A stretch of DNA of 64,000 nucleotides from Pelosinus sp. UFO1 (GTDB lineage Bacteria > Bacillota > Negativicutes > DSM-13327): the NCBI RefSeq assembly GCF_000725345.1, contig NZ_CP008852.1:434001-498000 (forward strand), in the 5' to 3' direction. The notes beneath the pieces are model-generated. The model did not search any database. It saw only the letters and a program-made list of their open reading frames with translations, and had not been told where the DNA came from. Of the stretch, positions 1 through 64,000 are shown one piece after another. Position numbers and translations under genes: made by a program. The first letter of the stretch is position 1, and each line of letters begins with the position of its first letter.

Positions 1-1
1 A

Positions 2-643
2 GCCATGAACCTAGCTGCAGTGATGATCATTTTACCTAAGGTAGTTGCTATTTTAATGGAAGGCTTAATGCCGATACAAGAAGCCAGCCAAGAGTTTCTC
101 CACAAACATATGGGTGGTCGAGAGATCTTCTTAGGACTTGATTCTGCCATATCAATTGGCCACCCTTCCGTTTTAACAGCGGCACTACTCTTGACACCTT
201 TCGTATTGGTACTGGCTGCTATTTTACCAGGTAATCAAATGCTTCCCTTTGCTGATATTACGGTAATCCCTTTCCGGATTGCTTTCGTTGTGGCGCTGGT
301 TAATGGCAACGTATTTCGTACCTTGCTGATTGGTGCGGTTGTACTCGTACAAATATTGTTGTGTGGTACTGTAACCTCACCTGTTTTGACAAAAATATTT
401 TTATCCGTTGGAGGCAAAATTCCTGAAGGGGCTATCGGTGTTGCCTCATTCTCAGGTGGCTCTTTATTTGTCACCTATGCAATTATGCAAACGTTGTCTT
501 TCGTTTTGAGTGGTGTAATCATTTCGGCTGTTGTTTTTGGACTCTTCCTGCTAGTAGCAAAATCACAAGCTCGCAAAGCAGTTCAATTAATGGAAACGGA
601 AGAAGAAAACACTTATGCTGGTATAAAGAATATTCAAGGTTAA
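2..643 (+). CDS. gatC: PTS galactitol-family IIC component, 3' part
   Basis: This is the C-terminal part of a GatC-type phosphotransferase permease, which moves a polyol or sugar across the inner membrane while EIIA/EIIB phosphorylate it. The reading frame is open to the left edge, so the start lies outside the window and the methionine at base 5 is probably internal. The 212 visible residues are mostly hydrophobic segments, with the conserved run around PGNQMLPFADITVIPF that is typical of galactitol IIC proteins, and a short charged cytoplasmic tail. A KDPG-type aldolase follows 25 bp later, which suggests a sugar or sugar-acid catabolic operon. The true substrate cannot be read from this fragment. 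Confidence 0.85.
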   Translation, partial: AMNLAAVMIILPKVVAILMEGLMPIQEASQEFLHKHMGGREIFLGLDSAISIGHPSVLTAALLLTPFVLVLAAILPGNQMLPFADITVIPFRIAFVVALVNGNVFRTLLIGAVVLVQILLCGTVTSPVLTKIFLSVGGKIPEGAIGVASFSGGSLFVTYAIMQTLSFVLSGVIISAVVFGLFLLVAKSQARKAVQLMETEEENTYAGIKNIQG

Positions 644-668
644 AAACTGAAAAAGGGAGGGTGATTTC

Positions 669-1316
669 ATGCATGCAGTATTGGAACATGTTGCTGAAAT
701 TGGTGTTGTAGCCATTCTGCGCGGTGTTGATCCTAGCATACTCGTACCCCTCGGACAAGCATTGGAAGAGGCTGGCGTAGGTGCAATTGAGATAACCTTA
801 AATAGTGAAGGGGCTCTCCAGGGCATCGCGGCACTCAAGGAAGCAATTGGTGAAAAACTACCTATTGGAGCTGGGACCGTCATGACAGGAGAAGATGCTC
901 ATGCTGCTATTAAGGCTGGTGCGACTTTTGTGCTAACGCCACATCTGGCAGAGGAAACATTAGCCGTTTGCTGCCAGGCCAAAATTCCCGCAGTAATTGG
1001 TGTTATGACGCCATCAGAAATTGTACGAGCCTATGACTTAGGATGTGAAATGGTAAAAATTTTCCCAGCATCATCTTTAGGTGCTAACTATTTTCGGGAA
1101 CTTCGTGGTCCATTACCACAGATAGCAACTATGGCGGTTGGCGGTGTGAACAAAGATAACGCTGTAGAGTTTATAAAAGCTGGTGCGATGGCTGTTGGTG
1201 CTGGAGGTCAACTCGTTGATTTTGCAGCTGCAGCACGGGGGGATTGGGACGCGGTAACGCTTAAAGCCAAGGAGATTGTTACTGCTGTTTATTCTGCGAA
1301 AAATAGAGATTTATAA
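669..1316 (+). CDS. eda: KDPG/KHG-type aldolase (2-dehydro-3-deoxy-phosphogluconate aldolase family)
   Basis: This is a class I aldolase of 215 residues, the normal family length. It is expected to cleave a 2-keto-3-deoxy-6-phospho sugar acid to pyruvate and glyceraldehyde 3-phosphate. Visible signatures are the N-terminal VVAILRGVD strand, the GAGTVMTGEDA loop, the Schiff-base lysine in EMVKIFPA, and the phosphate-binding GGVNKDN and VGAGGQL segments. A good AGGGAGGG ribosome binding site precedes ATG 669. It follows the PTS gene closely, so the two probably act in one catabolic pathway. Whether the preferred substrate is the gluconate or the galactonate derivative is not decidable here. Confidence 0.88.
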   Translation: MHAVLEHVAEIGVVAILRGVDPSILVPLGQALEEAGVGAIEITLNSEGALQGIAALKEAIGEKLPIGAGTVMTGEDAHAAIKAGATFVLTPHLAEETLAVCCQAKIPAVIGVMTPSEIVRAYDLGCEMVKIFPASSLGANYFRELRGPLPQIATMAVGGVNKDNAVEFIKAGAMAVGAGGQLVDFAAAARGDWDAVTLKAKEIVTAVYSAKNRDL

Positions 1317-1333
1317 GCAAGATTTATTTTATT

Positions 1334-1395
1334 CGAGAAGAAGACTTAGGCATTTGCCGACGTCTGGGGACTTGGCAGATGCCAAGTCCTTCTTG
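1334..1395 (+). repeat. Two-hairpin intergenic repeat, copy A, ending in terminator-like stem
   Basis: This segment is clearly similar to the reverse complement of 30190-30246. It holds a small GGC...GCC hairpin followed by a strong stem at 1368-1389 (GGACTTGGCA, loop, TGCCAAGTCC) and then TTCTTGTTATT, so it can act as a rho-independent terminator after the aldolase gene. The similarity extends beyond the terminator stem, which is why I call it a repeat. Confidence 0.6.
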
Positions 1396-1428
1396 TTATT
1401 AACTAGAAAAATAAATGGAGGAATGATC

Positions 1429-2397
1429 GTGTACAAGTGGAAGGTTGTTGTTACAGCAGTTACATTTGCAAAAGCTGACCCTGAGCCTTTAAATCGTTTA
1501 AAAGCTATAGGCTGTGAAGTTATCACCAACTCTTACGGTAGACCTTTGACGGAAGGTGAAATGATAAATATTGCTCAGGACGCAGATGCTTTAATTGTAG
1601 GTAATGATAAAGTGACGAGTGCAATGATTCGATCCTGTCCGAAATTAAAGGTAATTGCTAAACATGGTGTGGGTGTAGATGCTATCGACAGTAAGACGGC
1701 GACCGAATGTGGTGTAGTAGTGACAAATGCTCCAGGGGTAAATAGCCATGAGGTAGCTGATTTGGCTTTCGGATTACTCCACATGTTATCACGTGGATTA
1801 TATATCGCAAATAAAGCAACGAAAGAGGGGAATTGGCTAAAGCCGATGGGAGTAGGTCTTTGGGGAAAAACGATTGGTATTATCGGTGTTGGGAAAATAG
1901 GTTTAGCTGCGGCTTATCGTGCAACAGGATATAATATGAAGATTTTAGGTTTCGACTGTGTGGAGCGATTGGAAGCAAAGAAAATAGGAATTAAATATGT
2001 TGGACTTGAGGAATTATTACAACAATCCGACTTTATCAGTCTTCATCTACCGTTAACTAAAAAAACAAGAAATATTCTTGATCAGCGCCATTTAGGTTTA
2101 CTTAAACCTGGAGCTATTCTTATTAATACAGCCCGTAGTCAGCTGGTAGAGTACGAAACGTTGCATAAAGCATTACTTGATGGCCGTATCCGTGGATATG
2201 GTGTAGATGTATATGATTTTGAGCCTCCCCAGCTACATCCTATATTTAGTTTAGAAAATGTTATATTGTCTCCCCACTTAGGTGGAACTTGCTATGAGTC
2301 AAATATTCGCATGGGAAATACCGCCGTAAATAATGTAATTGCAGTATTAGAAACTCGTACCCCTCCTAATAGAATCAATGAGGTTAATCTATGTTAA
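1429..2397 (+). CDS. D-isomer-specific 2-hydroxyacid dehydrogenase (phosphoglycerate dehydrogenase-like)
   Basis: This is an NAD-dependent D-2-hydroxyacid dehydrogenase of about 322 residues. I chose the GTG at 1429 because GGAGG at 1417-1421 sits 7 bases upstream. The ATG at 1423 is too close to that site, and the open frame further upstream runs through the repeat and terminator. The Rossmann motif GVGKIGLAAA is followed about 18 residues later by the NAD-selecting aspartate (ILGFD). The catalytic Arg (NTARSQLVE), Glu (DVYDFEPP) and His (LSPHLGG) of the family are all present. It lacks the ACT regulatory domain of long SerA forms. It may reduce or oxidise a sugar-acid intermediate in the same pathway as the aldolase, but this is inferred from position only. 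Confidence 0.82.
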   Translation: MYKWKVVVTAVTFAKADPEPLNRLKAIGCEVITNSYGRPLTEGEMINIAQDADALIVGNDKVTSAMIRSCPKLKVIAKHGVGVDAIDSKTATECGVVVTNAPGVNSHEVADLAFGLLHMLSRGLYIANKATKEGNWLKPMGVGLWGKTIGIIGVGKIGLAAAYRATGYNMKILGFDCVERLEAKKIGIKYVGLEELLQQSDFISLHLPLTKKTRNILDQRHLGLLKPGAILINTARSQLVEYETLHKALLDGRIRGYGVDVYDFEPPQLHPIFSLENVILSPHLGGTCYESNIRMGNTAVNNVIAVLETRTPPNRINEVNLC

Positions 2398-2475
2398 ATT
2401 AAGAGGATGAAGCTACCTGAGGTTGTGGTCGATTTATTAGTACGCTGAATAGTAGATTATTAGTTTCTGCGGTAC

Positions 2476-2512
2476 AAAACTGGCATCTTACTGTAGGATG
2501 TCAGTTTTTTTG
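2476..2512 (+). terminator. Rho-independent terminator
   Basis: A stem AACTGGCATC / GATGTCAGTT with a short loop is followed by seven T residues. It closes the operon that ends with the hydroxyacid dehydrogenase. Confidence 0.85.
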
Positions 2513-2602
2513 TGTAATGAGAAGGAGTTTCGAGAGATTTCGAGAATCGAGAAGAATTAAAGTAAAAACTTCCATGATAGATTTTAGAAGAAAGGACGAT
2601 TT

Positions 2603-4327
2603 ATGATAAAAACAGTTAATTGGAATTTTATCCAAGGGATGTGGCAGATTACTAAGGGCTATTGGATATCAGGGGAAAAATGGCGAGCTAGATTGTTGCT
2701 CGGTATCATTGTTGGCCTCAATCTAGGGCATGTTTATGTATTCGTATTGTTAAATGAATGGAATAATACATTTTATAACACCTTACAAAATCATGATAAA
2801 CCAGGCTTTGTTAGTGCTCTAGGTACCTTTTCTATACTAGCAACTTGTCATATTGTTTTGGCTGTTTATGAACTCTACATGCAGCAGCTCCTGGAAATTA
2901 AATGGCGTCGTTGGCTGACCCAAGAATACTTGCAAAAATGGCTGCAAAAAAGGTCTTATTATCGTATGCAATTAACGGATAATAGTACAGATAATCCTGA
3001 CCAACGAATTAGTGAGGATTTAAAGCTATTTGTTAATTTAACATTACGGCTTTCACTAGGATTGTTAAAAGCGACAGTTACTTTACTATCTTTTATTGCA
3101 ATATTATGGAACCTATCAGGCCCTTTTTCTATACCTTTAGGGGGAAATGATGTATCTATCCCCGGATATATGGTTTGGGTTGCTGTTATTTATGCTACAG
3201 TGGGCACATGGCTAACAGCGAAGATTGGGAATCCTTTAGTAGGCCTTACTTATAGCCAACAGCGTTATGAGGCTGACTTTCGTTTTAGTCTAATGCGTCT
3301 TAGAGAGAATAGTGAGAGTATTGCTCTTTATGGTGGTGAAAAGCAAGAACAAGATAATTTATCAAAGCGTTTTCACATGGTAGTGAATAACTTTAGAGAT
3401 TTAATGCTGCGGCAAAAGAAACTAACTTGGTTTACTTCTGGTTATTCTCAAATTGCTATTATCTTTCCTCTTGTTGTTGCAGCTCCGCGTTATTTTAGTA
3501 ATCAAATACAATTGGGAGGGCTAATGCAGATTTCATCAGCCTTTGGTCGCGTGCAGGATGCATTATCCTTTTTTGTGGAGAGTTATTCCTTATTCGCTGA
3601 ATGGCAAGCAGTCATTAATCGTCTAAACGGTTTTAGCAATAGTATAAACAAAGTACATTATATTTCTGAAAAAGAAAAGATTAAAGTAACTCATGGTGAA
3701 CATTTACCTTTTCAGGTTTCTCAATTACATATTAATTTGCCTAATGGCGAAAGATTACTTAAAAAATTAGACTTGACGATTAATAAAGGTGATTCTCTTT
3801 TAATTATGGGGCCATCTGGATGTGGGAAAAGTACTCTAATGCGAACATTGGCCGGTATTTGGCCATTTGGAGAAGGTAATATTACCATTCCAACAGAGAA
3901 GAAACTTTTATTTTTATCCCAGAAATCCTATTTGCCTCTTGGTACCCTACGGCAATCCTTATTATATCCTTACAACAATTCAGGATTTACCACTGATGAA
4001 AATATTCGTAAGGTCATGGCACTTTGTAAATTGAATGATCTTGCCGATAAATTAGATAAAGTTGAGGATTGGTCTCATATTCTTTCCTTAGGAGAACAAC
4101 AAAAGATCGCTTTTGTCAGAGCGATACTCCATCAACCCAATTGGTTGTTTTTAGATGAGGCAACATCCGCAATTGATGAAGCTACAGAAAAAGAATTATA
4201 CAAACTCTTACAAACCCATCTCAAAGATGCAGCTATTATTAGTGTTGGTCATCGAAGTACGTTGACAAACTATCATGCAAAAAAACTAGTGATAGACAAC
4301 ATAGGTAACTGGCGGCTAGATTCATAA
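2603..4327 (+). CDS. SbmA/BacA-like ABC transporter, fused permease and ATPase
   Basis: This is a 574-residue half-transporter with an N-terminal membrane domain (about residues 1-350, ABC_membrane_2/BacA type) and a C-terminal ATPase domain. The Walker A is GPSGCGKST, the degenerate signature is LSLGEQQ, and the Walker B is WLFLDEATSAID with a following His switch (VGHRST). This architecture matches YddA/Rv1819c-type proteins, which work as homodimers, and some family members take up cobalamin or peptides. Given the cobalamin-related genes elsewhere in the window, vitamin uptake is a possible role, but that is inference. It has its own upstream terminator and RBS (GAAAGGACG), so it is probably transcribed separately or with the ThiW-like gene 47 bp downstream. 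Confidence 0.83.
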   Translation: MIKTVNWNFIQGMWQITKGYWISGEKWRARLLLGIIVGLNLGHVYVFVLLNEWNNTFYNTLQNHDKPGFVSALGTFSILATCHIVLAVYELYMQQLLEIKWRRWLTQEYLQKWLQKRSYYRMQLTDNSTDNPDQRISEDLKLFVNLTLRLSLGLLKATVTLLSFIAILWNLSGPFSIPLGGNDVSIPGYMVWVAVIYATVGTWLTAKIGNPLVGLTYSQQRYEADFRFSLMRLRENSESIALYGGEKQEQDNLSKRFHMVVNNFRDLMLRQKKLTWFTSGYSQIAIIFPLVVAAPRYFSNQIQLGGLMQISSAFGRVQDALSFFVESYSLFAEWQAVINRLNGFSNSINKVHYISEKEKIKVTHGEHLPFQVSQLHINLPNGERLLKKLDLTINKGDSLLIMGPSGCGKSTLMRTLAGIWPFGEGNITIPTEKKLLFLSQKSYLPLGTLRQSLLYPYNNSGFTTDENIRKVMALCKLNDLADKLDKVEDWSHILSLGEQQKIAFVRAILHQPNWLFLDEATSAIDEATEKELYKLLQTHLKDAAIISVGHRSTLTNYHAKKLVIDNIGNWRLDS

Positions 4328-4374
4328 AAAGAATTTATGCTACTTATAGTAAGCCAAACTCTGGAGGAATTAGT

Positions 4375-4863
4375 ATGCAAGTACGAAAATTAGCATTTAC
4401 AGCTTTATTTATAGCCATAGGTGTTTTCTCAGCTCATTTGGTGTATATACCAATCGGTATTGCAAAGTGTTTTCCTGTACAGCATGCTATCAATGTGCTG
4501 TTAGCAGTGTTGATGGGGACAAGGTATTCCGTTAGTGCCGCCTTTAGTATTTCGCTCTTACGCAACATTCTTGGTACAGGCTCTTTGTTGGCTTTTCCGG
4601 GTAGTATGCTGGGGGCAGCCCTTGCAGGTATTTTGTATAAGAAGACGAATCATATTTTAGGAGCCATCGTTGGTGAGATTATTGGTACTGGAATTATAGG
4701 AAGCCTTGTAGCTTATCCTGTAGCAAAATATATACTTGGCTCTCAAGTAGGGGCATTCTTCTTCGTTCTTCCCTTCTTAGTTAGCACAACTGGTGGTAGT
4801 CTGATTGCTTATTTTCTATATCATACGCCGATGAAATCATTTTTTCACGAGAAAATAGGATAA
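4375..4863 (+). CDS. thiW: ECF transporter substrate-binding S component, ThiW-like
   Basis: This small integral membrane protein has 162 residues and about five or six hydrophobic helices. It begins with the typical S-component sequence RKLAFTALFIAIGVF and has conserved segments PIGIAKCFPVQHAINVL and AFPGSMLGAALAGI seen in ThiW. ThiW proteins are proposed to bind a thiamine precursor (hydroxyethylthiazole) and rely on a shared EcfAAT module, which is not encoded here. There is no TPP riboswitch signature upstream. The RBS is TGGAGGAATTAG before ATG 4375. The specificity assignment comes from family recognition, not from proof. Confidence 0.8.
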   Translation: MQVRKLAFTALFIAIGVFSAHLVYIPIGIAKCFPVQHAINVLLAVLMGTRYSVSAAFSISLLRNILGTGSLLAFPGSMLGAALAGILYKKTNHILGAIVGEIIGTGIIGSLVAYPVAKYILGSQVGAFFFVLPFLVSTTGGSLIAYFLYHTPMKSFFHEKIG

Positions 4864-4883
4864 ATATCGACGATTTATAACTA

Positions 4884-4921
4884 AAACTCCTGCAAAGTGA
4901 ATTGGCTTTGCAGGAGTTTTT
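4884..4921 (+). terminator. Rho-independent terminator
   Basis: A perfect stem AAAACTCCTGCAAAG / CTTTGCAGGAGTTTT with T-run lies directly after the thiW-like gene. Confidence 0.9.
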
Positions 4922-5018
4922 GATTAGCGAAAAGAAGGAACTGATACGGAATGAAAGCCTTCTAAAAGACTAGGAAATGATCTTAAAAATAGTAAATTGT
5001 AAAAGTAGGGGGAAGATT

Positions 5019-5909
5019 TTGGATATAAAAAATCTAGAATGTTTTATCGAAGTTGCCCGTTACAAAAGCTTTAGTAAGGCTGCTGAAATGATGTATATTT
5101 CACAGCCGTCCATCAGTAGAATGATTAAGGAGTTAGAAACACAATTTGGCGTAATGTTATGCTACCGAGATACAAAGTCCGTTAGATTAACGGATGCTGG
5201 CGAAATTATTCTTAGACAAGCACAACAAATTGTATCATCATTTCAAAGTATAACTGCCCAATTAGGGGATTTGAAGAAAATGCAAACTGGGAAAATACAT
5301 ATTGGAATACCTCAAATTACTGCGATTACAAGTTTTTCAAATTTGCTTAGTGCATTTAAGAATGAATACCCTAACATTTCTATTCATCTATATGAAGTTG
5401 GTCCGAAAAAAGTAGAAGCAGCAATTCAAGAGGGATCATTAGATATTGGAATATTCACGCCTTCTGAGGATGACGACCTTTATGAAAAAATTTGGTTTGA
5501 ACAAGATCCGCTTGAAGTAATTATGCACCCCACCAGTAGGTTGGCTCAATATAAGGTAATTGATTACAAGATGCTTATTGATGAAGAGTTTGTTTTATAT
5601 AGCAACGATTATAAGCTGCATGATATGATAATAGATGAATGCAAACATGCTGGTTTTAAGCCTAAGATCGTTCTAGAAACTTCACAACGGGATTGGATGA
5701 CGCAGATGGTAGCAGGAAACCTCGGTATCGCAATGCTGCCCAGCAAAATATGTAAAAGCTTTGATAATAAGGTTATTATACATCGCCCTCTTGAAGAGCC
5801 AAAATTATATTTGCGCCTGGCTCTAGTATGGAGAAAGGAGCGATATCTTTCTTACGCAGCCCTTGAATTTCTATCCTTTGTTAAAAACCAGCTGGCTAAG
5901 TCTGAATAA
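5019..5909 (+). CDS. LysR-family transcriptional regulator
   Basis: This is a 296-residue LysR regulator with an N-terminal winged helix (LDIKNLECFIEVARYKSF, SKAAEMMYISQPSISRMIKELE) and a C-terminal periplasmic-binding-like effector domain. I start it at TTG 5019 because AGGGGG at 5007-5012 is well placed, and the protein then begins at the usual family position. The longer frame adds 14 unsupported residues. No divergent partner gene is present, since both neighbours are on the plus strand, so the target is unknown. Confidence 0.85.
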   Translation: MDIKNLECFIEVARYKSFSKAAEMMYISQPSISRMIKELETQFGVMLCYRDTKSVRLTDAGEIILRQAQQIVSSFQSITAQLGDLKKMQTGKIHIGIPQITAITSFSNLLSAFKNEYPNISIHLYEVGPKKVEAAIQEGSLDIGIFTPSEDDDLYEKIWFEQDPLEVIMHPTSRLAQYKVIDYKMLIDEEFVLYSNDYKLHDMIIDECKHAGFKPKIVLETSQRDWMTQMVAGNLGIAMLPSKICKSFDNKVIIHRPLEEPKLYLRLALVWRKERYLSYAALEFLSFVKNQLAKSE

Positions 5910-5925
5910 AAATAGAGAAGTTGCA

Positions 5926-5956
5926 AAACCAAGCTTTCTAGCTTGGTTTATTTATT
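5926..5956 (+). terminator. Rho-independent terminator
   Basis: Stem AAACCAAGC / GCTTGGTTT with a 6-base loop followed by ATTTATTATT, just after the LysR stop codon. Confidence 0.75.
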
Positions 5957-6078
5957 ATCTAAATACACTAGATCCATAATAAGTATTTCACTAATTCTCT
6001 TATGATTATTAAAATAATCATATAACAGTGCTTTATTGAGATGTGTATTGCGCTTACATCAAAGGAGATTGATATTAT

Positions 6079-6255
6079 ATGAATGTGTCGGTCAAGCAGT
6101 TAAATAGAAAAATAATTGAGAATCAAAATTTGCAGGTTGATGATGAGGTTACCAACGATTTGAATAAAAGTGAATTGAAAAAAGAAACAAAGAAAAAACG
6201 AGTTCCTGATATAACTAGGCAAAAGTGGTTTTGGGATAACGCGGTACTATCCTAA
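6079..6255 (+). CDS. Small charged hypothetical protein (58 aa)
   Basis: This ORF of 58 codons starts at ATG 6079 behind AAAGGAG (6061-6067, spacing about 11) and stops at 6253-6255. The product starts MNVSVKQLNRKII, is rich in Lys, Glu, Asn and Asp (KSELKKETKKKR), and ends with a hydrophobic/aromatic stretch RQKWFWDNAVLS. I recognise no family. The Shine-Dalgarno site and a terminator on the upstream side make it a plausible gene. Its size and unusual composition leave real doubt. Confidence 0.45.
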   Translation: MNVSVKQLNRKIIENQNLQVDDEVTNDLNKSELKKETKKKRVPDITRQKWFWDNAVLS

Positions 6256-6593
6256 TCCGATAAGAGGGGAATACTTTTATTTCAATTGGTATAAATTAGT
6301 TACGATAAATGAATAAAGCACAAAAATGGCGTGAAAAATTGAGATGCACCTACAGGTGAGTTGGCAGGGACTATTGATAAACATATTGAATTAAATAAGA
6401 TAAGAGTGTATTGGGTGCTGCATATAAAGAAAGCCTGTAAATTTCCTAATTCAATAGAATGTCATTTGAAATCAATTGACAGCTGCTTTATTTCATATTT
6501 TTCGTGAAATAAATTTAAGTATTTGTAGTGCACAATCAGATCATCCTTTACAACAGTAATAGTACGTAATATATAATAGGAGATGGTTTAATA
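6256..6593 (+). other. Intergenic stretch without a supported gene
   Basis: There are only short open stretches here. One frame around 6338-6510 reads DAPTGELAGTIDKHIELNK and then degenerates. It has no start or RBS, and it may be a remnant of a lost gene. The last 50 bases hold the leader and RBS (TAGGAGATGG) of comB. Confidence 0.4.
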
Positions 6594-7307
6594 ATGAAAA
6601 TTGATATTGCATTTTTACCGAAAGACATTGGTGAGGTAAATCTTTCTGAGACTATTTGTATCGTATTAGATATATTTCGTGCAACTACATCGATTGTTAC
6701 TTCTATGGCAAACGGCTGCAAAGAAATGATCCCCGTTTTATCTGTAGAGGATGCTAGCCTGGCAGCTATTAAAATGGAATCTGCCTTGTTTGCTGGGGAG
6801 AGGCAGTCTATCAAAATTGAAGGATATGATTTTGGTAATTCTCCCTTTGAATTTTCTAAGGATAAGGTAGAGGGTCAAAGTATCGTTATGACTACCACGA
6901 ATGGAACGATTGCCATTAAGGCAACAGAAGGGGCACATCGTACATTGATTGGCTCTTGTCTAAATGCTACGGCTGTTTGTGGGCAGGCTAAAATTTATGG
7001 AAAAGATATTTTAATTGTATGTGCTGGAACAGATGGTCTTTTTTCGCTAGAAGATTCACTTTGTGCAGGATTATTGGTTCAGTTATTAACTGCAGAAGGT
7101 AATGCGTTACTAACAGATTCTGCTCGCGCAGCCTTGCTGATGTATATTCAGGCTAAAGATAAGCTAGTTGAGACTGCTGTTCATAGTAGAAATGGTAAAC
7201 GGCTAGAAGATTTAAACCGTATGGATGATGTAGAATATTGTTTTCAGATAGATGCACAACATATCGTACCAGAGTATCGACAGGGTAAAATTATCTTAGA
7301 GAAATAA
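6594..7307 (+). CDS. comB: 2-phosphosulfolactate phosphatase (ComB family)
   Basis: This is a 237-residue ComB-family protein (PF04029). Recognisable motifs are VLDIFRATTSIVTSM near the N-terminus, GERQSIKIEGYDFGNSP in the middle, and MTTTNGT, which are the acidic and Thr/Asn-rich active-site elements of the Mg-dependent phosphatase. In methanogens and some bacteria it converts phosphosulfolactate to sulfolactate on the way to coenzyme M or sulfolactate. No comA, comC or other sulfolactate gene is visible nearby, so the physiological substrate is uncertain. The RBS is AGGAGATGG before ATG 6594, and a strong terminator follows. Confidence 0.87.
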   Translation: MKIDIAFLPKDIGEVNLSETICIVLDIFRATTSIVTSMANGCKEMIPVLSVEDASLAAIKMESALFAGERQSIKIEGYDFGNSPFEFSKDKVEGQSIVMTTTNGTIAIKATEGAHRTLIGSCLNATAVCGQAKIYGKDILIVCAGTDGLFSLEDSLCAGLLVQLLTAEGNALLTDSARAALLMYIQAKDKLVETAVHSRNGKRLEDLNRMDDVEYCFQIDAQHIVPEYRQGKIILEK

Positions 7308-7375
7308 AGTGCAAGATAGTTACTATTACTATCAATGGCAATGGTGATCAGCAGAACCGTCCTGCCGATTTAAGG

Positions 7376-7421
7376 AAAGAGAACCATTAAAGGTGCATTC
7401 ACCTTTAATGGTTCTCTTTTT
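7376..7421. terminator. Bidirectional terminator between comB and the amino acid ABC operon
   Basis: A long perfect stem (AAAGAGAACCATTAAAGGTG / CACCTTTAATGGTTCTCTTT, 4-base loop) separates two convergent genes. T-rich tracts lie on both sides. Confidence 0.88.
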
Positions 7422-7434
7422 CATAAGGCTCTTA

Positions 7435-8085
7435 TTAGTAACTTCTAAGCAGCAGTCTGCGTTGCTGATATCGGGCAAGGATGGAAAGGGCATAATTAAA
7501 GACAAAGTAGGTGAGCGCTATGGCTATGAATATCGCAAAAACCTGCGCTGTTGTCCCGTACTTACCCATTATAATCATGCCTTTGCCTGTTAAGTCCTCA
7601 ATACCTACGGCCCATACAAGAGAAGTATCTTTGATTACAGTTGTAAACTGGGATACTAATGGCGGTATGGTGTTTCTAAAGGCCTGGGGCAAAACAATAT
7701 ATAGTAAGGTTTGACTGTAGGTAAATCCCTGTGATTTTGCGGCTTCCCATTGACCTTTTCCGATAGAATTTAAACCACCCCGGACAATTTCAGCAATCAT
7801 GGCTGTTGTAAAAACAGTCATAGCCACAATGCCTGCATAAATGGGAGGTAGGTTAGTCATGAACCGGACTGCTAAAATAAATAGCAGCAATGGTGTATTT
7901 CTCACCGTTTCAATATAAATAGAAGCGGCAGTACTAAACGGAGCTATATTAGAATGGCGAGCAATCCCAAGAATAGTACCCAAAATCATGCTCAAAACAA
8001 TGGAACTGATCGCAATGTAAAGAGTCGTTAATAGGCCGGCTCCGAGAAAAGTAAGTAAATCATATTGAAATAATTCTTGAATCAT
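7435..8085 (-). CDS. Polar amino acid ABC transporter permease (second subunit)
   Basis: This is an inner-membrane permease of 216 residues in the HisM/GlnP family. I start it at ATG 8085, which overlaps the TAA of the upstream permease by one base and has GGAGGTG six bases upstream; the longer frame adds 19 residues read from the neighbour. The EAA-type loop ([30 protein letters not shown]) that contacts the ATPase is clear. It is the last gene of a four-gene operon (ATPase, binding protein, two permeases) and pairs with the permease encoded just upstream. Confidence 0.9.
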
Positions 8086-8753
8086 TAGGACACCTCCAGT
8101 TTGCGTTCCATACGTTTGGCATAGGTTGCTAATGGAAAGCATAAAGAGATATAAAGTAAGCCCGTTACCACATAGGAAGGACCATAATAAAGATTGTTGC
8201 TTGACCAGGAATCAGCATGGTACATGAGTTCACCACCTGCAACCATGGCAAGTACGGAGGTATTTTTGATTAAATTGACAGCTTGATTGGTTAGTGGCGG
8301 ATAAGAAATACGTTTAGCTTGGGGTAAAATAATATGGACCATTGCTCCCCAATAGCTAAATCCTTGGGAATAGGCAGCTTCCAGCTGTCCTCTTGGTACA
8401 GATTCTACACCTGCTCGAATCACTTCTGCAATATAAGCACCATGATAAACGCCAACTCCCAATACACCAACAACGAAAACGGGTAACATGATTCCTAAGT
8501 GTGGTAAACCATGATATAAAAAGAATATTTGAATAACCAAAGGAGTATTTTGGGTGAACTCTACGTAAATCCGATTAATGGTTCGTAATATTTTTACATG
8601 AGACGTTCCTAAAATACCAAAAAAGATACCTAAGCCTAAAGCCAACGACAAGCCTAATGCTGATAGAAGGATGGTCTGTATAAAGCCTTCAGCAAAAACA
8701 GACCAATCACTTAATAGTGCCAACCATTTAAATCCAGCGAAGGGGCCAGGCAC
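8085..8753 (-). CDS. Polar amino acid ABC transporter permease (first subunit)
   Basis: This 222-residue HisQ/GlnP-type permease carries the motif [21 protein letters not shown], the cytoplasmic loop that docks on the ATPase. The start is a GTG at 8753 that overlaps the TAG of the binding-protein gene by one base, so translation is likely coupled. It forms a heterodimer with the next permease. The specific amino acid is not readable from the sequence. Confidence 0.9.
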
Positions 8754-9568
8754 TATTTAAGGCCCCACTTGTTCATCATTGTAGTCAACTCACCAGATTT
8801 TTTCATGTCGTTGATGGTATCGTTCACTAATTTAGCTAAGCCTTCATTGGTTTTCTTGCTTGCGACCCCATACTCTTGCGGAGTGAAACGATCGGCTAAG
8901 ATAACAGTAGAATCATCTAGATAACCAAATAAAATAGCTCCATCTACACTAAAACATTGGATACGGCCGGAATCAAGAGCGGTTTTAATTTCTGGATAGG
9001 TGCCAAACTCTAAGAAGTTAACTTTGATTCCTGCTTTGTCAGCAGCTTCTTGGATGGCTTTTTTACTAGTGGCACTTTGGGCTACACCAATAGTTTTATT
9101 AGCTAAGCCTTTTAAATCCGTAATTCCTGCGTCTTTTTTCACCATTAAGGCAACACCGTCAGTGAAATAAGGGTCGGAGAAATTATAGCTCTGTTTACGT
9201 TCTTCTGTAATGGTAAAGGTTGCAATGACTAAGTCCACTTCGCCATTGTCAAGGAGTGGACCCCGGGTTTTTGCAGTTACACCTTGGGCTTCAAACTTAG
9301 TTTCATCACCAAGAATTTTTTTGGCTAAGACCTTTGTTAAGTCAATTTCGAAACCTTCGATTTGGCCAGTTTTAGGATCTTTAAAACCGAACTTTGGTAC
9401 ATCGACTTTTACACCGACTTTTAGCGTACCGCGATCTTTAATGGCTTTAATATCAGGAGATACACCTGTACTTGCAGTAGAAGGTTTTGCTTCGTTGCTG
9501 CCGCAGCCAGCTAGTACTAGAGTCATAAGCATCATCAAACTTACCAAAAAGATAGTAAACTTTTTCAT
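8753..9568 (-). CDS. Amino acid ABC transporter substrate-binding lipoprotein
   Basis: This is a 271-residue family 3 solute-binding protein. It begins with a lipoprotein signal MKKFTIFLVSLMMLM and the lipobox LAGC, so it is anchored outside the cytoplasmic membrane. The mature part has the family features GTLKVGVKVDVPKFGF, GFEIDLTKVLAKKI, ERKQSYNFSDPYF and a C-terminal MNKWGLK. It delivers a polar or charged amino acid to the two permeases encoded downstream. The gene follows the ATPase gene by about 33 bp with a good GGAGGG site. Confidence 0.93.
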   Translation of the reverse strand: MKKFTIFLVSLMMLMTLVLAGCGSNEAKPSTASTGVSPDIKAIKDRGTLKVGVKVDVPKFGFKDPKTGQIEGFEIDLTKVLAKKILGDETKFEAQGVTAKTRGPLLDNGEVDLVIATFTITEERKQSYNFSDPYFTDGVALMVKKDAGITDLKGLANKTIGVAQSATSKKAIQEAADKAGIKVNFLEFGTYPEIKTALDSGRIQCFSVDGAILFGYLDDSTVILADRFTPQEYGVASKKTNEGLAKLVNDTINDMKKSGELTTMMNKWGLK

Positions 9569-9601
9569 TATAAATACCCTCCATTTTTATCTTAAATATA
9601 A

Positions 9602-10327
9602 CTATCGAATAATACGGCTTAAAAATAATTTTGTACGGTCATGTTCTGGGTTGGTGAAAAAATGCTCTGGAGATCCTTTTTCTAGGATTTGGCCACCGTC
9701 CATAAAAATAACTTGATCTGCTACTTGTTTAGCAAAACCCATCTCATGAGTTACGACTACCATCGTGATACCTTCCTTGGCAAGATCAATCATAACATCT
9801 AATACCTCTTGAATCATTTCGGGATCAAGCGCCGAGGTTGGTTCATCAAAAAGCATAATATTAGGCTTCATGTTTAGAGCTCTAGCAATGGCTACCCGTT
9901 GTTGCTGACCACCAGAAAGTTGAGCAGGATAAACATCTGCTTTTTCTTTAAGCCCTACTCTGTCTAAAAAGGCTAAACCTGATTCGCTAGCCTCGTCACG
10001 GGAGACTTTTTTTATTAAGGTTGGCGCCAATGTTAAGTTTTCCAGGACAGTCTTATGAGGATATAGGTTGAATTGCTGAAAGACCATGGCAACTGATTCT
10101 CTAACCTTCGTTACAGGCGCTTTAGGAGCCGTAATATCAACGCCATCAATCAATATTTGACCTGCACTTGGTGTTTCTAGTAGATTCATGCACCGAATTA
10201 AGGTGCTTTTTCCTGAACCGCTGGGGCCAATGACGACGACCTTTTCGCCGCTACCTACAGTAAGGTTAATATCTTTTAATACATGTAATGAGCCAAAGTG
10301 TTTATTGAGTCCTTGTACTTTTATCAT
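9602..10327 (-). CDS. glnQ: Amino acid ABC transporter ATP-binding protein (GlnQ type)
   Basis: This is a 241-residue ABC ATPase, first gene of the amino acid uptake operon. Walker A is GPSGSGKST, the Q-loop region is [12 protein letters not shown], the signature is [15 protein letters not shown], Walker B is [14 protein letters not shown] and the switch His is in [10 protein letters not shown]. All are intact, so it should energise the two permeases. The leader upstream (10344-10450) has a promoter and a terminator hairpin, which suggests that the whole operon is controlled by attenuation. Confidence 0.93.
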
Positions 10328-10343
10328 GAAATTCCCCCTTCCT

Positions 10344-10391
10344 CAAAAAAAGCAAAGCCGTGCACCCATAGTTTAACTATGATTGCACGGC
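10344..10391 (-). promoter_or_regulatory. Leader terminator (putative attenuator) of the glnQ operon
   Basis: Read on the minus strand, a long stem GCCGTGCA...TGCACGGC with an inner CATAG/CTATG stem is followed by TTTGCTTTTTTT, then the GGAAGGGGG RBS and the ATG of glnQ. No gene lies upstream on this strand to be terminated, so the hairpin stands between the promoter and the first gene and should control readthrough. I do not see the T-box core or other known riboswitch motifs. Confidence 0.7.
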
Positions 10392-10427
10392 GTCATTGCC
10401 AATGAAGTATATGTAATTTGTGTTTAC

Positions 10428-10456
10428 AGTATAACACTAAAAATAGAAGTTGTCAT
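10428..10456 (-). promoter_or_regulatory. Sigma-A promoter of the glnQ amino acid transport operon
   Basis: On the minus strand, ATGACA (10451-10456), a 17-base spacer and TATACT (10428-10433) form a near-consensus vegetative promoter. Transcription should begin about 35 bases before the leader hairpin. Confidence 0.7.
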
Positions 10457-10620
10457 TAGTTAAATGTAAGAAATGTTTTTTGTGAATGGAAAATATTTCG
10501 ACGTGGGTGTAGTGTAAATACAAGGTGAAGAGTGAGCGGGTACAATGTAAAAATATCCTAGTTAGAAGGGGAGAGTGGCAGGGTATTTTATCTTGTTCGC
10601 GGAATGTAACAGTAAGGAAT

Positions 10621-10854
10621 TTATCCGATGACTAAACCGCTCTAAGACTCCCATCTTCATCTCGTTAACAGCCTGTAATATCCTGCCCTCTGGTTAGGAT
10701 AACAGTCTGTAAAACTCGAAGTAAGTTCGCTCTAAGGATTTTCGAATCCAAGGCTCACTTATATAAGTGGGAGTTAAGAGCGGCTAAGTCCCTGGATAAG
10801 TGCGACTAAGATTCAGATGGAGTTAAAACTCCATCTGAATCAAGTCTTCTTTAT
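10621..10854 (-). repeat. Large structured intergenic repeat, copy 1 (234 bp, inverted relative to copies 2 and 3)
   Basis: This copy matches 38871-39080 and 53818-54049 over its whole length when read on the minus strand. It contains the long palindrome at 10810-10842 (GATTCAGATGGAGTT / AACTCCATCTGAATC), a self-complementary ACTTATATAAGT, a GGATT/AATCC hairpin, a CGAA/TTCG hairpin, a long ACAG...CTGT stem-loop, and outer arms (CCGCTCTTAACTCCC / GGGAGTCTTAGAGCGG) that pair with each other. It lies between the divergent glnQ operon and pgm. No ORF is present. Confidence 0.85.
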
Positions 10855-10907
10855 ATACAAATATGGTGTTTAAGTAATACCTAAATTTATAAGCTGGAGG
10901 TATATCT

Positions 10908-12560
10908 ATGTCGATTCATCCATTGGCAGGTAAAAAGGCTCCTAAAAATATGTTGGTTAATATTCCACGTCTGATTAGCGCCTACTATGTTAATAAACCC
11001 GATGTTAACGAGCCTTCGCAAAAGGTTGCTTTCGGGACGTCTGGCCATAGAGGAAATTCGCTAAAATCTAGTTTTAATGAAGATCACATTTATGCTATTA
11101 CCCAAGCCCTTTGCTGCTATCGTACAGAACAAGGAATAACGGGGCCTTTATTTATTGGTTTTGATACCCATGCTTTGTCTGAGCCTGCCTTCATGTCAGC
11201 AGTAGAAGTACTTGCTGCTAATGGTATAGAAACTTTCCTGGCTAAAGATATGAATTACACTCCGACACCAGGTATTTCTCATGCTATCTTGCAATACAAT
11301 AAAGGAAGAAAAGCCAATCTGGCTGATGGAATTGTTATTACCCCATCTCATAATCCGCCGGATAATGGGGGCATTAAATATAATCCACCTAATGGCGGTC
11401 CCGCCGATACACACATTACCAAATGGATTGCTGATAAAGCCAATGAATTTTTAAAAAATGACAATCAAGAGATTAAACGTATGCCTTATGAAAAAGCACT
11501 GAAAGCCGATAACATCCATGAGTATGATTTCATCACACCCTATGTGAATGATTTGAAGAATATTATTGATATGGACGCAATTAGGGCTGCTGGTCTAAAA
11601 TTGGGAGCTGATGCACTTGGTGGTGCAGGTCTTGGTTATTGGATGCCTATAGCAGAAACTTATGGTATTGGGATTGATCTAATCAATGGTGATCCTGATC
11701 CTACTTTTAGTTTTATGAATGTAGATGGTGATGGTAAAATTCGTATGGATTGTTCTTCACCGTACGCTATGGCAGGACTTATTGAACTACGAGGCAAATA
11801 TGATCTTGCCTTTGGCAATGACCCAGATTTTGATCGTCATGGCATTGTAACTCCTAGTGTCGGCTTAATGAATCCTAATCATTATCTTTCCGTAGCCATA
11901 TCTTATCTATTTCAAGATCGTAAAGGATGGCGCGCTGATGCAGCTATCGGTAAAACGTTAGTTAGCTCTTCCATGATTGATCGTATTGCCATGAACTTGG
12001 GAAAAAAACTTGCTGAAGTTCCAGTAGGTTTTAAGTGGTTTGTTGATGGATTGGTAGATGGTTCCTTTGGCTTCGGCGGTGAAGAAAGCGCAGGTGCATC
12101 CTTTTTGAGAAAAGATGGAAGCGTTTGGACGACGGATAAGGATGGAATCATTCTATGTTTATTGGCCGCAGAAATTACAGCCAAAACAGGACGAGACCCT
12201 GGCGAACACTATCAGGATTTAACTGATAAGTTTGGTGCACCAGTCTATGAACGTATCGATGCTATTGCCAATGGGAAACAAAAAGCAGTGTTATCTAAAC
12301 TTTCACCCGAACAGGTGACGGCAGATACTCTTGCAGGGGAAAAAATTACTGCCAAGCTTACCAAAGCACCTAGTAATCAGGCAGATATAGGCGGATTAAA
12401 GGTTTGCACTGCCAATGGTTGGTTTGCCGCTAGACCTTCTGGTACGGAAGATGTCTACAAGATATATGCAGAGAGCTTTAACGGTGCTGATCATCTTAAA
12501 CAAATTCAAAAAGAAGCTAAGGAAATAGTCGATAAAGCTTTTAAAACCAGTGGAGTGTAA
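10908..12560 (+). CDS. pgm: Alpha-D-phosphohexomutase, glucose-specific (phosphoglucomutase)
   Basis: This 550-residue enzyme interconverts glucose 1-phosphate and glucose 6-phosphate. It has the catalytic phosphoserine loop [18 protein letters not shown], the metal-binding DPDFDRHG (three Asp), the sugar-binding loop [15 protein letters not shown] and the phosphate-binding [10 protein letters not shown]. The length and order of motifs match the E. coli Pgm subfamily. The RBS CTGGAGG lies upstream of ATG 10908. Structured repeat copy 1 ends about 55 bp before the start, so the promoter probably lies at the edge of, or inside, the repeat. Confidence 0.95.
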
Positions 12561-12607
12561 TTTTGGGCCCACTTCATAAAGGAAAATAGTGTAAGGGGAA
12601 TAAAATA

Positions 12608-13891
12608 GTGCAAAAAAAGAAAATTTACCAGAGTTTCTTGCTAGTTTGTTTCGTTGCTGTATTATTAGTAGGGTTTTCATCAGTACTTTTCCAAAATCAA
12701 CCTGTGGCTACTGCCTCAGGAGCTGACCATATTACTCTCACCTGGGCAGGTGATCCGAGGACGACGCAGACAATTACCTGGAGGACAGAAGTTACGACAG
12801 CAGCAGGGCAGGTGCAGTATGCTGAAGTAACCGAAAGTAAGCTACTGCCCAATGCTGCTAAAATAGCAATTGCAGAAGTAGAACAATTGTTTACTAATAT
12901 GGGAAGTATGAGTATTCATTCTGCGACACTGACTGGTCTTAAGCCTAATACTCGCTATAAGTATCAGGTAGGTGATGGAAGCTTATGGAGTGAACCTCGC
13001 ACCTTCCTTACTGCTCCATCAAAGGTTTCAGGGTTCAAGTTTTTGGTCTTTGGTGATTCCCAAAGTATTAACTATAACACTTGGCGTGCAACAGTGCAGC
13101 AGGCATATCAGGCTAATCCAGATGCAGCATTTTTCACCAACGTGGGCGATCTAGTCGATGTTGGTCAAGATTATGCCCAGTGGAATGCTTGGTTTGATGG
13201 CTCCAAGGGAGTTATTGATACTATTTCTGCTATGCCCTTAACGGGCAATCATGAGAACTATACACCAGAAAGAAAATTTTCGATGCCTATATTCTTTACT
13301 GCTCAGTTTAAGGTGCCAATGAATGGTCCGGAAAATTTGAAACGGCAAGTTTATTCTTTTGACTATGGGGATGTGCATTTTATTATGCTAGATAGCCAAG
13401 CAGGAGAAGAGGCCAGTTTTGTGCCTTCTATGTTAGAAATGCAGAAAACCTGGTTAGAAAAAGATTTGGAAAATACAACAAAGAAATGGAAAGTCGTCTT
13501 TTCCCATCGACCGCTGTACAATAATAAGTCAGGGGGAGAGGGGGAGAACGTTCGACGGGCCTTTGTGCCCATACTTGATAAATATCAGGTAGATGTGGTA
13601 TTTACTGGACACGACCATGTGTATGCCCGTACTTATCCTTTGAAAAATGATGGCTTAGTAGATAAACTAACTAAAGGAACGGTTTATGTGGCTACAGGAC
13701 GAAGTGGTAGTAAGACATATAACGATACAATCCATAAGGAATGGAATGAATTTTTCTATAATCCAGTAGATGAACCAAACTATATTACGGTAGAAGTGCA
13801 AGGTGATGTACTAGGAGTAAAAGCATATAAACAAAGCGGTGTGCAGATTGATGCCTGGACGATTGATAAAAAAGCAACGGGATCTAAGTAA
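12608..13891 (+). CDS. Secreted purple acid phosphatase-like metallophosphoesterase
   Basis: This 427-residue protein has an N-terminal signal anchor (about residues 5-27), a fibronectin III-like purple acid phosphatase N-domain (about 37-130, ending LKPNTRYKYQVGDGS) and a metallophosphoesterase domain. Metal ligands appear in order: GDSQS, NVGDLVD, GNHE, FSHRP and GHDHVYART. It should hydrolyse phosphate esters outside the membrane. The start codon is GTG at 12608 behind AAGGGG. It follows pgm by 47 bp without a terminator, so the two may be cotranscribed. Confidence 0.88.
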   Translation: MQKKKIYQSFLLVCFVAVLLVGFSSVLFQNQPVATASGADHITLTWAGDPRTTQTITWRTEVTTAAGQVQYAEVTESKLLPNAAKIAIAEVEQLFTNMGSMSIHSATLTGLKPNTRYKYQVGDGSLWSEPRTFLTAPSKVSGFKFLVFGDSQSINYNTWRATVQQAYQANPDAAFFTNVGDLVDVGQDYAQWNAWFDGSKGVIDTISAMPLTGNHENYTPERKFSMPIFFTAQFKVPMNGPENLKRQVYSFDYGDVHFIMLDSQAGEEASFVPSMLEMQKTWLEKDLENTTKKWKVVFSHRPLYNNKSGGEGENVRRAFVPILDKYQVDVVFTGHDHVYARTYPLKNDGLVDKLTKGTVYVATGRSGSKTYNDTIHKEWNEFFYNPVDEPNYITVEVQGDVLGVKAYKQSGVQIDAWTIDKKATGSK

Positions 13892-13910
13892 TCTAGAATA
13901 TTATATATAT

Positions 13911-13953
13911 GAACCACGATTCACCTTTCAGGGGATCGCGGTTCTATTTTTTT
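13911..13953 (+). terminator. Rho-independent terminator
   Basis: Imperfect stem GAACCACGATTCACC / GGGGATCGCGGTTC followed by a TATTTTTTT tract downstream of the phosphatase gene. Confidence 0.8.
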
Positions 13954-14016
13954 GCGGAATTAGAAAGTATACATTCTTGATATTAATAATATGTAGCGCT
14001 TTGTAGAAAAAACAAT

Positions 14017-14104
14017 AAAACACGAAGAGCGCGAAGAGACACAAAGAACACGAAGGGATATATATTTATTTCGTGTCCTTCATATTCTTCATGTCTTCGT
14101 GTTT
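14017..14104. repeat. Long imperfect inverted repeat (cacgaag type)
   Basis: The left arm AAAACACGAAGAGCGCGAAG and the right arm, which ends in CTTCATGTCTTCGTGTTT, are imperfect reverse complements about 35 bases long. They would form a long hairpin. This low-complexity 'acacgaag' repeat type recurs in the intergenic DNA of many unrelated bacteria. No gene is visible. Confidence 0.7.
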
Positions 14105-14196
14105 AAAATGTTTTTAATTAATATGCACAAGGCGTGTTAACGTTTTTTATTATGTTAGAAAGTAAATGATTTTGTTAAAAAGGTGAGAAAAATGAT

Positions 14197-14340
14197 GAAC
14201 CACAGAGGCACAGAGAACGCTGAGGGGATTTTATAACTCTATCTATTTTCTCTGTGTCCTCTGCTTCTCTGTGGTTCAAATCCTTTACGCCCTCCGTATC
14301 CAATGTTTTCTTTGTGATCTTTGTGTCTTTGTGGTTCAAA
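14197..14340. repeat. Long imperfect inverted repeats (accacagag type)
   Basis: GAACCACAGAGGCACAGAGA at 14197-14216 pairs with a right arm ending TCTCTGTGGTTC at 14277. A second right-arm-like segment (TTTGTGTCTTTGTGGTTC) ends near 14335. They are of the same style as the preceding inverted repeat but have a different unit. The block 13954-14504 otherwise holds no supported gene. Confidence 0.65.
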
Positions 14341-14504
14341 AAGGACGCGTAGCGTTTTTCTTATAAATTTGAGCAATATAGTAAAAGAAGAGGGCATGCA
14401 ATTCGCTTATTCCTGGCAGGATATGCAGGAGGAATCGGATAATAGTAAAGGTATCATAAATAGCAGTAATTTGTCCCTAGGGGCGTTAGACAGGGAGGAT
14501 TAGC

Positions 14505-15320
14505 ATGGAAGCATACGAAAAAATTCATCAGTTACACCATCTCATTGAAACTGGGACGGTGGCTGATTTGCCAGGACCTTATAAAGTGGGAGTGGATCTT
14601 GGTACGGCAGACGTAGTGCTGGTTGTTACAGATAGCCAGGGAAATCCAGTGGCGGGAAGTTTACGTTGGGCATCTGTCGTTAAGGATGGTTTGGTGGTTG
14701 ATTTTAGGGGAGCTACAATGATTGTAGAAGAATTAAAGGCGGAAGTAGAAAAACGAATGGATATTACTCTTGATAAAGGAGCTACTGCCATTCCGCCAGG
14801 TACTGTAGGCAGGAATGCACAAGCCTGTGGACACGTGATTTCTGGAGCAGGCTTAGAACCAGTCTGTCAGGTTGATGAACCAGTAGCAGCGGCCAAAGCA
14901 TTGAATATTACCCATGGCATCGTAGTAGATATTGGAGGAGGTACTACAGGAATTGCTGTATTAAAGAATGGAGATTTAGTTTTTACCGCTGATGAAGCAA
15001 CAGGAGGAACTCATATAGCTTTAGTGATAGCAGGAGCGTATAAAATAAGCTTTGAAGAGGCAGAAGTACTTAAAAAAGACACAAGTCAACATCGACGCAT
15101 TATGCCAGTGGTGTTGCCTGTCATCGAGAAAATGGCGACGATTGTAAAAAAGATGCTGGTAGGCTATGAAGAATACAACAATTACCCAGTGTATGTAGTA
15201 GGTGGTACTGCTTATTTAAGCGGTTTTGGTGAAGAATTTAGCAAAGCCTTTGGCCGAGAGGTACATGTTCCTCCCCACCCTTTATTGGTTACGCCTCTTG
15301 GGATTGCTATGTTTGGCTAA
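14505..15320 (+). CDS. eutJ: EutJ-like actin/Hsp70-fold ATPase
   Basis: This 271-residue protein belongs to the EutJ family, putative chaperones of ethanolamine utilisation with an actin-like ATPase fold. The phosphate-binding loops are VGVDLGTADVVLVV and VVDIGGGTTGIAVL, with the adenosine motif VYVVGGTAYLSGF near the C-terminus. The RBS is GGGAGG before ATG 14505. No other eut gene or microcompartment shell gene is present, so it is an orphan in this window. The next gene encodes a PocR-domain chemoreceptor, which may link it to sensing of small alcohols or amines, but that is speculative. Confidence 0.87.
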   Translation: MEAYEKIHQLHHLIETGTVADLPGPYKVGVDLGTADVVLVVTDSQGNPVAGSLRWASVVKDGLVVDFRGATMIVEELKAEVEKRMDITLDKGATAIPPGTVGRNAQACGHVISGAGLEPVCQVDEPVAAAKALNITHGIVVDIGGGTTGIAVLKNGDLVFTADEATGGTHIALVIAGAYKISFEEAEVLKKDTSQHRRIMPVVLPVIEKMATIVKKMLVGYEEYNNYPVYVVGGTAYLSGFGEEFSKAFGREVHVPPHPLLVTPLGIAMFG

Positions 15321-15337
15321 TATATTGTGCTGCGTAG

Positions 15338-15388
15338 AAGGGTCCTATACTATTTCACTTAGAAATTGAAATAGTAAGGGCCCTTTAC
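15338..15388 (+). terminator. Rho-independent terminator
   Basis: A long stem (AAGGGTCC..ACTATTTCA / TGAAATAGT..GGGCCCTT) followed by TACTTATTT after eutJ. Confidence 0.75.
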
Positions 15389-15512
15389 TTATTTACATAA
15401 AACTCAGCAAGAAAGTACCACTAAAACGTTAGAAAAATCCAAGGGAATGGAGGATTATTATGTCGAATTTTAAAATAAACTGAATATTAAATAAACTATG
15501 GAGGGGTTATCT

Positions 15513-16568
15513 ATGGAAAAGAAGATAAATGATGAACATGGAAAGTCTATAGAGGATCTGAAAACTGTTAAATTAGAAGATATAATTGATATAGCCTTTC
15601 TGCAAAATTTTCAGGATAACTTTGCAGAATCCGTAGGGGTAGCAAGCATTACAGTAGATATTACAGGTAAGCCAGTCACCAATCCTAGCAATTTTACAAC
15701 TTTTTGTATGAAACATACAAGGGGCTCTGAATTAGGTCTTAAGGGCTGTATGGGTTGTGATAGCAAAGGTGGTGAAGAATCAGCGCGGACGGGTAAACCA
15801 GCTATTTATGATTGTCATGCTGGCTTAGTGGATTTTGCGGCTCCCATCATGTTAGAAGGCAGGCAAATAGGCTCTATATTGGGAGGCCAGGTATTGACAT
15901 CAACTCCCGAAGAAGGTAAATACCGTCAGATAGCGGAGGAAATTGGTGTTAATCCTGATGAATATATTGATTCTCTGAGGGAAATTAAGCAAATACCAAG
16001 AAAGAGTGTTGAAGCTGCTGCAAATGTTTTATATTTGGTAGCTAATACTTTGTCTAAGATGTGGTACCAGCAGAGTAAGCTAAAGAATATGGCTGGTTCT
16101 ATTAATGATAGCGTGATTCAGATATCGGCAACAATGGAAGAATTAGCAGCTTCTGCTAATGATGTTAGTCATAATCAAAGCACCTTAAATCATGAAATTA
16201 ATAATGTTAACGTGGTATCAGGCAAAATTAATGAGGTTATGGATTTTATCAAAGAAATTGCTGATGAGACTCGCTTACTGGGATTAAATGCGGCAATTGA
16301 AGCTGCTAGGGCGGGAGAGGCAGGACTTGGTTTTGGTGTAGTGGCCCAAGAAATCCGCAAGCTGTCAGGGGATTCAAAACAAACGGTAGGAAAAATTAAA
16401 GAGTTTACGACGATTATTCAACAGTCTGTAGATAAGACCGTTGCTATGGGGAATGCTACAAGCCTAACCGTAGAGCAGCAGGCAGCCGCGATAGAAGAGG
16501 TAACGGCAAGTATTGAAGAAGTAACTAGTATGGCAGAAGATTTATATAACTTAGCAAATGATATGTAA
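15513..16568 (+). CDS. Soluble PocR-domain methyl-accepting chemotaxis protein
   Basis: This 351-residue cytoplasmic receptor has no membrane segment. The N-terminal half (about residues 20-190) matches the PocR sensory domain, with conserved cysteines in [15 protein letters not shown] and [14 protein letters not shown]. The C-terminal half is a short MCP signalling domain with the hairpin tip [21 protein letters not shown] that contacts CheW/CheA. I start it at ATG 15513 because GGAGGGG at 15500-15506 fits it; the upstream ATG is itself part of the RBS. The CheW-like gene follows 38 bp downstream, so the pair probably forms a soluble signalling unit. PocR domains are known to sense short diols and related carbon compounds. 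Confidence 0.85.
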
Positions 16569-16606
16569 GAAGAGTGGTTCGGATTAAGTGACTGGGAGAT
16601 GATAGA

Positions 16607-17089
16607 ATGGCACGTGTGCAAATGGTTGTTTTTGAAATTAATGGTACAGAATTCGGCATAGAAGCAGCGGCAGTGAATGGTATTATTAGAACAAACAAAG
16701 TAAACATCCAGGTTGTCCCAGGCACGTTAAGTGATATAGAAGGTATGATAAGTTGGAGAGATAAAGTACGGTATGTTTTTAATTTGCGTAGAAAACTAAA
16801 ATTAGAACATAAGGTAATATGTGATGATAGTAAAATTATCATGGTTCACGCCAATGAACTAATGGTAGGGTGTTTGGTAGATGAGGTTACTGACATTGTA
16901 TTGTTTAATTCCGAGGAGATAGAACCTGCGCCATCTTTTATGCAAACAGGGAAGGGGAATTACATAACAGGGATTGGTAAAGTTGAGGAGCGTTTAGTTG
17001 TCATATTAGATGTGGATAGACTCTTGACGGGTGTAGAAATGGATGAATTAACCATGAAAAATTTGCAGCAATATGTTAAGGGAAAATAA
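16607..17089 (+). CDS. cheW: CheW-like chemotaxis coupling protein
   Basis: This 160-residue single-domain CheW protein begins MARVQMVVFEINGTEFGIE and contains the family segments IEGMISWRDKVRYVFNLR and VILDVDRLL. It should couple the preceding soluble receptor to CheA. The RBS is GGGAGATGATAG before ATG 16607. No cheA or cheY is present in the window. Confidence 0.87.
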   Translation: MARVQMVVFEINGTEFGIEAAAVNGIIRTNKVNIQVVPGTLSDIEGMISWRDKVRYVFNLRRKLKLEHKVICDDSKIIMVHANELMVGCLVDEVTDIVLFNSEEIEPAPSFMQTGKGNYITGIGKVEERLVVILDVDRLLTGVEMDELTMKNLQQYVKGK

Positions 17090-17104
17090 TGATTTTAAAA
17101 GAGC

Positions 17105-17143
17105 AAAGCCATGATAGCGAATTGTAAGCTATCATGGCTTTAT
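17105..17143. terminator. Bidirectional terminator between cheW and the cobT pair
   Basis: The perfect stem AAAGCCATGATAGC / GCTATCATGGCTTT sits between two convergent genes. T-rich flanks are present on both strands. Confidence 0.88.
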
Positions 17144-17145
17144 CT

Positions 17146-18237
17146 TTACTCTTTAATATTTTTATCTTGCTTTAGTGCGCCTGGACCATCTTGAGCCACG
17201 GCTACTTCTGCGTCACCGAATGTCTTCATATCATTTAACACGTGGAGTGAAGCTTTAAGTACGGACATGCCTAATGCCGCACCAGTTCCCTCTCCTAAGG
17301 ACATATTCAGATGCAGGTGAGCGGGAAGGTTAATGAGATCAAGTGCGAATTTATGTGCTGGTTCCGGGGAAACATGAGAACCAATTAAGTAATCTTTTAC
17401 CTGAGGAGCTAATTTGACAGCAATAAGAGCTGCAGCACTAGTTACAAGACCATCTAAGATCAGAGCGGCTCCGCCAGCAGCCCCACCAAGTATAACGCCT
17501 ACTAAGCCAGCAATTTCAAAACCGCCTAATTTACTTAACACATCGATTGGATCACTTAGGTCAGGGCGATTCATAGCGATCGCATTTTCTATTATCTTTA
17601 TCTTCTTGTTGAACATTGTATCTGTTATGCCGATACCTCTTCCTGTTAGTGTGGACACAGGAATTTGACTATAAGTAGCAACGATCGCTGTACCTGAGGT
17701 AGTATTGGCAATACCCACTTCGCCTAATCCTATAGCGGTTACACCTTTTTTGATTTCCTCAACAGCTATTTTAATTCCAGCTTCAATGGCTTTAATAGCT
17801 TGCTCTCGTGACATGGCAGGACCCTGGTTTATATTACTTGTTCCATAGGTAATTTTCTCATTTCTTAGAGCAGGAATTGATGGTAAATCAGTGGCGACGC
17901 CCATGTCAATAAGAAGCAAATCAGCAGCAACATGTTCAGCAAAGGTATTAATAGCAGCACCGCCGCTTGCTATCTGATGGATCATTTTTACTGTAACCTC
18001 TTGAGGATAAGCACTGATATTTTCTGCCGCTACACCGTGATCAGCAGCTAAAACAAGAATACTTTTTTTAAGATCACGAGGCCTGGGGTTACGAGTAATA
18101 CCTGCAAGTTGACGTGCTAAATGTTCAAGGGCATGTAGACTTCCAAGGGGTTTTGTTAAATTATCAAGACGCACTTGGCATTTATCCATAGCTGCAATAT
18201 CCAAAGGTTTGATAGACGAAATTACTTCCTGAATCAT
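17146..18237 (-). CDS. cobT: CobT homologue (nicotinate-nucleotide lower-ligand phosphoribosyltransferase), copy 1; ArsB/ArsA-like
   Basis: CobT transfers phosphoribose from nicotinate mononucleotide to the lower-ligand base of cobamides. This copy has about 363 residues from ATG 18237, with GGAGGG close upstream. It keeps the family motifs LTKPLGSLHALE, ADHGVAAENISAYPQEVT, GLGEVGIANTTSGTA, GRGIGIT and the C-terminal LGEGTGAALGM containing the catalytic glutamate. It lies 14 bp after a second, divergent cobT homologue. Tandem pairs of this kind encode the ArsAB heterodimer in Sporomusa ovata, which activates phenol and p-cresol to make phenolic cobamides. By analogy this pair may be arsAB, but the assignment of A versus B is not settled here. 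Confidence 0.88.
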   Translation of the reverse strand: MIQEVISSIKPLDIAAMDKCQVRLDNLTKPLGSLHALEHLARQLAGITRNPRPRDLKKSILVLAADHGVAAENISAYPQEVTVKMIHQIASGGAAINTFAEHVAADLLLIDMGVATDLPSIPALRNEKITYGTSNINQGPAMSREQAIKAIEAGIKIAVEEIKKGVTAIGLGEVGIANTTSGTAIVATYSQIPVSTLTGRGIGITDTMFNKKIKIIENAIAMNRPDLSDPIDVLSKLGGFEIAGLVGVILGGAAGGAALILDGLVTSAAALIAVKLAPQVKDYLIGSHVSPEPAHKFALDLINLPAHLHLNMSLGEGTGAALGMSVLKASLHVLNDMKTFGDAEVAVAQDGPGALKQDKNIKE

Positions 18238-18250
18238 AGTGTGCCCTCCT

Positions 18251-19315
18251 CTAATCAACCAGTTTGTTTGAAACATTAGCCGTTTCAAATGTGGTCATAT
18301 TATTTAACATTTTTATGGAAACACCCAAAATATCAACAACGATGGATGCTCCAATGGCCTCACCCAAACGTATCCCCATATCAATACAAGCCTCTAACCC
18401 TAAGAGTTTTAATGCAATAATATGGGCGGGCTCGCCGGATAAATGGGAAGGTACAAGAAAACTTGTACTCATAGGTTCTATAGCGTGTGCGATAAGTGCT
18501 GCCGCCGTCGTATTCAAACCATCAATGACAACCATACAACGATTGGCAGCGGCGCCCAATATAACACCTGCCAAAAGGCCTGTTTCAAAACCACCAATTT
18601 TTGCTAACACGTCAAGTCCATCTTGTGGATTCGGTTGATTGATCTCTAGTGCTTGACGAACAATATTAATTTTAAAAGCAAGCCGGCTATCCGATATGCC
18701 AGTTCCTCGGCCTGTAGCTTGCTCGGGAGTGAGATTAGAAAAGGCTGTAACAATTGCTGCGCTAGAGGTAGTATTACTGATGCCCATTTCACCAAGACTG
18801 AAACATCGATAGCCTGCACGTACTCGATTCGTAACGATCTCAATTCCTGTTTCGATAGCCATGATGGCTTCTTCTCGGGTCATAGCTGGTCCTTTGGTAA
18901 AATCCTTTGTACCGAAAGCAATTTTGCGGTGCCATAGACCGGCAGTATCAGATAAATCTGCGGCGACCCCCACGTCAACCACGACCATATCGGCTCCAGA
19001 AAAGTTTGCTAAGGCATTTGCACTGGCACCCTTAGCCCCAACATAGTTTTTGGTCATTTGTGCAGTGGTTTCGATAGGGTAGGCACTAATTTGATTGATT
19101 GCTACTCCGTGGTCGGCGCAAGCTACAACCATACAAGTACGAGGTAATTCAGGTGATTCTTCTTTCCTTATACCTGCATATTGTTTTACTATTTCTTCCA
19201 AGCGGCCAAGACTACCCTCAGGTTTAATTAGGCTATCTAATCGTAATTGGACTTTTTCCATGATTTCTTTATCTAAAGGGGTAATTTGTGATAAGGTTTC
19301 CAATAATAAGCTCAT
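18251..19315 (-). CDS. cobT: CobT homologue, copy 2 (tandem paralogue; ArsA/ArsB-like)
   Basis: This is a 354-residue CobT-fold protein and the first gene of the pair. It retains LIKPEGSLGRLEEI, ADHGVAINQISAYPIETT, SLGEMGISNTTSSAA and RGTGISD. Its C-terminal active-site segment reads IRLGEAIGASIVV rather than the LGEGTGA of the other copy, so the catalytic Glu is kept but the loop differs. The divergence between neighbours fits a heterodimer in which the subunits have specialised. The RBS GGAGG lies eight bases before ATG 19315. Its own promoter and leader terminator lie upstream (19350-19503), separate from the bioB operon. Confidence 0.87.
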   Translation of the reverse strand: MSLLLETLSQITPLDKEIMEKVQLRLDSLIKPEGSLGRLEEIVKQYAGIRKEESPELPRTCMVVACADHGVAINQISAYPIETTAQMTKNYVGAKGASANALANFSGADMVVVDVGVAADLSDTAGLWHRKIAFGTKDFTKGPAMTREEAIMAIETGIEIVTNRVRAGYRCFSLGEMGISNTTSSAAIVTAFSNLTPEQATGRGTGISDSRLAFKINIVRQALEINQPNPQDGLDVLAKIGGFETGLLAGVILGAAANRCMVVIDGLNTTAAALIAHAIEPMSTSFLVPSHLSGEPAHIIALKLLGLEACIDMGIRLGEAIGASIVVDILGVSIKMLNNMTTFETANVSNKLVD

Positions 19316-19349
19316 AGTAACCTCCAGTGTATTTTATCAGAATCAATAA

Positions 19350-19386
19350 AGAAAAAAGGACTTTTCTGGCGAATGCCAAAAAAGTC
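19350..19386 (-). terminator. Terminator/attenuator hairpin in the cobT operon leader
   Basis: On the minus strand the stem GACTTTTTTGGC / GCCAGAAAAGTC with a 4-base loop is followed by CTTTTTTC. It lies downstream of bioB and also downstream of a strong promoter for the cobT pair, so it can serve as bioB terminator and as cobT attenuator. Confidence 0.72.
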
Positions 19387-19467
19387 AGGATTGCTTTTGC
19401 GTAAAAGACTAATTCAGACTTATACGATTTTCACATAGGAAAGTATGTAAATCTTATTTATCAAATT
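19387..19467 (-). promoter_or_regulatory. Structured leader RNA of the cobT pair
   Basis: Between the cobT promoter and the terminator hairpin the transcript can form a stem ACTAATT / AATTAGT enclosing a hairpin CATA-CTTTCC-TATG, then a small hairpin CTTTT-ACGC-AAAAG. This looks like a regulatory leader. It has no cobalamin riboswitch motif that I recognise. Confidence 0.45.
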
Positions 19468-19473
19468 AGTGTC

Positions 19474-19503
19474 ATTATATCAAGTGAAAACCGTAGCCGT
19501 CAA
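19474..19503 (-). promoter_or_regulatory. Sigma-A promoter for the cobT pair
   Basis: On the minus strand TTGACG (19498-19503), an 18-base spacer and a perfect TATAAT (19474-19479). It lies just after the bioB stop codon. Confidence 0.72.
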
Positions 19504-19531
19504 TCATAATAAAGGAGAATACTTATTCTAT

Positions 19532-20524
19532 TTAGCCATTTTTCAACAATTTTAGCCCCAAATCTGTTACTGTTTGTAAATCTTTTGAAGCACCTCGCCC
19601 TTGTGTGGTAAGGTAGTTGCCAATTAGCATCCCATTAACACCAGATAAGAAGCCTAGAGGGACTAATTCGCCAAGATTGTGTTCACGGCCACCAGCATAA
19701 CGAATAATCTTTGTCGGTAGGATAAGTCGGAAAATAGCAAAGGTCTGTAGAATCTCCATCGGATTTAATTTTTCTTGGTTTTCAAGTGCAGTACCCTTAA
19801 TTGCATTTAAAACATTAATAGGAATTGAGTCTGCATCCAACTCCTTGAGAGTGAAGGCTAATTCAATGCGTTGACGCCAAGTTTCTCCCATACCAATAAT
19901 TCCGCCAGAACACACTTCAATACCTGCTGCCTTGACCCTTTTAATGGTGTTAACCCGATCTTGATAAGTATGGGTGGTACATATTTCATGAAAATAGCTT
20001 TCACTTGTTTCTAAGTTGTGGTGATAACGAGTAATACCAGCTTCTTTTAAAGATGCTACGTGCTCTTCCTGTAAAGTGCCGAGAGAACAGCAGCGTTGAA
20101 GAGTTGTTTCTTGACCAATTCTTTTGATTGCCGCTGTGATTTGCTCAAAATCTCGATCGCCTTCCATGCCACAGCCAGAGGTTATGACACAAAAACGATA
20201 AGCACAGTCGGCTTCGGCTTTTTGGGCTGCCTTTATAATGTCATCTTCCTTCATAAGAGGATAGGCCTCAACTTGTACGTCATGATGGGCGGATTGGGCA
20301 CAAAATTTACAGTCTTCAGAACAATTACCTGAACGAGCATTGAGAATTTGGCAGGTATCTACATAGGAGCCAGTGAATTTTTCCCGGACCTTATTAGCGA
20401 CACCGAGAAGTATAGGAATATCAGCTTCTTCAATAGTTGTTAAGGCAACGGCTTCATCAAAAGTAATTTGATTGCCCTCCAAGACTTTTTTACCTAATGA
20501 AAAAATTAAATCATAGTTAGTCAT
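19532..20524 (-). CDS. bioB: Biotin synthase, copy with the full classical ligand set
   Basis: BioB is the radical SAM enzyme that inserts sulfur into dethiobiotin. This 330-residue copy has the radical SAM CX3CX2C motif in NCSEDCKFCAQSAHH. It also keeps all four classical auxiliary-cluster ligands, in YRFCVITSG, QRCCSLGTL, EVCSGGIIG and the arginine of IIRYAGGRE. It is the second gene of a tandem bioB pair, 11 bp after the other copy, with AGGAGG before ATG 20524. Given its intact ligands it is the more likely conventional biotin synthase. Confidence 0.93.
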   Translation of the reverse strand: MTNYDLIFSLGKKVLEGNQITFDEAVALTTIEEADIPILLGVANKVREKFTGSYVDTCQILNARSGNCSEDCKFCAQSAHHDVQVEAYPLMKEDDIIKAAQKAEADCAYRFCVITSGCGMEGDRDFEQITAAIKRIGQETTLQRCCSLGTLQEEHVASLKEAGITRYHHNLETSESYFHEICTTHTYQDRVNTIKRVKAAGIEVCSGGIIGMGETWRQRIELAFTLKELDADSIPINVLNAIKGTALENQEKLNPMEILQTFAIFRLILPTKIIRYAGGREHNLGELVPLGFLSGVNGMLIGNYLTTQGRGASKDLQTVTDLGLKLLKNG

Positions 20525-20535
20525 ATTTATTCCTC

Positions 20536-21540
20536 CTATATAAATGAATAATGAAGAGTATCAGCTGGTGTAAGTCCAGCATCCTGTACCATTTGAAAAT
20601 CCGCCGCAGTATCACGGCCTGTAAAAGTTAAATAGTTCCCAATAATGAGGCCATTTGCACCAGATAGCATTAAATGCCCTTGCATATCCCGTAAATTCAT
20701 TTCACGGCCGCCGGCGGGCCTTATAATCTTATCAGGAAAAATAAAACGGAAAATAGAAAAGGTCTTAATAATATCCAGGGGAGATGGGGGAAGGAGATTT
20801 TCGAGAGCCGTTCCTTTAATCGGATTTAGAATATTTATAGGAATAGAGGCTACACCAACTTCTCGTAGAGCAAAAGCAAAATCAATACGATCTAACCAAC
20901 TTTCACCCATGCCGATAATTCCCCCAGTACAAAGTTCCATACCAGCAGCTTTGGCAACTTTAATGGTTGTTAATCGTTCTTCATAGGAGTGAGTTGTACA
21001 CACAGAGGGGTAAAAATTTTTACTTGTTTCCAAGTTATGGGCATAGCGTTTAACTCCTATTTCTGATAAAAGCAAAGCTTGCGTGGCAGACAAGGTTCCA
21101 AGGTTAGCACAGACCTTTAGGTTAGTCTTAGCCATGATAACTTGTAGAGCTTCAACGATCTTGTGAAAATCTGAATCATGGTTCATACCTTTGCCGCTAG
21201 TGACAACACTAATTCGCTTGGCTCCTTGTGATTCTGCTTTTTGTGCAGCTGCTAGAAGCTTATCTGTGCTAAGTAATTTGTAGATGGGGGCATCTGTGCG
21301 GTGATGGGCGGATTGTGCACAAAACTTACAGTCTTCAGAGCACATACCAGAGCGAGCATTAACAATTCCACACATGTCCACACTTTTTCCAGCAAACTGG
21401 TTTCTAATTTTATTAGCAAAAGCGGAAAGCAGGGGGATATCTTCTTCAGCCACTTTAGTGAGTTGTATGGCTTGCTCGTAAGTAATTTCCTGATCTTCTA
21501 ATATGTACTCTCCAAGGGTAACGATTTCACGGTAATCCAT
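20536..21540 (-). CDS. bioB: Biotin synthase paralogue with altered auxiliary-cluster ligand
   Basis: This 334-residue BioB-family protein is first in the tandem bioB pair. It has the radical SAM motif MCSEDCKFCAQSAHH and keeps KVCANLGTL, ELCTGGIIG and IIRPAGGRE. The position that carries the first auxiliary-cluster Cys in E. coli BioB (C97) reads AKRISVVTSG, so Ser replaces Cys. Either it uses a differently liganded auxiliary cluster, as has been reported for some anaerobe BioBs, or it has a changed function. A BirA-like operator precedes the gene, which places the operon under biotin control and supports a biotin-related role. Confidence 0.85.
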   Translation of the reverse strand: MDYREIVTLGEYILEDQEITYEQAIQLTKVAEEDIPLLSAFANKIRNQFAGKSVDMCGIVNARSGMCSEDCKFCAQSAHHRTDAPIYKLLSTDKLLAAAQKAESQGAKRISVVTSGKGMNHDSDFHKIVEALQVIMAKTNLKVCANLGTLSATQALLLSEIGVKRYAHNLETSKNFYPSVCTTHSYEERLTTIKVAKAAGMELCTGGIIGMGESWLDRIDFAFALREVGVASIPINILNPIKGTALENLLPPSPLDIIKTFSIFRFIFPDKIIRPAGGREMNLRDMQGHLMLSGANGLIIGNYLTFTGRDTAADFQMVQDAGLTPADTLHYSFI

Positions 21541-21582
21541 ACCTAGCCCCCTTTTTATTAGATATATATTTCTTATAAAAAT

Positions 21583-21614
21583 ACGTTAACTAAAGTCGAA
21601 TATGTGGTTAACGT
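21583..21614. promoter_or_regulatory. BirA-like operator upstream of the bioB pair
   Basis: A perfect inverted repeat ACGTTAAC - 16 bases - GTTAACGT matches the GTTAAC-spaced BirA site of Firmicutes. It lies at the start of transcription of the bioB operon, directly after the -10 box. Confidence 0.75.
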
Positions 21615-21618
21615 GTTT

Positions 21619-21647
21619 ATTTTACTATTATTTTTAGAAGCTGTAAA
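21619..21647 (-). promoter_or_regulatory. Sigma-A promoter of the bioB operon
   Basis: On the minus strand TTTACA (21642-21647), 17 bases, TAAAAT (21619-21624). The BirA-like operator begins five bases downstream, a position suited to repression. Confidence 0.68.
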
Positions 21648-21680
21648 TAAAAGAATTATTTGTTAGTTTAATTCTTTTAC

Positions 21681-21719
21681 AAAAAAATACTGGCATCCCT
21701 ATAAAAGGAGTGCCAGTAT
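21681..21719 (-). terminator. Rho-independent terminator of the rubrerythrin-ohrR-gpx operon
   Basis: On the minus strand the stem ATACTGGCA / TGCCAGTAT is followed by seven T residues. Confidence 0.85.
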
Positions 21720-21793
21720 CTTGAGTCTTATTATTAGATTGTCAACTGAGTGAGCCAGTTATTTAGGATTCTCAGCTTATATTAGTGAGAAAT

Positions 21794-22207
21794 TTAGTCT
21801 TTTTTGTTTTCATATTTCTTAATGAGTTCCTTCAATATAACTCCGTGGCGCCCTTCCTCAATTGCCGCGGCCTCGATTTCTTTGGCTGCTTTATCCAGAC
21901 CTAATTCTCGTGCTTTTTGGGCAAAGGCTTTTATTTTTTCTTCGCCACCAATTTCTGCTTCTGCAGCAAAACGTAGTATTGAAAAGATATCCGGTTTAAT
22001 ATCTCCATTTAATACTGTGTATAAACCTGCATGGCGTATTTCATCAGCAGCTAGTGCTTGTAGGTTTTCGGCTAGTTCATCAAAGCCTTGCTCATTAGCT
22101 AAACGTGCCAAGGCCTGGTACATGCCAGCTCCTTGTCTTTCTAGTTCGGCAAAGTGTGCAATTTGTGTTTCAATTTCCGTTCCTTTTGTAATTCCTAATA
22201 AACTCAT
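21794..22207 (-). CDS. Rubrerythrin-like ferritin-fold di-iron protein without rubredoxin domain
   Basis: This 137-residue four-helix protein carries two di-iron half-motifs, ELERQGAGMYQ with AADEIRHAG, and EAEIGGEEK with EEGRHG. The C-terminal rubredoxin domain of full rubrerythrin is missing. Such short rubrerythrins take part in peroxide detoxification in anaerobes. The start overlaps the stop of the OhrR gene by four bases (ATGA), and glutathione peroxidase lies upstream, so the operon is a peroxide defence unit. Confidence 0.85.
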   Translation of the reverse strand: MSLLGITKGTEIETQIAHFAELERQGAGMYQALARLANEQGFDELAENLQALAADEIRHAGLYTVLNGDIKPDIFSILRFAAEAEIGGEEKIKAFAQKARELGLDKAAKEIEAAAIEEGRHGVILKELIKKYENKKD

Positions 22208-22656
22208 ATATTTTCTCCTTCACCTTTTGGTAATTGTTTTAATAAGTTGTGTATTGTGTCTCGTAGAGCAATAGCTTCTGTAGGATTTAACGGGGAACTG
22301 CACATCATCTGCTGGGGAATTGAATATGCATCCTGCTTCAAGGCTTTTCCTTTGTCTGTTAAAGCAACAATAACTTGTCGTTCATCCTCTAACATCCTTT
22401 GCCTAAGAAGTAAGTTGTTTTTTTCCATTTTTTTGAGCACAGGTGTTAGGGTGCCTGAATCCAAATAAAGGCGTTGGCTTAGCTCTTTAAAAGTGATAGG
22501 CGTTGTCTCCCACAGTACTAACAATACAAGGTACTGAGTATAAGTAATTCCCAAAGCGTCAAGCAGTGGGCGGTATAAACGAATGATTTCTTTTGAACAG
22601 GCGTACACAGCAAAGCATAGTTGATTGTCTAAGCGTAATAATTCATCTTTTGACAT
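22204..22656 (-). CDS. ohrR: MarR/OhrR-family organic peroxide-sensing repressor
   Basis: This is a 150-residue winged-helix repressor. The N-terminal NQLCFAVYACSKEI contains the reactive Cys (residue 14) that OhrR proteins use to sense organic hydroperoxides. The DNA-binding part includes TFKELSQRLYLDSGTLTPVLKKME and the wing LLRQRMLEDERQVIVALT. It sits between glutathione peroxidase and a rubrerythrin, and probably represses this operon. A TACAATT half-site overlaps the operon promoter near 23179. Confidence 0.88.
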   Translation of the reverse strand: MSKDELLRLDNQLCFAVYACSKEIIRLYRPLLDALGITYTQYLVLLVLWETTPITFKELSQRLYLDSGTLTPVLKKMEKNNLLLRQRMLEDERQVIVALTDKGKALKQDAYSIPQQMMCSSPLNPTEAIALRDTIHNLLKQLPKGEGENI

Positions 22657-22657
22657 G

Positions 22658-23143
22658 TCAGTAACTCTCTTTCAGCAAAAGTTCAATATCCCCCACTATT
22701 TTTCTGGGTGAGGTGATAGGAGCATACCGCTTATGGATAAGACCTTTTCTATCAACCAAAAACTTAGTGAAGTTCCACTTGATTCCGCTACCGAGTAATG
22801 ATGGAGTTTGTTCCACTAAATATTGAAATAGAGGATGAGCATCTTTGCCTCTTACATTAATTTTACCAAAGACGGGAAAGGATACACCGTAATTCAGAGA
22901 ACAAAATTGCTGAATCTCTAGGTTGCTTCCTGGTTCTTGTTTCATAAATTGATTGCAGGGGAAAGCAAGTATGATGACCCCTTTTTCTCGGTAAGTCTCG
23001 TATAATTCCTGGAGTTCTTCATACTGGGATGTGAAACCACATTTACTAGCAGTATTTACAATTAAAACTATTTTATCCTTATATTCTTCCATGGATTGTT
23101 GCTTACCATCGGCGGTAGAGACAGAAAAATCATAAATATTCAT
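22658..23143 (-). CDS. Glutathione peroxidase-family thiol peroxidase
   Basis: This 161-residue enzyme reduces hydroperoxides, probably with thioredoxin as donor, as in most bacterial members. The peroxidatic cysteine is residue 35 (NTASKCGFTSQY; Cys, not selenocysteine). The conserved LAFPCNQF and KWNFTKFLVDRKG segments carry the Gln, Trp and Asn of the catalytic tetrad. ATG 23143 with AAGGAG is the supported start, since the open frame upstream runs into the promoter. It is the first gene of the operon with ohrR and rubrerythrin. Confidence 0.9.
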   Translation of the reverse strand: MNIYDFSVSTADGKQQSMEEYKDKIVLIVNTASKCGFTSQYEELQELYETYREKGVIILAFPCNQFMKQEPGSNLEIQQFCSLNYGVSFPVFGKINVRGKDAHPLFQYLVEQTPSLLGSGIKWNFTKFLVDRKGLIHKRYAPITSPRKIVGDIELLLKESY

Positions 23144-23176
23144 GGTTATTAGCTCCTTATGAATTAAATCGATTTT

Positions 23177-23256
23177 ATACAATTGAATCTTACACAACCT
23201 TAGAGAAATTGTCAAGATGCCTTACAAAACTAAAAAAAACATGGTATATCTTGACA
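23177..23256. promoter_or_regulatory. Divergent promoter region, gpx-ohrR operon / GGDEF gene
   Basis: On the minus strand TTGACA (23208-23213), 17 bases and TAAGAT (23185-23190) drive the peroxide operon. On the plus strand a TTGACA at 23251-23256 faces the diguanylate cyclase gene with TATTAT about 18 bases on. The two -35 boxes lie in a perfect inverted repeat TGTCAAGAT / ATCTTGACA. An OhrR-like TACAATT lies at 23178-23184. Confidence 0.6.
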
Positions 23257-23284
23257 GGATAAGGGAGAGTGCTTTATTATTTAA

Positions 23285-24280
23285 ATGATAATGATTTTCA
23301 ATGAGTGTTGTTCTGAGTGTGCTTTGGAGGAGGAACTATTTTTGGTAAGCAAACTTCGATTGGTTTTTTTTGTGCTGCTAATGATTCCCCAGGGAGTTAT
23401 GTTTTGGATGGCGTCTAATTCACTACTACAAGGAAATAAATTTTTTAGCGAAATAGAAGCAGTATCCTTAGCAAGTGCCTTGATATTAGTTTTAGGAATG
23501 CCGGGATTGACAGTGGAATGGTTGGTAGGAAAGCATATACGTGATATGGGGAAATTGTGTGGCCGGGTTAAACAAGGAGATTATAGTGAGTTACTTTCTT
23601 TGCCCAATGAGTCAACGAATGAAGAAGATACAATAATGATTCTCAAACGGGACATGAATTGGATGGCGCGACAAATTGAATTTAGGGAAAGGGATTTACG
23701 AAGAGTTGTAAAGGAGCTGCAAGAATCTCGTAGCCAAATGCAAGTTATGGCAATGACAGATCCCTTAACTTCCATTGCAAATCGACGGTGTTTCTTTGAT
23801 ACACTAGAGAAGCATTTTACGGCACTACTGTGTGATTGTCATCCTATTTCATTACTGTTATTTGATGTAGATCTGTTTAAAAAAATTAATGATACTTATG
23901 GACACCAAGCAGGTGATAAAGTATTGCTAAAACTAGCTGAAATTATTCAAGAAAATACAAGAGATAGTGATTTGGCTGCTCGCATCGGAGGAGAAGAATA
24001 TGCACTTTTATTACCAGAAACTCACTCACAAGAGGCGGCAGGAATTGCGAGTAGAATCAAAAACTTGATTGCAGGACATGATTTTATCTTAGATGGCAAT
24101 CAGCAAATTTCTGTAACAGTCTCCATTGGGATTTGTACTCTTTTTCAGCGGCCCTGTTGCTTTGATAAAGAAAAACTATATAATTTTGCAGATCAGGCTC
24201 TTTACTACTCAAAGCATATTGGGAGAAACAGTGTTTCTATCTATAACCCTGATACAGACTTGATTAGTAAATTTGCATGA
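23285..24280 (+). CDS. Membrane-bound diguanylate cyclase (GGDEF)
   Basis: This 331-residue protein has two predicted membrane helices (about residues 22-42 and 55-77), a short linker with coiled-coil character, and a GGDEF domain from about residue 150. The active site reads GGEEY, and the inhibitory I-site RDSD lies exactly five residues before it, so both catalysis and product inhibition look intact. It should make c-di-GMP at the membrane. The start is uncertain: the ATG at 23285 has only a weak RBS, and a TTG about 57 bases on, before KLRLVFFVLL and behind TTTGGAGGAGG, is an alternative. An HD-GYP gene follows, so synthesis and breakdown are paired. Confidence 0.87.
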   Translation: MIMIFNECCSECALEEELFLVSKLRLVFFVLLMIPQGVMFWMASNSLLQGNKFFSEIEAVSLASALILVLGMPGLTVEWLVGKHIRDMGKLCGRVKQGDYSELLSLPNESTNEEDTIMILKRDMNWMARQIEFRERDLRRVVKELQESRSQMQVMAMTDPLTSIANRRCFFDTLEKHFTALLCDCHPISLLLFDVDLFKKINDTYGHQAGDKVLLKLAEIIQENTRDSDLAARIGGEEYALLLPETHSQEAAGIASRIKNLIAGHDFILDGNQQISVTVSIGICTLFQRPCCFDKEKLYNFADQALYYSKHIGRNSVSIYNPDTDLISKFA

Positions 24281-24307
24281 TTTCAGTGACTTGAAAGGAT
24301 GTGTAAC

Positions 24308-24937
24308 TTGCAAACTTTAGTTACAACAGATGATTTACATGATATTGTAGATGCCTTGTCAACGGCCTTAGAGGCAAAAAGTTCTTATACGTGTGGCCAT
24401 TCAGAGAGAGTCGCTGAGCTTTCCCTTTTAATCGCACAAGCTATGGGGTTACCCTTAGCTGAACAGGAACGGATTCACATTGGTGCTCATTTACATGATA
24501 TTGGTAAAATTGGTATTCCAGATGCTATTTTGAATAAACCAGGAAGATTAACAGAAGTTGAATTTGATACGATTCGGCAACATCCAGAGATCGGGGGAAC
24601 CATTGTAGGCAAGATTAAAGTTTTTGCTTCAGTGGCTGATATAGTAAGGCATCATCATGAACGCTTTGATGGCAAAGGTTATCCTGATGGATTAGGCGGA
24701 GAGCAGATTTCTTTAGGTGCTAGAATTGTAGCTGTGGCGGATTCTTTTGATGCGATGACAACACTAAGGACCTATCGGCAAGTATTTAGTGTTCAAGAAG
24801 CAATTGAAGAGACGAAACGCTGTAGGGGAAGTCAGTTTGACCCAGCTGTAGTTGATGTTTTGGTGGCTTTGGCTTGTAAAGATAAGTTGAAAAGTGCAGG
24901 TAATCAGGACTTTGCCAATCGGTTTATTACTGCTTAA
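24308..24937 (+). CDS. HD-GYP domain phosphodiesterase
   Basis: This roughly 209-residue stand-alone HD-GYP domain is expected to degrade c-di-GMP. Motifs seen are HSERVAELS, HLHDIGKIGIPDAIL (the HD), HPEIGG, RHHHERFDGKGYPDGL (the GYP) and VADSFDAMTT, all with intact metal ligands. I favour the TTG at 24308 with GAAAGGATG upstream; the ATG at 24299 forms part of that site. It sits 27 bp after the GGDEF gene, which suggests one operon controlling a local c-di-GMP pool. Confidence 0.88.
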   Translation: MQTLVTTDDLHDIVDALSTALEAKSSYTCGHSERVAELSLLIAQAMGLPLAEQERIHIGAHLHDIGKIGIPDAILNKPGRLTEVEFDTIRQHPEIGGTIVGKIKVFASVADIVRHHHERFDGKGYPDGLGGEQISLGARIVAVADSFDAMTTLRTYRQVFSVQEAIEETKRCRGSQFDPAVVDVLVALACKDKLKSAGNQDFANRFITA

Positions 24938-24997
24938 AAGATGCTACTTTCAAGTTCAGTATAGGAGGAATTTTGTCTTTCCTTAGGAAGCAAGCGT

Positions 24998-25026
24998 TTG
25001 ACGGAATATATTATTTGTAGTATAAT
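24998..25026 (+). promoter_or_regulatory. Sigma-A promoter with consensus -10
   Basis: TTGACG (24998-25003), 17 bases, TATAAT (25021-25026). It would start a leader transcript of about 120 bases ahead of the unknown gene at 25155. Confidence 0.72.
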
Positions 25027-25079
25027 TTGTTAGAGCCTACAGACAGTTATTGACAATACCATATTGAATTTTAACCGCC

Positions 25080-25145
25080 ACGGGATAGGAAATAGGTGTG
25101 ACAATCACCTTAGACGGCATGCGTCAAATATCCTAACGTAGGAGG
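25080..25145 (+). promoter_or_regulatory. Structured leader RNA of unknown class
   Basis: A closing stem GGATA (25085-25089) / TATCC (25130-25134) encloses two hairpins, AGGTG-TGACAAT-CACCT and GACG-GCAT-GCGTC, giving a three-way junction. The 3' side runs directly into CCTAACGTAGG and the AGGAGG ribosome binding site followed by nine T residues. The layout suggests translational or termination control. I do not recognise it as a known riboswitch. Confidence 0.5.
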
Positions 25146-25154
25146 TTTTTTTTT

Positions 25155-25526
25155 ATGGAAAAAATAAAGGAAGAGATTAACATGAGATTATACCATTTTA
25201 CAACGGAAGACAATTTAGAGGGAATCTTAGAGAAAGGTTACCTTGATCAATCAAGCGGAGGGATTGTCTGGCTAACTAAAAATAAAGAACTTGAAGCCCA
25301 AGGATGGTCAGGAGGGAAGAATTCTACAGTGAGAATTAGTGTTTCACTCCTCAATATATCTCATTTCGGCAAGGAGGCAACACCGGAAAAATTAGTGGAA
25401 GGTGCGGCAGATTGGTATGTAACAGACCAGGCAGTACCACAAAAACTATGGGTTGACGTAGAAGCTTTCAAAAAGGGACATTGGGCTATTCATAAAGGCC
25501 TAAGTTATAAAAATAGGAAAATGTAA
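25155..25526 (+). CDS. Unknown small protein, possibly ADP-ribosyltransferase-like fold
   Basis: This is a 123-residue protein (114 if translation begins at ATG 25182, behind AGGAAGAG, where the first domain residues MRLYHFTTEDNLEGIL begin). The opening pattern 'LYHFT-x3-NL-x2-IL-x2-GYL' followed by GIVWLTKN resembles the start of small ART-like domains such as DarT or Tpt1 relatives. The similarity is short, and I cannot confirm the later catalytic residues. There is no membrane segment or signal peptide. It is a single-gene unit with its own promoter, structured leader and terminator. No neighbouring antitoxin is seen, so a toxin role is not supported by context. Confidence 0.6.
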   Translation: MEKIKEEINMRLYHFTTEDNLEGILEKGYLDQSSGGIVWLTKNKELEAQGWSGGKNSTVRISVSLLNISHFGKEATPEKLVEGAADWYVTDQAVPQKLWVDVEAFKKGHWAIHKGLSYKNRKM

Positions 25527-25540
25527 TGCAACTAGAAAAT

Positions 25541-25577
25541 AATTGGCATAGTATTAACTATGCCAATTATTTTTTTA
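25541..25577 (+). terminator. Rho-independent terminator
   Basis: The perfect stem AATTGGCATAGT / ACTATGCCAATT with a 4-base loop is followed by ATTTTTTT. Confidence 0.9.
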
Positions 25578-25637
25578 TAAGAATGGGCTTGTATTATTAG
25601 GAAATGATTTACAAAAAAATGATATCTATGATAGAAT

Positions 25638-25657
25638 TTAATCAATCGATTAATTAA
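25638..25657. promoter_or_regulatory. Putative TetR operator
   Basis: A 20-bp near-perfect palindrome with centre AATCGATT (one mismatched pair) lies about 20 bp upstream of the TetR gene start, a usual place for autoregulation. Confidence 0.55.
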
Positions 25658-25677
25658 CTTAAAGTAGGAGAATTTTT

Positions 25678-26286
25678 ATGGAAAAAGACGCTCAAACCAA
25701 ATTACTTGAAACGGCAACTTTGTTGTTTGCCCAAAAGGGGTTTCATGCTGTATCTATACGTGAGTTGGCGAAAACCGCCAAAATGAATAGTGCCCTTATT
25801 TCGTATTATTTTGGGGGCAAAGAAGGACTTTATCAAGAAGTATTAGAGGATCAATTCACCCTAATTGCAAGTCTACTAGAGTCATTAGAGAGTATGCCTC
25901 CCTTATCTCCCCTTGAAGGACTCCGCATGTATGCCAAAAATATTGCGATCATTCATCGACAACGTCCCTTTTTAACTAAGTTTTTAATGAGTGAAATTAT
26001 TAATCCCACTCCCTGCGGAGAGAAAATAATAAAGAAATACCTATCGAAAGTATTTCTTTTTATCCGCACTACTATAGGGCAAGGTGTCGCTAGTGGTGAA
26101 TTCAAGGCCAACCTGAATGGTGATTATGCTACCATATCTTTGGCAGGTATTATGAATTTTTTCTTTCTTAGTAAACCTATTTTTCAAGAATTTACATCTT
26201 TGGAGGAAGGGGGGGAAGGCGATTATACTTCTCAGGCAATAGATACATTCTTGAATGGAATTATAAGGAGGGAAGACCATGAATAA
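25678..26286 (+). CDS. TetR-family transcriptional regulator (CecR/YbiH type)
   Basis: This 202-residue repressor has an N-terminal helix-turn-helix (LLETATLLFAQKGFHAVSIRELAKTAKMNSALISYYFGGKEGLY) and a helical ligand domain with a partial CecR-like C-terminal region. It is the first gene of the five-gene efflux operon and overlaps the HlyD-type gene by eight bases. E. coli YbiH/CecR controls the homologous ybhGFSR operon, so it very likely regulates its own operon through the palindrome just upstream. Confidence 0.88.
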   Translation: MEKDAQTKLLETATLLFAQKGFHAVSIRELAKTAKMNSALISYYFGGKEGLYQEVLEDQFTLIASLLESLESMPPLSPLEGLRMYAKNIAIIHRQRPFLTKFLMSEIINPTPCGEKIIKKYLSKVFLFIRTTIGQGVASGEFKANLNGDYATISLAGIMNFFFLSKPIFQEFTSLEEGGEGDYTSQAIDTFLNGIIRREDHE

Positions 26287-27250
26287 AAAAATCTTAGCAA
26301 TCCTAGTGATCTTTCTAATTTTAGGGACTGCAGCAGGTTATAAACTTTATCTTACAAAGGAGAAGGGGATTACAGCTACTGGTACAATTGAAGTGACTCT
26401 CGCGGATGTTACACCTAAAATGAGCGGTTATATGTCTACATTAACGATTCAAGTTGGCGACATTGTTAAGGCTGGGCAAGTTATTGCTCGTATTCATCGG
26501 CCAGACTTAGAAGCCCAATTAGTAGCAGATCAGTCAGCCTTAACGAAGGCTAAAGTACAATTGAAAGACCTGCAAAAAGGACCACGAAAAGAAGAAATAC
26601 AACAAGCAAACGCAAGTTTAGCAGCAGCGCAATCTGTATATGCAAAAGCACAAAATGATCTAGAACGTTATCGTGCTCTTTATAAGACGGGAGCTATTGC
26701 AGTTCAGCAGCTAGATGTGATCCAGTCTAACTATGATGTGGCCTATAATTCTCTTCTGTCAGCTAAGGCGCAGCAAGATTTGGTACAGGAGGGAAATCGC
26801 CCAGAGGTAATAGAAGCCCAAATGTTAGAGACAAAGAGGTCAGAAGCAATTGCTTCTGTTTCGCAAGCTAATTTGGCCGATACTATTATTGCGAGTCCCC
26901 TGGAAGGCGTCATTTTGACCAAGAATTATCAGACAGGAGAATATGTAAATACTGGATCGGCGATTGCTACCATTGGTGATTTGAATGATTGCTGGGTTAA
27001 AATTTATGTATCTTCGGAACAACTAGGACTCATTACACTTGGTCAGCCAGTGGACGTCAAGATAGATGCTTATCCTGAACGAACTTTTGCTGGAACCATA
27101 AAAGAAATTAGCCAAAATGCGGAATTTACACCCAGACAAAGTATAACGAAGCAAGAACGAGCCAATTTAGTGTTTTATGTTAAAGTGAAAATCAATAATT
27201 CTGAAGGCATCTTAAAGCCAGGCATGCCAGCGGATGTGGTTATTAGATGA
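26279..27250 (+). CDS. HlyD-family periplasmic adaptor (YbhG-like)
   Basis: This 323-residue membrane fusion protein has one N-terminal membrane anchor (residues 4-24), a lipoyl half (VTPKMSGYMSTLTIQVGDIVKAGQVIARI), a coiled-coil hairpin of about 120 residues, the second lipoyl half (IIASPLEGVILTKNYQTGEYV) and a beta-barrel domain. It would bridge the inner-membrane ABC exporter to the outer side, which fits a diderm cell envelope. It overlaps both the TetR gene and the next ATPase gene, so the operon is tightly coupled. Confidence 0.88.
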   Translation: MNKKILAILVIFLILGTAAGYKLYLTKEKGITATGTIEVTLADVTPKMSGYMSTLTIQVGDIVKAGQVIARIHRPDLEAQLVADQSALTKAKVQLKDLQKGPRKEEIQQANASLAAAQSVYAKAQNDLERYRALYKTGAIAVQQLDVIQSNYDVAYNSLLSAKAQQDLVQEGNRPEVIEAQMLETKRSEAIASVSQANLADTIIASPLEGVILTKNYQTGEYVNTGSAIATIGDLNDCWVKIYVSSEQLGLITLGQPVDVKIDAYPERTFAGTIKEISQNAEFTPRQSITKQERANLVFYVKVKINNSEGILKPGMPADVVIR

Positions 27251-28146
27251 TTATGTTAGAGCATATCAGTAAAAATTATGGCAATACATTAGCCGTGAAA
27301 GATGTTTCTCTAGAGATTAAAGCAGGAGAAATCTTTGGTTTGGTTGGACCAGATGGTGCTGGTAAAACAACTCTGATTCGCATGCTGACAGGTATACTTC
27401 CAGCCACCTCTGGAACCCTCGAAGTATTAGGTGATTCCAATCCGGAGAAAGTGAAAGGGCATCTTGGTTATGTTCCTCAGAAATTTAGTTTATATGGTGA
27501 ACTGACAGTTATAGAGAATATCTGTCTACTCGGTTCTTTATATGGACAGAAGGAAGATGAGATCCAAAAGCTTGCTAGTAGCATTTTAGGTTTTACCAAA
27601 CTATTGCCCTTTAAAGACCGGTTAGCTGATAATTTATCAGGGGGCATGAAACAGAAGTTGGCTTTGGCTGCTGGTCTAATGCACCAACCAAAAATATTTT
27701 TTTTAGATGAACCAACGACTGGTGTTGATCCCGTATCCCGTCGAGAATTTTGGCAAATGTTATTTCGCCTTAATAAAGAAGGTACTACCATTGTTGTATC
27801 AACACCTTATATGGATGAGGCGGAACTCTGTACCCGCGTTGCTTTTATGCACAATGGACAGATGGTTTCTTTGGGCTCTCCTCAAGAATTGCGTCAAACT
27901 TATCCTTATAAAGTGCTAGAACTGGCTGTAAGGGATCAACAAGTTAAAAAGTATTTAGAGAATTGTTCCATTATTGATAGTAATCGTTTCGGTGATAAGT
28001 ATCATTTAGTAGTAAAAGACGCTCTGGCTGCCATAGTTCAAGTGAAATCTAACCTGGCGAAAGCAGGTGTAAGTATCACTTCTCTTAAGGAAGTTCCACC
28101 TACCTTAGAAGATGTTTTTGTAGCTGTAGCAAGTGAGGTGAACTAG
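27247..28146 (+). CDS. ABC exporter ATP-binding protein (YbhF N-terminal half-like)
   Basis: This 299-residue ATPase has a Walker A reading GPDGAGKTT, signature LSGGMKQKLALAAGL and Walker B IFFLDEPTTGVDP. The switch-His position reads VSTPYMDEAE, so the usual His is replaced by Pro. A degenerate site of this kind is known from the first ATPase half of YbhF-like proteins. It pairs with the second ATPase encoded just downstream. The start overlaps the adaptor gene by four bases (ATGA). Confidence 0.88.
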   Translation: MIMLEHISKNYGNTLAVKDVSLEIKAGEIFGLVGPDGAGKTTLIRMLTGILPATSGTLEVLGDSNPEKVKGHLGYVPQKFSLYGELTVIENICLLGSLYGQKEDEIQKLASSILGFTKLLPFKDRLADNLSGGMKQKLALAAGLMHQPKIFFLDEPTTGVDPVSRREFWQMLFRLNKEGTTIVVSTPYMDEAELCTRVAFMHNGQMVSLGSPQELRQTYPYKVLELAVRDQQVKKYLENCSIIDSNRFGDKYHLVVKDALAAIVQVKSNLAKAGVSITSLKEVPPTLEDVFVAVASEVN

Positions 28147-28147
28147 C

Positions 28148-29056
28148 ATGTATGCTGTAGAATTGAACCATCTGACGCGCTGTTTTGGTGACTTTACTGC
28201 CGTCAATGATGTTTCTCTTAAAATAAAAGAAGGCTCTATTTATGGCTTTCTAGGACCTAATGGTTCTGGTAAATCGACTACGATTCGGATGCTGTGTGGC
28301 CTACTAGAACCAACTTCTGGCAGCGGTAAAGTCTTAGGCCTAGATATTTCCAAGGATAGTGATGAGATCAAACATCACATTGGCTATATGTCGCAAAAAT
28401 TCAGCTTATATGATGACTTAACAATCCTGCAAAATCTTAAATTTTACGCTGGAATGTATAGCTTATCACGAGATCTAGAGAATAGGAGAATTGAGGAAAT
28501 GCTGTCACTGGCAGGTCTTAAAGATCGCCAAGGGGAAGTTGTAGCCAATCTTTCAGGTGGTTGGAAACAACGTCTGGCACTGGGGTGCTCTATCCTTCAT
28601 AATCCTCCAATTCTTTTTTTAGATGAACCTACAGGTGGCGTTGATCCTAAGTCAAGACGTATGTTTTGGGATATTATCTACGATTTGGCTTCCAAGGGTA
28701 CTACGATAATGGTTACGACACATTTTATGGATGAGGTTGAGCATTGTGATGAAATTGGCTTTATTTTTGAAGGAAACCTTATAACCAGTGGTTCTCCTGC
28801 TCAATTAAAAGAAAGTATTCCAGGCATGTTACTTCGGATTCCTACTGATGAACCTATGAAATTACTAGAGGAGCTAGAAACTAGCAAATTCCCTTATCTT
28901 GATATATATCCATTAGGTACTAGTGTACACATTTTAATGGAAGAGGATCAACTTACTCATATTACATCATCTTTTCAGTATGAGAAGATAACTCCAGGAT
29001 TAGAGGACGTTTTTGTTTATCTCGTGAAATCTCATAGAAAGGAGATAGCACTATGA
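28148..29056 (+). CDS. ABC exporter ATP-binding protein (YbhF C-terminal half-like)
   Basis: This 302-residue ATPase has a Walker A GPNGSGKST, signature LSGGWKQRLALGCSI, Walker B ILFLDEPTGGVDP and an intact switch His in MVTTHFMDEVEH. With the preceding subunit it likely forms an asymmetric pair with one fully active site. In E. coli the two are fused as YbhF, and here they are separate genes two bases apart. Confidence 0.9.
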   Translation: MYAVELNHLTRCFGDFTAVNDVSLKIKEGSIYGFLGPNGSGKSTTIRMLCGLLEPTSGSGKVLGLDISKDSDEIKHHIGYMSQKFSLYDDLTILQNLKFYAGMYSLSRDLENRRIEEMLSLAGLKDRQGEVVANLSGGWKQRLALGCSILHNPPILFLDEPTGGVDPKSRRMFWDIIYDLASKGTTIMVTTHFMDEVEHCDEIGFIFEGNLITSGSPAQLKESIPGMLLRIPTDEPMKLLEELETSKFPYLDIYPLGTSVHILMEEDQLTHITSSFQYEKITPGLEDVFVYLVKSHRKEIAL

Positions 29057-30177
29057 GGCGCCTTAAAGCTTTATTAATTAAGGAATTTCTACAAATGCGC
29101 CGTGATCGACTGACCCTCGTCATGATGCTTGGTTTGCCTGTAATACAATTATTACTATTTGGTTTTGCCATTAATACGGATGTGAAACATTTGCCAACCA
29201 TTGTCTTTGATCAATCCTTGCAACAAGACAGTCGTGATCTTTTTAGTTCATTAGAGGCTAGTGAGTATTTTGATATTAAGTATGTGGCTAAAAATTTTCA
29301 AGAAGTAAATGAAGCTGTCGATTCTGGCAAAGCAAAGGTAGGTATCATCATACCACCCGATTTTTCTGAAAGCCTAAAGCATGGTAGAAAAGCTACGGCT
29401 CAGGTGATTGTAGATGCAACAGATTCCATGGCCGCCTCCTCCGCTATCAGTGCTGCACAGCTGATTGGTCAAATAAAATCCCAAGAAATTTTACTGCAGA
29501 AAATTCAAGGGTATTCAGGACATTCCACGGAAAAACCTTATGACATTCGTATTCGTCCCTGGTATAACCCAGACTTTGTATCAGCGTACTATATGGTGCC
29601 AGGAATTATGGGTGTTATTTTGACGATGACAATGGTAATGATTACTTCTATGGCCATTGTGAGGGAACGTGAGAGAGGCACCCTTGAGCAACTGATTGTT
29701 ACACCTATGAAGAATTGGGAGTTAATGCTGGGCAAAATCATTCCTTATAGTATTGTGGGCTACGTACAAGTAACAGTAGCTCTATTAGTAGGCATTTTGG
29801 TATTTGATTTACCTATCCGTGGCAGCATTGCCTTGCTTTATGGCCTTACCTCTTTGTTTATTATTGCATCTTTGGCTTTAGGCCTTTTGATATCTACTGT
29901 AACCAAAACCCAAATGCAGGCAATGCAGTTATCCTTCTTTGTTTTTTTACCAAGTATCTTGTTGTCAGGGTTTATGTTTCCTCGTGAAGCCATGCCCCTA
30001 TTCTTTAATATACTAGGTTGCCTTTTGCCCCTTACTTTTTATCTTCAAATTTTGCGAGGTATTCTTCTTAAAGGAGTGGGCATTAGTGTATTGTGGCCCC
30101 AGATTATGGCCCTAATTATTTTCATTATGATCACATTAACGATTAGTATCAAAAAATTTCAAAAGAAAGTAGCTTAG
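29053..30177 (+). CDS. ABC-2 type exporter permease (YbhS/YbhR-like)
   Basis: This 374-residue permease has an N-terminal helix after RRLKALLIKEFLQMRRDRLTLVMML, a large extracytoplasmic domain (about residues 45-170) and five further helices from residue 177. The conserved ABC-2 motif VRERERGTLEQLIVTPMKNWELMLGK is clear. E. coli uses two permeases, YbhS and YbhR. Only one is encoded here, so it probably works as a homodimer. It overlaps the ATPase gene by four bases. Confidence 0.88.
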   Translation: MRRLKALLIKEFLQMRRDRLTLVMMLGLPVIQLLLFGFAINTDVKHLPTIVFDQSLQQDSRDLFSSLEASEYFDIKYVAKNFQEVNEAVDSGKAKVGIIIPPDFSESLKHGRKATAQVIVDATDSMAASSAISAAQLIGQIKSQEILLQKIQGYSGHSTEKPYDIRIRPWYNPDFVSAYYMVPGIMGVILTMTMVMITSMAIVRERERGTLEQLIVTPMKNWELMLGKIIPYSIVGYVQVTVALLVGILVFDLPIRGSIALLYGLTSLFIIASLALGLLISTVTKTQMQAMQLSFFVFLPSILLSGFMFPREAMPLFFNILGCLLPLTFYLQILRGILLKGVGISVLWPQIMALIIFIMITLTISIKKFQKKVA

Positions 30178-30189
30178 TAGATAATATAA

Positions 30190-30246
30190 GAAAAAACTTG
30201 GCTTGTGCCAAGTCCTCGGACGCAGGCAGAAGCCTTAGTCGTTCTT
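30190..30246 (-). repeat. Two-hairpin intergenic repeat, copy B
   Basis: On the minus strand this reads like 1334-1395: a GGC...GCC hairpin, CGTC, then GGACTTGGC / GCCAAGT followed by TTTTTTC. It lies after the efflux operon in the opposite orientation to copy A relative to its neighbours. Confidence 0.55.
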
Positions 30247-30290
30247 ACTTGGAATCAAGAAAGTGTTATACTTTCTGATTCCGTAAAAAA

Positions 30291-30327
30291 AGAAAGCTTA
30301 CCTTGTAAGGAAAGCTTTCTTTTTTTA
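30291..30327 (+). terminator. Rho-independent terminator of the efflux operon
   Basis: Stem AGAAAGCTT / AAGCTTTCT with inner CCTT/AAGG pairing, followed by seven or more T residues. Confidence 0.85.
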
Positions 30328-30351
30328 TTTATTATGTAAGTAAGGTACTCT

Positions 30352-30558
30352 TTAGGGAATGAAATAAAAGACTTGGACAAAATCCCCTGGTACCAAACAA
30401 TCAAAACCAAAATTAATGTTTTCCCCATCAACTTTGTAACTCTGTCTATCTTGGAGACGTCCCTTTACGAAAACTTGAAATATACAATCAGCGGGATGAT
30501 CTGCTTTCATAATACTAGTACGCGTCGTAACACGAACGGCTTGTTCTACAATACGCAT
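30352..30558 (-). CDS. Small hypothetical protein (68 aa)
   Basis: ATG 30558 is preceded by GGAGG with 7-base spacing, which supports a real gene. The 68-residue product (starting MRIVEQAVRVTTRTSIM) has alternating hydrophobic residues suggesting a small beta-rich fold, and ends in FVQVFYFIP. There is no signal peptide or membrane segment. I recognise no family. An open frame on the opposite strand covers the same DNA but has no RBS. Confidence 0.6.
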   Translation of the reverse strand: MRIVEQAVRVTTRTSIMKADHPADCIFQVFVKGRLQDRQSYKVDGENINFGFDCLVPGDFVQVFYFIP

Positions 30559-30881
30559 CGACTAACCTCCTTCTTCACGTTATTTGGTGAATACTTCTCA
30601 AAAAAAGAATATATTCATTTATTCTTTCTTTCTGCTGAAATTCCTTTTGTAAGAAAATGATTTCGTGGCAACAAATCATAATATTTTATTGCTGATTTTT
30701 CCTTTTTGAGTATGTAGATCAAGATAATACATAAATTAAAGATAATGGAAAATCACTTTTTCTGAAATACAAGTTTGATATGTGTGTTGTTATCTTATTA
30801 TTGTTCCTGCTTCTGCTGAAAAAATAACCTCAAATGCCAATATGCATGAATGAAATGCTCTTTCATTACTAAGATTAAGTA
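30559..30881 (-). other. Intergenic stretch, no gene seen
   Basis: This AT-rich stretch lies between two minus-strand genes. It contains the RBS of the 68-aa gene at its left edge. I see no convincing terminator, ORF or known motif. Confidence 0.5.
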
Positions 30882-31715
30882 CTATTCAGATTGAATTTTA
30901 GAATTAAACCAGTAGCGCATTGTAATTGCTGTCATTACAATTAAGCCACCCGCCATAGAATAGAATCCAGGTTGCTCACCGATTAATAGAAAAACCCAAA
31001 TTGGATTTAAAATGGGCTCAATAGAAGTAATCAAAGTTGCTTCTAGCGCTTCAACATGTCGTATCGCATAAGAGTAGAGAACATAGGCTATTCCAAGTTG
31101 AAAAACTCCGAGTAAAGAAATGCTGATTAAATTGGTACTCTCAAAGGAATTACCTGACCAAAAGAATAGGCTAATCGCGAAGGTGAATAAGTTTCCTATT
31201 AATACAGATCCGTAGGGTGAGCCATCCTTTTGCATCCGCATAAAAAGAATAAAAAAAGCAAAGCTGATGCCGGAAGCAACAGCACAAAGGTTTCCTAGCA
31301 GACCGCCACCCGAGACCTTATCTAAAAAGAAAAAGATCATTCCGAAGCATACTACAAAAATCGTTACCCAATCGCGACGTGTCGCTTTTTCACCAAGTAA
31401 CCAGCCGCTGAGCAAGGCTACATAGATAGGAGCGGTATACTGTAATAAGATAGCATTGGCCGCAGTAGTAAGTTTAGTTGCAATTACAAATAAAGTAACG
31501 CAGGCACAATAGGCTACCGCGCCTCCCCATTGGGGTTTGGAAAAAGAGAGGCTTTCCTTACGAAAAGCAAGCCAGATGACGAGAGCGGCGATGATGCTGC
31601 GGCCACCTGCAATGGACATAGGATGCCAGTTTATCCACTTTATTAATACGCCACCGGCACTCCATAAAAGTGCTGTAAGCGCTAGGTAAAAAATAGCTTT
31701 TTTGTGTTGAGTCAT
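30882..31715 (-). CDS. EamA/DMT-family permease
   Basis: This is a drug/metabolite transporter-type permease of 277 residues with ten predicted helices in two EamA repeats (first repeat LALTALLWSAGGVLIKWINWHPMSIAGGR; second from about residue 147). ATG 31715 is better supported by its AAGG site than the TTG at 31733. The sequences INPIWVFLLIGE and ANAILLQYTAPIYVALLSGWLLGE are typical. The substrate is unknown. It is a single-gene unit facing away from the histidine kinase. Confidence 0.87.
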   Translation of the reverse strand: MTQHKKAIFYLALTALLWSAGGVLIKWINWHPMSIAGGRSIIAALVIWLAFRKESLSFSKPQWGGAVAYCACVTLFVIATKLTTAANAILLQYTAPIYVALLSGWLLGEKATRRDWVTIFVVCFGMIFFFLDKVSGGGLLGNLCAVASGISFAFFILFMRMQKDGSPYGSVLIGNLFTFAISLFFWSGNSFESTNLISISLLGVFQLGIAYVLYSYAIRHVEALEATLITSIEPILNPIWVFLLIGEQPGFYSMAGGLIVMTAITMRYWFNSKIQSE

Positions 31716-32040
31716 ATGAAATACCTTATCCAATCCTTTATTTTAGAAATATAGGGTAAACACGATGGTCTTATTTCTTAAGGTAATTCGTCTTCAAGAC
31801 AATTGAAACCTTCATTCGCGTATTAAAATAATAAAGATATCAAACTGTGTTCCAATGATATTTTGTTAAAATACCTGAGATGAAAAATTTAAGTAATATT
31901 AAGTTTTTGTAAAAAATGTCGATATTTGCTTTACCCCAAAAAAAGGAATTAAGCCCCTAATAACGAAGCTATGATTAACGAAGCTATCAATTTGAGACTA
32001 GTCCGTAAATTATTTACTATTCCTGAGGGTGGTATGTAAA
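31716..32040. other. Divergent intergenic region with a short direct repeat
   Basis: It separates the EamA gene from the histidine kinase. TAACGAAGCTAT occurs twice with 15-bp period (31961-31972, 31976-31987), shortly upstream of the kinase gene. No ORF is supported. Confidence 0.45.
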
Positions 32041-33087
32041 ATGAGAAAAGCCTTTCAAGAATTATTCCTTTCCAATCCATGTGCCATGATTCTTGTTGCT
32101 GCAGATACGGAAGAAGTAATAAATGTAAATGACAGCTTCATGGCATTGACAGGGTACGACCGAAAAGTAGTTACGGGTCAGAAGATAGATGTCCTGGGTG
32201 AGATGATTTCCATTAAAGATTTCACAAGATTGAAAAAACTCTTGATTCATAATCAAAGTGTACAAGGCTATCAATGTCGCTTTACGATACAGCCTAAGCG
32301 CACAGGTACTGCACTAATTAATGTGAGATATCTTACTATACATAAAAAAATTACAGTACTTATTACAATAGTAGATGTAACGGAGAATGCAGAGCTTAGG
32401 GATCATATTGACAGATTAAGTTGCTTAAATCTCGTTGGGCAGTTAGCTGCCAGCATTGGGCATGAAATTCGCAATCCAATGACTACTGTGCGAGGGTACT
32501 TGCGATTTATGCAAAAAAAATTAGATTTTACTGGGTATGATGAGCAGTTCACCATGATGATTCAGGAATTGGATCGAGCAAATGCAATTATCACCGACTT
32601 TCTAGCCCTAGCTAAAAATAGAGTGAATGGTTTCGCCATACAGAATATAAATGATATTATACAAGATATAAGTCCTCTAATGGAGGCTATGGCTTCTGAA
32701 ATGGGACATCATATTACATTTGATCTAGGGCAGGTACCGAATTCTTTATTAGACAAAATAGACATTCATAAAGCACTTATTAATTTAGTTAAAAATGGCT
32801 TTGAGGCTATGGATGGTAAAGGTACAGTTATTGTACGGACCTATAAAAAAGAAGATTGCATTGTATTGCAGGTTGAAGATGAGGGGAAAGGTATCCCCAA
32901 GGAAATCGTAGATAAGCTAGGAACGCCTTTTTATACTACGAAGGAGAAAGGGACGGGGCTCGGGCTTTCCGTATGCAATGAAATCGCCAATCGTCATAAT
33001 GCAATATTAGAAATTAAGACTAGTGCAGCAGGAAGTATCTTTTCCTTAGCATTTCCCTGTAAAGAGTACATTAAAAAAAAGGCATGA
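32041..33087 (+). CDS. PAS-domain sensor histidine kinase (sporulation-kinase type)
   Basis: This 348-residue soluble kinase has a PAS domain (about residues 1-115) with no membrane segments, then HisKA with phospho-acceptor His in LAASIGHEIRNPMTTVRGYL, and an HATPase with N-box LINLVKNGFEAM, G1 VEDEGKGIP and G2 KGTGLGLSVC. The LVGQLAASIGHEIRNPMTTVRGYL pattern resembles sporulation kinases that feed Spo0F. No response regulator gene is adjacent, so it is an orphan kinase. Start at ATG 32041 behind GAGGGTGG. A terminator overlaps its stop codon. Confidence 0.87.
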   Translation: MRKAFQELFLSNPCAMILVAADTEEVINVNDSFMALTGYDRKVVTGQKIDVLGEMISIKDFTRLKKLLIHNQSVQGYQCRFTIQPKRTGTALINVRYLTIHKKITVLITIVDVTENAELRDHIDRLSCLNLVGQLAASIGHEIRNPMTTVRGYLRFMQKKLDFTGYDEQFTMMIQELDRANAIITDFLALAKNRVNGFAIQNINDIIQDISPLMEAMASEMGHHITFDLGQVPNSLLDKIDIHKALINLVKNGFEAMDGKGTVIVRTYKKEDCIVLQVEDEGKGIPKEIVDKLGTPFYTTKEKGTGLGLSVCNEIANRHNAILEIKTSAAGSIFSLAFPCKEYIKKKA

Positions 33088-33112
33088 ACTATTTTGGTTC
33101 ATGTCTTTTTTA
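33081..33112 (+). terminator. Rho-independent terminator overlapping the kinase stop codon
   Basis: Stem GGCATGAAC / GTTCATGTC followed by TTTTTTAT. The 5' arm includes the TGA of the histidine kinase. Confidence 0.8.
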
Positions 33113-33203
33113 TGTACTCATATTCACCAAAGTGTATTAATCAATTCCTTAAAGGTGATTTTTTAATAGAATATAGGTAAATATTCAATTTGATGAAAAT
33201 CTA

Positions 33204-33217
33204 TTCATTATAATGAA
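33204..33217. promoter_or_regulatory. Palindromic operator candidate of the XRE-cupin regulator
   Basis: The perfect 14-bp palindrome TTCATTATAATGAA lies just upstream of the -35 box at 33225, ahead of the regulator-activase-HypD operon. Confidence 0.5.
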
Positions 33218-33224
33218 AAAATGA

Positions 33225-33253
33225 TTGAATTTTAGATACTGCTATTATATAGT
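33225..33253 (+). promoter_or_regulatory. Promoter of the HypD-like operon
   Basis: TTGAAT (33225-33230), 17 bases, TATAGT (33248-33253), about 50 bases before the regulator gene. Confidence 0.6.
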
Positions 33254-33306
33254 ATAACCAAGAAGAAAAAACATAAAAACAAGTAATTAGAAAGAGAAGG
33301 TCCTAT

Positions 33307-33867
33307 ATGAATAAAGACATTGGTAAAAAAGTAAAAGAGCTACGAACACAAAAAAAGCTAACATTAAAAGATCTTAGCGGTTTAACCAATCTCTCCACAG
33401 GATTTTTGTCTCAATTGGAACGTGGGTTGACGAATATTGCGACAGATTCTCTGCATAAGATTGCCCAAATTTTGGACGTGGATTTAACTTATTTTTTTGC
33501 AAGTCCAAGTAAAAGTGGAAAATATGTGCTCCGAAGCTATGAAAAAGAAGTGTTTCAAGTTGTAAATTCTCGGTTTATACATTATCACTTAACGGATGGG
33601 GCTTCAAATAAAACATTATTGCCGAGAATCGTGGAATTGTTACCGATTAATTCAAATGAGGATATCAGTCAATATGCCCATGAAGGAGAAGAATTTATTT
33701 ATGTTTTGGAGGGAGTTTTAACACTTTTTATCAACAATGAACAAATCGAGGTATTTCCAGGAGATTCTGCCCATTACAATTCTTCCATTGTACATAATTG
33801 GGCTAACTATACCAATAAGATGGTAAGATTGCTTGTCGTTAGCTCCCCTAACCCTTTTAAAGAATAA
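33307..33867 (+). CDS. XRE-family regulator with C-terminal cupin domain
   Basis: This 186-residue regulator has an N-terminal helix-turn-helix (VKELRTQKKLTLKDLSGLTNLSTGFLSQLERGLTNIATDSLHKIA) and a C-terminal cupin (HEGEEFIYVLEGVLTLFINNEQIEVFPGDSAHYNSSIVHNW). Such proteins bind a small ligand in the cupin barrel. It precedes the glycyl radical activase and enzyme genes by 29 bp in the same direction, so it probably controls them in response to their substrate. The RBS is AAGAGAAGG. Confidence 0.9.
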   Translation: MNKDIGKKVKELRTQKKLTLKDLSGLTNLSTGFLSQLERGLTNIATDSLHKIAQILDVDLTYFFASPSKSGKYVLRSYEKEVFQVVNSRFIHYHLTDGASNKTLLPRIVELLPINSNEDISQYAHEGEEFIYVLEGVLTLFINNEQIEVFPGDSAHYNSSIVHNWANYTNKMVRLLVVSSPNPFKE

Positions 33868-33896
33868 AGGCAAGGTTGTATAAGTGAGGTGAGTAA

Positions 33897-34799
33897 ATGA
33901 AAACAGCATTGATTTTTAGTATTCAAAAGTTTTCGATTCATGATGGCCCGGGAATTCGTACTACTATATTTTTTAAAGGTTGCCCTCTTAGTTGTCAATG
34001 GTGCCATAATCCAGAGAGTCAAAGCTATCAGAAAGAAATACTGATCAATCAAGAAGGATGTAGTCTCTGCGGTCAATGTGAAATTCATTGCAACAGGGGA
34101 GCGATACAGCGAGATAAAGATGGGATTTTTTATGATGAAAGTAAATGCAATGCTTGTGAAGTATGTATGGATCACTGTGTTAACAATGCGAGAGAAGTGG
34201 CAGGCAAAGAATATACAGTACCTGAATTAATGAGGGAAATTATCAAGGATAAAGCTTTTTATCAAGAATCTAACGGTGGTGTAACCTTATCAGGTGGAGA
34301 ATGTATGATACAAATCGACTTTGTTCAAGAGGTCGTGCAGGAATGCAAAAGACAAGGTATATCTGTTGCTATTGATACTTGTGGTTACGCACCTAAAGAA
34401 AGTTTCCTACGAATAGTAGAGGATGTAGATTTATTTCTTTACGATGTAAAGTTGCTGGACTCTAATTTACACCAGCAATATACAGGCAGAGATAATAGCT
34501 TGATCCTCGATAATTTAAAGTTGTTATCCCAACAAGGTGCCGTTATCTATTTACGATTACCTCTCATAGAAGGGATTAATACAAAGGATGAGCATATCCA
34601 GCAGGTGCTTGATTTTGTCCATGAACTTAAAATAGATCGGGTCAGTTTATTGCCCTATCATCATATGGGAAAAGGTAAATATAAAAAAATGAATTTAGAA
34701 TATCCCTTTTCGGCCTTTTCTCCGCCGTCAGAGGATCGATTAATCGAAATTCAGTCTATGTTTTTGCAAGAAAATTATAAAGTGAAGATTGGAGGGTAA
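33897..34799 (+). CDS. Glycyl radical enzyme activating enzyme (radical SAM)
   Basis: This 300-residue radical SAM activase installs the glycyl radical on its partner enzyme. The radical SAM motif CPLSCQWC uses Cys29, Cys33 and Cys36. An inserted ferredoxin-like domain supplies two more clusters (CSLCGQCEIHC and CNACEVCMDHC), as in activases of the HypD, CutC and HPAD group. The SAM-binding GGE motif is in VTLSGGECM. The gene ends three bases before the partner enzyme gene. Confidence 0.92.
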   Translation: MKTALIFSIQKFSIHDGPGIRTTIFFKGCPLSCQWCHNPESQSYQKEILINQEGCSLCGQCEIHCNRGAIQRDKDGIFYDESKCNACEVCMDHCVNNAREVAGKEYTVPELMREIIKDKAFYQESNGGVTLSGGECMIQIDFVQEVVQECKRQGISVAIDTCGYAPKESFLRIVEDVDLFLYDVKLLDSNLHQQYTGRDNSLILDNLKLLSQQGAVIYLRLPLIEGINTKDEHIQQVLDFVHELKIDRVSLLPYHHMGKGKYKKMNLEYPFSAFSPPSEDRLIEIQSMFLQENYKVKIGG

Positions 34800-34802
34800 A
34801 AC

Positions 34803-37178
34803 ATGGAAGAAAGAGGTATGAATGAAAGAATTCAAAAACTCAGGAGCCAAAGTCTTGAGGCCCAGCCTCACTTGTCCATTGAAAGGGCCTTACTGGTAAC
34901 CGAGGCATATGAAAAGTATTTTGGCACGGTAGAAACGCCTATCTTAAGGGCTCTTACATTCAAACATATTATGGAGAATAAAACTCTGTGTATTAATGAC
35001 GGAGAGCTCATTGTAGGGGAAAAAGGAGAACAACCTCAGTATGCTCCTAGTTTTCCAGAACTTTGTTGCCATACAATAGAAGATTTAGAGGTCATGAACC
35101 AGCGGGATAAAATATTCTTTAAGGTGGATGAGGAAGCCAAAAGAATTCAGAGGGAACGGATTATACCCTTTTGGGAAAACCGATCTATGCGTAAGGTTAT
35201 CTTACAGCAGATGTCTCCAGAGTGGTTAAATTGTTATGAAAGTGGCATTTTTACGGAATTTATGGAGCAACGTGGTCCAGGTCATACTGTGGCAGATGGG
35301 AAAATGTATGGAAAAGGCTTCTTGGATTTTAAAGCTGAGATTCAACAACAAATCGAGGCACTTGATTTCTTAACAGACCAGCAGGCTTATGAGAAGAAGA
35401 GTCAATGGGAAGCTATGCAAATCTGCTGTGATGCCATTATAATTTATGGAAAAAGGTACGCCGAGTATGCTAGGGAAATGGCAAAGGTAGAGCAGGATGA
35501 AAGTAAAAAATCTGTCCTGCTAACAATTGCCGCAAATTGTGAAGTTGTACCTGCCCATAAACCGGAAACTTTTGCTCAGGCCATTCAAATGTATTGGTTT
35601 GTGCATATTGGTGTTACCACCGAAATCAATCCTTGGGATGCTTTAAGTCCTGGCCGCCTTGACCAACATTTGCAACCTTTCTATCAAAAGGGGCTGGAGG
35701 ATGGTTCCTTAACGCGGGAGAAGGCTAAAGAATTATTACAATGTTTGTGGGTGAAATTCAATAATCAGCCGGCTCCTCCTAAGGTAGGAATCACCTTGAA
35801 AGAAAGCAGCACTTATACGGATTTTGCCAATCTAAACACAGGCGGTGTAAAGGATGACGGCTCTGATGGTGTAAATGATGTATCTTATTTAATCTTAGAA
35901 ACCATGGATGAAATGAAGTTGTTGCAGCCTAGCTCTAATGTACAGATTAGCAAGAAATCACCTCATCAGTTTATCAAAAAAGCCTGCGAAATTTCCCGCA
36001 AGGGATGGGGCCAACCTGCTTTTTATAATACAGAGGCTATCGTTGAAGAATTGCTAAGGGCAGGTAAAAGTATTGTTGATGCCCGGCAAGGGGGTTCTAG
36101 TGGTTGTGTAGAAACAGGTGCATTTGGTAAAGAAGCCTATATTCTAACAGGATATTTTAACCTGCCCAAGGTACTAGAGTTGACGCTCTACAACGGTTTT
36201 GACAAAATTGCAAATAAACAGTTAGGGCTTCAAATTGGTTATGCCCAGGATTTTAAAACCTACGAAGAACTCTTTGCGGCATTTAAAAAGCAATTGCATT
36301 ATTTCATGGATGTGAAAATTACAGGCAATCATATTATTGAACTTCTTTATGCAAAACATATGCCAGTACCCTTCTTATCCATCATTACCAGTGGATGCAT
36401 TGCCAGTGGCAAAGATTATAACGGAGGCGGAGCCCTTTATAATACTAACTATATTCAAGGAGTTGGTATAGGGACTTTGACGGATTGCTTATCTGCAATA
36501 AAATATAATGTTTATGATAAACAACGTTTTTCCATGGAAGAGTTACTAAAGGCCCTAAAAGATGATTTCGTGGGGCATGATTATATCGGTAATCTTGTAG
36601 GGAATCGCACACCAAAGTATGGCAATGATGATGAGTACGCGGATCAAATTATGGTCGATACATTTAATGCATTTTATCAGGAAGTCGCAGGCAGAAAGAA
36701 CCGTAAAGGTGGCGTTTATGGTATTGATATGCTACCTACGACTTGCCATGTATACTTTGGATCAGTGATGGGGGCAAGTCCTAACGGTAGAAAGGCTTAC
36801 AAACCTTTATCTGAGGGGATATCCCCCGAAAAAGGAGCAGATCGAAAAGGTCCTACCGCCGTTATCAAATCAGCATCGAAGATGGATCATATTAAGACAG
36901 GAGGAACCTTGCTAAATCAGAAATTTACGCCTTCTGTCGTTTCAGGGGATCAAGGTTTAGAAAATATGGTATCCTTAGTTCGAACCTATTTTAATCTCGA
37001 TGGTCATCATATTCAATTCAATGTTATTGATCGAAAAACATTAATAGAAGCACAAAAGCATCCTGAGGAGTATAAGGATCTCATTGTACGTGTAGCAGGC
37101 TATAGTGACCATTTCTATAACTTGAGTAAAGAGTTGCAAGATGAAATTATTGATCGAACGGAGCAAGGGTTTCATTAA
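34803..37178 (+). CDS. hypD: Glycyl radical enzyme, trans-4-hydroxy-L-proline dehydratase (HypD)-like
   Basis: This 791-residue glycyl radical enzyme has the active-site Cys and general-base Glu in GGSSGCVETGAFGKEA and the radical glycine in RVAGYSDHF at about residue 766. The overall sequence (GELIVGEKG, CCHTIEDLEVM, FMEQRGPGHTV, PPKVGITLKESSTYTDFAN, YIQGVGIGTLTD) agrees best with the HypD family, which dehydrates trans-4-hydroxyproline to pyrroline-5-carboxylate. CutC and glycerol dehydratases instead carry CVEP. A proC gene, often next to hypD, is absent from this window. Start at ATG 34803 behind GGAGGG. Assignment is by family pattern; a related arylacetate-type enzyme is the main alternative. 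Confidence 0.8.
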   Translation: MEERGMNERIQKLRSQSLEAQPHLSIERALLVTEAYEKYFGTVETPILRALTFKHIMENKTLCINDGELIVGEKGEQPQYAPSFPELCCHTIEDLEVMNQRDKIFFKVDEEAKRIQRERIIPFWENRSMRKVILQQMSPEWLNCYESGIFTEFMEQRGPGHTVADGKMYGKGFLDFKAEIQQQIEALDFLTDQQAYEKKSQWEAMQICCDAIIIYGKRYAEYAREMAKVEQDESKKSVLLTIAANCEVVPAHKPETFAQAIQMYWFVHIGVTTEINPWDALSPGRLDQHLQPFYQKGLEDGSLTREKAKELLQCLWVKFNNQPAPPKVGITLKESSTYTDFANLNTGGVKDDGSDGVNDVSYLILETMDEMKLLQPSSNVQISKKSPHQFIKKACEISRKGWGQPAFYNTEAIVEELLRAGKSIVDARQGGSSGCVETGAFGKEAYILTGYFNLPKVLELTLYNGFDKIANKQLGLQIGYAQDFKTYEELFAAFKKQLHYFMDVKITGNHIIELLYAKHMPVPFLSIITSGCIASGKDYNGGGALYNTNYIQGVGIGTLTDCLSAIKYNVYDKQRFSMEELLKALKDDFVGHDYIGNLVGNRTPKYGNDDEYADQIMVDTFNAFYQEVAGRKNRKGGVYGIDMLPTTCHVYFGSVMGASPNGRKAYKPLSEGISPEKGADRKGPTAVIKSASKMDHIKTGGTLLNQKFTPSVVSGDQGLENMVSLVRTYFNLDGHHIQFNVIDRKTLIEAQKHPEEYKDLIVRVAGYSDHFYNLSKELQDEIIDRTEQGFH

Positions 37179-37179
37179 G

Positions 37180-37216
37180 AAAAAGCTGTAATCAGAATTG
37201 ATTACAGCTTTTTCTT
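37180..37216 (+). terminator. Rho-independent terminator of the HypD-like operon
   Basis: Stem AAAAAGCTGTAATC / GATTACAGCTTTTT with a 6-base loop and further T residues. Confidence 0.9.
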
Positions 37217-37423
37217 TTACGCGAATAGTATTAAGTAATTTCAGGTTCCCTTACTATAGCAGATTATATCCAATAATTGGTGATTTATTGCTAAGCGTAA
37301 AATGGAGAAAGGAGTTTATAAATAGGTACAGAAATTGATAGTAAAGATATCTGCTATTATCGAAATAGTAAGATGAATTTTAGTTTTCTCGAGAATCAGG
37401 ATAAGTAAAGGGGAGGAATTTCA

Positions 37424-38872
37424 ATGAAAAGTTATCAAATGTTCATCAATGGTGAATTTGTTCCTACTCGGTCAGGAAAAATGATAACCGTCATAAATCC
37501 AGCCACTGAAAAAGTTATCTCTGAGGTACCCGAAGGAACGCGCGAAGATATTAACGCTGCTGTTGAAGCTGCTGAACAGGCTCAAAAATCTTGGGCTAAG
37601 CTACCTGCTATTGTACGGGCGGGCTATCTTAGAGAAATTGCCCAAGGCATACGGGAAAATGCAGAGGAAATAGCAAAGGTTATAGCGGAGGAACAAGGAA
37701 AGATAATGCCTTTAGCCAGAGTAGAAGCTAACTTTACAGCTGATTATATGGATTATATGGCTGAGTTTGCTCGTCGCTACGAAGGAGAAATTATTGAGAG
37801 TGACCGTCCAAATGAAAATATATTCCTTTTCAAAATGCCTATTGGTGTTATTGGCGGTGTTTTACCCTGGAATTTCCCGTTTTTCTTAATTGCTCGCAAA
37901 ATGGCACCTGCTTTAGTTACTGGGAATACAATCGTTATTAAGCCAAGTCGGGAAACACCGAATAACGCCTTTGAATTTGCTAAAATTGTTGCCAAATCGT
38001 CTTTGCCAAAAGGGGTTTTCAACTTAGTATCTGGTGCAGGTTCCGTTGTAGGCAACGCTCTTGCTGGTCATCCCAAAGTGGGCATGGTAAGCTTTACGGG
38101 GAGTGTAGAAGGTGGTGTTGCTATTATGAAGGCCGCTGCCGAAAATGTTACTAAAGTTTCCTTAGAATTAGGTGGCAAGGCTCCTGCTATTGTAATGGCA
38201 GACGCGGATCTAGATTTAGCTGTGAAATCCATATGTGATTCACGTATTATCAATAGTGGTCAGGTTTGCAATTGTGCAGAAAGGGTCTATGTTCATGAAT
38301 CCATAGCCGATCAATTTGTTGCTAAGATGACAGTGGCTATGCAAAATGTTAAGTATGGTAACCCGCTTGTGGATGCTGATATTGACATGGGTCCATTGGT
38401 AAGCAAACAGCAGTTAGAACAAGTGGAAGCCTCAGTACAGCAAGCCATTAAAGATGGAGCGACCTTAGTGGTAGGCGGTAAACGAGCGAATAGAGAAGTT
38501 GGTTTTTATTATGAGCCTACGTTACTTACAAATTGCAAACAAAGTACGGATATTATGCAAAAAGAAACTTTTGGCCCTGTACTACCAGTTGCGACTTTTA
38601 AAGATCTAGATGAAGCCATTGAATTGGCAAATGACTCTGAATTTGGTCTTACTTCCTCTATTTATACCCAGAGCCTTGATGTTGCCATGAGGGCTTGTAA
38701 AGAGATTAAATTTGGTGAAACATATGTCAATCGGGAAAATTTTGAAGCTATGCAAGGTTTCCATGCAGGTTGGCGTAAATCAGGTATTGGCGGTGCAGAT
38801 GGAAAACATGGGCTGGAAGAATATCTCCAAACCCATGTCGTATACATGCAGTACAATCAAAATGTAAAATAA
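37424..38872 (+). CDS. aldA: Lactaldehyde/glycolaldehyde dehydrogenase (AldA type)
   Basis: This 482-residue NAD-dependent aldehyde dehydrogenase closely follows the E. coli AldA pattern (FTADYMDYMAEFARRYEGE, GVLPWNFPFFLIARKMAPAL, NRENFEAMQGFHAGWRKSGI). The catalytic Cys is in NSGQVCNCAERVY, the general-base Glu in LELGGKAPAIV, and the oxyanion Asn in PWNFP. It should oxidise lactaldehyde or glycolaldehyde, for example from deoxysugar breakdown. It is separated from the HypD operon by a terminator and about 210 bp, so a metabolic link is not implied. RBS GGGGAGG. Structured repeat copy 2 begins at its stop codon. Confidence 0.9.
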   Translation: MKSYQMFINGEFVPTRSGKMITVINPATEKVISEVPEGTREDINAAVEAAEQAQKSWAKLPAIVRAGYLREIAQGIRENAEEIAKVIAEEQGKIMPLARVEANFTADYMDYMAEFARRYEGEIIESDRPNENIFLFKMPIGVIGGVLPWNFPFFLIARKMAPALVTGNTIVIKPSRETPNNAFEFAKIVAKSSLPKGVFNLVSGAGSVVGNALAGHPKVGMVSFTGSVEGGVAIMKAAAENVTKVSLELGGKAPAIVMADADLDLAVKSICDSRIINSGQVCNCAERVYVHESIADQFVAKMTVAMQNVKYGNPLVDADIDMGPLVSKQQLEQVEASVQQAIKDGATLVVGGKRANREVGFYYEPTLLTNCKQSTDIMQKETFGPVLPVATFKDLDEAIELANDSEFGLTSSIYTQSLDVAMRACKEIKFGETYVNRENFEAMQGFHAGWRKSGIGGADGKHGLEEYLQTHVVYMQYNQNVK

Positions 38873-39080
38873 AGAAGACTTGATTCAGATGAAGTTTTAA
38901 CTCCATCTGGATCTTAGCCGCTCTTAACTCCCACTTATATAAGTGAACCTTGGATTCGAAAATCCTTAGAGCGAACTTACTTCGAGTTTTACAGACTGTT
39001 ATCCTAACCAGAGGGCAGGATATTACAGGCTGTTAACGAGATGAAGATGGGAGTCTTAGAGCGGTTTAGTCATCGGATAA
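38871..39080 (+). repeat. Large structured intergenic repeat, copy 2 (210 bp)
   Basis: Starts within the aldA stop codon. It matches copies 1 and 3, but lacks a segment of about 24 bp that in copy 3 lies between two CTTAG(T/C)CGC direct repeats, as if lost by slippage. Inner stems: GATTCAGATG..GTT / AACTCCATCTGGATC, ACTTATATAAGT, GGATT/AATCC (38952-38965), CGAA/TTCG, ACAG..TATCCT / AGGATA..CTGT, and the outer stem CCGCTCTTAACTCCC / GGGAGTCTTAGAGCGG. Confidence 0.87.
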
Positions 39081-39093
39081 AGTTTATAAGTTG

Positions 39094-39136
39094 GCAAAAT
39101 CCCTTACTGCTATCTAGCAGTAAGGGATTTTGCTTT
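39094..39136 (+). terminator. Rho-independent terminator
   Basis: A perfect 19-bp stem, GCAAAATCCCTTACTGCTA and its complement, with a 2-base loop, then TTTAT, lies directly after repeat copy 2. It probably ends aldA transcription. Confidence 0.85.
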
Positions 39137-39174
39137 ATAAGTATTTGAAAAAGAGATATAATATAATAAAATTG

Positions 39175-39190
39175 ATAGGTAATTACCTAT
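39175..39190. promoter_or_regulatory. Palindromic site ahead of the LysR gene
   Basis: The perfect 16-bp palindrome ATAGGTAATTACCTAT lies just downstream of a TATAAT box (39157-39162) and 17 bp before the LysR start codon. Its position suits autorepression. Confidence 0.55.
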
Positions 39191-39206
39191 AATAAAGAGG
39201 GATACT

Positions 39207-40085
39207 ATGACACTACGTCATTTATTAGTGTTTTTACATGTATGTGATGAAGGGAATATGACAGCTGCAGCTGAGAAACTTTATATTGCCCAGCCATCCG
39301 TTAGCCAGGCCATTTCAGAACTTGAAAAACATTACAATGTAAAATTGTTCGAGAGACTTGGGCGTAAACTATATATTACCATGGCAGGGCAAAAGTTATT
39401 AACCTATGCACGACACATCGTAAATTTAAACAATGAAGTCGAAGAGGTCATGCGTAATAGTAATGAAAATAGTGTGCTAAGGGTGGGGGCTAGTGTTACC
39501 GTAGGAACCTATGTTTTACATGAAGTTATAAAAAAATTTACGAAGTGTAATCCTGGAGCGAAAGTGATTTCTACTGTTAACAATACAACGGTGATTGAAG
39601 GAATGCTGCAAATCGATCAGTTAGATATAGGGCTAGTGGAAGGAAGGGTGCAAGCTCAAGGAATTCTACAAACCCCTTTCATGACAGATGAACTTGTATT
39701 AGTGAGTTCTACGGTTCATCCCTTTGCTAAGAAAGAAAAAATTAATCCATCAGATTTGGAAGCAATGGAGTTTATTGTAAGAGAAACAGGAAGCGGTACA
39801 CGGGAGCTATTTGAGTCGGTGATGGTAGACAAAGGGATTCATTGGCAGATAAGTGGGGTTTATAATAATGCTGAGACTATTAAGAATGCTGTGAAAGTTG
39901 GTCTTGGGGTTTCTGTAATGTCAAGAATGGCCATCCAAAAGGAAGTAGAACGCAAGGAATTAGCTATTATTGAAATTGAAGGTATGTATTTTAAACGGCA
40001 CTTTAATCTTGTTTATCACAAAAATAAGTATATCTCTCCTGTTCTAAGCAAGTTTATTCATTTATGTATTGATTATGTAACTTGA
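39207..40085 (+). CDS. LysR-family transcriptional regulator (CysL/YeiE-like)
   Basis: This 292-residue LysR regulator has the helix-turn-helix MTLRHLLVFLHVCDEGNMTAAAEKLYIAQPSVSQAISELEKHYNVKLFERLGRKL and an effector domain with the PFMTDELVLVSSTVHPFA and GSGTRELFE segments typical of the CysL/YeiE subgroup. These regulators respond to sulfur or sulfite-related ligands in other bacteria. No target operon is adjacent. A short NusG-II gene follows 53 bp downstream. Confidence 0.86.
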   Translation: MTLRHLLVFLHVCDEGNMTAAAEKLYIAQPSVSQAISELEKHYNVKLFERLGRKLYITMAGQKLLTYARHIVNLNNEVEEVMRNSNENSVLRVGASVTVGTYVLHEVIKKFTKCNPGAKVISTVNNTTVIEGMLQIDQLDIGLVEGRVQAQGILQTPFMTDELVLVSSTVHPFAKKEKINPSDLEAMEFIVRETGSGTRELFESVMVDKGIHWQISGVYNNAETIKNAVKVGLGVSVMSRMAIQKEVERKELAIIEIEGMYFKRHFNLVYHKNKYISPVLSKFIHLCIDYVT

Positions 40086-40153
40086 GCAAAAAATAAAGTT
40101 ATAACTTTATTTATGCGCTGCTCAGTCGGAAACAATCATTGTTTGGGGATGTA

Positions 40154-40546
40154 ATGATGAAAAAAGTAAAACTAACTGTAGGGGATAAATGGTTAATTGG
40201 AATTCTTTTAGTAGTATCATTGTCGGGTATCGCTCTAAGCATTCTTCTTTTTCCGCGGCAGGCTAACACTTTAGCTGAAATTCGGGTTGATAATAAATTG
40301 ATTAAAACAATTACCCTCAGACCGGGTTATCAGGAAGAAATACGTATTGGCGGGGAAACTGAATATGCCATTATTCAAGTTCAGGATGGAAAAATTCGCA
40401 TAAGACAAGATGACTCACCCAGACAAATTGGCGTGCAAACAGGCTGGATTAGTAAACCGCCTCAACAGGTTGTGAATTTACCTTACCACATTGTAATTCA
40501 TCTTGTATCCAATGAAGCTCTAGATGTTGATGACATTGCCCGGTAA
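40154..40546 (+). CDS. NusG domain II-containing membrane-anchored protein
   Basis: This 130-residue protein has one N-terminal membrane helix (about residues 13-33) and an extracytoplasmic NusG domain II (PF07009), seen in AEIRVDNKLIKTITL, YAIIQVQDGKIRIRQDDSP and CxxC-free GWISKPPQQVVNLPYHIVIHL. In other Firmicutes this family is often encoded near flavin transferase or Rnf-type genes; here none is adjacent. I start at ATG 40154 with GGGGAT upstream. Function unknown. Confidence 0.82.
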   Translation: MMKKVKLTVGDKWLIGILLVVSLSGIALSILLFPRQANTLAEIRVDNKLIKTITLRPGYQEEIRIGGETEYAIIQVQDGKIRIRQDDSPRQIGVQTGWISKPPQQVVNLPYHIVIHLVSNEALDVDDIAR

Positions 40547-40666
40547 AAAATATAGTAATTAGCGAGCAGGGCAGAAGAACTACAAAGTGAAGTTGGGAGA
40601 TTTAAGTTGTAAGCTGTTGTGCTGTAGTGGTAGTTCATTATGAATATAATTTTATAAGTTAAGTAG

Positions 40667-40707
40667 ATATGCCCTACAGTTAGAAGAAGCTGTAGGGCAT
40701 ATTTTAT
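40667..40707. terminator. Bidirectional terminator
   Basis: Stem ATATGCCCTACAG / CTGTAGGGCATAT between convergent genes, with ATTTTATT on the plus side. Confidence 0.82.
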
Positions 40708-40726
40708 TGGGCTAGCAAGGACTCTT

Positions 40727-42238
40727 TTAAATTATGGGGCGACCAGCTGTATCCGATGATTGGATCGTGTTGGCAGTACCTGAACCAAGAATACGGCCTA
40801 ACCTCCGTATTCCTTCTTTTAAGAGAGATTCATTGTGGGTAGAAAAGGAGAGGCGCATTTCGTTACTCTTCGTCCCATTGGTATAGAAAGCTTCGCCAGG
40901 TACAAAGGAAACACCTACAGCAGCAGCGTGGCGCAGTAGCTCAGAGGATGACGCAGGAGGATTTAGAGTGCACCAGAAATAGAAACCGCCTTCTGGTGTA
41001 GTAAAATCCATATAGTTATCGCAGTATCGTCGGATCGCACTAGTCATAGTGTCCCGACGTTTTTTATATTCCCTACGGACAGTGTTTAGATGGACTGGTA
41101 AATAGTCTTCTTCTAGGCAGATATGGAGGATTCGCTGAGAAAGAGTATTGCTATGCAGATCCATATATTGTTTTTCTTGGGCTAAACGATTGATCACCTG
41201 TGGGGCAGCGGTTACCCAGCCTGTGCGCAGTCCAGGAAAGAGAATTTTGGAGAAAGTACCCAGATAAATCACGCCACCATAGTTATCAAGACTTTTTAGA
41301 GAGGGGGGGGGTTGTTGATCAAAATATAATTGACTATAAGGATCGTCTTCTACAATAACGAGTCGATAACGTGCTGCTAGTCGAATAAGCTCTTGACGAT
41401 CTCGTAGAGACATGACCCGGCCAGTGGGGTTCTGAAAGGTAGGGATTGTATACATTAGTTTTGGTCGATAGCGTATAAGATAGTCTTCCAAAATCTCAAA
41501 ATTAAGATGATCTGATTGAGGGAGGGAGAGAATACGGGCATTGGAAGCCTCTAAGGTCTGAATAGCTCCTAAATAAGTAGGCGATTCGACGATGACATAG
41601 TCTCGAGGCTCGACGAAGGCTTTTACAATGAGATATAGACTTTGTTGTGAACCTGATGCGATTAGGAATTGATCAGGGGAGGCCTGTATGCCCTGATGAT
41701 TTTGCCAAGTTGATAAGCTATGTCTAAGAGGAAGGTATCCTTCAGTTGCCATATGACCAAAATCCGAAAGTTCAAGATGATATTTACTAGATATAAGAGC
41801 TTTTTCAATGATACATAGGGGATATAAATCTGGATCAGGCATGCCGGCTGCCAGAGAGATAGCCTCATCTGCAGTAGGAGTAGAAATTAAATTGCGCAAT
41901 AGTGATGAGAGGGGTGATTTATATTGGGGAGTAAATAATTGTTCCCAGGGGATATTGCTTGATTGTTGGGTGGCGATAGATAATTCAGTAACATAGGTGC
42001 CGCTTCCCACTTTGGTTAGTACAAGTCCGCGCTCTTCTAATAACCTGTAAGCGCTGATTATTGTAGTACGGCTAACGTTGAGTAATTTGGCGAGTTCCCG
42101 TTCTGGAGGCAGTTTTGTACCAGCAGAGAGGGTGGAGCTTTGAATTTTTGTTGCTAAATGATTAGCGATCTGTAGATACATGGGGGCTGATCCAGATTGA
42201 TCAATTCGAATGCCTCTTAATATTTTGGTAATATCCAT
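40727..42238 (-). CDS. MocR-type GntR regulator with aminotransferase domain
   Basis: This 503-residue fusion has an N-terminal GntR winged helix (about residues 15-85, APMYLQIANHLATKIQ, LPPERELAKLLNVSRTTIISAYRLLEERG) and a fold type I aminotransferase-like domain. The PLP lysine lies in GTFSKILFPGLRTGW and the cofactor-binding segments are IPTFQNPTGRVMS and VEDDPYSQLYF. MocR proteins use PLP or an amino acid adduct as effector. It diverges from azlCD and an aminotransferase gene, and probably controls them through the inverted repeat at 42282-42307. Confidence 0.9.
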   Translation of the reverse strand: MDITKILRGIRIDQSGSAPMYLQIANHLATKIQSSTLSAGTKLPPERELAKLLNVSRTTIISAYRLLEERGLVLTKVGSGTYVTELSIATQQSSNIPWEQLFTPQYKSPLSSLLRNLISTPTADEAISLAAGMPDPDLYPLCIIEKALISSKYHLELSDFGHMATEGYLPLRHSLSTWQNHQGIQASPDQFLIASGSQQSLYLIVKAFVEPRDYVIVESPTYLGAIQTLEASNARILSLPQSDHLNFEILEDYLIRYRPKLMYTIPTFQNPTGRVMSLRDRQELIRLAARYRLVIVEDDPYSQLYFDQQPPPSLKSLDNYGGVIYLGTFSKILFPGLRTGWVTAAPQVINRLAQEKQYMDLHSNTLSQRILHICLEEDYLPVHLNTVRREYKKRRDTMTSAIRRYCDNYMDFTTPEGGFYFWCTLNPPASSSELLRHAAAVGVSFVPGEAFYTNGTKSNEMRLSFSTHNESLLKEGIRRLGRILGSGTANTIQSSDTAGRPII

Positions 42239-42281
42239 TTAGATTATTCTCCTTGAGAAAATAAATTGGTATTCTAAAAAT

Positions 42282-42307
42282 ATTATATTGGATATTTACA
42301 ATATAAT
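42282..42307. promoter_or_regulatory. Inverted-repeat operator between MocR gene and azlC
   Basis: The perfect inverted repeat ATTATATTG - 8 bases - CAATATAAT overlaps the -35 box of the azlC promoter. Confidence 0.6.
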
Positions 42308-42323
42308 TCCTGCAGGCTATTAT
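42295..42323 (+). promoter_or_regulatory. Sigma-A promoter of azlCD
   Basis: TTTACA (42295-42300), 17 bases, TATTAT (42318-42323), then 35 bases to the azlC start with GGAGGAGG. Confidence 0.62.
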
Positions 42324-42358
42324 AAATAAAAAAACTGTAAAGTGTTGGAGGAGGAATA

Positions 42359-43045
42359 ATGCAAGAAAAGGACTTTCGTGAGGGTGTGAGCGACACATTG
42401 CCTCTGTTGTTGGGGATGATTCCTTTTGGTTTGGCATACGGTATTTTGGGTAAGTCCATTGGTCTTAGCTCAGGTGAGACGGTTGCAATGTCTATCATGG
42501 TTTTTGCAGGAGCTGCTCAATTTATATGCTTGCCCATGTTTGCCGAAGGGGCTAGTTTGCTGATGATTGCTTTTACGACTTTGTTAATTAACCTTCGTCA
42601 TCTTTTGATGGGAGCGTCCCTTGCTACTTATATGAGTGGATTATCAATGCCCTTTAAAGCATTTCTTGCATTTGGGATGACGGATGAAACGTATGCTGTG
42701 ACAATTAGTCGGGCTCAAAAAGGCGGTTATAGTGGAGCCTATCAATTGGGAAGCAATGCAACATGCTATCTACTATGGGTGATATCCACAGTAGGCGGTG
42801 TTATTTTGGGAAGCCATATCAGTGATCCACTATCCTGGGGATTGGATTTTGCTATGCCAGCTACTTTCTTAGCATTATTAATTCCACGGCTGCGTGACAA
42901 AGTAAGTATTGTTGTTTGTCTTGTTGCGACTTTAGTCAGCGTGGGATCTGTTATTTTAATTCCTGGCAAATGGTATATCATTATTGCTTGTTTAGCTGCG
43001 GTTACAGCAGGTGGGCTTATGGAAGGAGAACAGAATGCGGATTGA
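42359..43045 (+). CDS. azlC: Branched-chain amino acid exporter large subunit AzlC
   Basis: This 228-residue AzlC-family membrane protein has about six helices, starting with FREGVSDTLPLLLGMIPFGLAYGIL and the conserved MVFAGAAQFICLPMFAEGAS and LINLRHLLMGASLATY segments. With AzlD it forms a branched-chain (or related) amino acid exporter. It is first in the operon facing a MocR regulator. Its end overlaps the start of azlD by 11 bases. Confidence 0.92.
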   Translation: MQEKDFREGVSDTLPLLLGMIPFGLAYGILGKSIGLSSGETVAMSIMVFAGAAQFICLPMFAEGASLLMIAFTTLLINLRHLLMGASLATYMSGLSMPFKAFLAFGMTDETYAVTISRAQKGGYSGAYQLGSNATCYLLWVISTVGGVILGSHISDPLSWGLDFAMPATFLALLIPRLRDKVSIVVCLVATLVSVGSVILIPGKWYIIIACLAAVTAGGLMEGEQNAD

Positions 43046-43352
43046 ATTTTTTATGAATATACTTGCGATGGCGATAGCTACTTTTGCAACTCGTTTTGTT
43101 AGTATCGGACTTTTGGGAAGTTCCGGTGTACCTGCTTGGTTTGGACGCTTCTTGAAGCACGTACCGACAGCCATGCTGACAGCTTTAATTGCTCCAGCAA
43201 TTTTTGCGCCACGAGGTTACATAGAGCTGACCTTTGCAAATCACTATCTGATGGCAGGGGCGGTAGCGATTTTTGTAGCTTATAAACGTCAGCCTCCTAT
43301 TGCTACCATGGGAGCGGGGATAGCTGTGATGTTGGCTTTGCGCATTATGTAG
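43035..43352 (+). CDS. azlD: Branched-chain amino acid exporter small subunit AzlD
   Basis: This 105-residue partner of AzlC has three to four helices with the family segments ATFATRFVSI and FLKHVPTAMLTALIAPAIF. ATG 43035 is preceded by AAGGAG inside the end of azlC, so translation is coupled. The open frame further upstream overlaps azlC and is not needed. Confidence 0.9.
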   Translation: MRIEFFMNILAMAIATFATRFVSIGLLGSSGVPAWFGRFLKHVPTAMLTALIAPAIFAPRGYIELTFANHYLMAGAVAIFVAYKRQPPIATMGAGIAVMLALRIM

Positions 43353-43439
43353 ATTTACTATTTATTCAGATGAATATAACTTCAATAAATTTTTTAGTTT
43401 ATAGTAAAATTAGATAATCAAAGTAGGAGGAGTTTTATT

Positions 43440-44627
43440 ATGGCCATTTCTTTTGCGAAACGTATAGGGGCTTTGCAAGCCTCTGAAATACGCGAAATAT
43501 TAAAGCTGACACAAAGGGAAGAAATGATATCCTTTGCAGGCGGATTGCCAGCCCCAGAATTGTTTCCTATAGAAGAAATGAAAGAGATAGCTAGAATGGT
43601 ATTAGAGGAAATGGGGAGAGAAGCCCTCCAGTATTCCATAACAGAGGGATATCAACCATTGAGAGATAAAATATCCCAGAGAATGAATCGAAAATTTCAA
43701 ACCAGTGTAAATGCAAAGCAGATTTTAATTACCTGCGGTTCACAACAGGCGCTTGATTTTTCGGGAAAGCTTTTCTTGGATAAAGACGATATTGTCTTAT
43801 GCGAAAGTCCCACTTATCTAGCTGCTATTAGTGCTTTTAATGCCTATGAACCTCAGTTTGTTGAAGTACCTACCGACGAGCATGGAATGGTCATCGAAGA
43901 GCTTGAACACATTTTGAAAACAAGGAAACGGATAAAATTAATATATGTCATCCCAGATTTCCAAAACCCTACGGGAAAGACTTGGTCGCTGGAACGCAGG
44001 TTTGATTTTATGGAAATGGTGACAAAGTATGAAATTCCAGTTATTGAAGATAATCCCTATGGAGAATTGCGTTTTGAGGATCAGATTCTTCCTTCATTAA
44101 AATCAATGGATACGAAAGGGCTTGTAATCTTTACTAGTACTTTCTCGAAAACCTTCTGTCCTGGTTTGCGTATTGGGTGGATTGCTGCTGACAATAAATT
44201 TATCGAAAAATATGTATTAATCAAGCAGGGAGCTGATTTGTGTACATCGATGAGAAGCCAGATGGAAATAGCAAAATATATCGAAGTGTATGATTTTGAA
44301 GCTCACATACAGAAGTTAATTACTTTATATCGAAAACGTAGGGATCTAATGGTAGAAGCTTTGGATAAGAATCTACCGCATGGAGTAAAATTTACGCGTC
44401 CACAGGGAGGATTATTTCTTTGGGTTGAGCTTCCGCCCAATATAAAGGCTATGGATTTATTAACAGAATGTCTAAAAAATAATGTTGCCTTTGTACCTGG
44501 TGATTCCTTTTTCCCTAATGGTGGTATTGAAAATACGCTACGGTTAAATTATTCAAATATGTCAGAAGAAAAAATAATAGAGGGAATACAGAGGTTGTCA
44601 CAAGCAATTCATAAGTGTTTACATTGA
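43440..44627 (+). CDS. PLP-dependent aminotransferase (2-aminoadipate/aromatic type)
   Basis: This 395-residue class I/II aminotransferase has cofactor contacts ISFAGGLPAPELFP, ITCGSQQALDFSGKLF, VIPDFQNPTGKTWS and EDNPYGELRF, and the PLP lysine in FTSTFSKTFCPGLRIGW. The pattern matches LysN/AruH-type broad transaminases for 2-aminoadipate or branched and aromatic amino acids. It follows azlCD by 87 bp, with AGGAGG upstream. Together with the exporter and the MocR regulator it forms an amino acid overflow or catabolism module. Confidence 0.87.
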   Translation: MAISFAKRIGALQASEIREILKLTQREEMISFAGGLPAPELFPIEEMKEIARMVLEEMGREALQYSITEGYQPLRDKISQRMNRKFQTSVNAKQILITCGSQQALDFSGKLFLDKDDIVLCESPTYLAAISAFNAYEPQFVEVPTDEHGMVIEELEHILKTRKRIKLIYVIPDFQNPTGKTWSLERRFDFMEMVTKYEIPVIEDNPYGELRFEDQILPSLKSMDTKGLVIFTSTFSKTFCPGLRIGWIAADNKFIEKYVLIKQGADLCTSMRSQMEIAKYIEVYDFEAHIQKLITLYRKRRDLMVEALDKNLPHGVKFTRPQGGLFLWVELPPNIKAMDLLTECLKNNVAFVPGDSFFPNGGIENTLRLNYSNMSEEKIIEGIQRLSQAIHKCLH

Positions 44628-44726
44628 AACCTTTTCGGAAAGTGATTATGAAGAGTAGTTAAGGCACTACTGTTAAAATATTTTTTGGAGAGAGTTTTTT
44701 TATTATAAATAAGACGGAGCATTGTA

Positions 44727-44773
44727 AATAAGAGCAGGGATTACTGTAGAGGGGTATTCCTGCTCTTATTTTT
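44727..44773 (+). terminator. Rho-independent terminator
   Basis: Stem AATAAGAGCAGGGA / TTCCTGCTCTTATT with a loop of about 14 bases and TTTTTG, after the aminotransferase gene. Confidence 0.8.
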
Positions 44774-45103
44774 GTGCTTCAAATGTTCAGTTCATACTTT
44801 GGCATTCTTTTATATGCCTATAACATGTATTGAGTTTAGTTGGAGTGGTGGATTTCTATTATCTTATTTATGGTCATTTAAATAACTAAATAATAACCCA
44901 AATATAATTGTTTATTAAATAGTTATTTGTTACGATATATTACATGACTTGGTAAATCAGGTTGAGAGTACCAAGAATAATTTGATTTTGATTATAACCT
45001 AGAAAAACATAAAGAAGGTGTTTGAGTAGGGAGTCATCTGATACATTCTTTGTTATTAAAAGCAGGAGGTTAGTTGCGAAAAAATACTAAGGGGGACATA
45101 AAA
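44774..45103 (+). other. AT-rich intergenic region ahead of the chemoreceptor
   Basis: It contains an inverted repeat AAATAACTA (44878-44886) / TAGTTATTT (about 44921-44929) and no ORF. An AGGAGG at 45063-45068 and an AGGGGG at 45088-45093 offer two alternative starts for the downstream receptor. Confidence 0.45.
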
Positions 45104-47137
45104 ATGCACTTTAGAATTGCCAGTATGCGTACTAGATTATTGTTAATGATACTACCTTTAATGATAGTCTCATTGGGAACGGTGGCTGGGTTAAGCTATT
45201 ATTTTGCTAATCAAATTTTATCAAGAAGTATTGATGAGACGGTGGTATCTATTGGTACTGATTATTCCAACCAAATTCAAGGAAACATTAGTGAACGGGT
45301 CATTGAGCTAGAGGGTTTGGCTAGTAATCAAGCAATGAAAGGTAATGATACCACACAAATTGTTAAGGCTTTAAATGATACTTATAAACGAACGGGTAAT
45401 TTTGACAATATTAATGCACTCTTGCCGGATGGTTCTGGGGTAAGGTTTAATGGAACGACAACGAATGTAAGTGACCGGGATTATTTTAAGGCGGTAGTGA
45501 ATACCAAGCAAGTTTACATATCAGATCCTTTACTTGCGAAAGTTAATGGAAAATTAAGCATGATTATTGCCGTTCCAGTGTTAGAAAATAATAGGCTTGT
45601 TAAAATTATAACCGGAAATGTGTCCCTACAACGAGCAAATGACCTGATTAAAGAGGTGAAATTTAAAGAAAATGGGTTTGCTGCGCTGATTGATGATTCA
45701 GGAATGATAATTGCTCATGGAAAAAGACCAGAATTAAATGGTAAGTTAAATATCTCTACAAAAAAATTGGATCCGGAGCTTCAAGTGCAGAATACGGAGG
45801 TCGATGATCAATACAAGAAACTTTTCGAAGAAGCTAAAACTGGGAAGAAAACTTCTGGGCGTTATATAGATTTAGATGGTGTTAAGAACATCGGAGTTTT
45901 TACACCAATAAAACTCCAGGGTGGACAACTATGGGTAATGGTAGTTTCTGCGCCAGAGGTGGAGGTTACACAAGAAGTATCTGTTTTAGCTAAAATTATG
46001 TTTTGGGTTGTTTTATTCTGTATACTATTGACGGCTCTCTTGATTACATATATCAGTAAAAAATTTGTTAGACCCATTATTCTCATGCGGGATGAAGCCT
46101 TGCTATTGGCAGATGGTGATCTTGAGCAGAGACAACTTGTCATTCATTCCAATGATGAAATTGGGCAACTTGCCCGAGCCTTTATAGAAATGTCGGAAAA
46201 ATTACGATATCTGATTGTCGAAGTGCAAATACAAGCAAACACGATTGCTTCATCTAGCGAAGAGTTAACAGCAAGTGCACAGCAAGCTGCACAAGCGGGG
46301 AATCAAGTAGCCCTTTCTATTACTCAAATTGCCCAAGGGACAGAACGACAAGCTGCATCGGTAACGAGTATGTCGGCTGTAGCTGAGAGGATATCGGCAA
46401 GTATCGGGGAAATTGCAAATACAGGTAAAATGATTTCGGAAACTGCTAGCGGATCTACAAAGAATACAGAGCGGGGGCAGGAAGCCATCGAGCAGGCGAT
46501 GGCGCAGATGAAACAAATTAATCAAGGATCAGAGTCTGTTCAAAGAGTCATTGGTGAACTTGCGAAAGGTTCACAAGAAATTAGTGAAATTGTAAGTCTA
46601 ATTGCTTCTATTGCAGGGCAAACCAATCTTCTTGCACTGAATGCAGCGATTGAAGCTGCAAGAGCTGGTGAACAGGGAAGAGGTTTTGCTGTGGTTGCAG
46701 AAGAAGTGCGAAAGTTAGCAGAACAATCGAATCAAGCAGCGGAAAAAATTGCCGATTTAATTAAAAAAAATGAAACTGATATGGATGAAGCGATTGCTGC
46801 TACTCACAATAATAGTGACGCAGTAGATACGGGTATGCATGTAGTTGAGATAGCGGGAACTATTTTCAAGGAGATTGCCGGTTCAGTTACCCAGTTGTCG
46901 GATCAAATTTCTGGGATATCTGACTCTATTAATCAAATTGCAGTAGGAAGTCAAGATTTAGTTGAGTCGGTACAAGTCATTGATTCTGAAAGTCAGGCGA
47001 ATGCTGGCGAGACGCTCAATGTTTCAGCTGTGAGTGAAGAACAATTGGCTTCTATGGAGGAGATTGCTTCCGCTAGCCAGGTATTAGCGACTATAGCTGG
47101 TGAATTGCAAGAAATTGTCGTTAAATTTAAAGTATAA
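45104..47137 (+). CDS. Transmembrane methyl-accepting chemotaxis protein (Cache-HAMP-MCP)
   Basis: This 677-residue receptor has an N-terminal helix (about 10-32), a periplasmic dCache_1 domain (about 35-285) with [30 protein letters not shown], and a second helix (about 290-310). A HAMP domain (about 312-365) and a long MCP signalling region follow, with the tip [38 protein letters not shown] intact. The Cache motif [16 protein letters not shown] suggests an amino acid or similar small ligand. ATG 45104 has AGGGGG at a 10-base spacing; TTG 45074 with AGGAGG would add ten residues. No neighbour explains the ligand. Confidence 0.92.
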
Positions 47138-47177
47138 TGATAAGACAAAATAGTACATGTGTATAATAGCATAATAG

Positions 47178-47223
47178 GAAAAGAGCCATAATTGCCCCTG
47201 TGGGGGTATTTATGGCTCTTTCC
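47178..47223. terminator. Terminator between convergent chemoreceptor and phosphodiesterase genes
   Basis: Stem AAAGAGCCATAA..CCCC / GGGG..TTATGGCTCTTT followed by CCTT; A-rich on the opposite side. Confidence 0.8.
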
Positions 47224-47261
47224 TTAGTGTACGATATGTAGAATGTAATTTTTACATGTTA

Positions 47262-48416
47262 TTACTCTGCAGAATCTCCACCTTTAGATAATTTTTTGGT
47301 TTCTACATCGATAATGTTAGTGCCGATATGGTAAGGGCTATTGCTATTAATAGTAGGTTCAGCCACAGAGATATCTCTTTTGATGAGTAGATCACGGAGA
47401 ATCCAAGGCTTATCGGAAATAATACCATCTACGCCCATATCAATTAACATATTCATAGATTTAGGACTATTTACAGTCCAGGGAACAACCTTCATACCTA
47501 ATTCGTGAGCTTCACTAACTAACTGTGGGGAGAGCTCTTCCCAGTAGGGAGATACGACATCAGCACCAATTGCTTTTGCTGCTTTTACATAGTCGCCATG
47601 GTAATCATTAATATTTAGACCTGCCAACCAGGGAGAAGCATTTTTGTCACCAATTTTAAGATAGCATCCATCTACGTAGCCCCAAGAGGGTTGTTCTGAG
47701 CTTAATGCTACCAGTGTAATCGTAGGATCAATGTTATGCATAATTTTTAATGTTCGCCAATCAAACGATTGTAAGAATACCCGATCTTCCATATGATATT
47801 TTTTTACGATTTCATAAAATTTCTTTACAAATTTTTCTGGATCAGCATTGTTTGCATGATTTGGATCAGCAGGATCTGCATAAGATTTTGTTTCTAAATT
47901 AAAATAGATTTTATCGTTGCCATAAGAATTGGCTAATTCAAAAACTTCTTCCAAGGTGGGGATTTTTGTTCCAGGTACAGATAATTGGGTTTTGCCATGG
48001 CTTTCATAATAATCACCAGCGTTAGGATTCATCGTACCAACATCAAATTGTTTTATTTCTTTTAGCGTCATTTTGCGAATATCATACTGACCTGCTTTTA
48101 CATAATTGCCATCTGGACCTTTCGTCAAATTTGCATTCATAATAGGATTATGACTGATTACGATTTGATCATCTTTAGTTAGTTGCATATCCATTTCTAG
48201 GGTTGTTACACCGAGTTCTAAGGCATAAGCGAAAGAAACAAGGGTGTTTTCTGGGCGAGCGTCACGTCCACCGCGATGTGCCTCTAAATCAAATATCTGA
48301 GGATTGGCTTTAGCCTCTACTTGTGGGATGTCAATTAGATTGATAGCAAATGTTAGTACTGCAAGGGTCGCGCCTGCTGCAAGAAAATGTGTCCAAGAAA
48401 TGTTTGTGAAGTTCAT
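47262..48416 (-). CDS. glpQ: Secreted glycerophosphodiester phosphodiesterase (GlpQ-like)
   Basis: This 384-residue protein has an N-terminal signal segment (about residues 9-30, then VEAKANP). The catalytic GDPD region starts at IFDLEAHRGGRDARPENTLVSF (His and Arg-Glu-Asn), followed by LEMDMQLTKDDQIVISHNP, which contains the metal Glu/Asp and second His. It ends with the DMGVDGIISDKPWILRDLL barrel segment. It should release glycerol 3-phosphate from deacylated phospholipids outside the cytoplasmic membrane. It has its own promoter region and no partner genes. Confidence 0.9.
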   Translation of the reverse strand: MNFTNISWTHFLAAGATLAVLTFAINLIDIPQVEAKANPQIFDLEAHRGGRDARPENTLVSFAYALELGVTTLEMDMQLTKDDQIVISHNPIMNANLTKGPDGNYVKAGQYDIRKMTLKEIKQFDVGTMNPNAGDYYESHGKTQLSVPGTKIPTLEEVFELANSYGNDKIYFNLETKSYADPADPNHANNADPEKFVKKFYEIVKKYHMEDRVFLQSFDWRTLKIMHNIDPTITLVALSSEQPSWGYVDGCYLKIGDKNASPWLAGLNINDYHGDYVKAAKAIGADVVSPYWEELSPQLVSEAHELGMKVVPWTVNSPKSMNMLIDMGVDGIISDKPWILRDLLIKRDISVAEPTINSNSPYHIGTNIIDVETKKLSKGGDSAE

Positions 48417-48675
48417 TAAAACACTCTCCTGAATTTTATTTATCCTAAAATGGAATATAATGGTTTAAGTATAAACGAAAGAATCGTATGGATTGTTATT
48501 AACATGTTTTGTTTTTGTAAATTTTTCATATAATTTTAAATTAAGTAATAGTACTTAAGAGAATGACTTTTACATCATTAATTGGTTAATTAAATAGGGA
48601 AATTTTGACGGACTCCATTTAATGTGTTAAATTGTATCTTAAGAAAAAACAATTTAAGTAAAGAGGGTATTGTTA

Positions 48676-49620
48676 ATGAGTGTTCTTAAATCAAATTTGT
48701 TACTTTTGTTAGCTGCAGCGATATGGGGCTTTGCTTTTGTAGCCCAGAGAGTAGGAATGGAATATGTAGGTCCTTTTACTTTTAATGGTGTTAGATTTGC
48801 ATTAGGAAGTCTTTCCCTAGTGCCGCTTATGTTTTTTTTCAATAAAAATCCTCAGGATAAAGGCAATAAAGAGCAAAGTTTAAAACATGTGATGGGAGCT
48901 GGTCTTCTTGCTGGTGCAGTCCTTTTTATGGGCGCGTCTTTGCAACAAATTGGCTTGGTATATACTACAGCAGGAAAAGCAGCCTTTATTACTTGTCTAT
49001 ATATTGTGCTTGTGCCTTTGGTAGGGATATTTTTAAAACAATATGTTAGCATGAGTACTTGGCTTGGTTCAGTTATTGCTGTTGCTGGGTTATATCTGCT
49101 CTGTGTTAAAGATAGTTTCTCTATTTCTTATGGAGAATTTCTTGAACTTGTAGGGGCTTTATTCTGGGCTGTTCATATTTTAGTAATTGATCACTTTTCG
49201 CGAAAAGTGGATGTATTAAAATTATCCTTTTTTCAATTTGTTACCTGTTCCGTGATGAGTTTAATAACTGCTTTCTTCATAGAAACTATCAGCATCAATA
49301 CTCTCAGTCAAGCACTAATGCCAATACTTTATGGTGGTATTTGTTCTGTTGGTATTGCTTATACCTTGCAAGTAGTTGGTCAAAAAAATGCACAACCATC
49401 CCATGCAGCAATTATCCTCAGCATGGAAACTGTGTTTGCAACCATTGGTGGGTGGATGATTTTAAATGAAACGCTAGGAAGGCGAGAACTGCTGGGATGT
49501 ATTATTATGCTAGTGGGTATGCTCCTATCGCAACTTCAAAATATTAGACAATCAAAAGAAAAGCAAAATGAACTCGACCTTGCATACTCTTGCCAAAAAA
49601 GCCAACAGGAGCTACAATAA
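48676..49620 (+). CDS. EamA/DMT-family permease
   Basis: This 314-residue transporter has ten predicted helices in two EamA repeats (AAAIWGFAFVAQRVGMEYVGPFTFNGVRF; and EFLELVGALFWAVHILVIDHFSRKVD for the second). ATG 48676 is preceded by GAGGG, nine bases away. The repeat end IILSMETVFATIGGWMILNETLGRRELLG is typical of the family. The C-terminus is a charged tail. The substrate is unknown. Confidence 0.88.
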   Translation: MSVLKSNLLLLLAAAIWGFAFVAQRVGMEYVGPFTFNGVRFALGSLSLVPLMFFFNKNPQDKGNKEQSLKHVMGAGLLAGAVLFMGASLQQIGLVYTTAGKAAFITCLYIVLVPLVGIFLKQYVSMSTWLGSVIAVAGLYLLCVKDSFSISYGEFLELVGALFWAVHILVIDHFSRKVDVLKLSFFQFVTCSVMSLITAFFIETISINTLSQALMPILYGGICSVGIAYTLQVVGQKNAQPSHAAIILSMETVFATIGGWMILNETLGRRELLGCIIMLVGMLLSQLQNIRQSKEKQNELDLAYSCQKSQQELQ

Positions 49621-49689
49621 CTTTTTTCAAAATGAAGGTATGCACATTGTTATCTCTAAAATCTAATAGGGTTGGTTTTAACAGTAAAG

Positions 49690-49721
49690 AATGCTTGCTA
49701 ATTTACAGCAAGCATTTTTTT
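49690..49721 (+). terminator. Rho-independent terminator
   Basis: Stem AATGCTTGCT / AGCAAGCATT with TTTTTTA after the EamA permease gene. Confidence 0.9.
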
Positions 49722-49878
49722 ATCGCTGATTGGAGATTGAGTGCATATTATATAGATAAATAGATAAATATAGACATATAGGGAGCTTGACGGGGATAAT
49801 TGCATTTGTTGAACATCTACTAGTTATAGAATCATATTAATAGCCGATTTAAAGATTTGACGAAAAGTCAAATAGGTA

Positions 49879-49907
49879 TTGACACATTTCTATAAAGGTA
49901 GTAATCT
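49879..49907 (+). promoter_or_regulatory. Sigma-A promoter of the M-box leader
   Basis: TTGACA (49879-49884), 17 bases, TAATCT (49902-49907). A TATAAT at 49914-49919 lies closer to the riboswitch but has no matching -35. Confidence 0.5.
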
Positions 49908-49925
49908 CATAGTATAATAATAATT

Positions 49926-50092
49926 CTTCGTTAGGTGAGGCTCCTGCATAAACATAGGCCACTGCCCGGAAATGTCGAGAGACGCCAATGGGTAGAACAG
50001 GTACTACCGGATTAAGGTTTTACTTAAGGTGGCTGAGTGATTTGGGTTTGTACTCTACGTTATGCAGTGCCAAAACTCGTACGAGTGAGGAA
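49926..50092 (+). promoter_or_regulatory. M-box (ykoK) Mg2+ riboswitch, copy 1
   Basis: The sequence shows the M-box hallmarks in order: CTTCGTTAGGTGAGGCTCCT, ACATAGGCCACTGCCCGGAA, TGTCGAGAGACGCCAATGGG, and near the 3' end TCTACGTTATGCAGTGCCAAA. M-boxes fold when Mg2+ is high and then let the downstream terminator form. A stem at 50120-50143 (AAGCC..GGCTT) with a T-rich tract is its likely terminator. A second, nearly identical aptamer follows. Confidence 0.93.
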
Positions 50093-50119
50093 GGTGTGAA
50101 TGTATTTAGTTCGCTTATT

Positions 50120-50157
50120 AAGCCTTCCGGCAAGGGGGGCTTTATCTATTTTTTTAT
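50120..50157 (+). terminator. Expression-platform terminator of M-box copy 1
   Basis: Stem AAGCCTTCC / GGGGGGCTT with TATCTATTTTTTTATTT downstream. Confidence 0.78.
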
Positions 50158-50233
50158 TTAGTAAAGAATACGACCGTGGTACTGCATAGAATAATAGGGC
50201 AACAGGTACTTAGAATTATATAATATGGAACTT

Positions 50234-50396
50234 CTTCGTTAGGTGAGGCTCCTGTATGAACATAGGCCATTGCCCGGAAACGTCGAAAGACGCCAATGGG
50301 TAGAACAGGTATTACCGAATTAAGGTTTTACTTAAGATGGCTGAGGTTGTTTTGACCTCTACGTTATGCAGTGCCAAAGCTCAACGATTGGGGAAG
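50234..50396 (+). promoter_or_regulatory. M-box (ykoK) Mg2+ riboswitch, copy 2
   Basis: It shares nearly all positions with copy 1 (CTTCGTTAGGTGAGGCTCCT, GCCATTGCCCGGAAACGTCG, ACGCCAATGGGTAGAACAGG, CTCTACGTTATGCAGTGCCA). A terminator follows at 50425-50458. The GAAGGTC at about 50393-50399 can pair with GACCTTC of the terminator arm, giving an antiterminator. It directly controls the Mg2+ transport genes. Confidence 0.93.
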
Positions 50397-50424
50397 GTCG
50401 TAGTAATAGCATCATGGTGACATG

Positions 50425-50458
50425 AAAGACCTTCTTATAGACGATAAGAGGTCTTTTT
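50425..50458 (+). terminator. Expression-platform terminator of M-box copy 2
   Basis: Stem AAAGACCTTCTTAT / ATAAGAGGTCTTT followed by TTAT. Confidence 0.82.
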
Positions 50459-50500
50459 ATATTCCTGTTTGCTTATTGAAATAATAATGGAGGTGGTTTT

Positions 50501-50605
50501 ATGGATTCCGGTCCCAGTGGCAGCATAAAAATCCAAAGTGCATATAAGAATTGTCTGTCCATCTTATGTAAAGCGGACGGACTCCGACAAAAGAAGGAGG
50601 AATAG
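50501..50605 (+). CDS. 34-aa ORF between M-box and the CBS-protein gene
   Basis: ATG 50501 has an excellent GGAGGTGG site 6 bases upstream, and the frame runs 34 codons to TAG at 50603-50605, three bases before the next start. The peptide begins MDSGPSGSIKIQSAYKN and ends in charged residues. The next gene's RBS (AAGGAGG) lies inside this ORF, so translation of the small ORF could unmask or block the downstream start. I recognise no family. It could be a leader peptide or a small subunit. Confidence 0.55.
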   Translation: MDSGPSGSIKIQSAYKNCLSILCKADGLRQKKEE

Positions 50606-50608
50606 AAT

Positions 50609-51898
50609 ATGAATGAAGTGAAAATGTTAGGCGAATTTTATTTCAGCCAACTAATCGGTCAGCCGATTGATGATGTAACGGGCAATAATATTGGCCGGAT
50701 TAAAGATATAGCAGTACGTTGGGATGGGGTTTATCCACGGGTAATTGGTATTAAATATGCAAAAAAAATACACAATCTAATCCCCATTGATCTCGTTGAA
50801 CTTTACGAAGGGCATAGGGTAAAGCTTGTGGGGACGTTTTCGCCAGAACAAACAATTCCTTTACATGATAATGATATTTATGCCAGTAAATGGTTATTGG
50901 ATAAACAGATTATTGATCTAAAGGGCTCAAAAATGGTAAGGGTAAATGACATTATTTTATCATGGGTGGTACAAGAAGAACGGCAACTCATGGTATTACT
51001 AGCGGTCGATATTGGAGTGCGTGGCTTATTTAGGCGTTTAGGGTTGGAATTTTTATTCAAGAAGTTTAAACAAAATTGGTTAGTTTTAGAATATATCAAA
51101 CCCTTGGAAAGTTGGAATTCCAATCTGCAGTTAAATCGTGTAAAACAGCAATTGACAGAATTGCACCCTGCTGATATTGCTGATTTAATCGAAGAGATGG
51201 ATTATAAACGCCGGGCAAACTTCATGGATAGTTTAGATGTACAGCAGACCATTGATACGTTAGCAGAAATGAACCTGGATACACAGGTGGAAATTATTGA
51301 ACAAATGGATGCCCAACGAGCTTCTGATATTTTAGAAGAGATGCCACCAGATGAAGCAGCTGATATTCTAGCAGAGTTGCCTACGGAGAAATCTGAAGGA
51401 TTACTTAGCTTAATGGAAACTGATGATGCTGAGGATGTAAGGGAACTCATGCAATATGAGCAAGGTACTGCTGGGGCCTTGATGACGAATGAATTTATCT
51501 CTTTTTCGTCACAAATTACAGCAGAAGAAGCAATCAATCAATTACGAGAATTGTCGCCAACGGCAGAAACGATTTATTATCTATATGTTATGAACGATGA
51601 TGAACATCTTCAGGGGGTTCTTTCCTTGCGGGAGCTAATTGTAGCTGCACCTCATACTACATTAGAAGCTTTAATGCACACGAAAGTTGCTGTAGTAAAA
51701 GATGAAGATAATTACCAACGTGTGGCAGAGGTAATAAACAAATATAGTTTACTTGCAGTACCCGTTGTGAATGAAAATGATGTTATGCTAGGAATTGTAA
51801 CGGTAGATGATATTCTTGATATTCTAATGCCAGAGCGTGGCAAACTGGACACATACTCCTGGTTTGCATTGAGTAAGATGGCAGGACGGGGGCGATAA
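50609..51898 (+). CDS. Soluble PRC-barrel / MgtE_N / CBS protein, Mg2+ sensor-like
   Basis: This 429-residue protein has a PRC-barrel-like N-terminus (about residues 8-170, GQPIDDVTGNNIGRIKDIAV), an MgtE_N superhelix (about 175-290, repeats of ELHPADIADLIEEM and LEEMPPDEAADILAELP) and a CBS pair (about 295-420). The five-helix MgtE channel is missing, so it is cytosolic. The MgtE_N-CBS module of MgtE senses Mg2+ and gates the pore. Here it is two bases ahead of an NRAMP-like transporter gene, so it probably gates or regulates that protein. The operon lies behind two M-box riboswitches. Confidence 0.9.
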   Translation: MNEVKMLGEFYFSQLIGQPIDDVTGNNIGRIKDIAVRWDGVYPRVIGIKYAKKIHNLIPIDLVELYEGHRVKLVGTFSPEQTIPLHDNDIYASKWLLDKQIIDLKGSKMVRVNDIILSWVVQEERQLMVLLAVDIGVRGLFRRLGLEFLFKKFKQNWLVLEYIKPLESWNSNLQLNRVKQQLTELHPADIADLIEEMDYKRRANFMDSLDVQQTIDTLAEMNLDTQVEIIEQMDAQRASDILEEMPPDEAADILAELPTEKSEGLLSLMETDDAEDVRELMQYEQGTAGALMTNEFISFSSQITAEEAINQLRELSPTAETIYYLYVMNDDEHLQGVLSLRELIVAAPHTTLEALMHTKVAVVKDEDNYQRVAEVINKYSLLAVPVVNENDVMLGIVTVDDILDILMPERGKLDTYSWFALSKMAGRGR

Positions 51899-51900
51899 AA

Positions 51901-53175
51901 ATGGTTATGATAAAAGATATGCGCAAAAGATTAGGACTATTCATGGCAGTAATGGGACCTGGAATTGTTACAGCCTTTGCCGATAATGATGCAGGTGGTA
52001 TTGCTACTTATGCTGCTGCGGGAGCAAAGTATGGGTATGGGTTATTATTTGTTGTGTTGATCAGCAGCATTTGTTTAGCGATTGCTCAAGAAATATCAGC
52101 GCGGACGGGGGCTGTTACAGGACGTGGTTTGTCCGATTTAATTCGAGAGTTGTTTGGTGTTAAGTGGACGTTTTTTGCGATGAGCGTACTGTTGGTTGCT
52201 AATATTGGTACTACGGCTTCTGAGTTTTCCGGTATTGCTACTAGTTTTGAAATTTTTGGTGTTAGTAAATATATAGCGGTGCCTACGATGGCGATACTCG
52301 TCTGGTGGTTAGTTCTTAAAGCGGATTATGGGAAGATAGAAAAGATCTTTCTTGTATTGTGTGCCACCTTCTTTAGTTATGTGGTTTCAGGCTTTATCGT
52401 AAATCCTCCGTGGGGAGAGGTTTTAATTGCTTCTGTTACTCCTTCATTTTCTCCTAAGGCGGATTATTTAATCATGGCCATTGGTGTAATTGGCACTACC
52501 ATTACACCCTGGGGTCAGTTTTATGTTCAAGCATCCGTTGTCGATAAAGGAATTACTGCTGAAGACTATAAATATACTTTCTGGGATGTTATGTTTGGGG
52601 CTTTTTTTACTTGGTTGATTGCCTTCTTTATCATCGTAGCAACAGCAGCTACCTTATTTACGAATCAAATTTCTATTGAAACGGTGAAAGATGCGGCAAT
52701 GGCATTGAAGCCATTAGCTGGTGAGTATGCAAGCATGCTGTTCTCCTTTGGTCTATTAGGAGCTTCTATGCTGGCAGCCTTTATTTTACCACTGAGTACC
52801 GCTTATGCTGTTTGTGAGGCTTTAGGTTTTGAACGTGGCGTTAGTAAAACCTATAAAGAAGCTCCTGCTTTTTTTAGCTTATATACCGCTTTAATTGTGA
52901 TTGGTGCAGGATTAGTACTATGGCCGGATTTGTCTCTCTATCAAGTAATGATTACCTCTCAAGTAGTAAATGGTATGTTATTACCTCCGATTCTTATTTT
53001 TATGGTTCTTATTGCTAGTAATAAAAATATTATGGGCGGCTATGTGAATGCTCCTTGGTACAATATGGTTTCTTGGGCGTTTACTCTTGTATTGATTCTA
53101 TTAACCTTACTTTTATTAGCTACTACGCTGATGCCTGAACTTATGGATGCGGTGATGGGATATTTCGGGTTATAA
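51901..53175 (+). CDS. NRAMP-related Mg2+ transporter (NRMT type)
   Basis: This 424-residue LeuT-fold transporter has about eleven helices. Classical NRAMPs carry DPGN in helix 1 and a Met-containing MPH motif in helix 6, which select Mn2+ and Fe2+. Here helix 1 reads AFADNDAGGIATYAA (residues 25-39) and helix 6 reads GTTITPWGQFYVQAS, so both signatures are replaced and the Met ligand is absent. This pattern is known from NRMT proteins, NRAMP relatives that import Mg2+ and in Clostridium lie behind an M-box. The tandem M-boxes here agree with Mg2+ uptake. It probably works with the CBS protein encoded upstream. Confidence 0.9.
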   Translation: MVMIKDMRKRLGLFMAVMGPGIVTAFADNDAGGIATYAAAGAKYGYGLLFVVLISSICLAIAQEISARTGAVTGRGLSDLIRELFGVKWTFFAMSVLLVANIGTTASEFSGIATSFEIFGVSKYIAVPTMAILVWWLVLKADYGKIEKIFLVLCATFFSYVVSGFIVNPPWGEVLIASVTPSFSPKADYLIMAIGVIGTTITPWGQFYVQASVVDKGITAEDYKYTFWDVMFGAFFTWLIAFFIIVATAATLFTNQISIETVKDAAMALKPLAGEYASMLFSFGLLGASMLAAFILPLSTAYAVCEALGFERGVSKTYKEAPAFFSLYTALIVIGAGLVLWPDLSLYQVMITSQVVNGMLLPPILIFMVLIASNKNIMGGYVNAPWYNMVSWAFTLVLILLTLLLLATTLMPELMDAVMGYFGL

Positions 53176-53249
53176 AGAAATTATATTAGGAGCTGCTAAC
53201 CTATCTATGCAAATGGATGGCAAATATAAACGCAGGAGGAATAGAAAAA

Positions 53250-53819
53250 ATGTTTTATGATTTAGTTGTTTCCAATCGATCTTATCGTCGTTTTTATGAA
53301 GAACATAGCATATCCGAGGGCAGATTGCTTGAACTTGTGAATTATGGTAGGTTATCTGCTTCGGGAGCTAACAAACAGCCATTGAAATACATTATCTCTA
53401 GCGATAAAGAGAAAAATCAAATCATTTTCCCTCATTTATTATGGGCTGGATACCTAAAAGATTGGTCCGGACCTAAAGAAGGGGAGAGGCCTTCCGGTTA
53501 CATTATTATTCTTCAAGATAAGAAGATTGGCACAAGTGGCGTAGATCATGGAATTGCAGCCCAAAGTATTTTGCTAGGTGCACGCTCGATGGATTTAGGT
53601 GGGTGTATGATCCAAAGCATTAAGCGTGATGAATTACAGACGGCGCTACATATTCCAGATCAATATGAAATCTTACTGGTTTTGGCTTTAGGTAAACCGA
53701 AAGAAGTAGTTATCATTGAAGAAATTGAAGAAGGTGAAGATATAAAATACTGGCGTGATGAAAGGCAAGAGCATCATGTGCCGAAGCGTAAGATGAAAGA
53801 TGTAGTTTTAACGTTATAA
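53250..53819 (+). CDS. Nitroreductase-family flavoprotein
   Basis: This 189-residue FMN-dependent oxidoreductase begins MFYDLVVSNRSYRRFYEEHSI and has the FMN-binding NYGRLSASGANKQPLKYII and ARSMDLGGCMIQSIKRDEL segments of the nitroreductase fold. ATG 53250 has AGGAGG nine bases upstream; the upstream frame is not supported. The cofactor donor and substrate are unknown. It may be cotranscribed with the Mg2+ transporter, since there is no terminator in the 74-bp gap. Structured repeat copy 3 begins at its stop codon. Confidence 0.87.
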   Translation: MFYDLVVSNRSYRRFYEEHSISEGRLLELVNYGRLSASGANKQPLKYIISSDKEKNQIIFPHLLWAGYLKDWSGPKEGERPSGYIIILQDKKIGTSGVDHGIAAQSILLGARSMDLGGCMIQSIKRDELQTALHIPDQYEILLVLALGKPKEVVIIEEIEEGEDIKYWRDERQEHHVPKRKMKDVVLTL

Positions 53820-54049
53820 AGAAGACTTGATTCAGATGGAGTTTTAACTCCATCTAAATCTTAGTCGCACTTATCCAGGGACTTAGCCGCTCTTAACTCC
53901 CACTTATATAAGTGAGCCTTGGGTCCGGAGACCCTTAGAGCGAACTTATTTCGAGTTTACAGCCTGTTTCCCTGACCGTCAAGGGCAGGGAATTACAGAC
54001 TGTTAACGAGATGAAGATGGGAGTCTTAGAGCGGTTTAGTCATCGGATA
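53818..54049 (+). repeat. Large structured intergenic repeat, copy 3 (232 bp)
   Basis: Starts in the nitroreductase stop codon. Paired parts: 53829-53860 (AGATGGAGTT / AACTCCATCT), ACTTATATAAGT (53902-53913), GGGTC/GACCC (53921-53934), CGAA/TTCG (53941-53953), ACAGCCTGT with TTCCCT / AGGGAA with ACAGACTGT (53959-54003), and the outer stem 53887-53901 with 54019-54034. Relative to copies 1 and 2, the GGATT/AATCC and TATCCT/AGGATA stems differ by paired, compensating changes. Confidence 0.88.
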
Positions 54050-54070
54050 GATTAAGTTATTAGAAGCAGA

Positions 54071-54113
54071 AAGGGTCTGTGCTAAACGATAGTTTCAGCA
54101 CAGACCCTTTTTA
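54071..54113 (+). terminator. Rho-independent terminator after repeat copy 3
   Basis: Stem AAGGGTCTGTGCT / AGCACAGACCCTT with TTTTAT. As with copy 2, an independent terminator lies directly behind the repeat. Confidence 0.85.
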
Positions 54114-54193
54114 TGGATTATAGATAGGTAAAAATACTAAAGACTATAACAGTTGATTTCTGATATTAACAGTCTATAGTGAGTTCTATATAA

Positions 54194-54931
54194 TTATATC
54201 ATTTCAAAGCCCTTATTTTTTAAGAATTCTTTCATGTGGGGTCTTTGTTTATCTTTCAAAAAACTTGACATTCCTTCTGTCCACGTGTTGCTTCTTACAC
54301 CATTTGTTCTTTCGATATAGTAATCCCGTATACTAGCATCGTAATTTTTTAAGATTTCTTCGTCGCCTTCTAGGGTATAGCTATCTTCCTTAAAGACTAA
54401 AGATAAAGGCAAACGCGGTTTAATGCTATTTTTTACTTCAGGATAACCAAGACACATACCAAATACAGGATATACATTATGGGGAATATTTAATAAATAA
54501 CAAACATCTTCAGGATTATTTCGTAAGGCACCAATATACACGCCGCCTAAACCAACTGATTCTGCGGCTGTCATAATGTTCTGTGCTGCCAAACTTGTGT
54601 CTACAGTTGCTAGAATAAAATTTTCTGTATAGCCACTTTCAAACTTCTTGTTATTCATTTTACAGGCTCTGCCAAGCCTGTTTAAATCAGCACAGAATAC
54701 CAAAAATACGGGGCATTCTTCAACATAAGATTGATTTCCTGCTAACTTTGCTAAGGCTCGTCTCTTGCCTTTATCCTTGACTCTAATAATCGTATAGGCT
54801 TGGATGTGGTTGGAAGTAGAGGCATGTTGGCCTGCTTCAATAATTTCTTGTAATAACTGGTCATCGACAGGCTGGTCTTTAAACTTCCGTACAGATACAT
54901 GGTTTTTTAACAATTCTATTACATGATGCAT
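54194..54931 (-). CDS. NfsA/FRP-type nitroreductase (NADPH-dependent)
   Basis: This 245-residue FMN oxidoreductase of the NfsA/flavin reductase P group begins MHHVIELLKNHVSVRKFKDQ, with RxSVRxF-like FMN binding, GQHASTSNHIQAYTIIRV, and AAESVGLGGVYIGALRNNPEDV and GMCLGYPEVK in the core. ATG 54931 has GGAGGTCCC just upstream. It can reduce flavins, nitroaromatics or quinones. The HAD phosphatase gene lies upstream in the same direction, 69 bp away. Confidence 0.89.
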   Translation of the reverse strand: MHHVIELLKNHVSVRKFKDQPVDDQLLQEIIEAGQHASTSNHIQAYTIIRVKDKGKRRALAKLAGNQSYVEECPVFLVFCADLNRLGRACKMNNKKFESGYTENFILATVDTSLAAQNIMTAAESVGLGGVYIGALRNNPEDVCYLLNIPHNVYPVFGMCLGYPEVKNSIKPRLPLSLVFKEDSYTLEGDEEILKNYDASIRDYYIERTNGVRSNTWTEGMSSFLKDKQRPHMKEFLKNKGFEMI

Positions 54932-55000
54932 GGTGGGACCTCCTAAAAATGAATATAATTGTAGAATGGATCTGTGTGGTCGCAATAACAAAAATGGGGT

Positions 55001-55684
55001 CTATTTCTGTAAATGCTGTTCAAATTCGGTGGGGGATGGCAAGGTAGATACAGCCCACCAGGGGGAATGGTCCTGCAGTTCTTCTAGAGAGTACATGCCA
55101 GTCGCAACTGCAATCGTTTTTGCCCCGATGGCCTTACCGCAGTCAATATCATTGGGAGTATCGCCGATAACATAGATTTGGTCAGAGGTTACAGTTGGAT
55201 AACGATCGTTGACGATGGTGCGGGCCTGATTAGATATTTCAGTGCGGTAAAAGCAGGTTCCACAAAAGGCGCTGGATGAAAAGTTAAAAAAGCCATCAAG
55301 TTCATAATGGCTAAGTTTGGCTTTAGCGCCAAATTCCGTATTACCTGTAAGGAGTAGAGAGACATAGTCTTGTCTGTGGTGTAAATGGGTTAAAATATCT
55401 TTTACGGATGGAGTAAGGTGTCCTTGTCTGCTTGCCAAATGGCGGGGTAATATTTTTTCATAAAGACTCATTAGCTTACAAACTTCATGGACAGAGGGTT
55501 CACAACCAGTAGCAAGAAGGATTACTTGATGGGAGATATAATAATCAGTCATGCCAGCTGTTTTGATTGTAGTAAAATCGAATGTAGTGCTAAACATTTC
55601 AGCAACTGCTTCTTCAAACGCATATAAGCCGGCTTTGGCTGTTTTCAATAAAGTTCCATCAATATCCCAAAATAAAATTTTCAT
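55001..55684 (-). CDS. HAD-superfamily phosphatase (phosphoglycolate phosphatase-like)
   Basis: This 227-residue haloacid dehalogenase-type hydrolase has motif I DIDGTLL, motif II LLLTGN, motif III with Lys in AKAKLSHYE, and motif IV VIGDTPNDIDCG. A helical cap sits between motifs I and II. The start at ATG 55684 is supported by GGGAGG. Its substrate is unknown; phosphoglycolate and pyrophosphate are common for such caps. Confidence 0.87.
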   Translation of the reverse strand: MKILFWDIDGTLLKTAKAGLYAFEEAVAEMFSTTFDFTTIKTAGMTDYYISHQVILLATGCEPSVHEVCKLMSLYEKILPRHLASRQGHLTPSVKDILTHLHHRQDYVSLLLTGNTEFGAKAKLSHYELDGFFNFSSSAFCGTCFYRTEISNQARTIVNDRYPTVTSDQIYVIGDTPNDIDCGKAIGAKTIAVATGMYSLEELQDHSPWWAVSTLPSPTEFEQHLQK

Positions 55685-55925
55685 AGTATGTGCCTCCCTT
55701 GCATATAACTGCATTTATCCGCGATTAGTATAATTAGATATTGGTAGCGAAATATCCTTGTTATATTCGACTTTTGTATTAAAATGTATGAGAATCTCTA
55801 TAGTATAGGATTGCCATACATTTCTTATAAAGTAGGCATTTTATTAAAACTTATGTAAAAGAATTAGCTCGATATATGATATAGTAAATTTATAGATAAT
55901 TTGTTGAAAAATAGGGAGCATTGTA

Positions 55926-57005
55926 ATGGGAATAGCTGATATTTTATTGACATGGTATCAAGGTTGTAAAAGAGATTTACCATGGCGCAAAGATAAAGAT
56001 CCTTATAAGGTTTGGGTTTCGGAGGTCATGCTGCAACAAACAAGGGTAGAGGCAGTTAAAAATTACTTTGAAAGATGGGTAGGACGATTTCCAACCTTAG
56101 AAAGCTTGGCAGTTGCCGAGGAGGAAGAGGTGGTTCGTTATTGGCAAGGGCTTGGATATTATTCACGGGCGCGAAACCTTCTACAAGGTGTGCGGGAAGT
56201 AAGTGAATCGTATGGAGGGCAGGTGCCTAATACCAGAGCAGAGGTGATAAGCCTTACAGGTGTTGGTGATTATACTGCTGGGGCTATTTTGAGTATTGCC
56301 TATGATAAAAAAGAAACAGCTATTGATGGGAATGTTCTTCGTGTATTTAGCCGATTATATTGTATAGAAGATGATATTGCTTCCCTCGTGGGGAAACGTA
56401 AAATTAAAAGCTTGGTGGAAAGGGAAATGCCAGAAGAACATCCAGGAGACTTTAACCAAGCTCTGATGGATTTGGGAGCAACTATTTGCATACCCAAAAC
56501 ACCTCGTTGTAATTTGTGCCCGTTAGAGAGTTTTTGTTTAGCAAGGGCTAGGGGATTAGAAGGAGAATTACCAATAAAAAAGAAAAAAGCTCCGCCAAAG
56601 CCAGTCAAGATCATAGCTGGAGTCATTCGTAATGGAGAGAAATTTCTGCTCCACCAAAGACCGAATAAGGGACTTTTGGCTGGGATGTGGGAATTTCCTA
56701 GTGTGGAGATTGAAAATGAAGAAGTGATGGATACATTTCGTCAGACGCTATTAGAAGAGACTGGTCAAGAAATCCAATCAGAAAGATTGTTATTACAATG
56801 TAATCATACTTTTAGTCATCGGCAATGGGATATTTCTTTTTACTACTGTGTTATTACACCAGGAAAAGAGATACCTTTGGGAAGACGACTTAAATGGGTA
56901 CATCGCCGAGATTGGAATAATCTCTCCTTTGCGGGACCCCATCGAAAAATGGAGGCTTATTTGTTAGGGAATATTGATTTTGATTTTTTGAGTAATGAAG
57001 AATAG
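55926..57005 (+). CDS. mutY: A/G-specific adenine glycosylase MutY
   Basis: This 359-residue base-excision enzyme removes A mispaired with 8-oxoG. The catalytic Glu lies in VSEVMLQQTRVEAV, the helix-hairpin-helix in LTGVGDYTAGAILS with the catalytic Asp in TAIDGNVLRV, and the FeS cluster in CIPKTPRCNLCPLESFC. A C-terminal NUDIX-like 8-oxoG recognition domain (about 225-350) is complete. The RBS GGGAGC lies before ATG 55926. It is followed by msrA, another oxidative damage repair gene. Confidence 0.94.
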   Translation: MGIADILLTWYQGCKRDLPWRKDKDPYKVWVSEVMLQQTRVEAVKNYFERWVGRFPTLESLAVAEEEEVVRYWQGLGYYSRARNLLQGVREVSESYGGQVPNTRAEVISLTGVGDYTAGAILSIAYDKKETAIDGNVLRVFSRLYCIEDDIASLVGKRKIKSLVEREMPEEHPGDFNQALMDLGATICIPKTPRCNLCPLESFCLARARGLEGELPIKKKKAPPKPVKIIAGVIRNGEKFLLHQRPNKGLLAGMWEFPSVEIENEEVMDTFRQTLLEETGQEIQSERLLLQCNHTFSHRQWDISFYYCVITPGKEIPLGRRLKWVHRRDWNNLSFAGPHRKMEAYLLGNIDFDFLSNEE

Positions 57006-57139
57006 TCATTGATGAAAGATATGATTTCCCTAAAAGGGAAAAGATATTTTATTCTATTTGTATCTACAAGCTTTGGCTTGGAAGGCAGGAATTTTTTTAA
57101 ATGAAGATTAAGAATTTGTAAGGAAAGGGAGGGATTTTC

Positions 57140-57637
57140 ATGAAAAAGATTTGGCTTGCAGGGGGATGTTTTTGGGGTGTGGAAGCTTATTTTACGCAGC
57201 TTAAAGGAGTGATAACTACAAGAGTTGGTTATGGACAGGGGAACACGGCAAACCCAACCTATAAACAAGTGTGTTCAGGAATGACTAGATATACAGAGGT
57301 CTGTGAATTAACTTATGATGAAGAATCACTATCCTTGGAGAAAGTACTAGAGCATTTTTTCCGAATCATTAATCCTGTCACTCTAAACCGTCAGGGACCA
57401 GATGAGGGGTCTCAATATCGCAGTGGAGTATATTATTCAGATGCAGGAGATAAAGAAGTTATTATCGACTTTATCAAAGATAAGCAGACTTCTTACAAAG
57501 AACCTATCGTTGTAGAAGTAGAACCTGTTAGAAATTTTCATTTGGCAGAGGATTATCATCAGGAGTATTTACAAAAAACTCCTGGTGGATATTGTCATGT
57601 GAATTTAATGCTGGCAAAGCCAGAAGAAAAAAAGTAA
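57140..57637 (+). CDS. msrA: Peptide methionine sulfoxide reductase MsrA
   Basis: This 165-residue MsrA has the catalytic Cys in AGGCFWGVEAYF (Cys10) and the conserved DPTT-equivalent RTG-type segments GYGQGNTANPTYKQVCSG, YTEVCELTYD and QYRSGVYY. It reduces the S-epimer of methionine sulfoxide, with thioredoxin as donor. The RBS is AAGGGAGGG. Msr activity fits the peroxide-stress genes elsewhere in the window. Confidence 0.93.
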   Translation: MKKIWLAGGCFWGVEAYFTQLKGVITTRVGYGQGNTANPTYKQVCSGMTRYTEVCELTYDEESLSLEKVLEHFFRIINPVTLNRQGPDEGSQYRSGVYYSDAGDKEVIIDFIKDKQTSYKEPIVVEVEPVRNFHLAEDYHQEYLQKTPGGYCHVNLMLAKPEEKK

Positions 57638-57801
57638 CAAGGAAAAGACTTATTTAAGACCATAATGACCGAAATGAACAAAACCTTCTCTGACTGAATA
57701 TTTAATGTTTTAATGGAAGAAGGAAAGCTAGTTTGCTGCATGGCTGATCAGGCCAGTATGTAGTAAGGTAAAGGATAGCAATATTAGATGGAGGTTTAAG
57801 A

Positions 57802-58080
57802 ATGACTATAGTTGGAACTGGACAAGCTGGAACGTTAGAATCTAGTGATATTTTGGTTACTGTATCTCCTGCTGAGAGTGGTAGCGGTATAATTCTTCAG
57901 TTGACAAGTCCCGTAATCAAACAATATGGGCGTCATATCGAGGAGTTTATTACAAGCTTGGCGCGTGAACAAGGATTGTCAGATGTAACCATTCATGCTA
58001 ATGATAGGGGTGCATTAGACTGCACAATAGAAGCAAGAGTTTTAACTGCAATTGCTAGAAGTAAAGTAAAAGCTGTATAA
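57802..58080 (+). CDS. citD: Citrate lyase acyl carrier protein (gamma subunit)
   Basis: This 92-residue carrier protein carries the prosthetic-group serine, Ser14, in GTLESSDILVTV, to which the triphosphoribosyl-dephospho-CoA group is linked. It is the first of citDEF, with TGGAGG upstream. The genes for prosthetic group synthesis and attachment (citC, citG, citX) are not in the window and must be elsewhere if the enzyme is active. Confidence 0.95.
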   Translation: MTIVGTGQAGTLESSDILVTVSPAESGSGIILQLTSPVIKQYGRHIEEFITSLAREQGLSDVTIHANDRGALDCTIEARVLTAIARSKVKAV

Positions 58081-58133
58081 GATTATTTTACAAGAGAGTT
58101 TTAAATTTTCACACGGGATGAGGAGGGGTTATT

Positions 58134-59027
58134 ATGGAAAAATTGCGTAGAGCTATGATGTTTGTACCAGGCAATAATCCAGGCATGTTACAGAATGCTG
58201 GTATTTATAGAGCAGATACGGTTATTTTTGACGTAGAAGATTCTGTATTAATTAGTGAAAAAGATGCTGCAAGGCAATTGGTGCATAATGTAATTAAAAC
58301 AGTAAAGTATCCTTGTGAGGTTGCTGTACGGATTAATCATATTACGACACCTTATGGTAAAGATGATTTAGCCGTTATTTTGCCTGCTAAGCCAGATTTG
58401 ATTCGTCTGCCAAAGGCGGAAACGGCAGAAGAAATTAAGATAATTGATGAAATAATTTCAGAAGCAGAAGAGAAAAATGGTTTTGCCCATGGTTCCATTA
58501 AAATGATGGCTGCTATTGAAACAGCAAAAGGCCTAATGAAAGCTTACGAAATTTGTTCTGCTAGCCCTCGGATGGTAGCACTTGCCCTCGGCGCCGAAGA
58601 TTTTCTTGCTGACTTAAAAACCACTAGAAGTTCTCACGGTAGTGAACTATTTGGTGCAAGATCCCAGATAATACTTGCAGCTCGTGCTGCTGGGGTGCAG
58701 GCCATTGATACAGTTTTTACTAATGTGAATGACGATGAAGCCTTCATTGCAGAAACGACTCGCATTAAAGAGATGGGGTTTGATGGTAAGTCTGTTATTA
58801 ATCCAAGACAAATTAAAATGCTTTACAAAATATTTGCTCCCACTGAAAAGGAAATCGACTTAGCTGAACGAGTTCTTGCAGCCTATGAAGAAGCAAAAGC
58901 AAAGAACTCAGGAGTTATCGCATTAAACGGAAAAATGATCGATGTTCCAGTAGTCACTCGTGCCGAGAGAGTCATTGGCTATGCAAGGGCTCTTGGTTTA
59001 CGAAAAGGGGGTTCGACAAATGATTAA
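58134..59027 (+). CDS. citE: Citrate lyase beta subunit (citryl-ACP lyase)
   Basis: This 297-residue HpcH/HpaI-fold subunit cleaves citryl-ACP to oxaloacetate and acetyl-ACP. Recognisable segments are RRAMMFVPGNNPGML, FDVEDSV (metal Glu/Asp), RINHITTPYG, IRLPKAET, AAIETAKGL, ALGAEDFLADL and KSVINPRQI. It lies 53 bp after citD behind a GAGGAGG site, and overlaps citF by eight bases. Confidence 0.95.
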   Translation: MEKLRRAMMFVPGNNPGMLQNAGIYRADTVIFDVEDSVLISEKDAARQLVHNVIKTVKYPCEVAVRINHITTPYGKDDLAVILPAKPDLIRLPKAETAEEIKIIDEIISEAEEKNGFAHGSIKMMAAIETAKGLMKAYEICSASPRMVALALGAEDFLADLKTTRSSHGSELFGARSQIILAARAAGVQAIDTVFTNVNDDEAFIAETTRIKEMGFDGKSVINPRQIKMLYKIFAPTEKEIDLAERVLAAYEEAKAKNSGVIALNGKMIDVPVVTRAERVIGYARALGLRKGGSTND

Positions 59028-60561
59028 TAAAGCAGGTAGAGATATTCCTTTAGTAATACCAGGTTTTAAAGAAGTCAAATTGTATAATGGTGCATTTGGT
59101 GCTGTTCCTACAGGAAGGGTTGTAGGGCCTAAAATCACAGTCAATAAGCCTCGTTCGGAAAAAATAGTAAAATCCATTGACCAAGCTATTGAAGCTACTG
59201 GTCTAAAAAGCGGTATGACCATTTCTTTTCACCATCACTTCCGTAACGGTGACTATGTATTAAATATGGTTGTAGAAGCCATCGCTCGTAAAGGCATTAA
59301 GGATATCACGTTAGCTGCTAGTTCTCTTACAAGTACCCATGATGCAATTATTCCTTTTATTGAACAAGGCGTTATTACCGCTATTGAAACGAGTGGTGGT
59401 CGTGGTAAGCTAGGAGAATTGTTTACATCAGGAAAGTATTTGAAAAAGCCAGTACTCATTCGTTCTCATGGCGGACGTGCTAGAGCTATTGAAAGTGGAG
59501 AACTTGCTATTGACGTTGCTTTCATTGGCGCTCCAGCTTGTGATACCTATGGCAATATTAATGGTATTGAAGGCAAGTCAGCATGTGGTTCCATGGGTTA
59601 TGCGATGTGTGATGCGACCTATGCAGATCAGGTTGTCGCTATTACAGATCATTTAGTACCTCATCCTTTATTTCCAATTAGCATTCCTCAGACCAATGTG
59701 GATTACATTGTGGAAGTCGATGCCATTGGTGATCCTAAGGGGATTGCCTCGGGTGCACTACGTATTAGTAGAGATCCTAAAGAACTTATTATTGCTGAAT
59801 ATGCGGCTAGTGTAATTGAGTATTCAGGATATTTTAAAAATGATTATTCTTTGCAATTAGGTAGTGGTGGTGCTTCTCTTGCAACCGCTCAATTTATTAA
59901 AGAAAAGATGATAGAGCAAGGTATAGTCGGCAGCTTTGGGGTTGGCGGTATTACAGCTCCTTTCATTGATATGCTAGAACAAGGATTATTTAAGACACTG
60001 TTTGATGTGCAGGATTTTGATATACCTTCTATCGATTCTTTGCGAAATAATCCGAATCACTTGGAAATGTCAGCATCTTATTATGCGAATCCTCATAACA
60101 GAGGACCGATTGTCAATAAGCTAGATGTAGTTATTTTAAGTGCGACAGAAGTAGATGTTGACTTTAACGTAAATGTTATTACTAATTCCAATGGTGTTAT
60201 TATGGGGGCTTCTGGTGGTCATTGTGATACAGCAGCTGGTGCAGGTCTTTCAATTGTAGTAGCACCACTCCTTCGTGGTCGTTTGCCGATGGTTCTTGAC
60301 CGGGTACACACTATTGTAACGCCTGGTGAAACGGTAGATGTTATTGTTACTGAGCGGGGGGTTGCTGTCAATCCAAACCGTAAAGATGTTCTTGAAAACT
60401 TAAAGGAAGCCAATATTCCTTTAATGTCCATTGAAGAATTACAGCATATTGCTTATAGTTTAACTGGGAAACCTGAAGCCATTCCTGTAACTGATGATAT
60501 TGTAGGTGTGGTAGAGTATCGTGACGGTACGATACTTGATGTGATCCGAAAACCAGTATAA
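59020..60561 (+). CDS. citF: Citrate lyase alpha subunit (citrate:acetyl-ACP transferase)
   Basis: This is a 513-residue alpha subunit that exchanges acetate for citrate on the carrier protein. ATG 59020 with AAGGGGG upstream, overlapping the end of citE, gives the normal length; the longer frame is not supported. Conserved parts include SFHHHFRNGDYVLNMV, IRSHGGRARAIE, VAFIGAPACDTYGN and MGASGGHCDTAAGAGLSIV. With CitD and CitE it forms the cytoplasmic citrate lyase complex used for citrate fermentation. A strong terminator follows at once. Confidence 0.95.
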   Translation: MINKAGRDIPLVIPGFKEVKLYNGAFGAVPTGRVVGPKITVNKPRSEKIVKSIDQAIEATGLKSGMTISFHHHFRNGDYVLNMVVEAIARKGIKDITLAASSLTSTHDAIIPFIEQGVITAIETSGGRGKLGELFTSGKYLKKPVLIRSHGGRARAIESGELAIDVAFIGAPACDTYGNINGIEGKSACGSMGYAMCDATYADQVVAITDHLVPHPLFPISIPQTNVDYIVEVDAIGDPKGIASGALRISRDPKELIIAEYAASVIEYSGYFKNDYSLQLGSGGASLATAQFIKEKMIEQGIVGSFGVGGITAPFIDMLEQGLFKTLFDVQDFDIPSIDSLRNNPNHLEMSASYYANPHNRGPIVNKLDVVILSATEVDVDFNVNVITNSNGVIMGASGGHCDTAAGAGLSIVVAPLLRGRLPMVLDRVHTIVTPGETVDVIVTERGVAVNPNRKDVLENLKEANIPLMSIEELQHIAYSLTGKPEAIPVTDDIVGVVEYRDGTILDVIRKPV

Positions 60562-60566
60562 AATGG

Positions 60567-60637
60567 AAACCACCCTATGCAGGCAGGAACACGGTAATGT
60601 ATGTGGAATGTTATGCAGTCATGGGGTGGTTTTTTTT
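60567..60637 (+). terminator. Terminator between citF and the sensor kinase, with an RBS-like sequence in the 3' arm
   Basis: AAACCACCCTATG pairs with CATGGGGTGGTTT over 12 or more bases, then T7-8. The 3' arm contains GGGGTGG, which is the best available Shine-Dalgarno sequence for the kinase start at TTG 60636. Termination and kinase translation are therefore linked in this stretch. Confidence 0.75.
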
Positions 60638-62252
60638 GTGTAAAAAAAAGTTTAGTATATCACTGCAATATAAAATTATGTTATTGACGGTGGGAATGGT
60701 TTGTTTGGCCTTGATGATGGCTGGTGCACTTGTTACACAACATATTTATCAAGGCGTTCAGGAGAATGTTGGCGAACGCGCATTAGCTATAGGAAGATCT
60801 ATTGCACAAATGCCGGAAGTCAAAAGAAACATTATTGATAATCATCCATCAGAAGTGTTGCAACCTATTGCAGAAGAAATACGTATTAAAACGGGTGCAG
60901 CCTTTATTGTAATATCAAATATGGAACAGATTCGTTTATCCCATCCGACTTCAAGTAATGTAGGTACGCCTTTGTCAAATCTATATCGTGATCCAGTTTT
61001 AGGCGGACAAGAGTATGTCTATATTGCTAAAGGGAGCTTGGCCCCCTCTCTAAGGGCAAACATACCAATCTTTTCGATAAATGATGCGACTAAGCAGATT
61101 GGTTTTGTATCTGTTGGTTTTTATGTTGATGATATTTACCATATGTTTTTAGAGGGCGCTCAGAATGTTTTTTATGCGCTACTAGTAGCCTTAGTGCTCA
61201 GTATTATTGGATCTGTTCTCGTTGCAAAGAATATAAAAAAAGCGATCTATGGTTTGGAACCCTACGAAATAGCTACCCTACTGAGAGAAAATGAGGCCAC
61301 ATTGCATGCTATACGGGAAGGGGTAGTAGCAGTTGACGTCAAGGGACATGTACGAGTCATTAACAATGAAGCGGTAGCAATTATTGGGCGAAAAGCTGAA
61401 GAAATTTATGGGGAACCAATTACAAAGTTTATTACCCAGCTTCGCTTAGATTTTGTAATCGGAACAGGTACAGCATTATATGATCATGAGCAGCGGGTGA
61501 ATGATATTATCATTTTATCTAATATTATTCCGACTATCGTAGAAGGTGTTGTAGTAGGGGCGGTAATTACCTTTCGGGATCGTACAGAAATATCCCGCTT
61601 AGCAGAAGAAATGACGGGAGTACATCGTTTTGTAGATGTTTTACGGGCACAAACTCATGAGTTTAAAAATAAGTTACACGCAGTTGCAGGACTTATTCAA
61701 CTGGGATCATATGAACAAGCCGTCGATTTAATTATTGAAAGTTATGCGAATAACCAGAGTGAATTTGAAAAAATGCGCTATAATATTAAAGATGCTGTTA
61801 CCTTTGGCCTGTTAGTAGGGAAGATGAGCCGCGCTAGAGAACTAGGTATCCAATTTGTGATAACGCCGGATACAACTATGCAGACCTTACCGGGTCAGCT
61901 TACTAGTGGAGATATGGTGATTATATTAGGTAATCTAATTGAAAATGCTACAGAAGCTGTAACGATTGCTAAGACTAAGAAGATATTACTTTGCATTAAA
62001 GAGAAAAAGGCAGGAGTTCAAATAACTGTACAAAACTCTGGGGCATGGATTGATGAAGAACTAGGAGATAGCATCTATGTACGGGGGATTTCAGGTAAAG
62101 GCAGTAATAGAGGGTATGGCTTGGCCTTAGTATCAGAAAAGGTGCTTCTAAATAATGGAGTAGTCTCCCATTCGAACTTACCAGCAGGCGGCGTGGAATT
62201 TAAGGTGTGGATTCCGTATAATAGTAAAGGTGACAGATATGAAGAAAATTAA
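60636..62252 (+). CDS. citA: CitA/DcuS-family sensor histidine kinase
   Basis: This roughly 538-residue membrane kinase has two helices (about residues 15-37 and 178-200 of this start) flanking a periplasmic PASp-type Cache domain of about 140 residues. It then has a cytoplasmic PAS domain (GVVAVDVKGHVRVINNEAV), a phospho-acceptor His in AQTHEFKNKLHAVAGLIQLG and an HATPase (IILGNLIENATEAV, SNRGYGLALVSEKVLL). This is the CitA/DcuS layout, which senses citrate or C4-dicarboxylates. The start is uncertain: TTG 60636 follows GGGGTGG, but an upstream ATG in frame at 60597 lies within the terminator. Confidence 0.88.
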   Translation: MCKKKFSISLQYKIMLLTVGMVCLALMMAGALVTQHIYQGVQENVGERALAIGRSIAQMPEVKRNIIDNHPSEVLQPIAEEIRIKTGAAFIVISNMEQIRLSHPTSSNVGTPLSNLYRDPVLGGQEYVYIAKGSLAPSLRANIPIFSINDATKQIGFVSVGFYVDDIYHMFLEGAQNVFYALLVALVLSIIGSVLVAKNIKKAIYGLEPYEIATLLRENEATLHAIREGVVAVDVKGHVRVINNEAVAIIGRKAEEIYGEPITKFITQLRLDFVIGTGTALYDHEQRVNDIIILSNIIPTIVEGVVVGAVITFRDRTEISRLAEEMTGVHRFVDVLRAQTHEFKNKLHAVAGLIQLGSYEQAVDLIIESYANNQSEFEKMRYNIKDAVTFGLLVGKMSRARELGIQFVITPDTTMQTLPGQLTSGDMVIILGNLIENATEAVTIAKTKKILLCIKEKKAGVQITVQNSGAWIDEELGDSIYVRGISGKGSNRGYGLALVSEKVLLNNGVVSHSNLPAGGVEFKVWIPYNSKGDRYEEN

Positions 62253-62913
62253 AGTATTGATTGTAGAAGACGATCCAATGGTTGCTGATATTAATAAAAG
62301 GTTTACGGAGGCAGTGGATGGTTTTACGGTAGTTGGTATTGCCGATAATGGTACAAAGGCAATAGACATGGCGAATAAGCTGCATCCTGATTTAATCATA
62401 CTCGATATTTATATGCCAGAAGTTGACGGTATGGGTGTATTAGCCTCACTACGAAAACGAGATATAGAAGTGGATGTTATTTTAATTACGGCAGCGAATG
62501 ATAGCGATATGATTAGTAAGGTTATGCGCTCGGGGGTAATTGATTATATTATAAAACCATTCAAATTTGATCGTTATCGTAATACATTAGAGGCATACCG
62601 AGATTTTAATAGTAAGATAGTAGAACAAGATAGCTTTAGTCAGGTAGAACTTGATAAGTTTTTTTCCGCGAAAATGGCAAAGGCTAGCTCTCATTTGCCT
62701 AAGAATATGCATGGGCAGACATTGGATTCCGTTATTGATTTACTAAGTTGTCAATCAGAAGCTTTATCCGCTGATGATGTAGCAGGCCAAGTAGGAATTT
62801 CTAGAGTGACTGCTAGGCGTTATTTAGATTATCTAGTAGTTGAAGGTAAACTTCAAATGCTGCTTGAATATATGCCTGTAGGAAGACCGATTCATCGGTT
62901 CAAAATGAGATAA
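62239..62913 (+). CDS. citB: CitB/DcuR-family response regulator
   Basis: This 224-residue regulator has an N-terminal receiver domain (VLIVEDDPMVADIN, phospho-acceptor Asp in LIILDIYMPEVDG, TAAN and KPFKFDRY) and a C-terminal winged helix with VAGQVGISRVTARRYLDYLV, as in CitB/DpiA and DcuR. The start overlaps the kinase gene, so the two are coupled. It very likely controls the citDEF operon directly upstream. ATG 62239 has AAAGG at 8-base spacing. Confidence 0.92.
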   Translation: MKKIKVLIVEDDPMVADINKRFTEAVDGFTVVGIADNGTKAIDMANKLHPDLIILDIYMPEVDGMGVLASLRKRDIEVDVILITAANDSDMISKVMRSGVIDYIIKPFKFDRYRNTLEAYRDFNSKIVEQDSFSQVELDKFFSAKMAKASSHLPKNMHGQTLDSVIDLLSCQSEALSADDVAGQVGISRVTARRYLDYLVVEGKLQMLLEYMPVGRPIHRFKMR

Positions 62914-62989
62914 TATAATGCAGGTATAGACTGATGGTTTCCGATTGGAAGGATAGCTGGTTTTGTATAAAAAATGTTAGAGAGATAAT

Positions 62990-63038
62990 ATCAAAAAGAC
63001 GGCTGCTTTGAGACTTTCAAAGCAGCCGTCTTTTTGAT
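62990..63038 (+). terminator. Rho-independent terminator of the citAB operon
   Basis: A long perfect stem (ATCAAAAAGACGGCTGCTTT and its complement) with short loop and T-run on both sides. Confidence 0.9.
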
Positions 63039-63078
63039 ATAGTTAGGGTACTATTCGGGCAAGAAGAGGGGATACAAA

Positions 63079-64000
63079 ATGGGGCACATTGGTAATAGTG
63101 ACCGAGAATATCGTTTGTTGCAACAACGCTTGGACTATAATATAACCGGAGCACCCTATTCGCCAGTGTTTATTGCAATACTAAAACTATTATTTTCTAC
63201 AGAAGAAGCTGAGCTTGCCAGGCAAATTCCTCTGCGTCCTACTTCTCTTACAGTTTTAGCATGTAAGCTTGGTATTCCAGTAGAATCATTAAAGTATAAA
63301 ATAACAATTATGGCAGAGCGAGGTTTAGTTTTTGATTTAGAATACAAGGGAGAATGTTATGTAGTCTTAGCGCCTGTCGTGATTGGGTTTTTTGAATTTA
63401 TTTTTATGCGAACGCGCGATGAATTACCGATGAAGGAGCTCGCAGAGCTTTTTGATCAATATATGTTTCAAGATGATCGTTTTGCTCATAGTATATTCGA
63501 AGAGAGCACCCAATTAGGGAGATCCTTAGTTCGTGAAGAAGCAATATTTGAAGATGATTATACTGAGGTTCTAGATTGGGAGAAAGCAAGCTTAGTGATT
63601 ACCTCTGCAAAAACCATTGGTTTATCTTTATGTGCCTGTCGTCATAAGGCCAGTCATCTGGGGAAAAGTTGCAGCGCCCCGCAAAAGACCTGTATGACAT
63701 TTGGTAACAGCGCAGAGTTATTAATCAAAAAAGGAATGGCTGAGCCAATTACAACAGCTGTTTCTATGATGATTCTAGAACAATGTAAAACTGCTGGCTT
63801 AGTACAAATTGCTGACAATGTACAAAAAAATGTAGGATTTCTTTGTAACTGTTGCGGCTGTTGCTGTGGGATGCTACAGTCTATGAAAAATTTCAACATG
63901 GGTCACGCCGTAGTTACTTCCAATTGGGTAGTCCAAATCAATAATCAGAAATGTATAGGCTGTAATTCATGTGTAAAAGCTTGCCCACTAGGAGTAATTA
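63079..64000 (+). CDS. Cys-rich ferredoxin-type 4Fe-4S protein, 5' part
   Basis: The frame is open from ATG 63079 (AGAGGGGAT upstream) to the right edge, so the gene is truncated. The N-terminal third (about residues 1-95) has a winged-helix look (PTSLTVLACKLGIPVESLKYKITIMAERGLVF). The middle has two Cys-rich runs, CACRHKASHLGKSC and CNCCGCCCG. A ferredoxin motif CIGCNSCVKACP follows at the end of the visible part. It resembles the 4Fe-4S proteins with an N-terminal HTH seen in anaerobes, with unknown role. More clusters may follow outside the window. Confidence 0.85.
   Translation, partial: MGHIGNSDREYRLLQQRLDYNITGAPYSPVFIAILKLLFSTEEAELARQIPLRPTSLTVLACKLGIPVESLKYKITIMAERGLVFDLEYKGECYVVLAPVVIGFFEFIFMRTRDELPMKELAELFDQYMFQDDRFAHSIFEESTQLGRSLVREEAIFEDDYTEVLDWEKASLVITSAKTIGLSLCACRHKASHLGKSCSAPQKTCMTFGNSAELLIKKGMAEPITTAVSMMILEQCKTAGLVQIADNVQKNVGFLCNCCGCCCGMLQSMKNFNMGHAVVTSNWVVQINNQKCIGCNSCVKACPLGVI

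Follow-up and report, generated by a model that had tools for sequence, protein, structure and literature searches.

A channel-less MgtE-like accessory protein encoded with an NRMT-type Mg2+ transporter behind tandem M-box riboswitches in Pelosinus sp. UFO1

The operon and its transporter

The window analysed here, 64,000 nucleotides of Pelosinus sp. UFO1 (NZ_CP008852.1, positions 434,001 to 498,000), contains an NrmT (NRMT) Mg2+ uptake operon formed by two ORFs that are separated by 2 nt and preceded by two M-box riboswitches (Table 1). Gene order, M-box control and MgtE cytoplasmic homology are those of the NrmT operons of Shin et al. 2014 (PMC4072509), who reported, in the passages considered here, that a gene for an MgtE cytoplasmic domain adjoins the majority of NrmT loci and who raised the possibility of feedback from the cytoplasm. 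Both the gene pairing and the feedback hypothesis are thus already published, and the new way to control Mg2+ uptake put forward in an earlier note on this DNA is, as an idea, predated by that study. New in the present analysis are the adjacency counts across a genome panel, together with the occurrence of exceptions and of unlinked pairs, including their own M-boxes; the double PRC barrel of the accessory protein; and the site-by-site retention or loss of MgtE Mg2+-site residues. PRC barrels, site-by-site conservation, tandem M-boxes and unlinked pairs are not named in those passages of the 2014 report. Also, two genes together make up the accessory in C. acetobutylicum (PMC4072509), whereas here one gene encodes it.

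Table 1. Features of the NrmT locus, in window positions
Feature	Position	Strand	Evidence
M-box (Mg2+) riboswitch aptamer, copy 1	49920..50096	+	RF00380, 165.4 bits, E 3.2e-38, full model 1-169
Intrinsic terminator, copy 1	50120..50142	+	terminator scan and folding
M-box (Mg2+) riboswitch aptamer, copy 2	50228..50399	+	RF00380, 159.0 bits, E 1.6e-36, full model 1-169
Terminator hairpin followed by T-run, copy 2	50426..50455	+	folding and scripted hairpin pick
Accessory protein and putative sensor, 429 aa (channel-less; two PRC barrels, MgtE_N, CBS pair)	50609..51898	+	Pfam, AF2 model, fold comparison
Tandem PRC-type barrels, residues about 5-73 and 89-160	50621..51088	+	A1 alignment, hhalign, AF2, CdpB 8qzo match
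MgtE_N (185-285) and CBS pair (288-406)	51161..51826	+	Pfam, AF2 elements, 2yvy superposition
NRMT-type Nramp transporter, 424 aa	51901..53175	+	Pfam Nramp E 4.4e-100; 7qia E 2.2e-110; tree
Helix 1 DxxG motif, D30-G33 (EleNRMT D55/G58)	51988..51999	+	alignment
Helix 6 TxxT motif, T199-T202 (T199 = EleNRMT T224)	52495..52506	+	alignment

The two M-boxes, overlooked in the earlier note and both above the RF00380 gathering score of 44 bits, share 85% identity and are the only ones in the whole genome. Each is followed by a terminator/antiterminator expression platform, as judged from computed folds only, with no shuffle control. In copy 1 the 5' arm of the terminator (CCUUCC) is complementary to GGAAGG at the aptamer's 3' edge, the terminator and antiterminator stretches folding at -13.7 and -14.3 kcal/mol, respectively; in copy 2 GACCUUC can pair with GAAGGUC in the same position (-16.9 and -15.5 kcal/mol), and its terminator hairpin was not picked by the consensus terminator scan. 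Both copies are kept in four Pelosinus loci, the window included. An M-box is absent at 7 of the 27 other panel NRMT loci, and at L055 the contig starts 67 bases upstream of the M-box, so that a second copy farther upstream could be missed. No report of tandem M-boxes was found in a literature search.

The best solved relative of the transporter is 7qia (46% identity), which we take to be EleNRMT and whose residue numbers fit those of PMC8806188. D55, G58, T224 and Q379 of EleNRMT are kept as D30, G33, T199 and Q354, and the published NRMT signature DxxG-TxxA/T (PMC8806188) appears as D30-A-G-G33 in helix 1 and T199-T-I-T202 in helix 6, in agreement with the DNDAGG and TITPWG motifs that the earlier note had pointed out. 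The signature recurs in 30/30 accessory-linked transporters, a count that omits the NRMT of L066, which is split in two frames. In a tree from which four near-copies were left out, 26 accessory-linked rows and EleNRMT are separated from 8 remote rows and 10ky with 99/99 support, subject to a long-branch warning. Motif, tree position beside EleNRMT and two M-boxes together back the assignment, made from the start, of an NRMT-type Mg2+ transporter. EleNRMT itself moves Mg2+ without H+ coupling, and also moves Mn2+ (PMC8806188).

An MgtE sensor module joined to two PRC-type barrels

The accessory carries the MgtE_N domain (Pfam E 1.5e-27) and CBS pair (two stretches, E 8.9e-17) that also characterise MgtE channels. 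The channel domain PF01769 finds no match in this protein nor anywhere in its own genome, and TIGR00400 (mgtE) matches residues 173-421 only, under its cut-off; the description as a channel-less MgtE_N-CBS protein therefore stands. Compared with the cytosolic domain of the MgtE channel (2yvy, 2zy9, 5x9g), the N domain and CBS pair superpose on the TtMgtE structure 2yvy with Z 24.8 and rmsd 2.3 over 232 aligned residues. In a tree of MgtE_N-CBS regions, the accessory rows fall on one side of a branch and the MgtE channels on the other (99/99; 98% of bootstraps).

The N-terminal part is predicted to adopt the PRC-barrel fold. The single PRC barrel proposed earlier is borne out as to fold and family, but there are two barrels, and the Pfam PRC score of 19.2 bits lies under the cut-off of 21.2. 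A PRC match at E <= 0.01 occurs in 36/40 accessory family members (best 4.5e-12), and barrels 1 and 2 match each other by hhalign (prob 92, E 6.4e-7). The AF2 model of the tandem barrels reaches a pLDDT of 88.6, that of the full-length protein being moderate (pTM 0.47). Among the matches listed, the best for the barrels is CdpB 8qzo (Z 13.5, rmsd 2.4, 134 aligned, 13% identity), other PRC-type proteins scoring Z 7.8 and lower. CdpB1/CdpB2 likewise have two PRC barrels in one chain, but they are archaeal and the sensor module of the accessory lies outside the match. The second barrel carries a DKQ..D..G.K.VRVND motif (A1 alignment) and many of the invariant residues of the family; alignments A2 and A3 exclude L040, and for A3 40 members were selected from a list of 62 accessories.

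With site roles taken from the part of PMC5882242 considered, residues D216, D248, D252 and D401 correspond to TtMgtE E59, D91, D95 and D247. Over 35 accessory rows, which include near-copies and omit one row, an N-terminal piece of the L040 gene, whose frame is split, D91 and D95 are retained in 35/35, D247 in 34/35 and an acid at E59 in 34/35; two rows are gapped at E255. In contrast, D214 (8/35), E216 (7/35) and D226 (9/35) are mostly lost, as against 12/13, 13/13 and 12/13 in MgtE channels, and the [ST]ED motif of the acidic plug occurs in 0 accessory tails versus 13/13 MgtE tails. The MgtE set comprises 13 of 15 loci, L086 and L088 being without a suitable frame. The same site pattern was obtained with 25 non-redundant accessories and 10 MgtEs, where the difference at D250 is not significant.

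The CBS pair also resembles, among the matches listed, the nucleotide-binding proteins DarB, OpuCA and AcuB. The TtMgtE ATP contacts, described as highly conserved among MgtEs in the part of PMC5529423 considered, are near-universal in the accessories for Y170 (35/35), R187 (35/35) and an acid at D188 (34/35). Among the 13 panel MgtEs the respective counts are 1/13, 10/13 and 5/13, at odds with that description as regards Y170 and D188. In the accessory of the window, Leu and His take the places of the adenine contacts F227 and N203, which leaves the MgtE ATP site incompletely conserved.

Linked and unlinked partners across genomes

Occurrence was surveyed in a panel of 299 genomes with 35 Nramp matches, where close NRMTs are those of about 49% identity or more. 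An accessory lies directly upstream of 28/28 close NRMTs versus 0/7 remote Nramps, and an NRMT adjoins 28 of the 31 panel accessories. Gaps at 29 loci range from -14 to 91 nt (median 18; 6 overlap); no gene fusion was found, the 35 Nramp matches having open frames of 336-489 aa. Adjacency is not absolute, since in a second sample (family of G003) 29 of 36 decidable accessories stand beside an NRMT and 7 do not. M-box-controlled Nramp relatives that lack an adjoining accessory also exist (L073, L124). A mirror-tree correlation of 0.69 (25 loci; no species-tree control) was not used as proof. A plasmid search with the PRC part gave no match, and 42 pattern matches in viral contigs included no relative. 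A diverged accessory-transporter pair is present on an Alicyclobacillus plasmid.

In three genomes of two genera (G334, G299, G300), the sole accessory and the sole close NRMT found lie at unlinked places, the NRMT with its own M-box in 3/3 and the accessory in 2/3, as a trans-acting partner predicts for unlinked members of one Mg2+ regulon. On whole contigs, L121/L130 and four other accessories have no adjoining NRMT. Four of the seven lone accessories of the family of G003 precede pfkA and pgi; the genomes of five of the seven hold a close NRMT elsewhere, and no NRMT was found anywhere in the other two, G335 and G336 (83% and 78% complete). The lone accessory of L130 precedes spore_YtaF. The accessory of L074 stands alone with its own M-box and is 91% identical to that of L101, which has its NRMT. 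L136 shows the order M-box-mgtC-accessory at a contig end. The accessory of L076 lies 186 nt upstream of a KimA-type K+ transporter relative; a general accessory-KimA pairing was rejected, being seen for 1/31 accessories.

A proposed trans-acting Mg2+ gate and its alternatives

The reading preferred here, to which we give a probability of just under 0.6, is that Mg2+ shuts off transcription of the operon and that the accessory is a trans-acting cytoplasmic sensor of Mg2+, and perhaps of a nucleotide, that would shut the NRMT by docking on it. The two consecutive M-boxes would act, as their family does, as OFF switches that stop transcription at high cytoplasmic Mg2+, and in series they would be expected to lower leak and perhaps to steepen the response. 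The transporter, given its 46% identity to EleNRMT, its identical key residues and the M-boxes, is probably an uncoupled Mg2+ uniporter, and as such would let Mg2+ into the cell continuously, driven by the membrane potential, unless something closed it. The accessory may represent a soluble, detached MgtE cytoplasmic sensor that acts in trans and docks on the NRMT from the cytoplasmic side, with the double PRC barrel as the probable contact. Mg2+ filling the D216/D248/D252/D401 cluster would make it close up and hold the transporter shut, with a possible nucleotide input at the CBS pair. Since the acidic plug is gone and D214, E216 and D226 are mostly gone, the signal would have to exit by a surface other than that used in MgtE.

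Adjacency, Mg2+-site retention and unlinked pairs make such a gate plausible from sequence. Weighing against it are the exceptions to adjacency, the accessory next to a KimA-type transporter, the M-box-controlled Nramp relatives that lack an adjoining accessory, the NRMT loci devoid of an M-box, the incomplete ATP site, the moderate full-length model and the published results on NrmT function and co-expression given below. The stricter proposal is held at somewhat short of even odds: that an MgtE sensor freed from its channel, with its N-domain/CBS Mg2+ sites and lacking the plug route, serves through its double PRC barrel as a trans-acting regulatory subunit of the LeuT-fold NRMT, encoded in the same operon or unlinked under its own M-box.

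Less probable, though the best placed of the alternatives, is a role of the accessory in the assembly, stability or membrane placement of the NRMT, with a nucleotide (ATP, ADP, c-di-AMP) and not Mg2+ as the ligand sensed by its CBS pair. In reaction-centre H subunits, PRC barrels are seated on membrane complexes, and the fold match to CdpB, the many invariant residues of the second barrel, the likeness to DarB, OpuCA and AcuB and the near-universal Y170, R187 and acidic D188, rarer in the 13 MgtEs, would all suit such a partner. However, D91, D95 and D247 are kept as strictly, F227 and N203 are replaced in the window, and M-box control ties the accessory to Mg2+. It seems rather improbable that the targets of the accessory extend beyond the NRMT, for example to other transporters or to metabolism, co-regulation often being its only tie to the NRMT: this is what the lone genes before pfkA-pgi and spore_YtaF and the contexts of L076, L074 and L136 would suggest, yet five of the seven lone-accessory genomes hold a close NRMT elsewhere, the remaining two are incomplete, and the L074 protein closely resembles an NRMT-paired one. 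A Mg2+ buffer or a metal chaperone taking ions from the transporter, which Shin et al. 2014 (PMC4072509) mention as another possibility, would account for the conserved acidic cluster but leave the PRC barrels and CBS pair unexplained, and a chaperone is hardly needed at a cellular Mg2+ of about 0.5-2 mM (PMC4072509); it is accordingly given little credence. Least credible of all is a transporter mainly for Mn2+ or Fe2+ in a transition-metal uptake operon, for although the A. capsulatum homologue restored Mn2+ uptake (PMC4072509) and EleNRMT moves this ion too, the tested C. acetobutylicum NrmTs are reported to be incapable of Mn2+ import (PMC4072509), DxxG is invariant among the accessory-linked transporters, the helix 6 Met is replaced by Thr and two M-boxes precede the genes.

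The 2014 study did not settle what the MgtE-like gene next to NrmT does: C. acetobutylicum NrmT proteins were functional in B. subtilis when no accessory was present, and in a single co-expressed pair from Acidobacterium capsulatum the accessory added no further rescue (PMC4072509). That rescue assay scored improved growth when Mg2+ was scarce, an effect not expected of a closing gate. EleNRMT is studied alone in the part of PMC8806188 considered, and a literature search of PMC found no later test of the gene's role. Point mutants and a docking module to probe now follow from the pattern of sites and from the two barrels, unlinked accessory/NRMT pairs offer natural comparison cases, and the tandem M-boxes provide a natural setting in which to ask what is gained by a second switch that responds to one ion. 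If the accessory is indeed a regulatory subunit, the operon of the window would stack three Mg2+ controls, the two M-boxes in series included, and a passive transporter would be able to borrow its sensor from another fold.

An operon with a tandem M-box leader

The sensor and transporter genes described in the earlier note proved to be correctly placed, on the forward strand and 2 nt apart (Table). As claimed, the sensor protein, hereafter the accessory, combines MgtE_N with a CBS pair but lacks an MgtE channel domain, for which a profile search gave no matches across the Pelosinus sp. UFO1 genome (a single contig of 5.1 Mb). Named close relatives are Pelosinus (L003, L004, L005), with accessories 83-84% identical. 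CorA matches occur at two places in the genome; at one of them the match falls into two open frames, which may reflect a split gene or a sequencing error. A nitroreductase-family gene lies ~40 nt downstream of the transporter gene and is possibly part of its transcript.

The transporter belongs to the Nramp proteins; among solved structures it comes closest to 7qia, with 46% identity over the aligned part. Its assignment to the NRAMP-related Mg2+ transporters (NRMT) is supported by the DxxG-TxxA/T signature of these proteins (PMC8806188), which is also present in 30/30 tabulated accessory-linked transporters. D55, G58, T224 and Q379 of EleNRMT, the characterised Eggerthella protein, have been probed by mutation (PMC8806188) and align with D30, G33, T199 and Q354. 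Eight remote Nramps carry DxxS-AxxM (five), DxxS-AxxT (one), DxxA-TxxA (one, L124) or DxxG-TxxA (one, L073, under an M-box with no adjoining accessory). A tree groups EleNRMT with the 26 accessory-linked rows it included, on one side of a 99/99 branch, subject to a software warning about long branches.

Coordinates of features in the window, the own genome (G000) and fetched loci
Feature	Sequence	Positions	Strand	Remark
M-box copy 1, full	window	49920-50096	+	RF00380 match; unused in the earlier note
M-box copy 2, full	window	50228-50399	+	RF00380 match; unused in the earlier note
Accessory	window	50609-51898	+	429 aa
NRMT	window	51901-53175	+	424 aa
Nitroreductase-family protein	window	53217-53819
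CorA match, two pieces	G000:C1 (L007, L009)	4741777-4742642		233 + 145 aa
M-box	L074 (G155)	3261-3426
Accessory	L074 (G155)	3631-4932		no adjoining NRMT
Accessory paralog	L076 (G003)	3523-4776		no M-box
KimA-type K+ transporter	L076 (G003)	4963-6909
M-box	L136 (G307)	1779-1946
mgtC-family gene	L136 (G307)	2281-2979
Accessory start	L136 (G307)	3118-3465		cut by contig end
Tandem M-box pair	L124 (G350)	2385-2812		78 nt apart
Divergent Nramp	L124 (G350)	3011-4324		DNDAGA / TTIA

The only two M-boxes (Mg2+ riboswitches) of the genome lie upstream of the accessory. Folding places a hairpin and T-run after each, and in the predicted folds the aptamer 3' edge pairs with the terminator 5' arm (GGAAGG/CCUUCC in copy 1, GAAGGUC/GACCUUC in copy 2), in the layout of a putative OFF switch. 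A terminator consensus scan returned three rows (shuffled mean 0.5), all on the first hairpin and none on the second; terminator-like hairpins, picked by a script with no shuffle control, follow 8/8 M-boxes at four Pelosinus loci. Across these loci identity is 95-99% for copy 1, 91-99% for copy 2 and 84-86% between copies (85% within each locus). The duplication thus predates these Pelosinus species.

M-boxes were present in 45/120 genomes of a class sample and, under stricter filters, close pairs were found in seven of eight genomes of the genus (own included) and in one of another family, G350. No tandem was seen at the 29 M-box loci outside Pelosinus among the fetched NRMT and accessory loci, the G350 pair having come from the separate class sample. 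This pair, a second lineage with tandem M-boxes, precedes a divergent Nramp with no adjoining accessory. Tandem M-boxes are unreported in the literature searched, the accessible part of one paper mentioning tandem glycine switches only. Elsewhere in the genus (L125, L126, L127; G393, G385, G372) the gene for a 580-aa double ABC permease (NitT/TauT/ProW-like) is preceded by a single M-box and, in L125 and L127, followed by that for a 426-aa ATPase, the stretch fetched for L126 being too short to show one. These genes may form an M-box-controlled ABC importer, to which the own genome has weak partial matches only.

Architecture and predicted Mg2+ sites of the accessory

The PRC-type fold proposed for the accessory is present, as two barrels rather than one, in the N-terminal 170 residues. 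The barrel profiles match each other (probability 92, E 6.4e-7), neither matches the MgtE_N profile, and the second-barrel stretch LLDKQIVDxxGxKVVRVNDI carries most invariant columns of the barrel alignment. Among the matches listed, the AF2 model of the double barrel alone (pLDDT 88.6) fits best the CdpB complex 8qzo, likewise a double-barrel assembly (Z 13.5, rmsd 2.4, 134 aligned); the other PRC-type proteins score no higher than Z 7.8. The remainder superposes on the cytosolic domain of the Mg2+ channel TtMgtE (2yvy; Z 24.8, 232 aligned); the full model has pLDDT 77 and pTM 0.47. Accessories split from MgtE channels in a tree (99/99, 98% of bootstraps) and so look like one family, not repeated recent MgtE breakage. 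Their tails after the CBS pair are mostly basic, for which a membrane role is a guess.

We took D214, E216, A223 and E255 of TtMgtE to be positions worth comparing. Its assigned sites are D91/D247 (Mg4), D226/D250 (Mg5), D95 (Mg6), E59 (Mg7), and E258 and D259 (Mg2 and Mg3) (PMC5882242). Accessories keep D91 and D95 (35/35 each), D247 and an acid at E59 (34/35 each), and have mostly lost D214 (8/35), E216 (7/35), D226 (9/35) and an acid at E255 (11/35); the [ST]ED plug motif is absent from all of them. By comparison, MgtE channels from this phylum have D214, D226 and E255 in 12/13, E216 and the plug motif in 13/13, and D95 in 8/13. The pattern is the same with 25 non-redundant accessories versus 10 MgtEs, D250 not differing significantly. 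As judged from sequence, the Mg2+-binding part between the N and CBS domains is thus kept and the part addressing the channel plug gone, as expected for a sensor now addressing another partner. Among the TtMgtE ATP contacts, accessories retain Y170 and R187 (35/35 each) and an acid at D188 (34/35); in the window accessory, Leu and His stand at the positions of the adenine contacts F227 and N203.

Linked and unlinked gene pairs

Among 299 genomes of the phylum, 29 have matches in an NRMT search (E <= 1e-50), 35 in all: 28 at ~49% identity or above (27 genomes, 20 genera) and seven at 31-33%. In loci fetched with ~4 kb upstream, contig permitting, the accessory lies directly upstream of 28/28 close NRMTs (own included) and 0/7 remote Nramps, with gaps of -14 to 91 nt (median 18, 29 loci). 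Of the other 27 NRMT loci, 20 follow an M-box. Conversely, a PRC-part query found 31 accessories in 28 genomes, all refound in a partly circular search with a profile built largely from them; 28 adjoin an NRMT, the others being at a contig end (L075), alone (L074) or near a KimA relative (L076). The genome of L074 has two further operons complete with accessory and NRMT, and its lone accessory follows an M-box. The L076 transporter, 186 nt downstream of its accessory, matches 6s3k (E 3.9e-110) and is a single case. One accessory (L040) lies in two frames, which may reflect sequencing error; a split accessory gene is reported in C. acetobutylicum (Shin et al. 2014, PMC4072509).

The accessory profile gave 39 matches in 34 of 45 genomes of the G003 family: 29 with NRMT directly downstream, three truncated at a contig end (one in G339, two in G307) and seven whose downstream sequence holds no NRMT. 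In one G307 locus an mgtC-family gene stands between M-box and accessory. The seven are followed by spore_YtaF (G336), by pfkA then pgi, for glucose-6-phosphate isomerase (L131-L134 in G334, G335, G299 and G300), or by KimA (G003:C4), or stand alone (G155). M-boxes were found upstream of the accessory in L133 and L134 (G299, G300) and not in L131 and L132 (G334, G335). Five of these genomes have a close NRMT elsewhere; none was seen in G335 or G336, which are 83% and 78% complete. In G334, G299 and G300 the sole accessory and the sole close NRMT found lie at separate places, the NRMT keeping signature and own M-box with no adjoining accessory. G299 and G300 belong to the same genus and G334 to a different one, which leaves few independent events. 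Adjacency is thus not absolute. The unlinked genes show that the two can part yet stay in one Mg2+ regulon, as a trans-acting partner predicts, and equally that the accessory needs no neighbouring NRMT.

A proposed closing signal for the NRMT

The earlier note held that the arrangement, if confirmed, would be a new way to control Mg2+ uptake, but the gene pair, its M-boxes and the feedback idea were published by Shin et al. in 2014 (PMC4072509). As far as the literature searched goes, mostly without subscription papers, the double barrel, site pattern, panel numbers, unlinked pairs and tandem M-boxes are new.

What the sequence shows is a pair of switches, an NRMT, a sensor lacking a channel, and frequent pairing. 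MgtE is passive and closed by its own cytoplasmic sensor. EleNRMT is reported to move Mg2+ without protons (PMC8806188), suggesting that an NRMT of this type would fill the cell passively. Against a closing role, transport in a foreign host works without the accessory, an accessory-linked relative rescued Mn2+ transport (both PMC4072509), and some accessories stand alone. The 2014 co-expression assay sought better growth at limiting Mg2+ (PMC4072509), not the effect expected of a closing gate, and is thus no refutation. Read economically, the accessory would supply the closing signal to the NRMT, as the cytoplasmic sensor does in MgtE.
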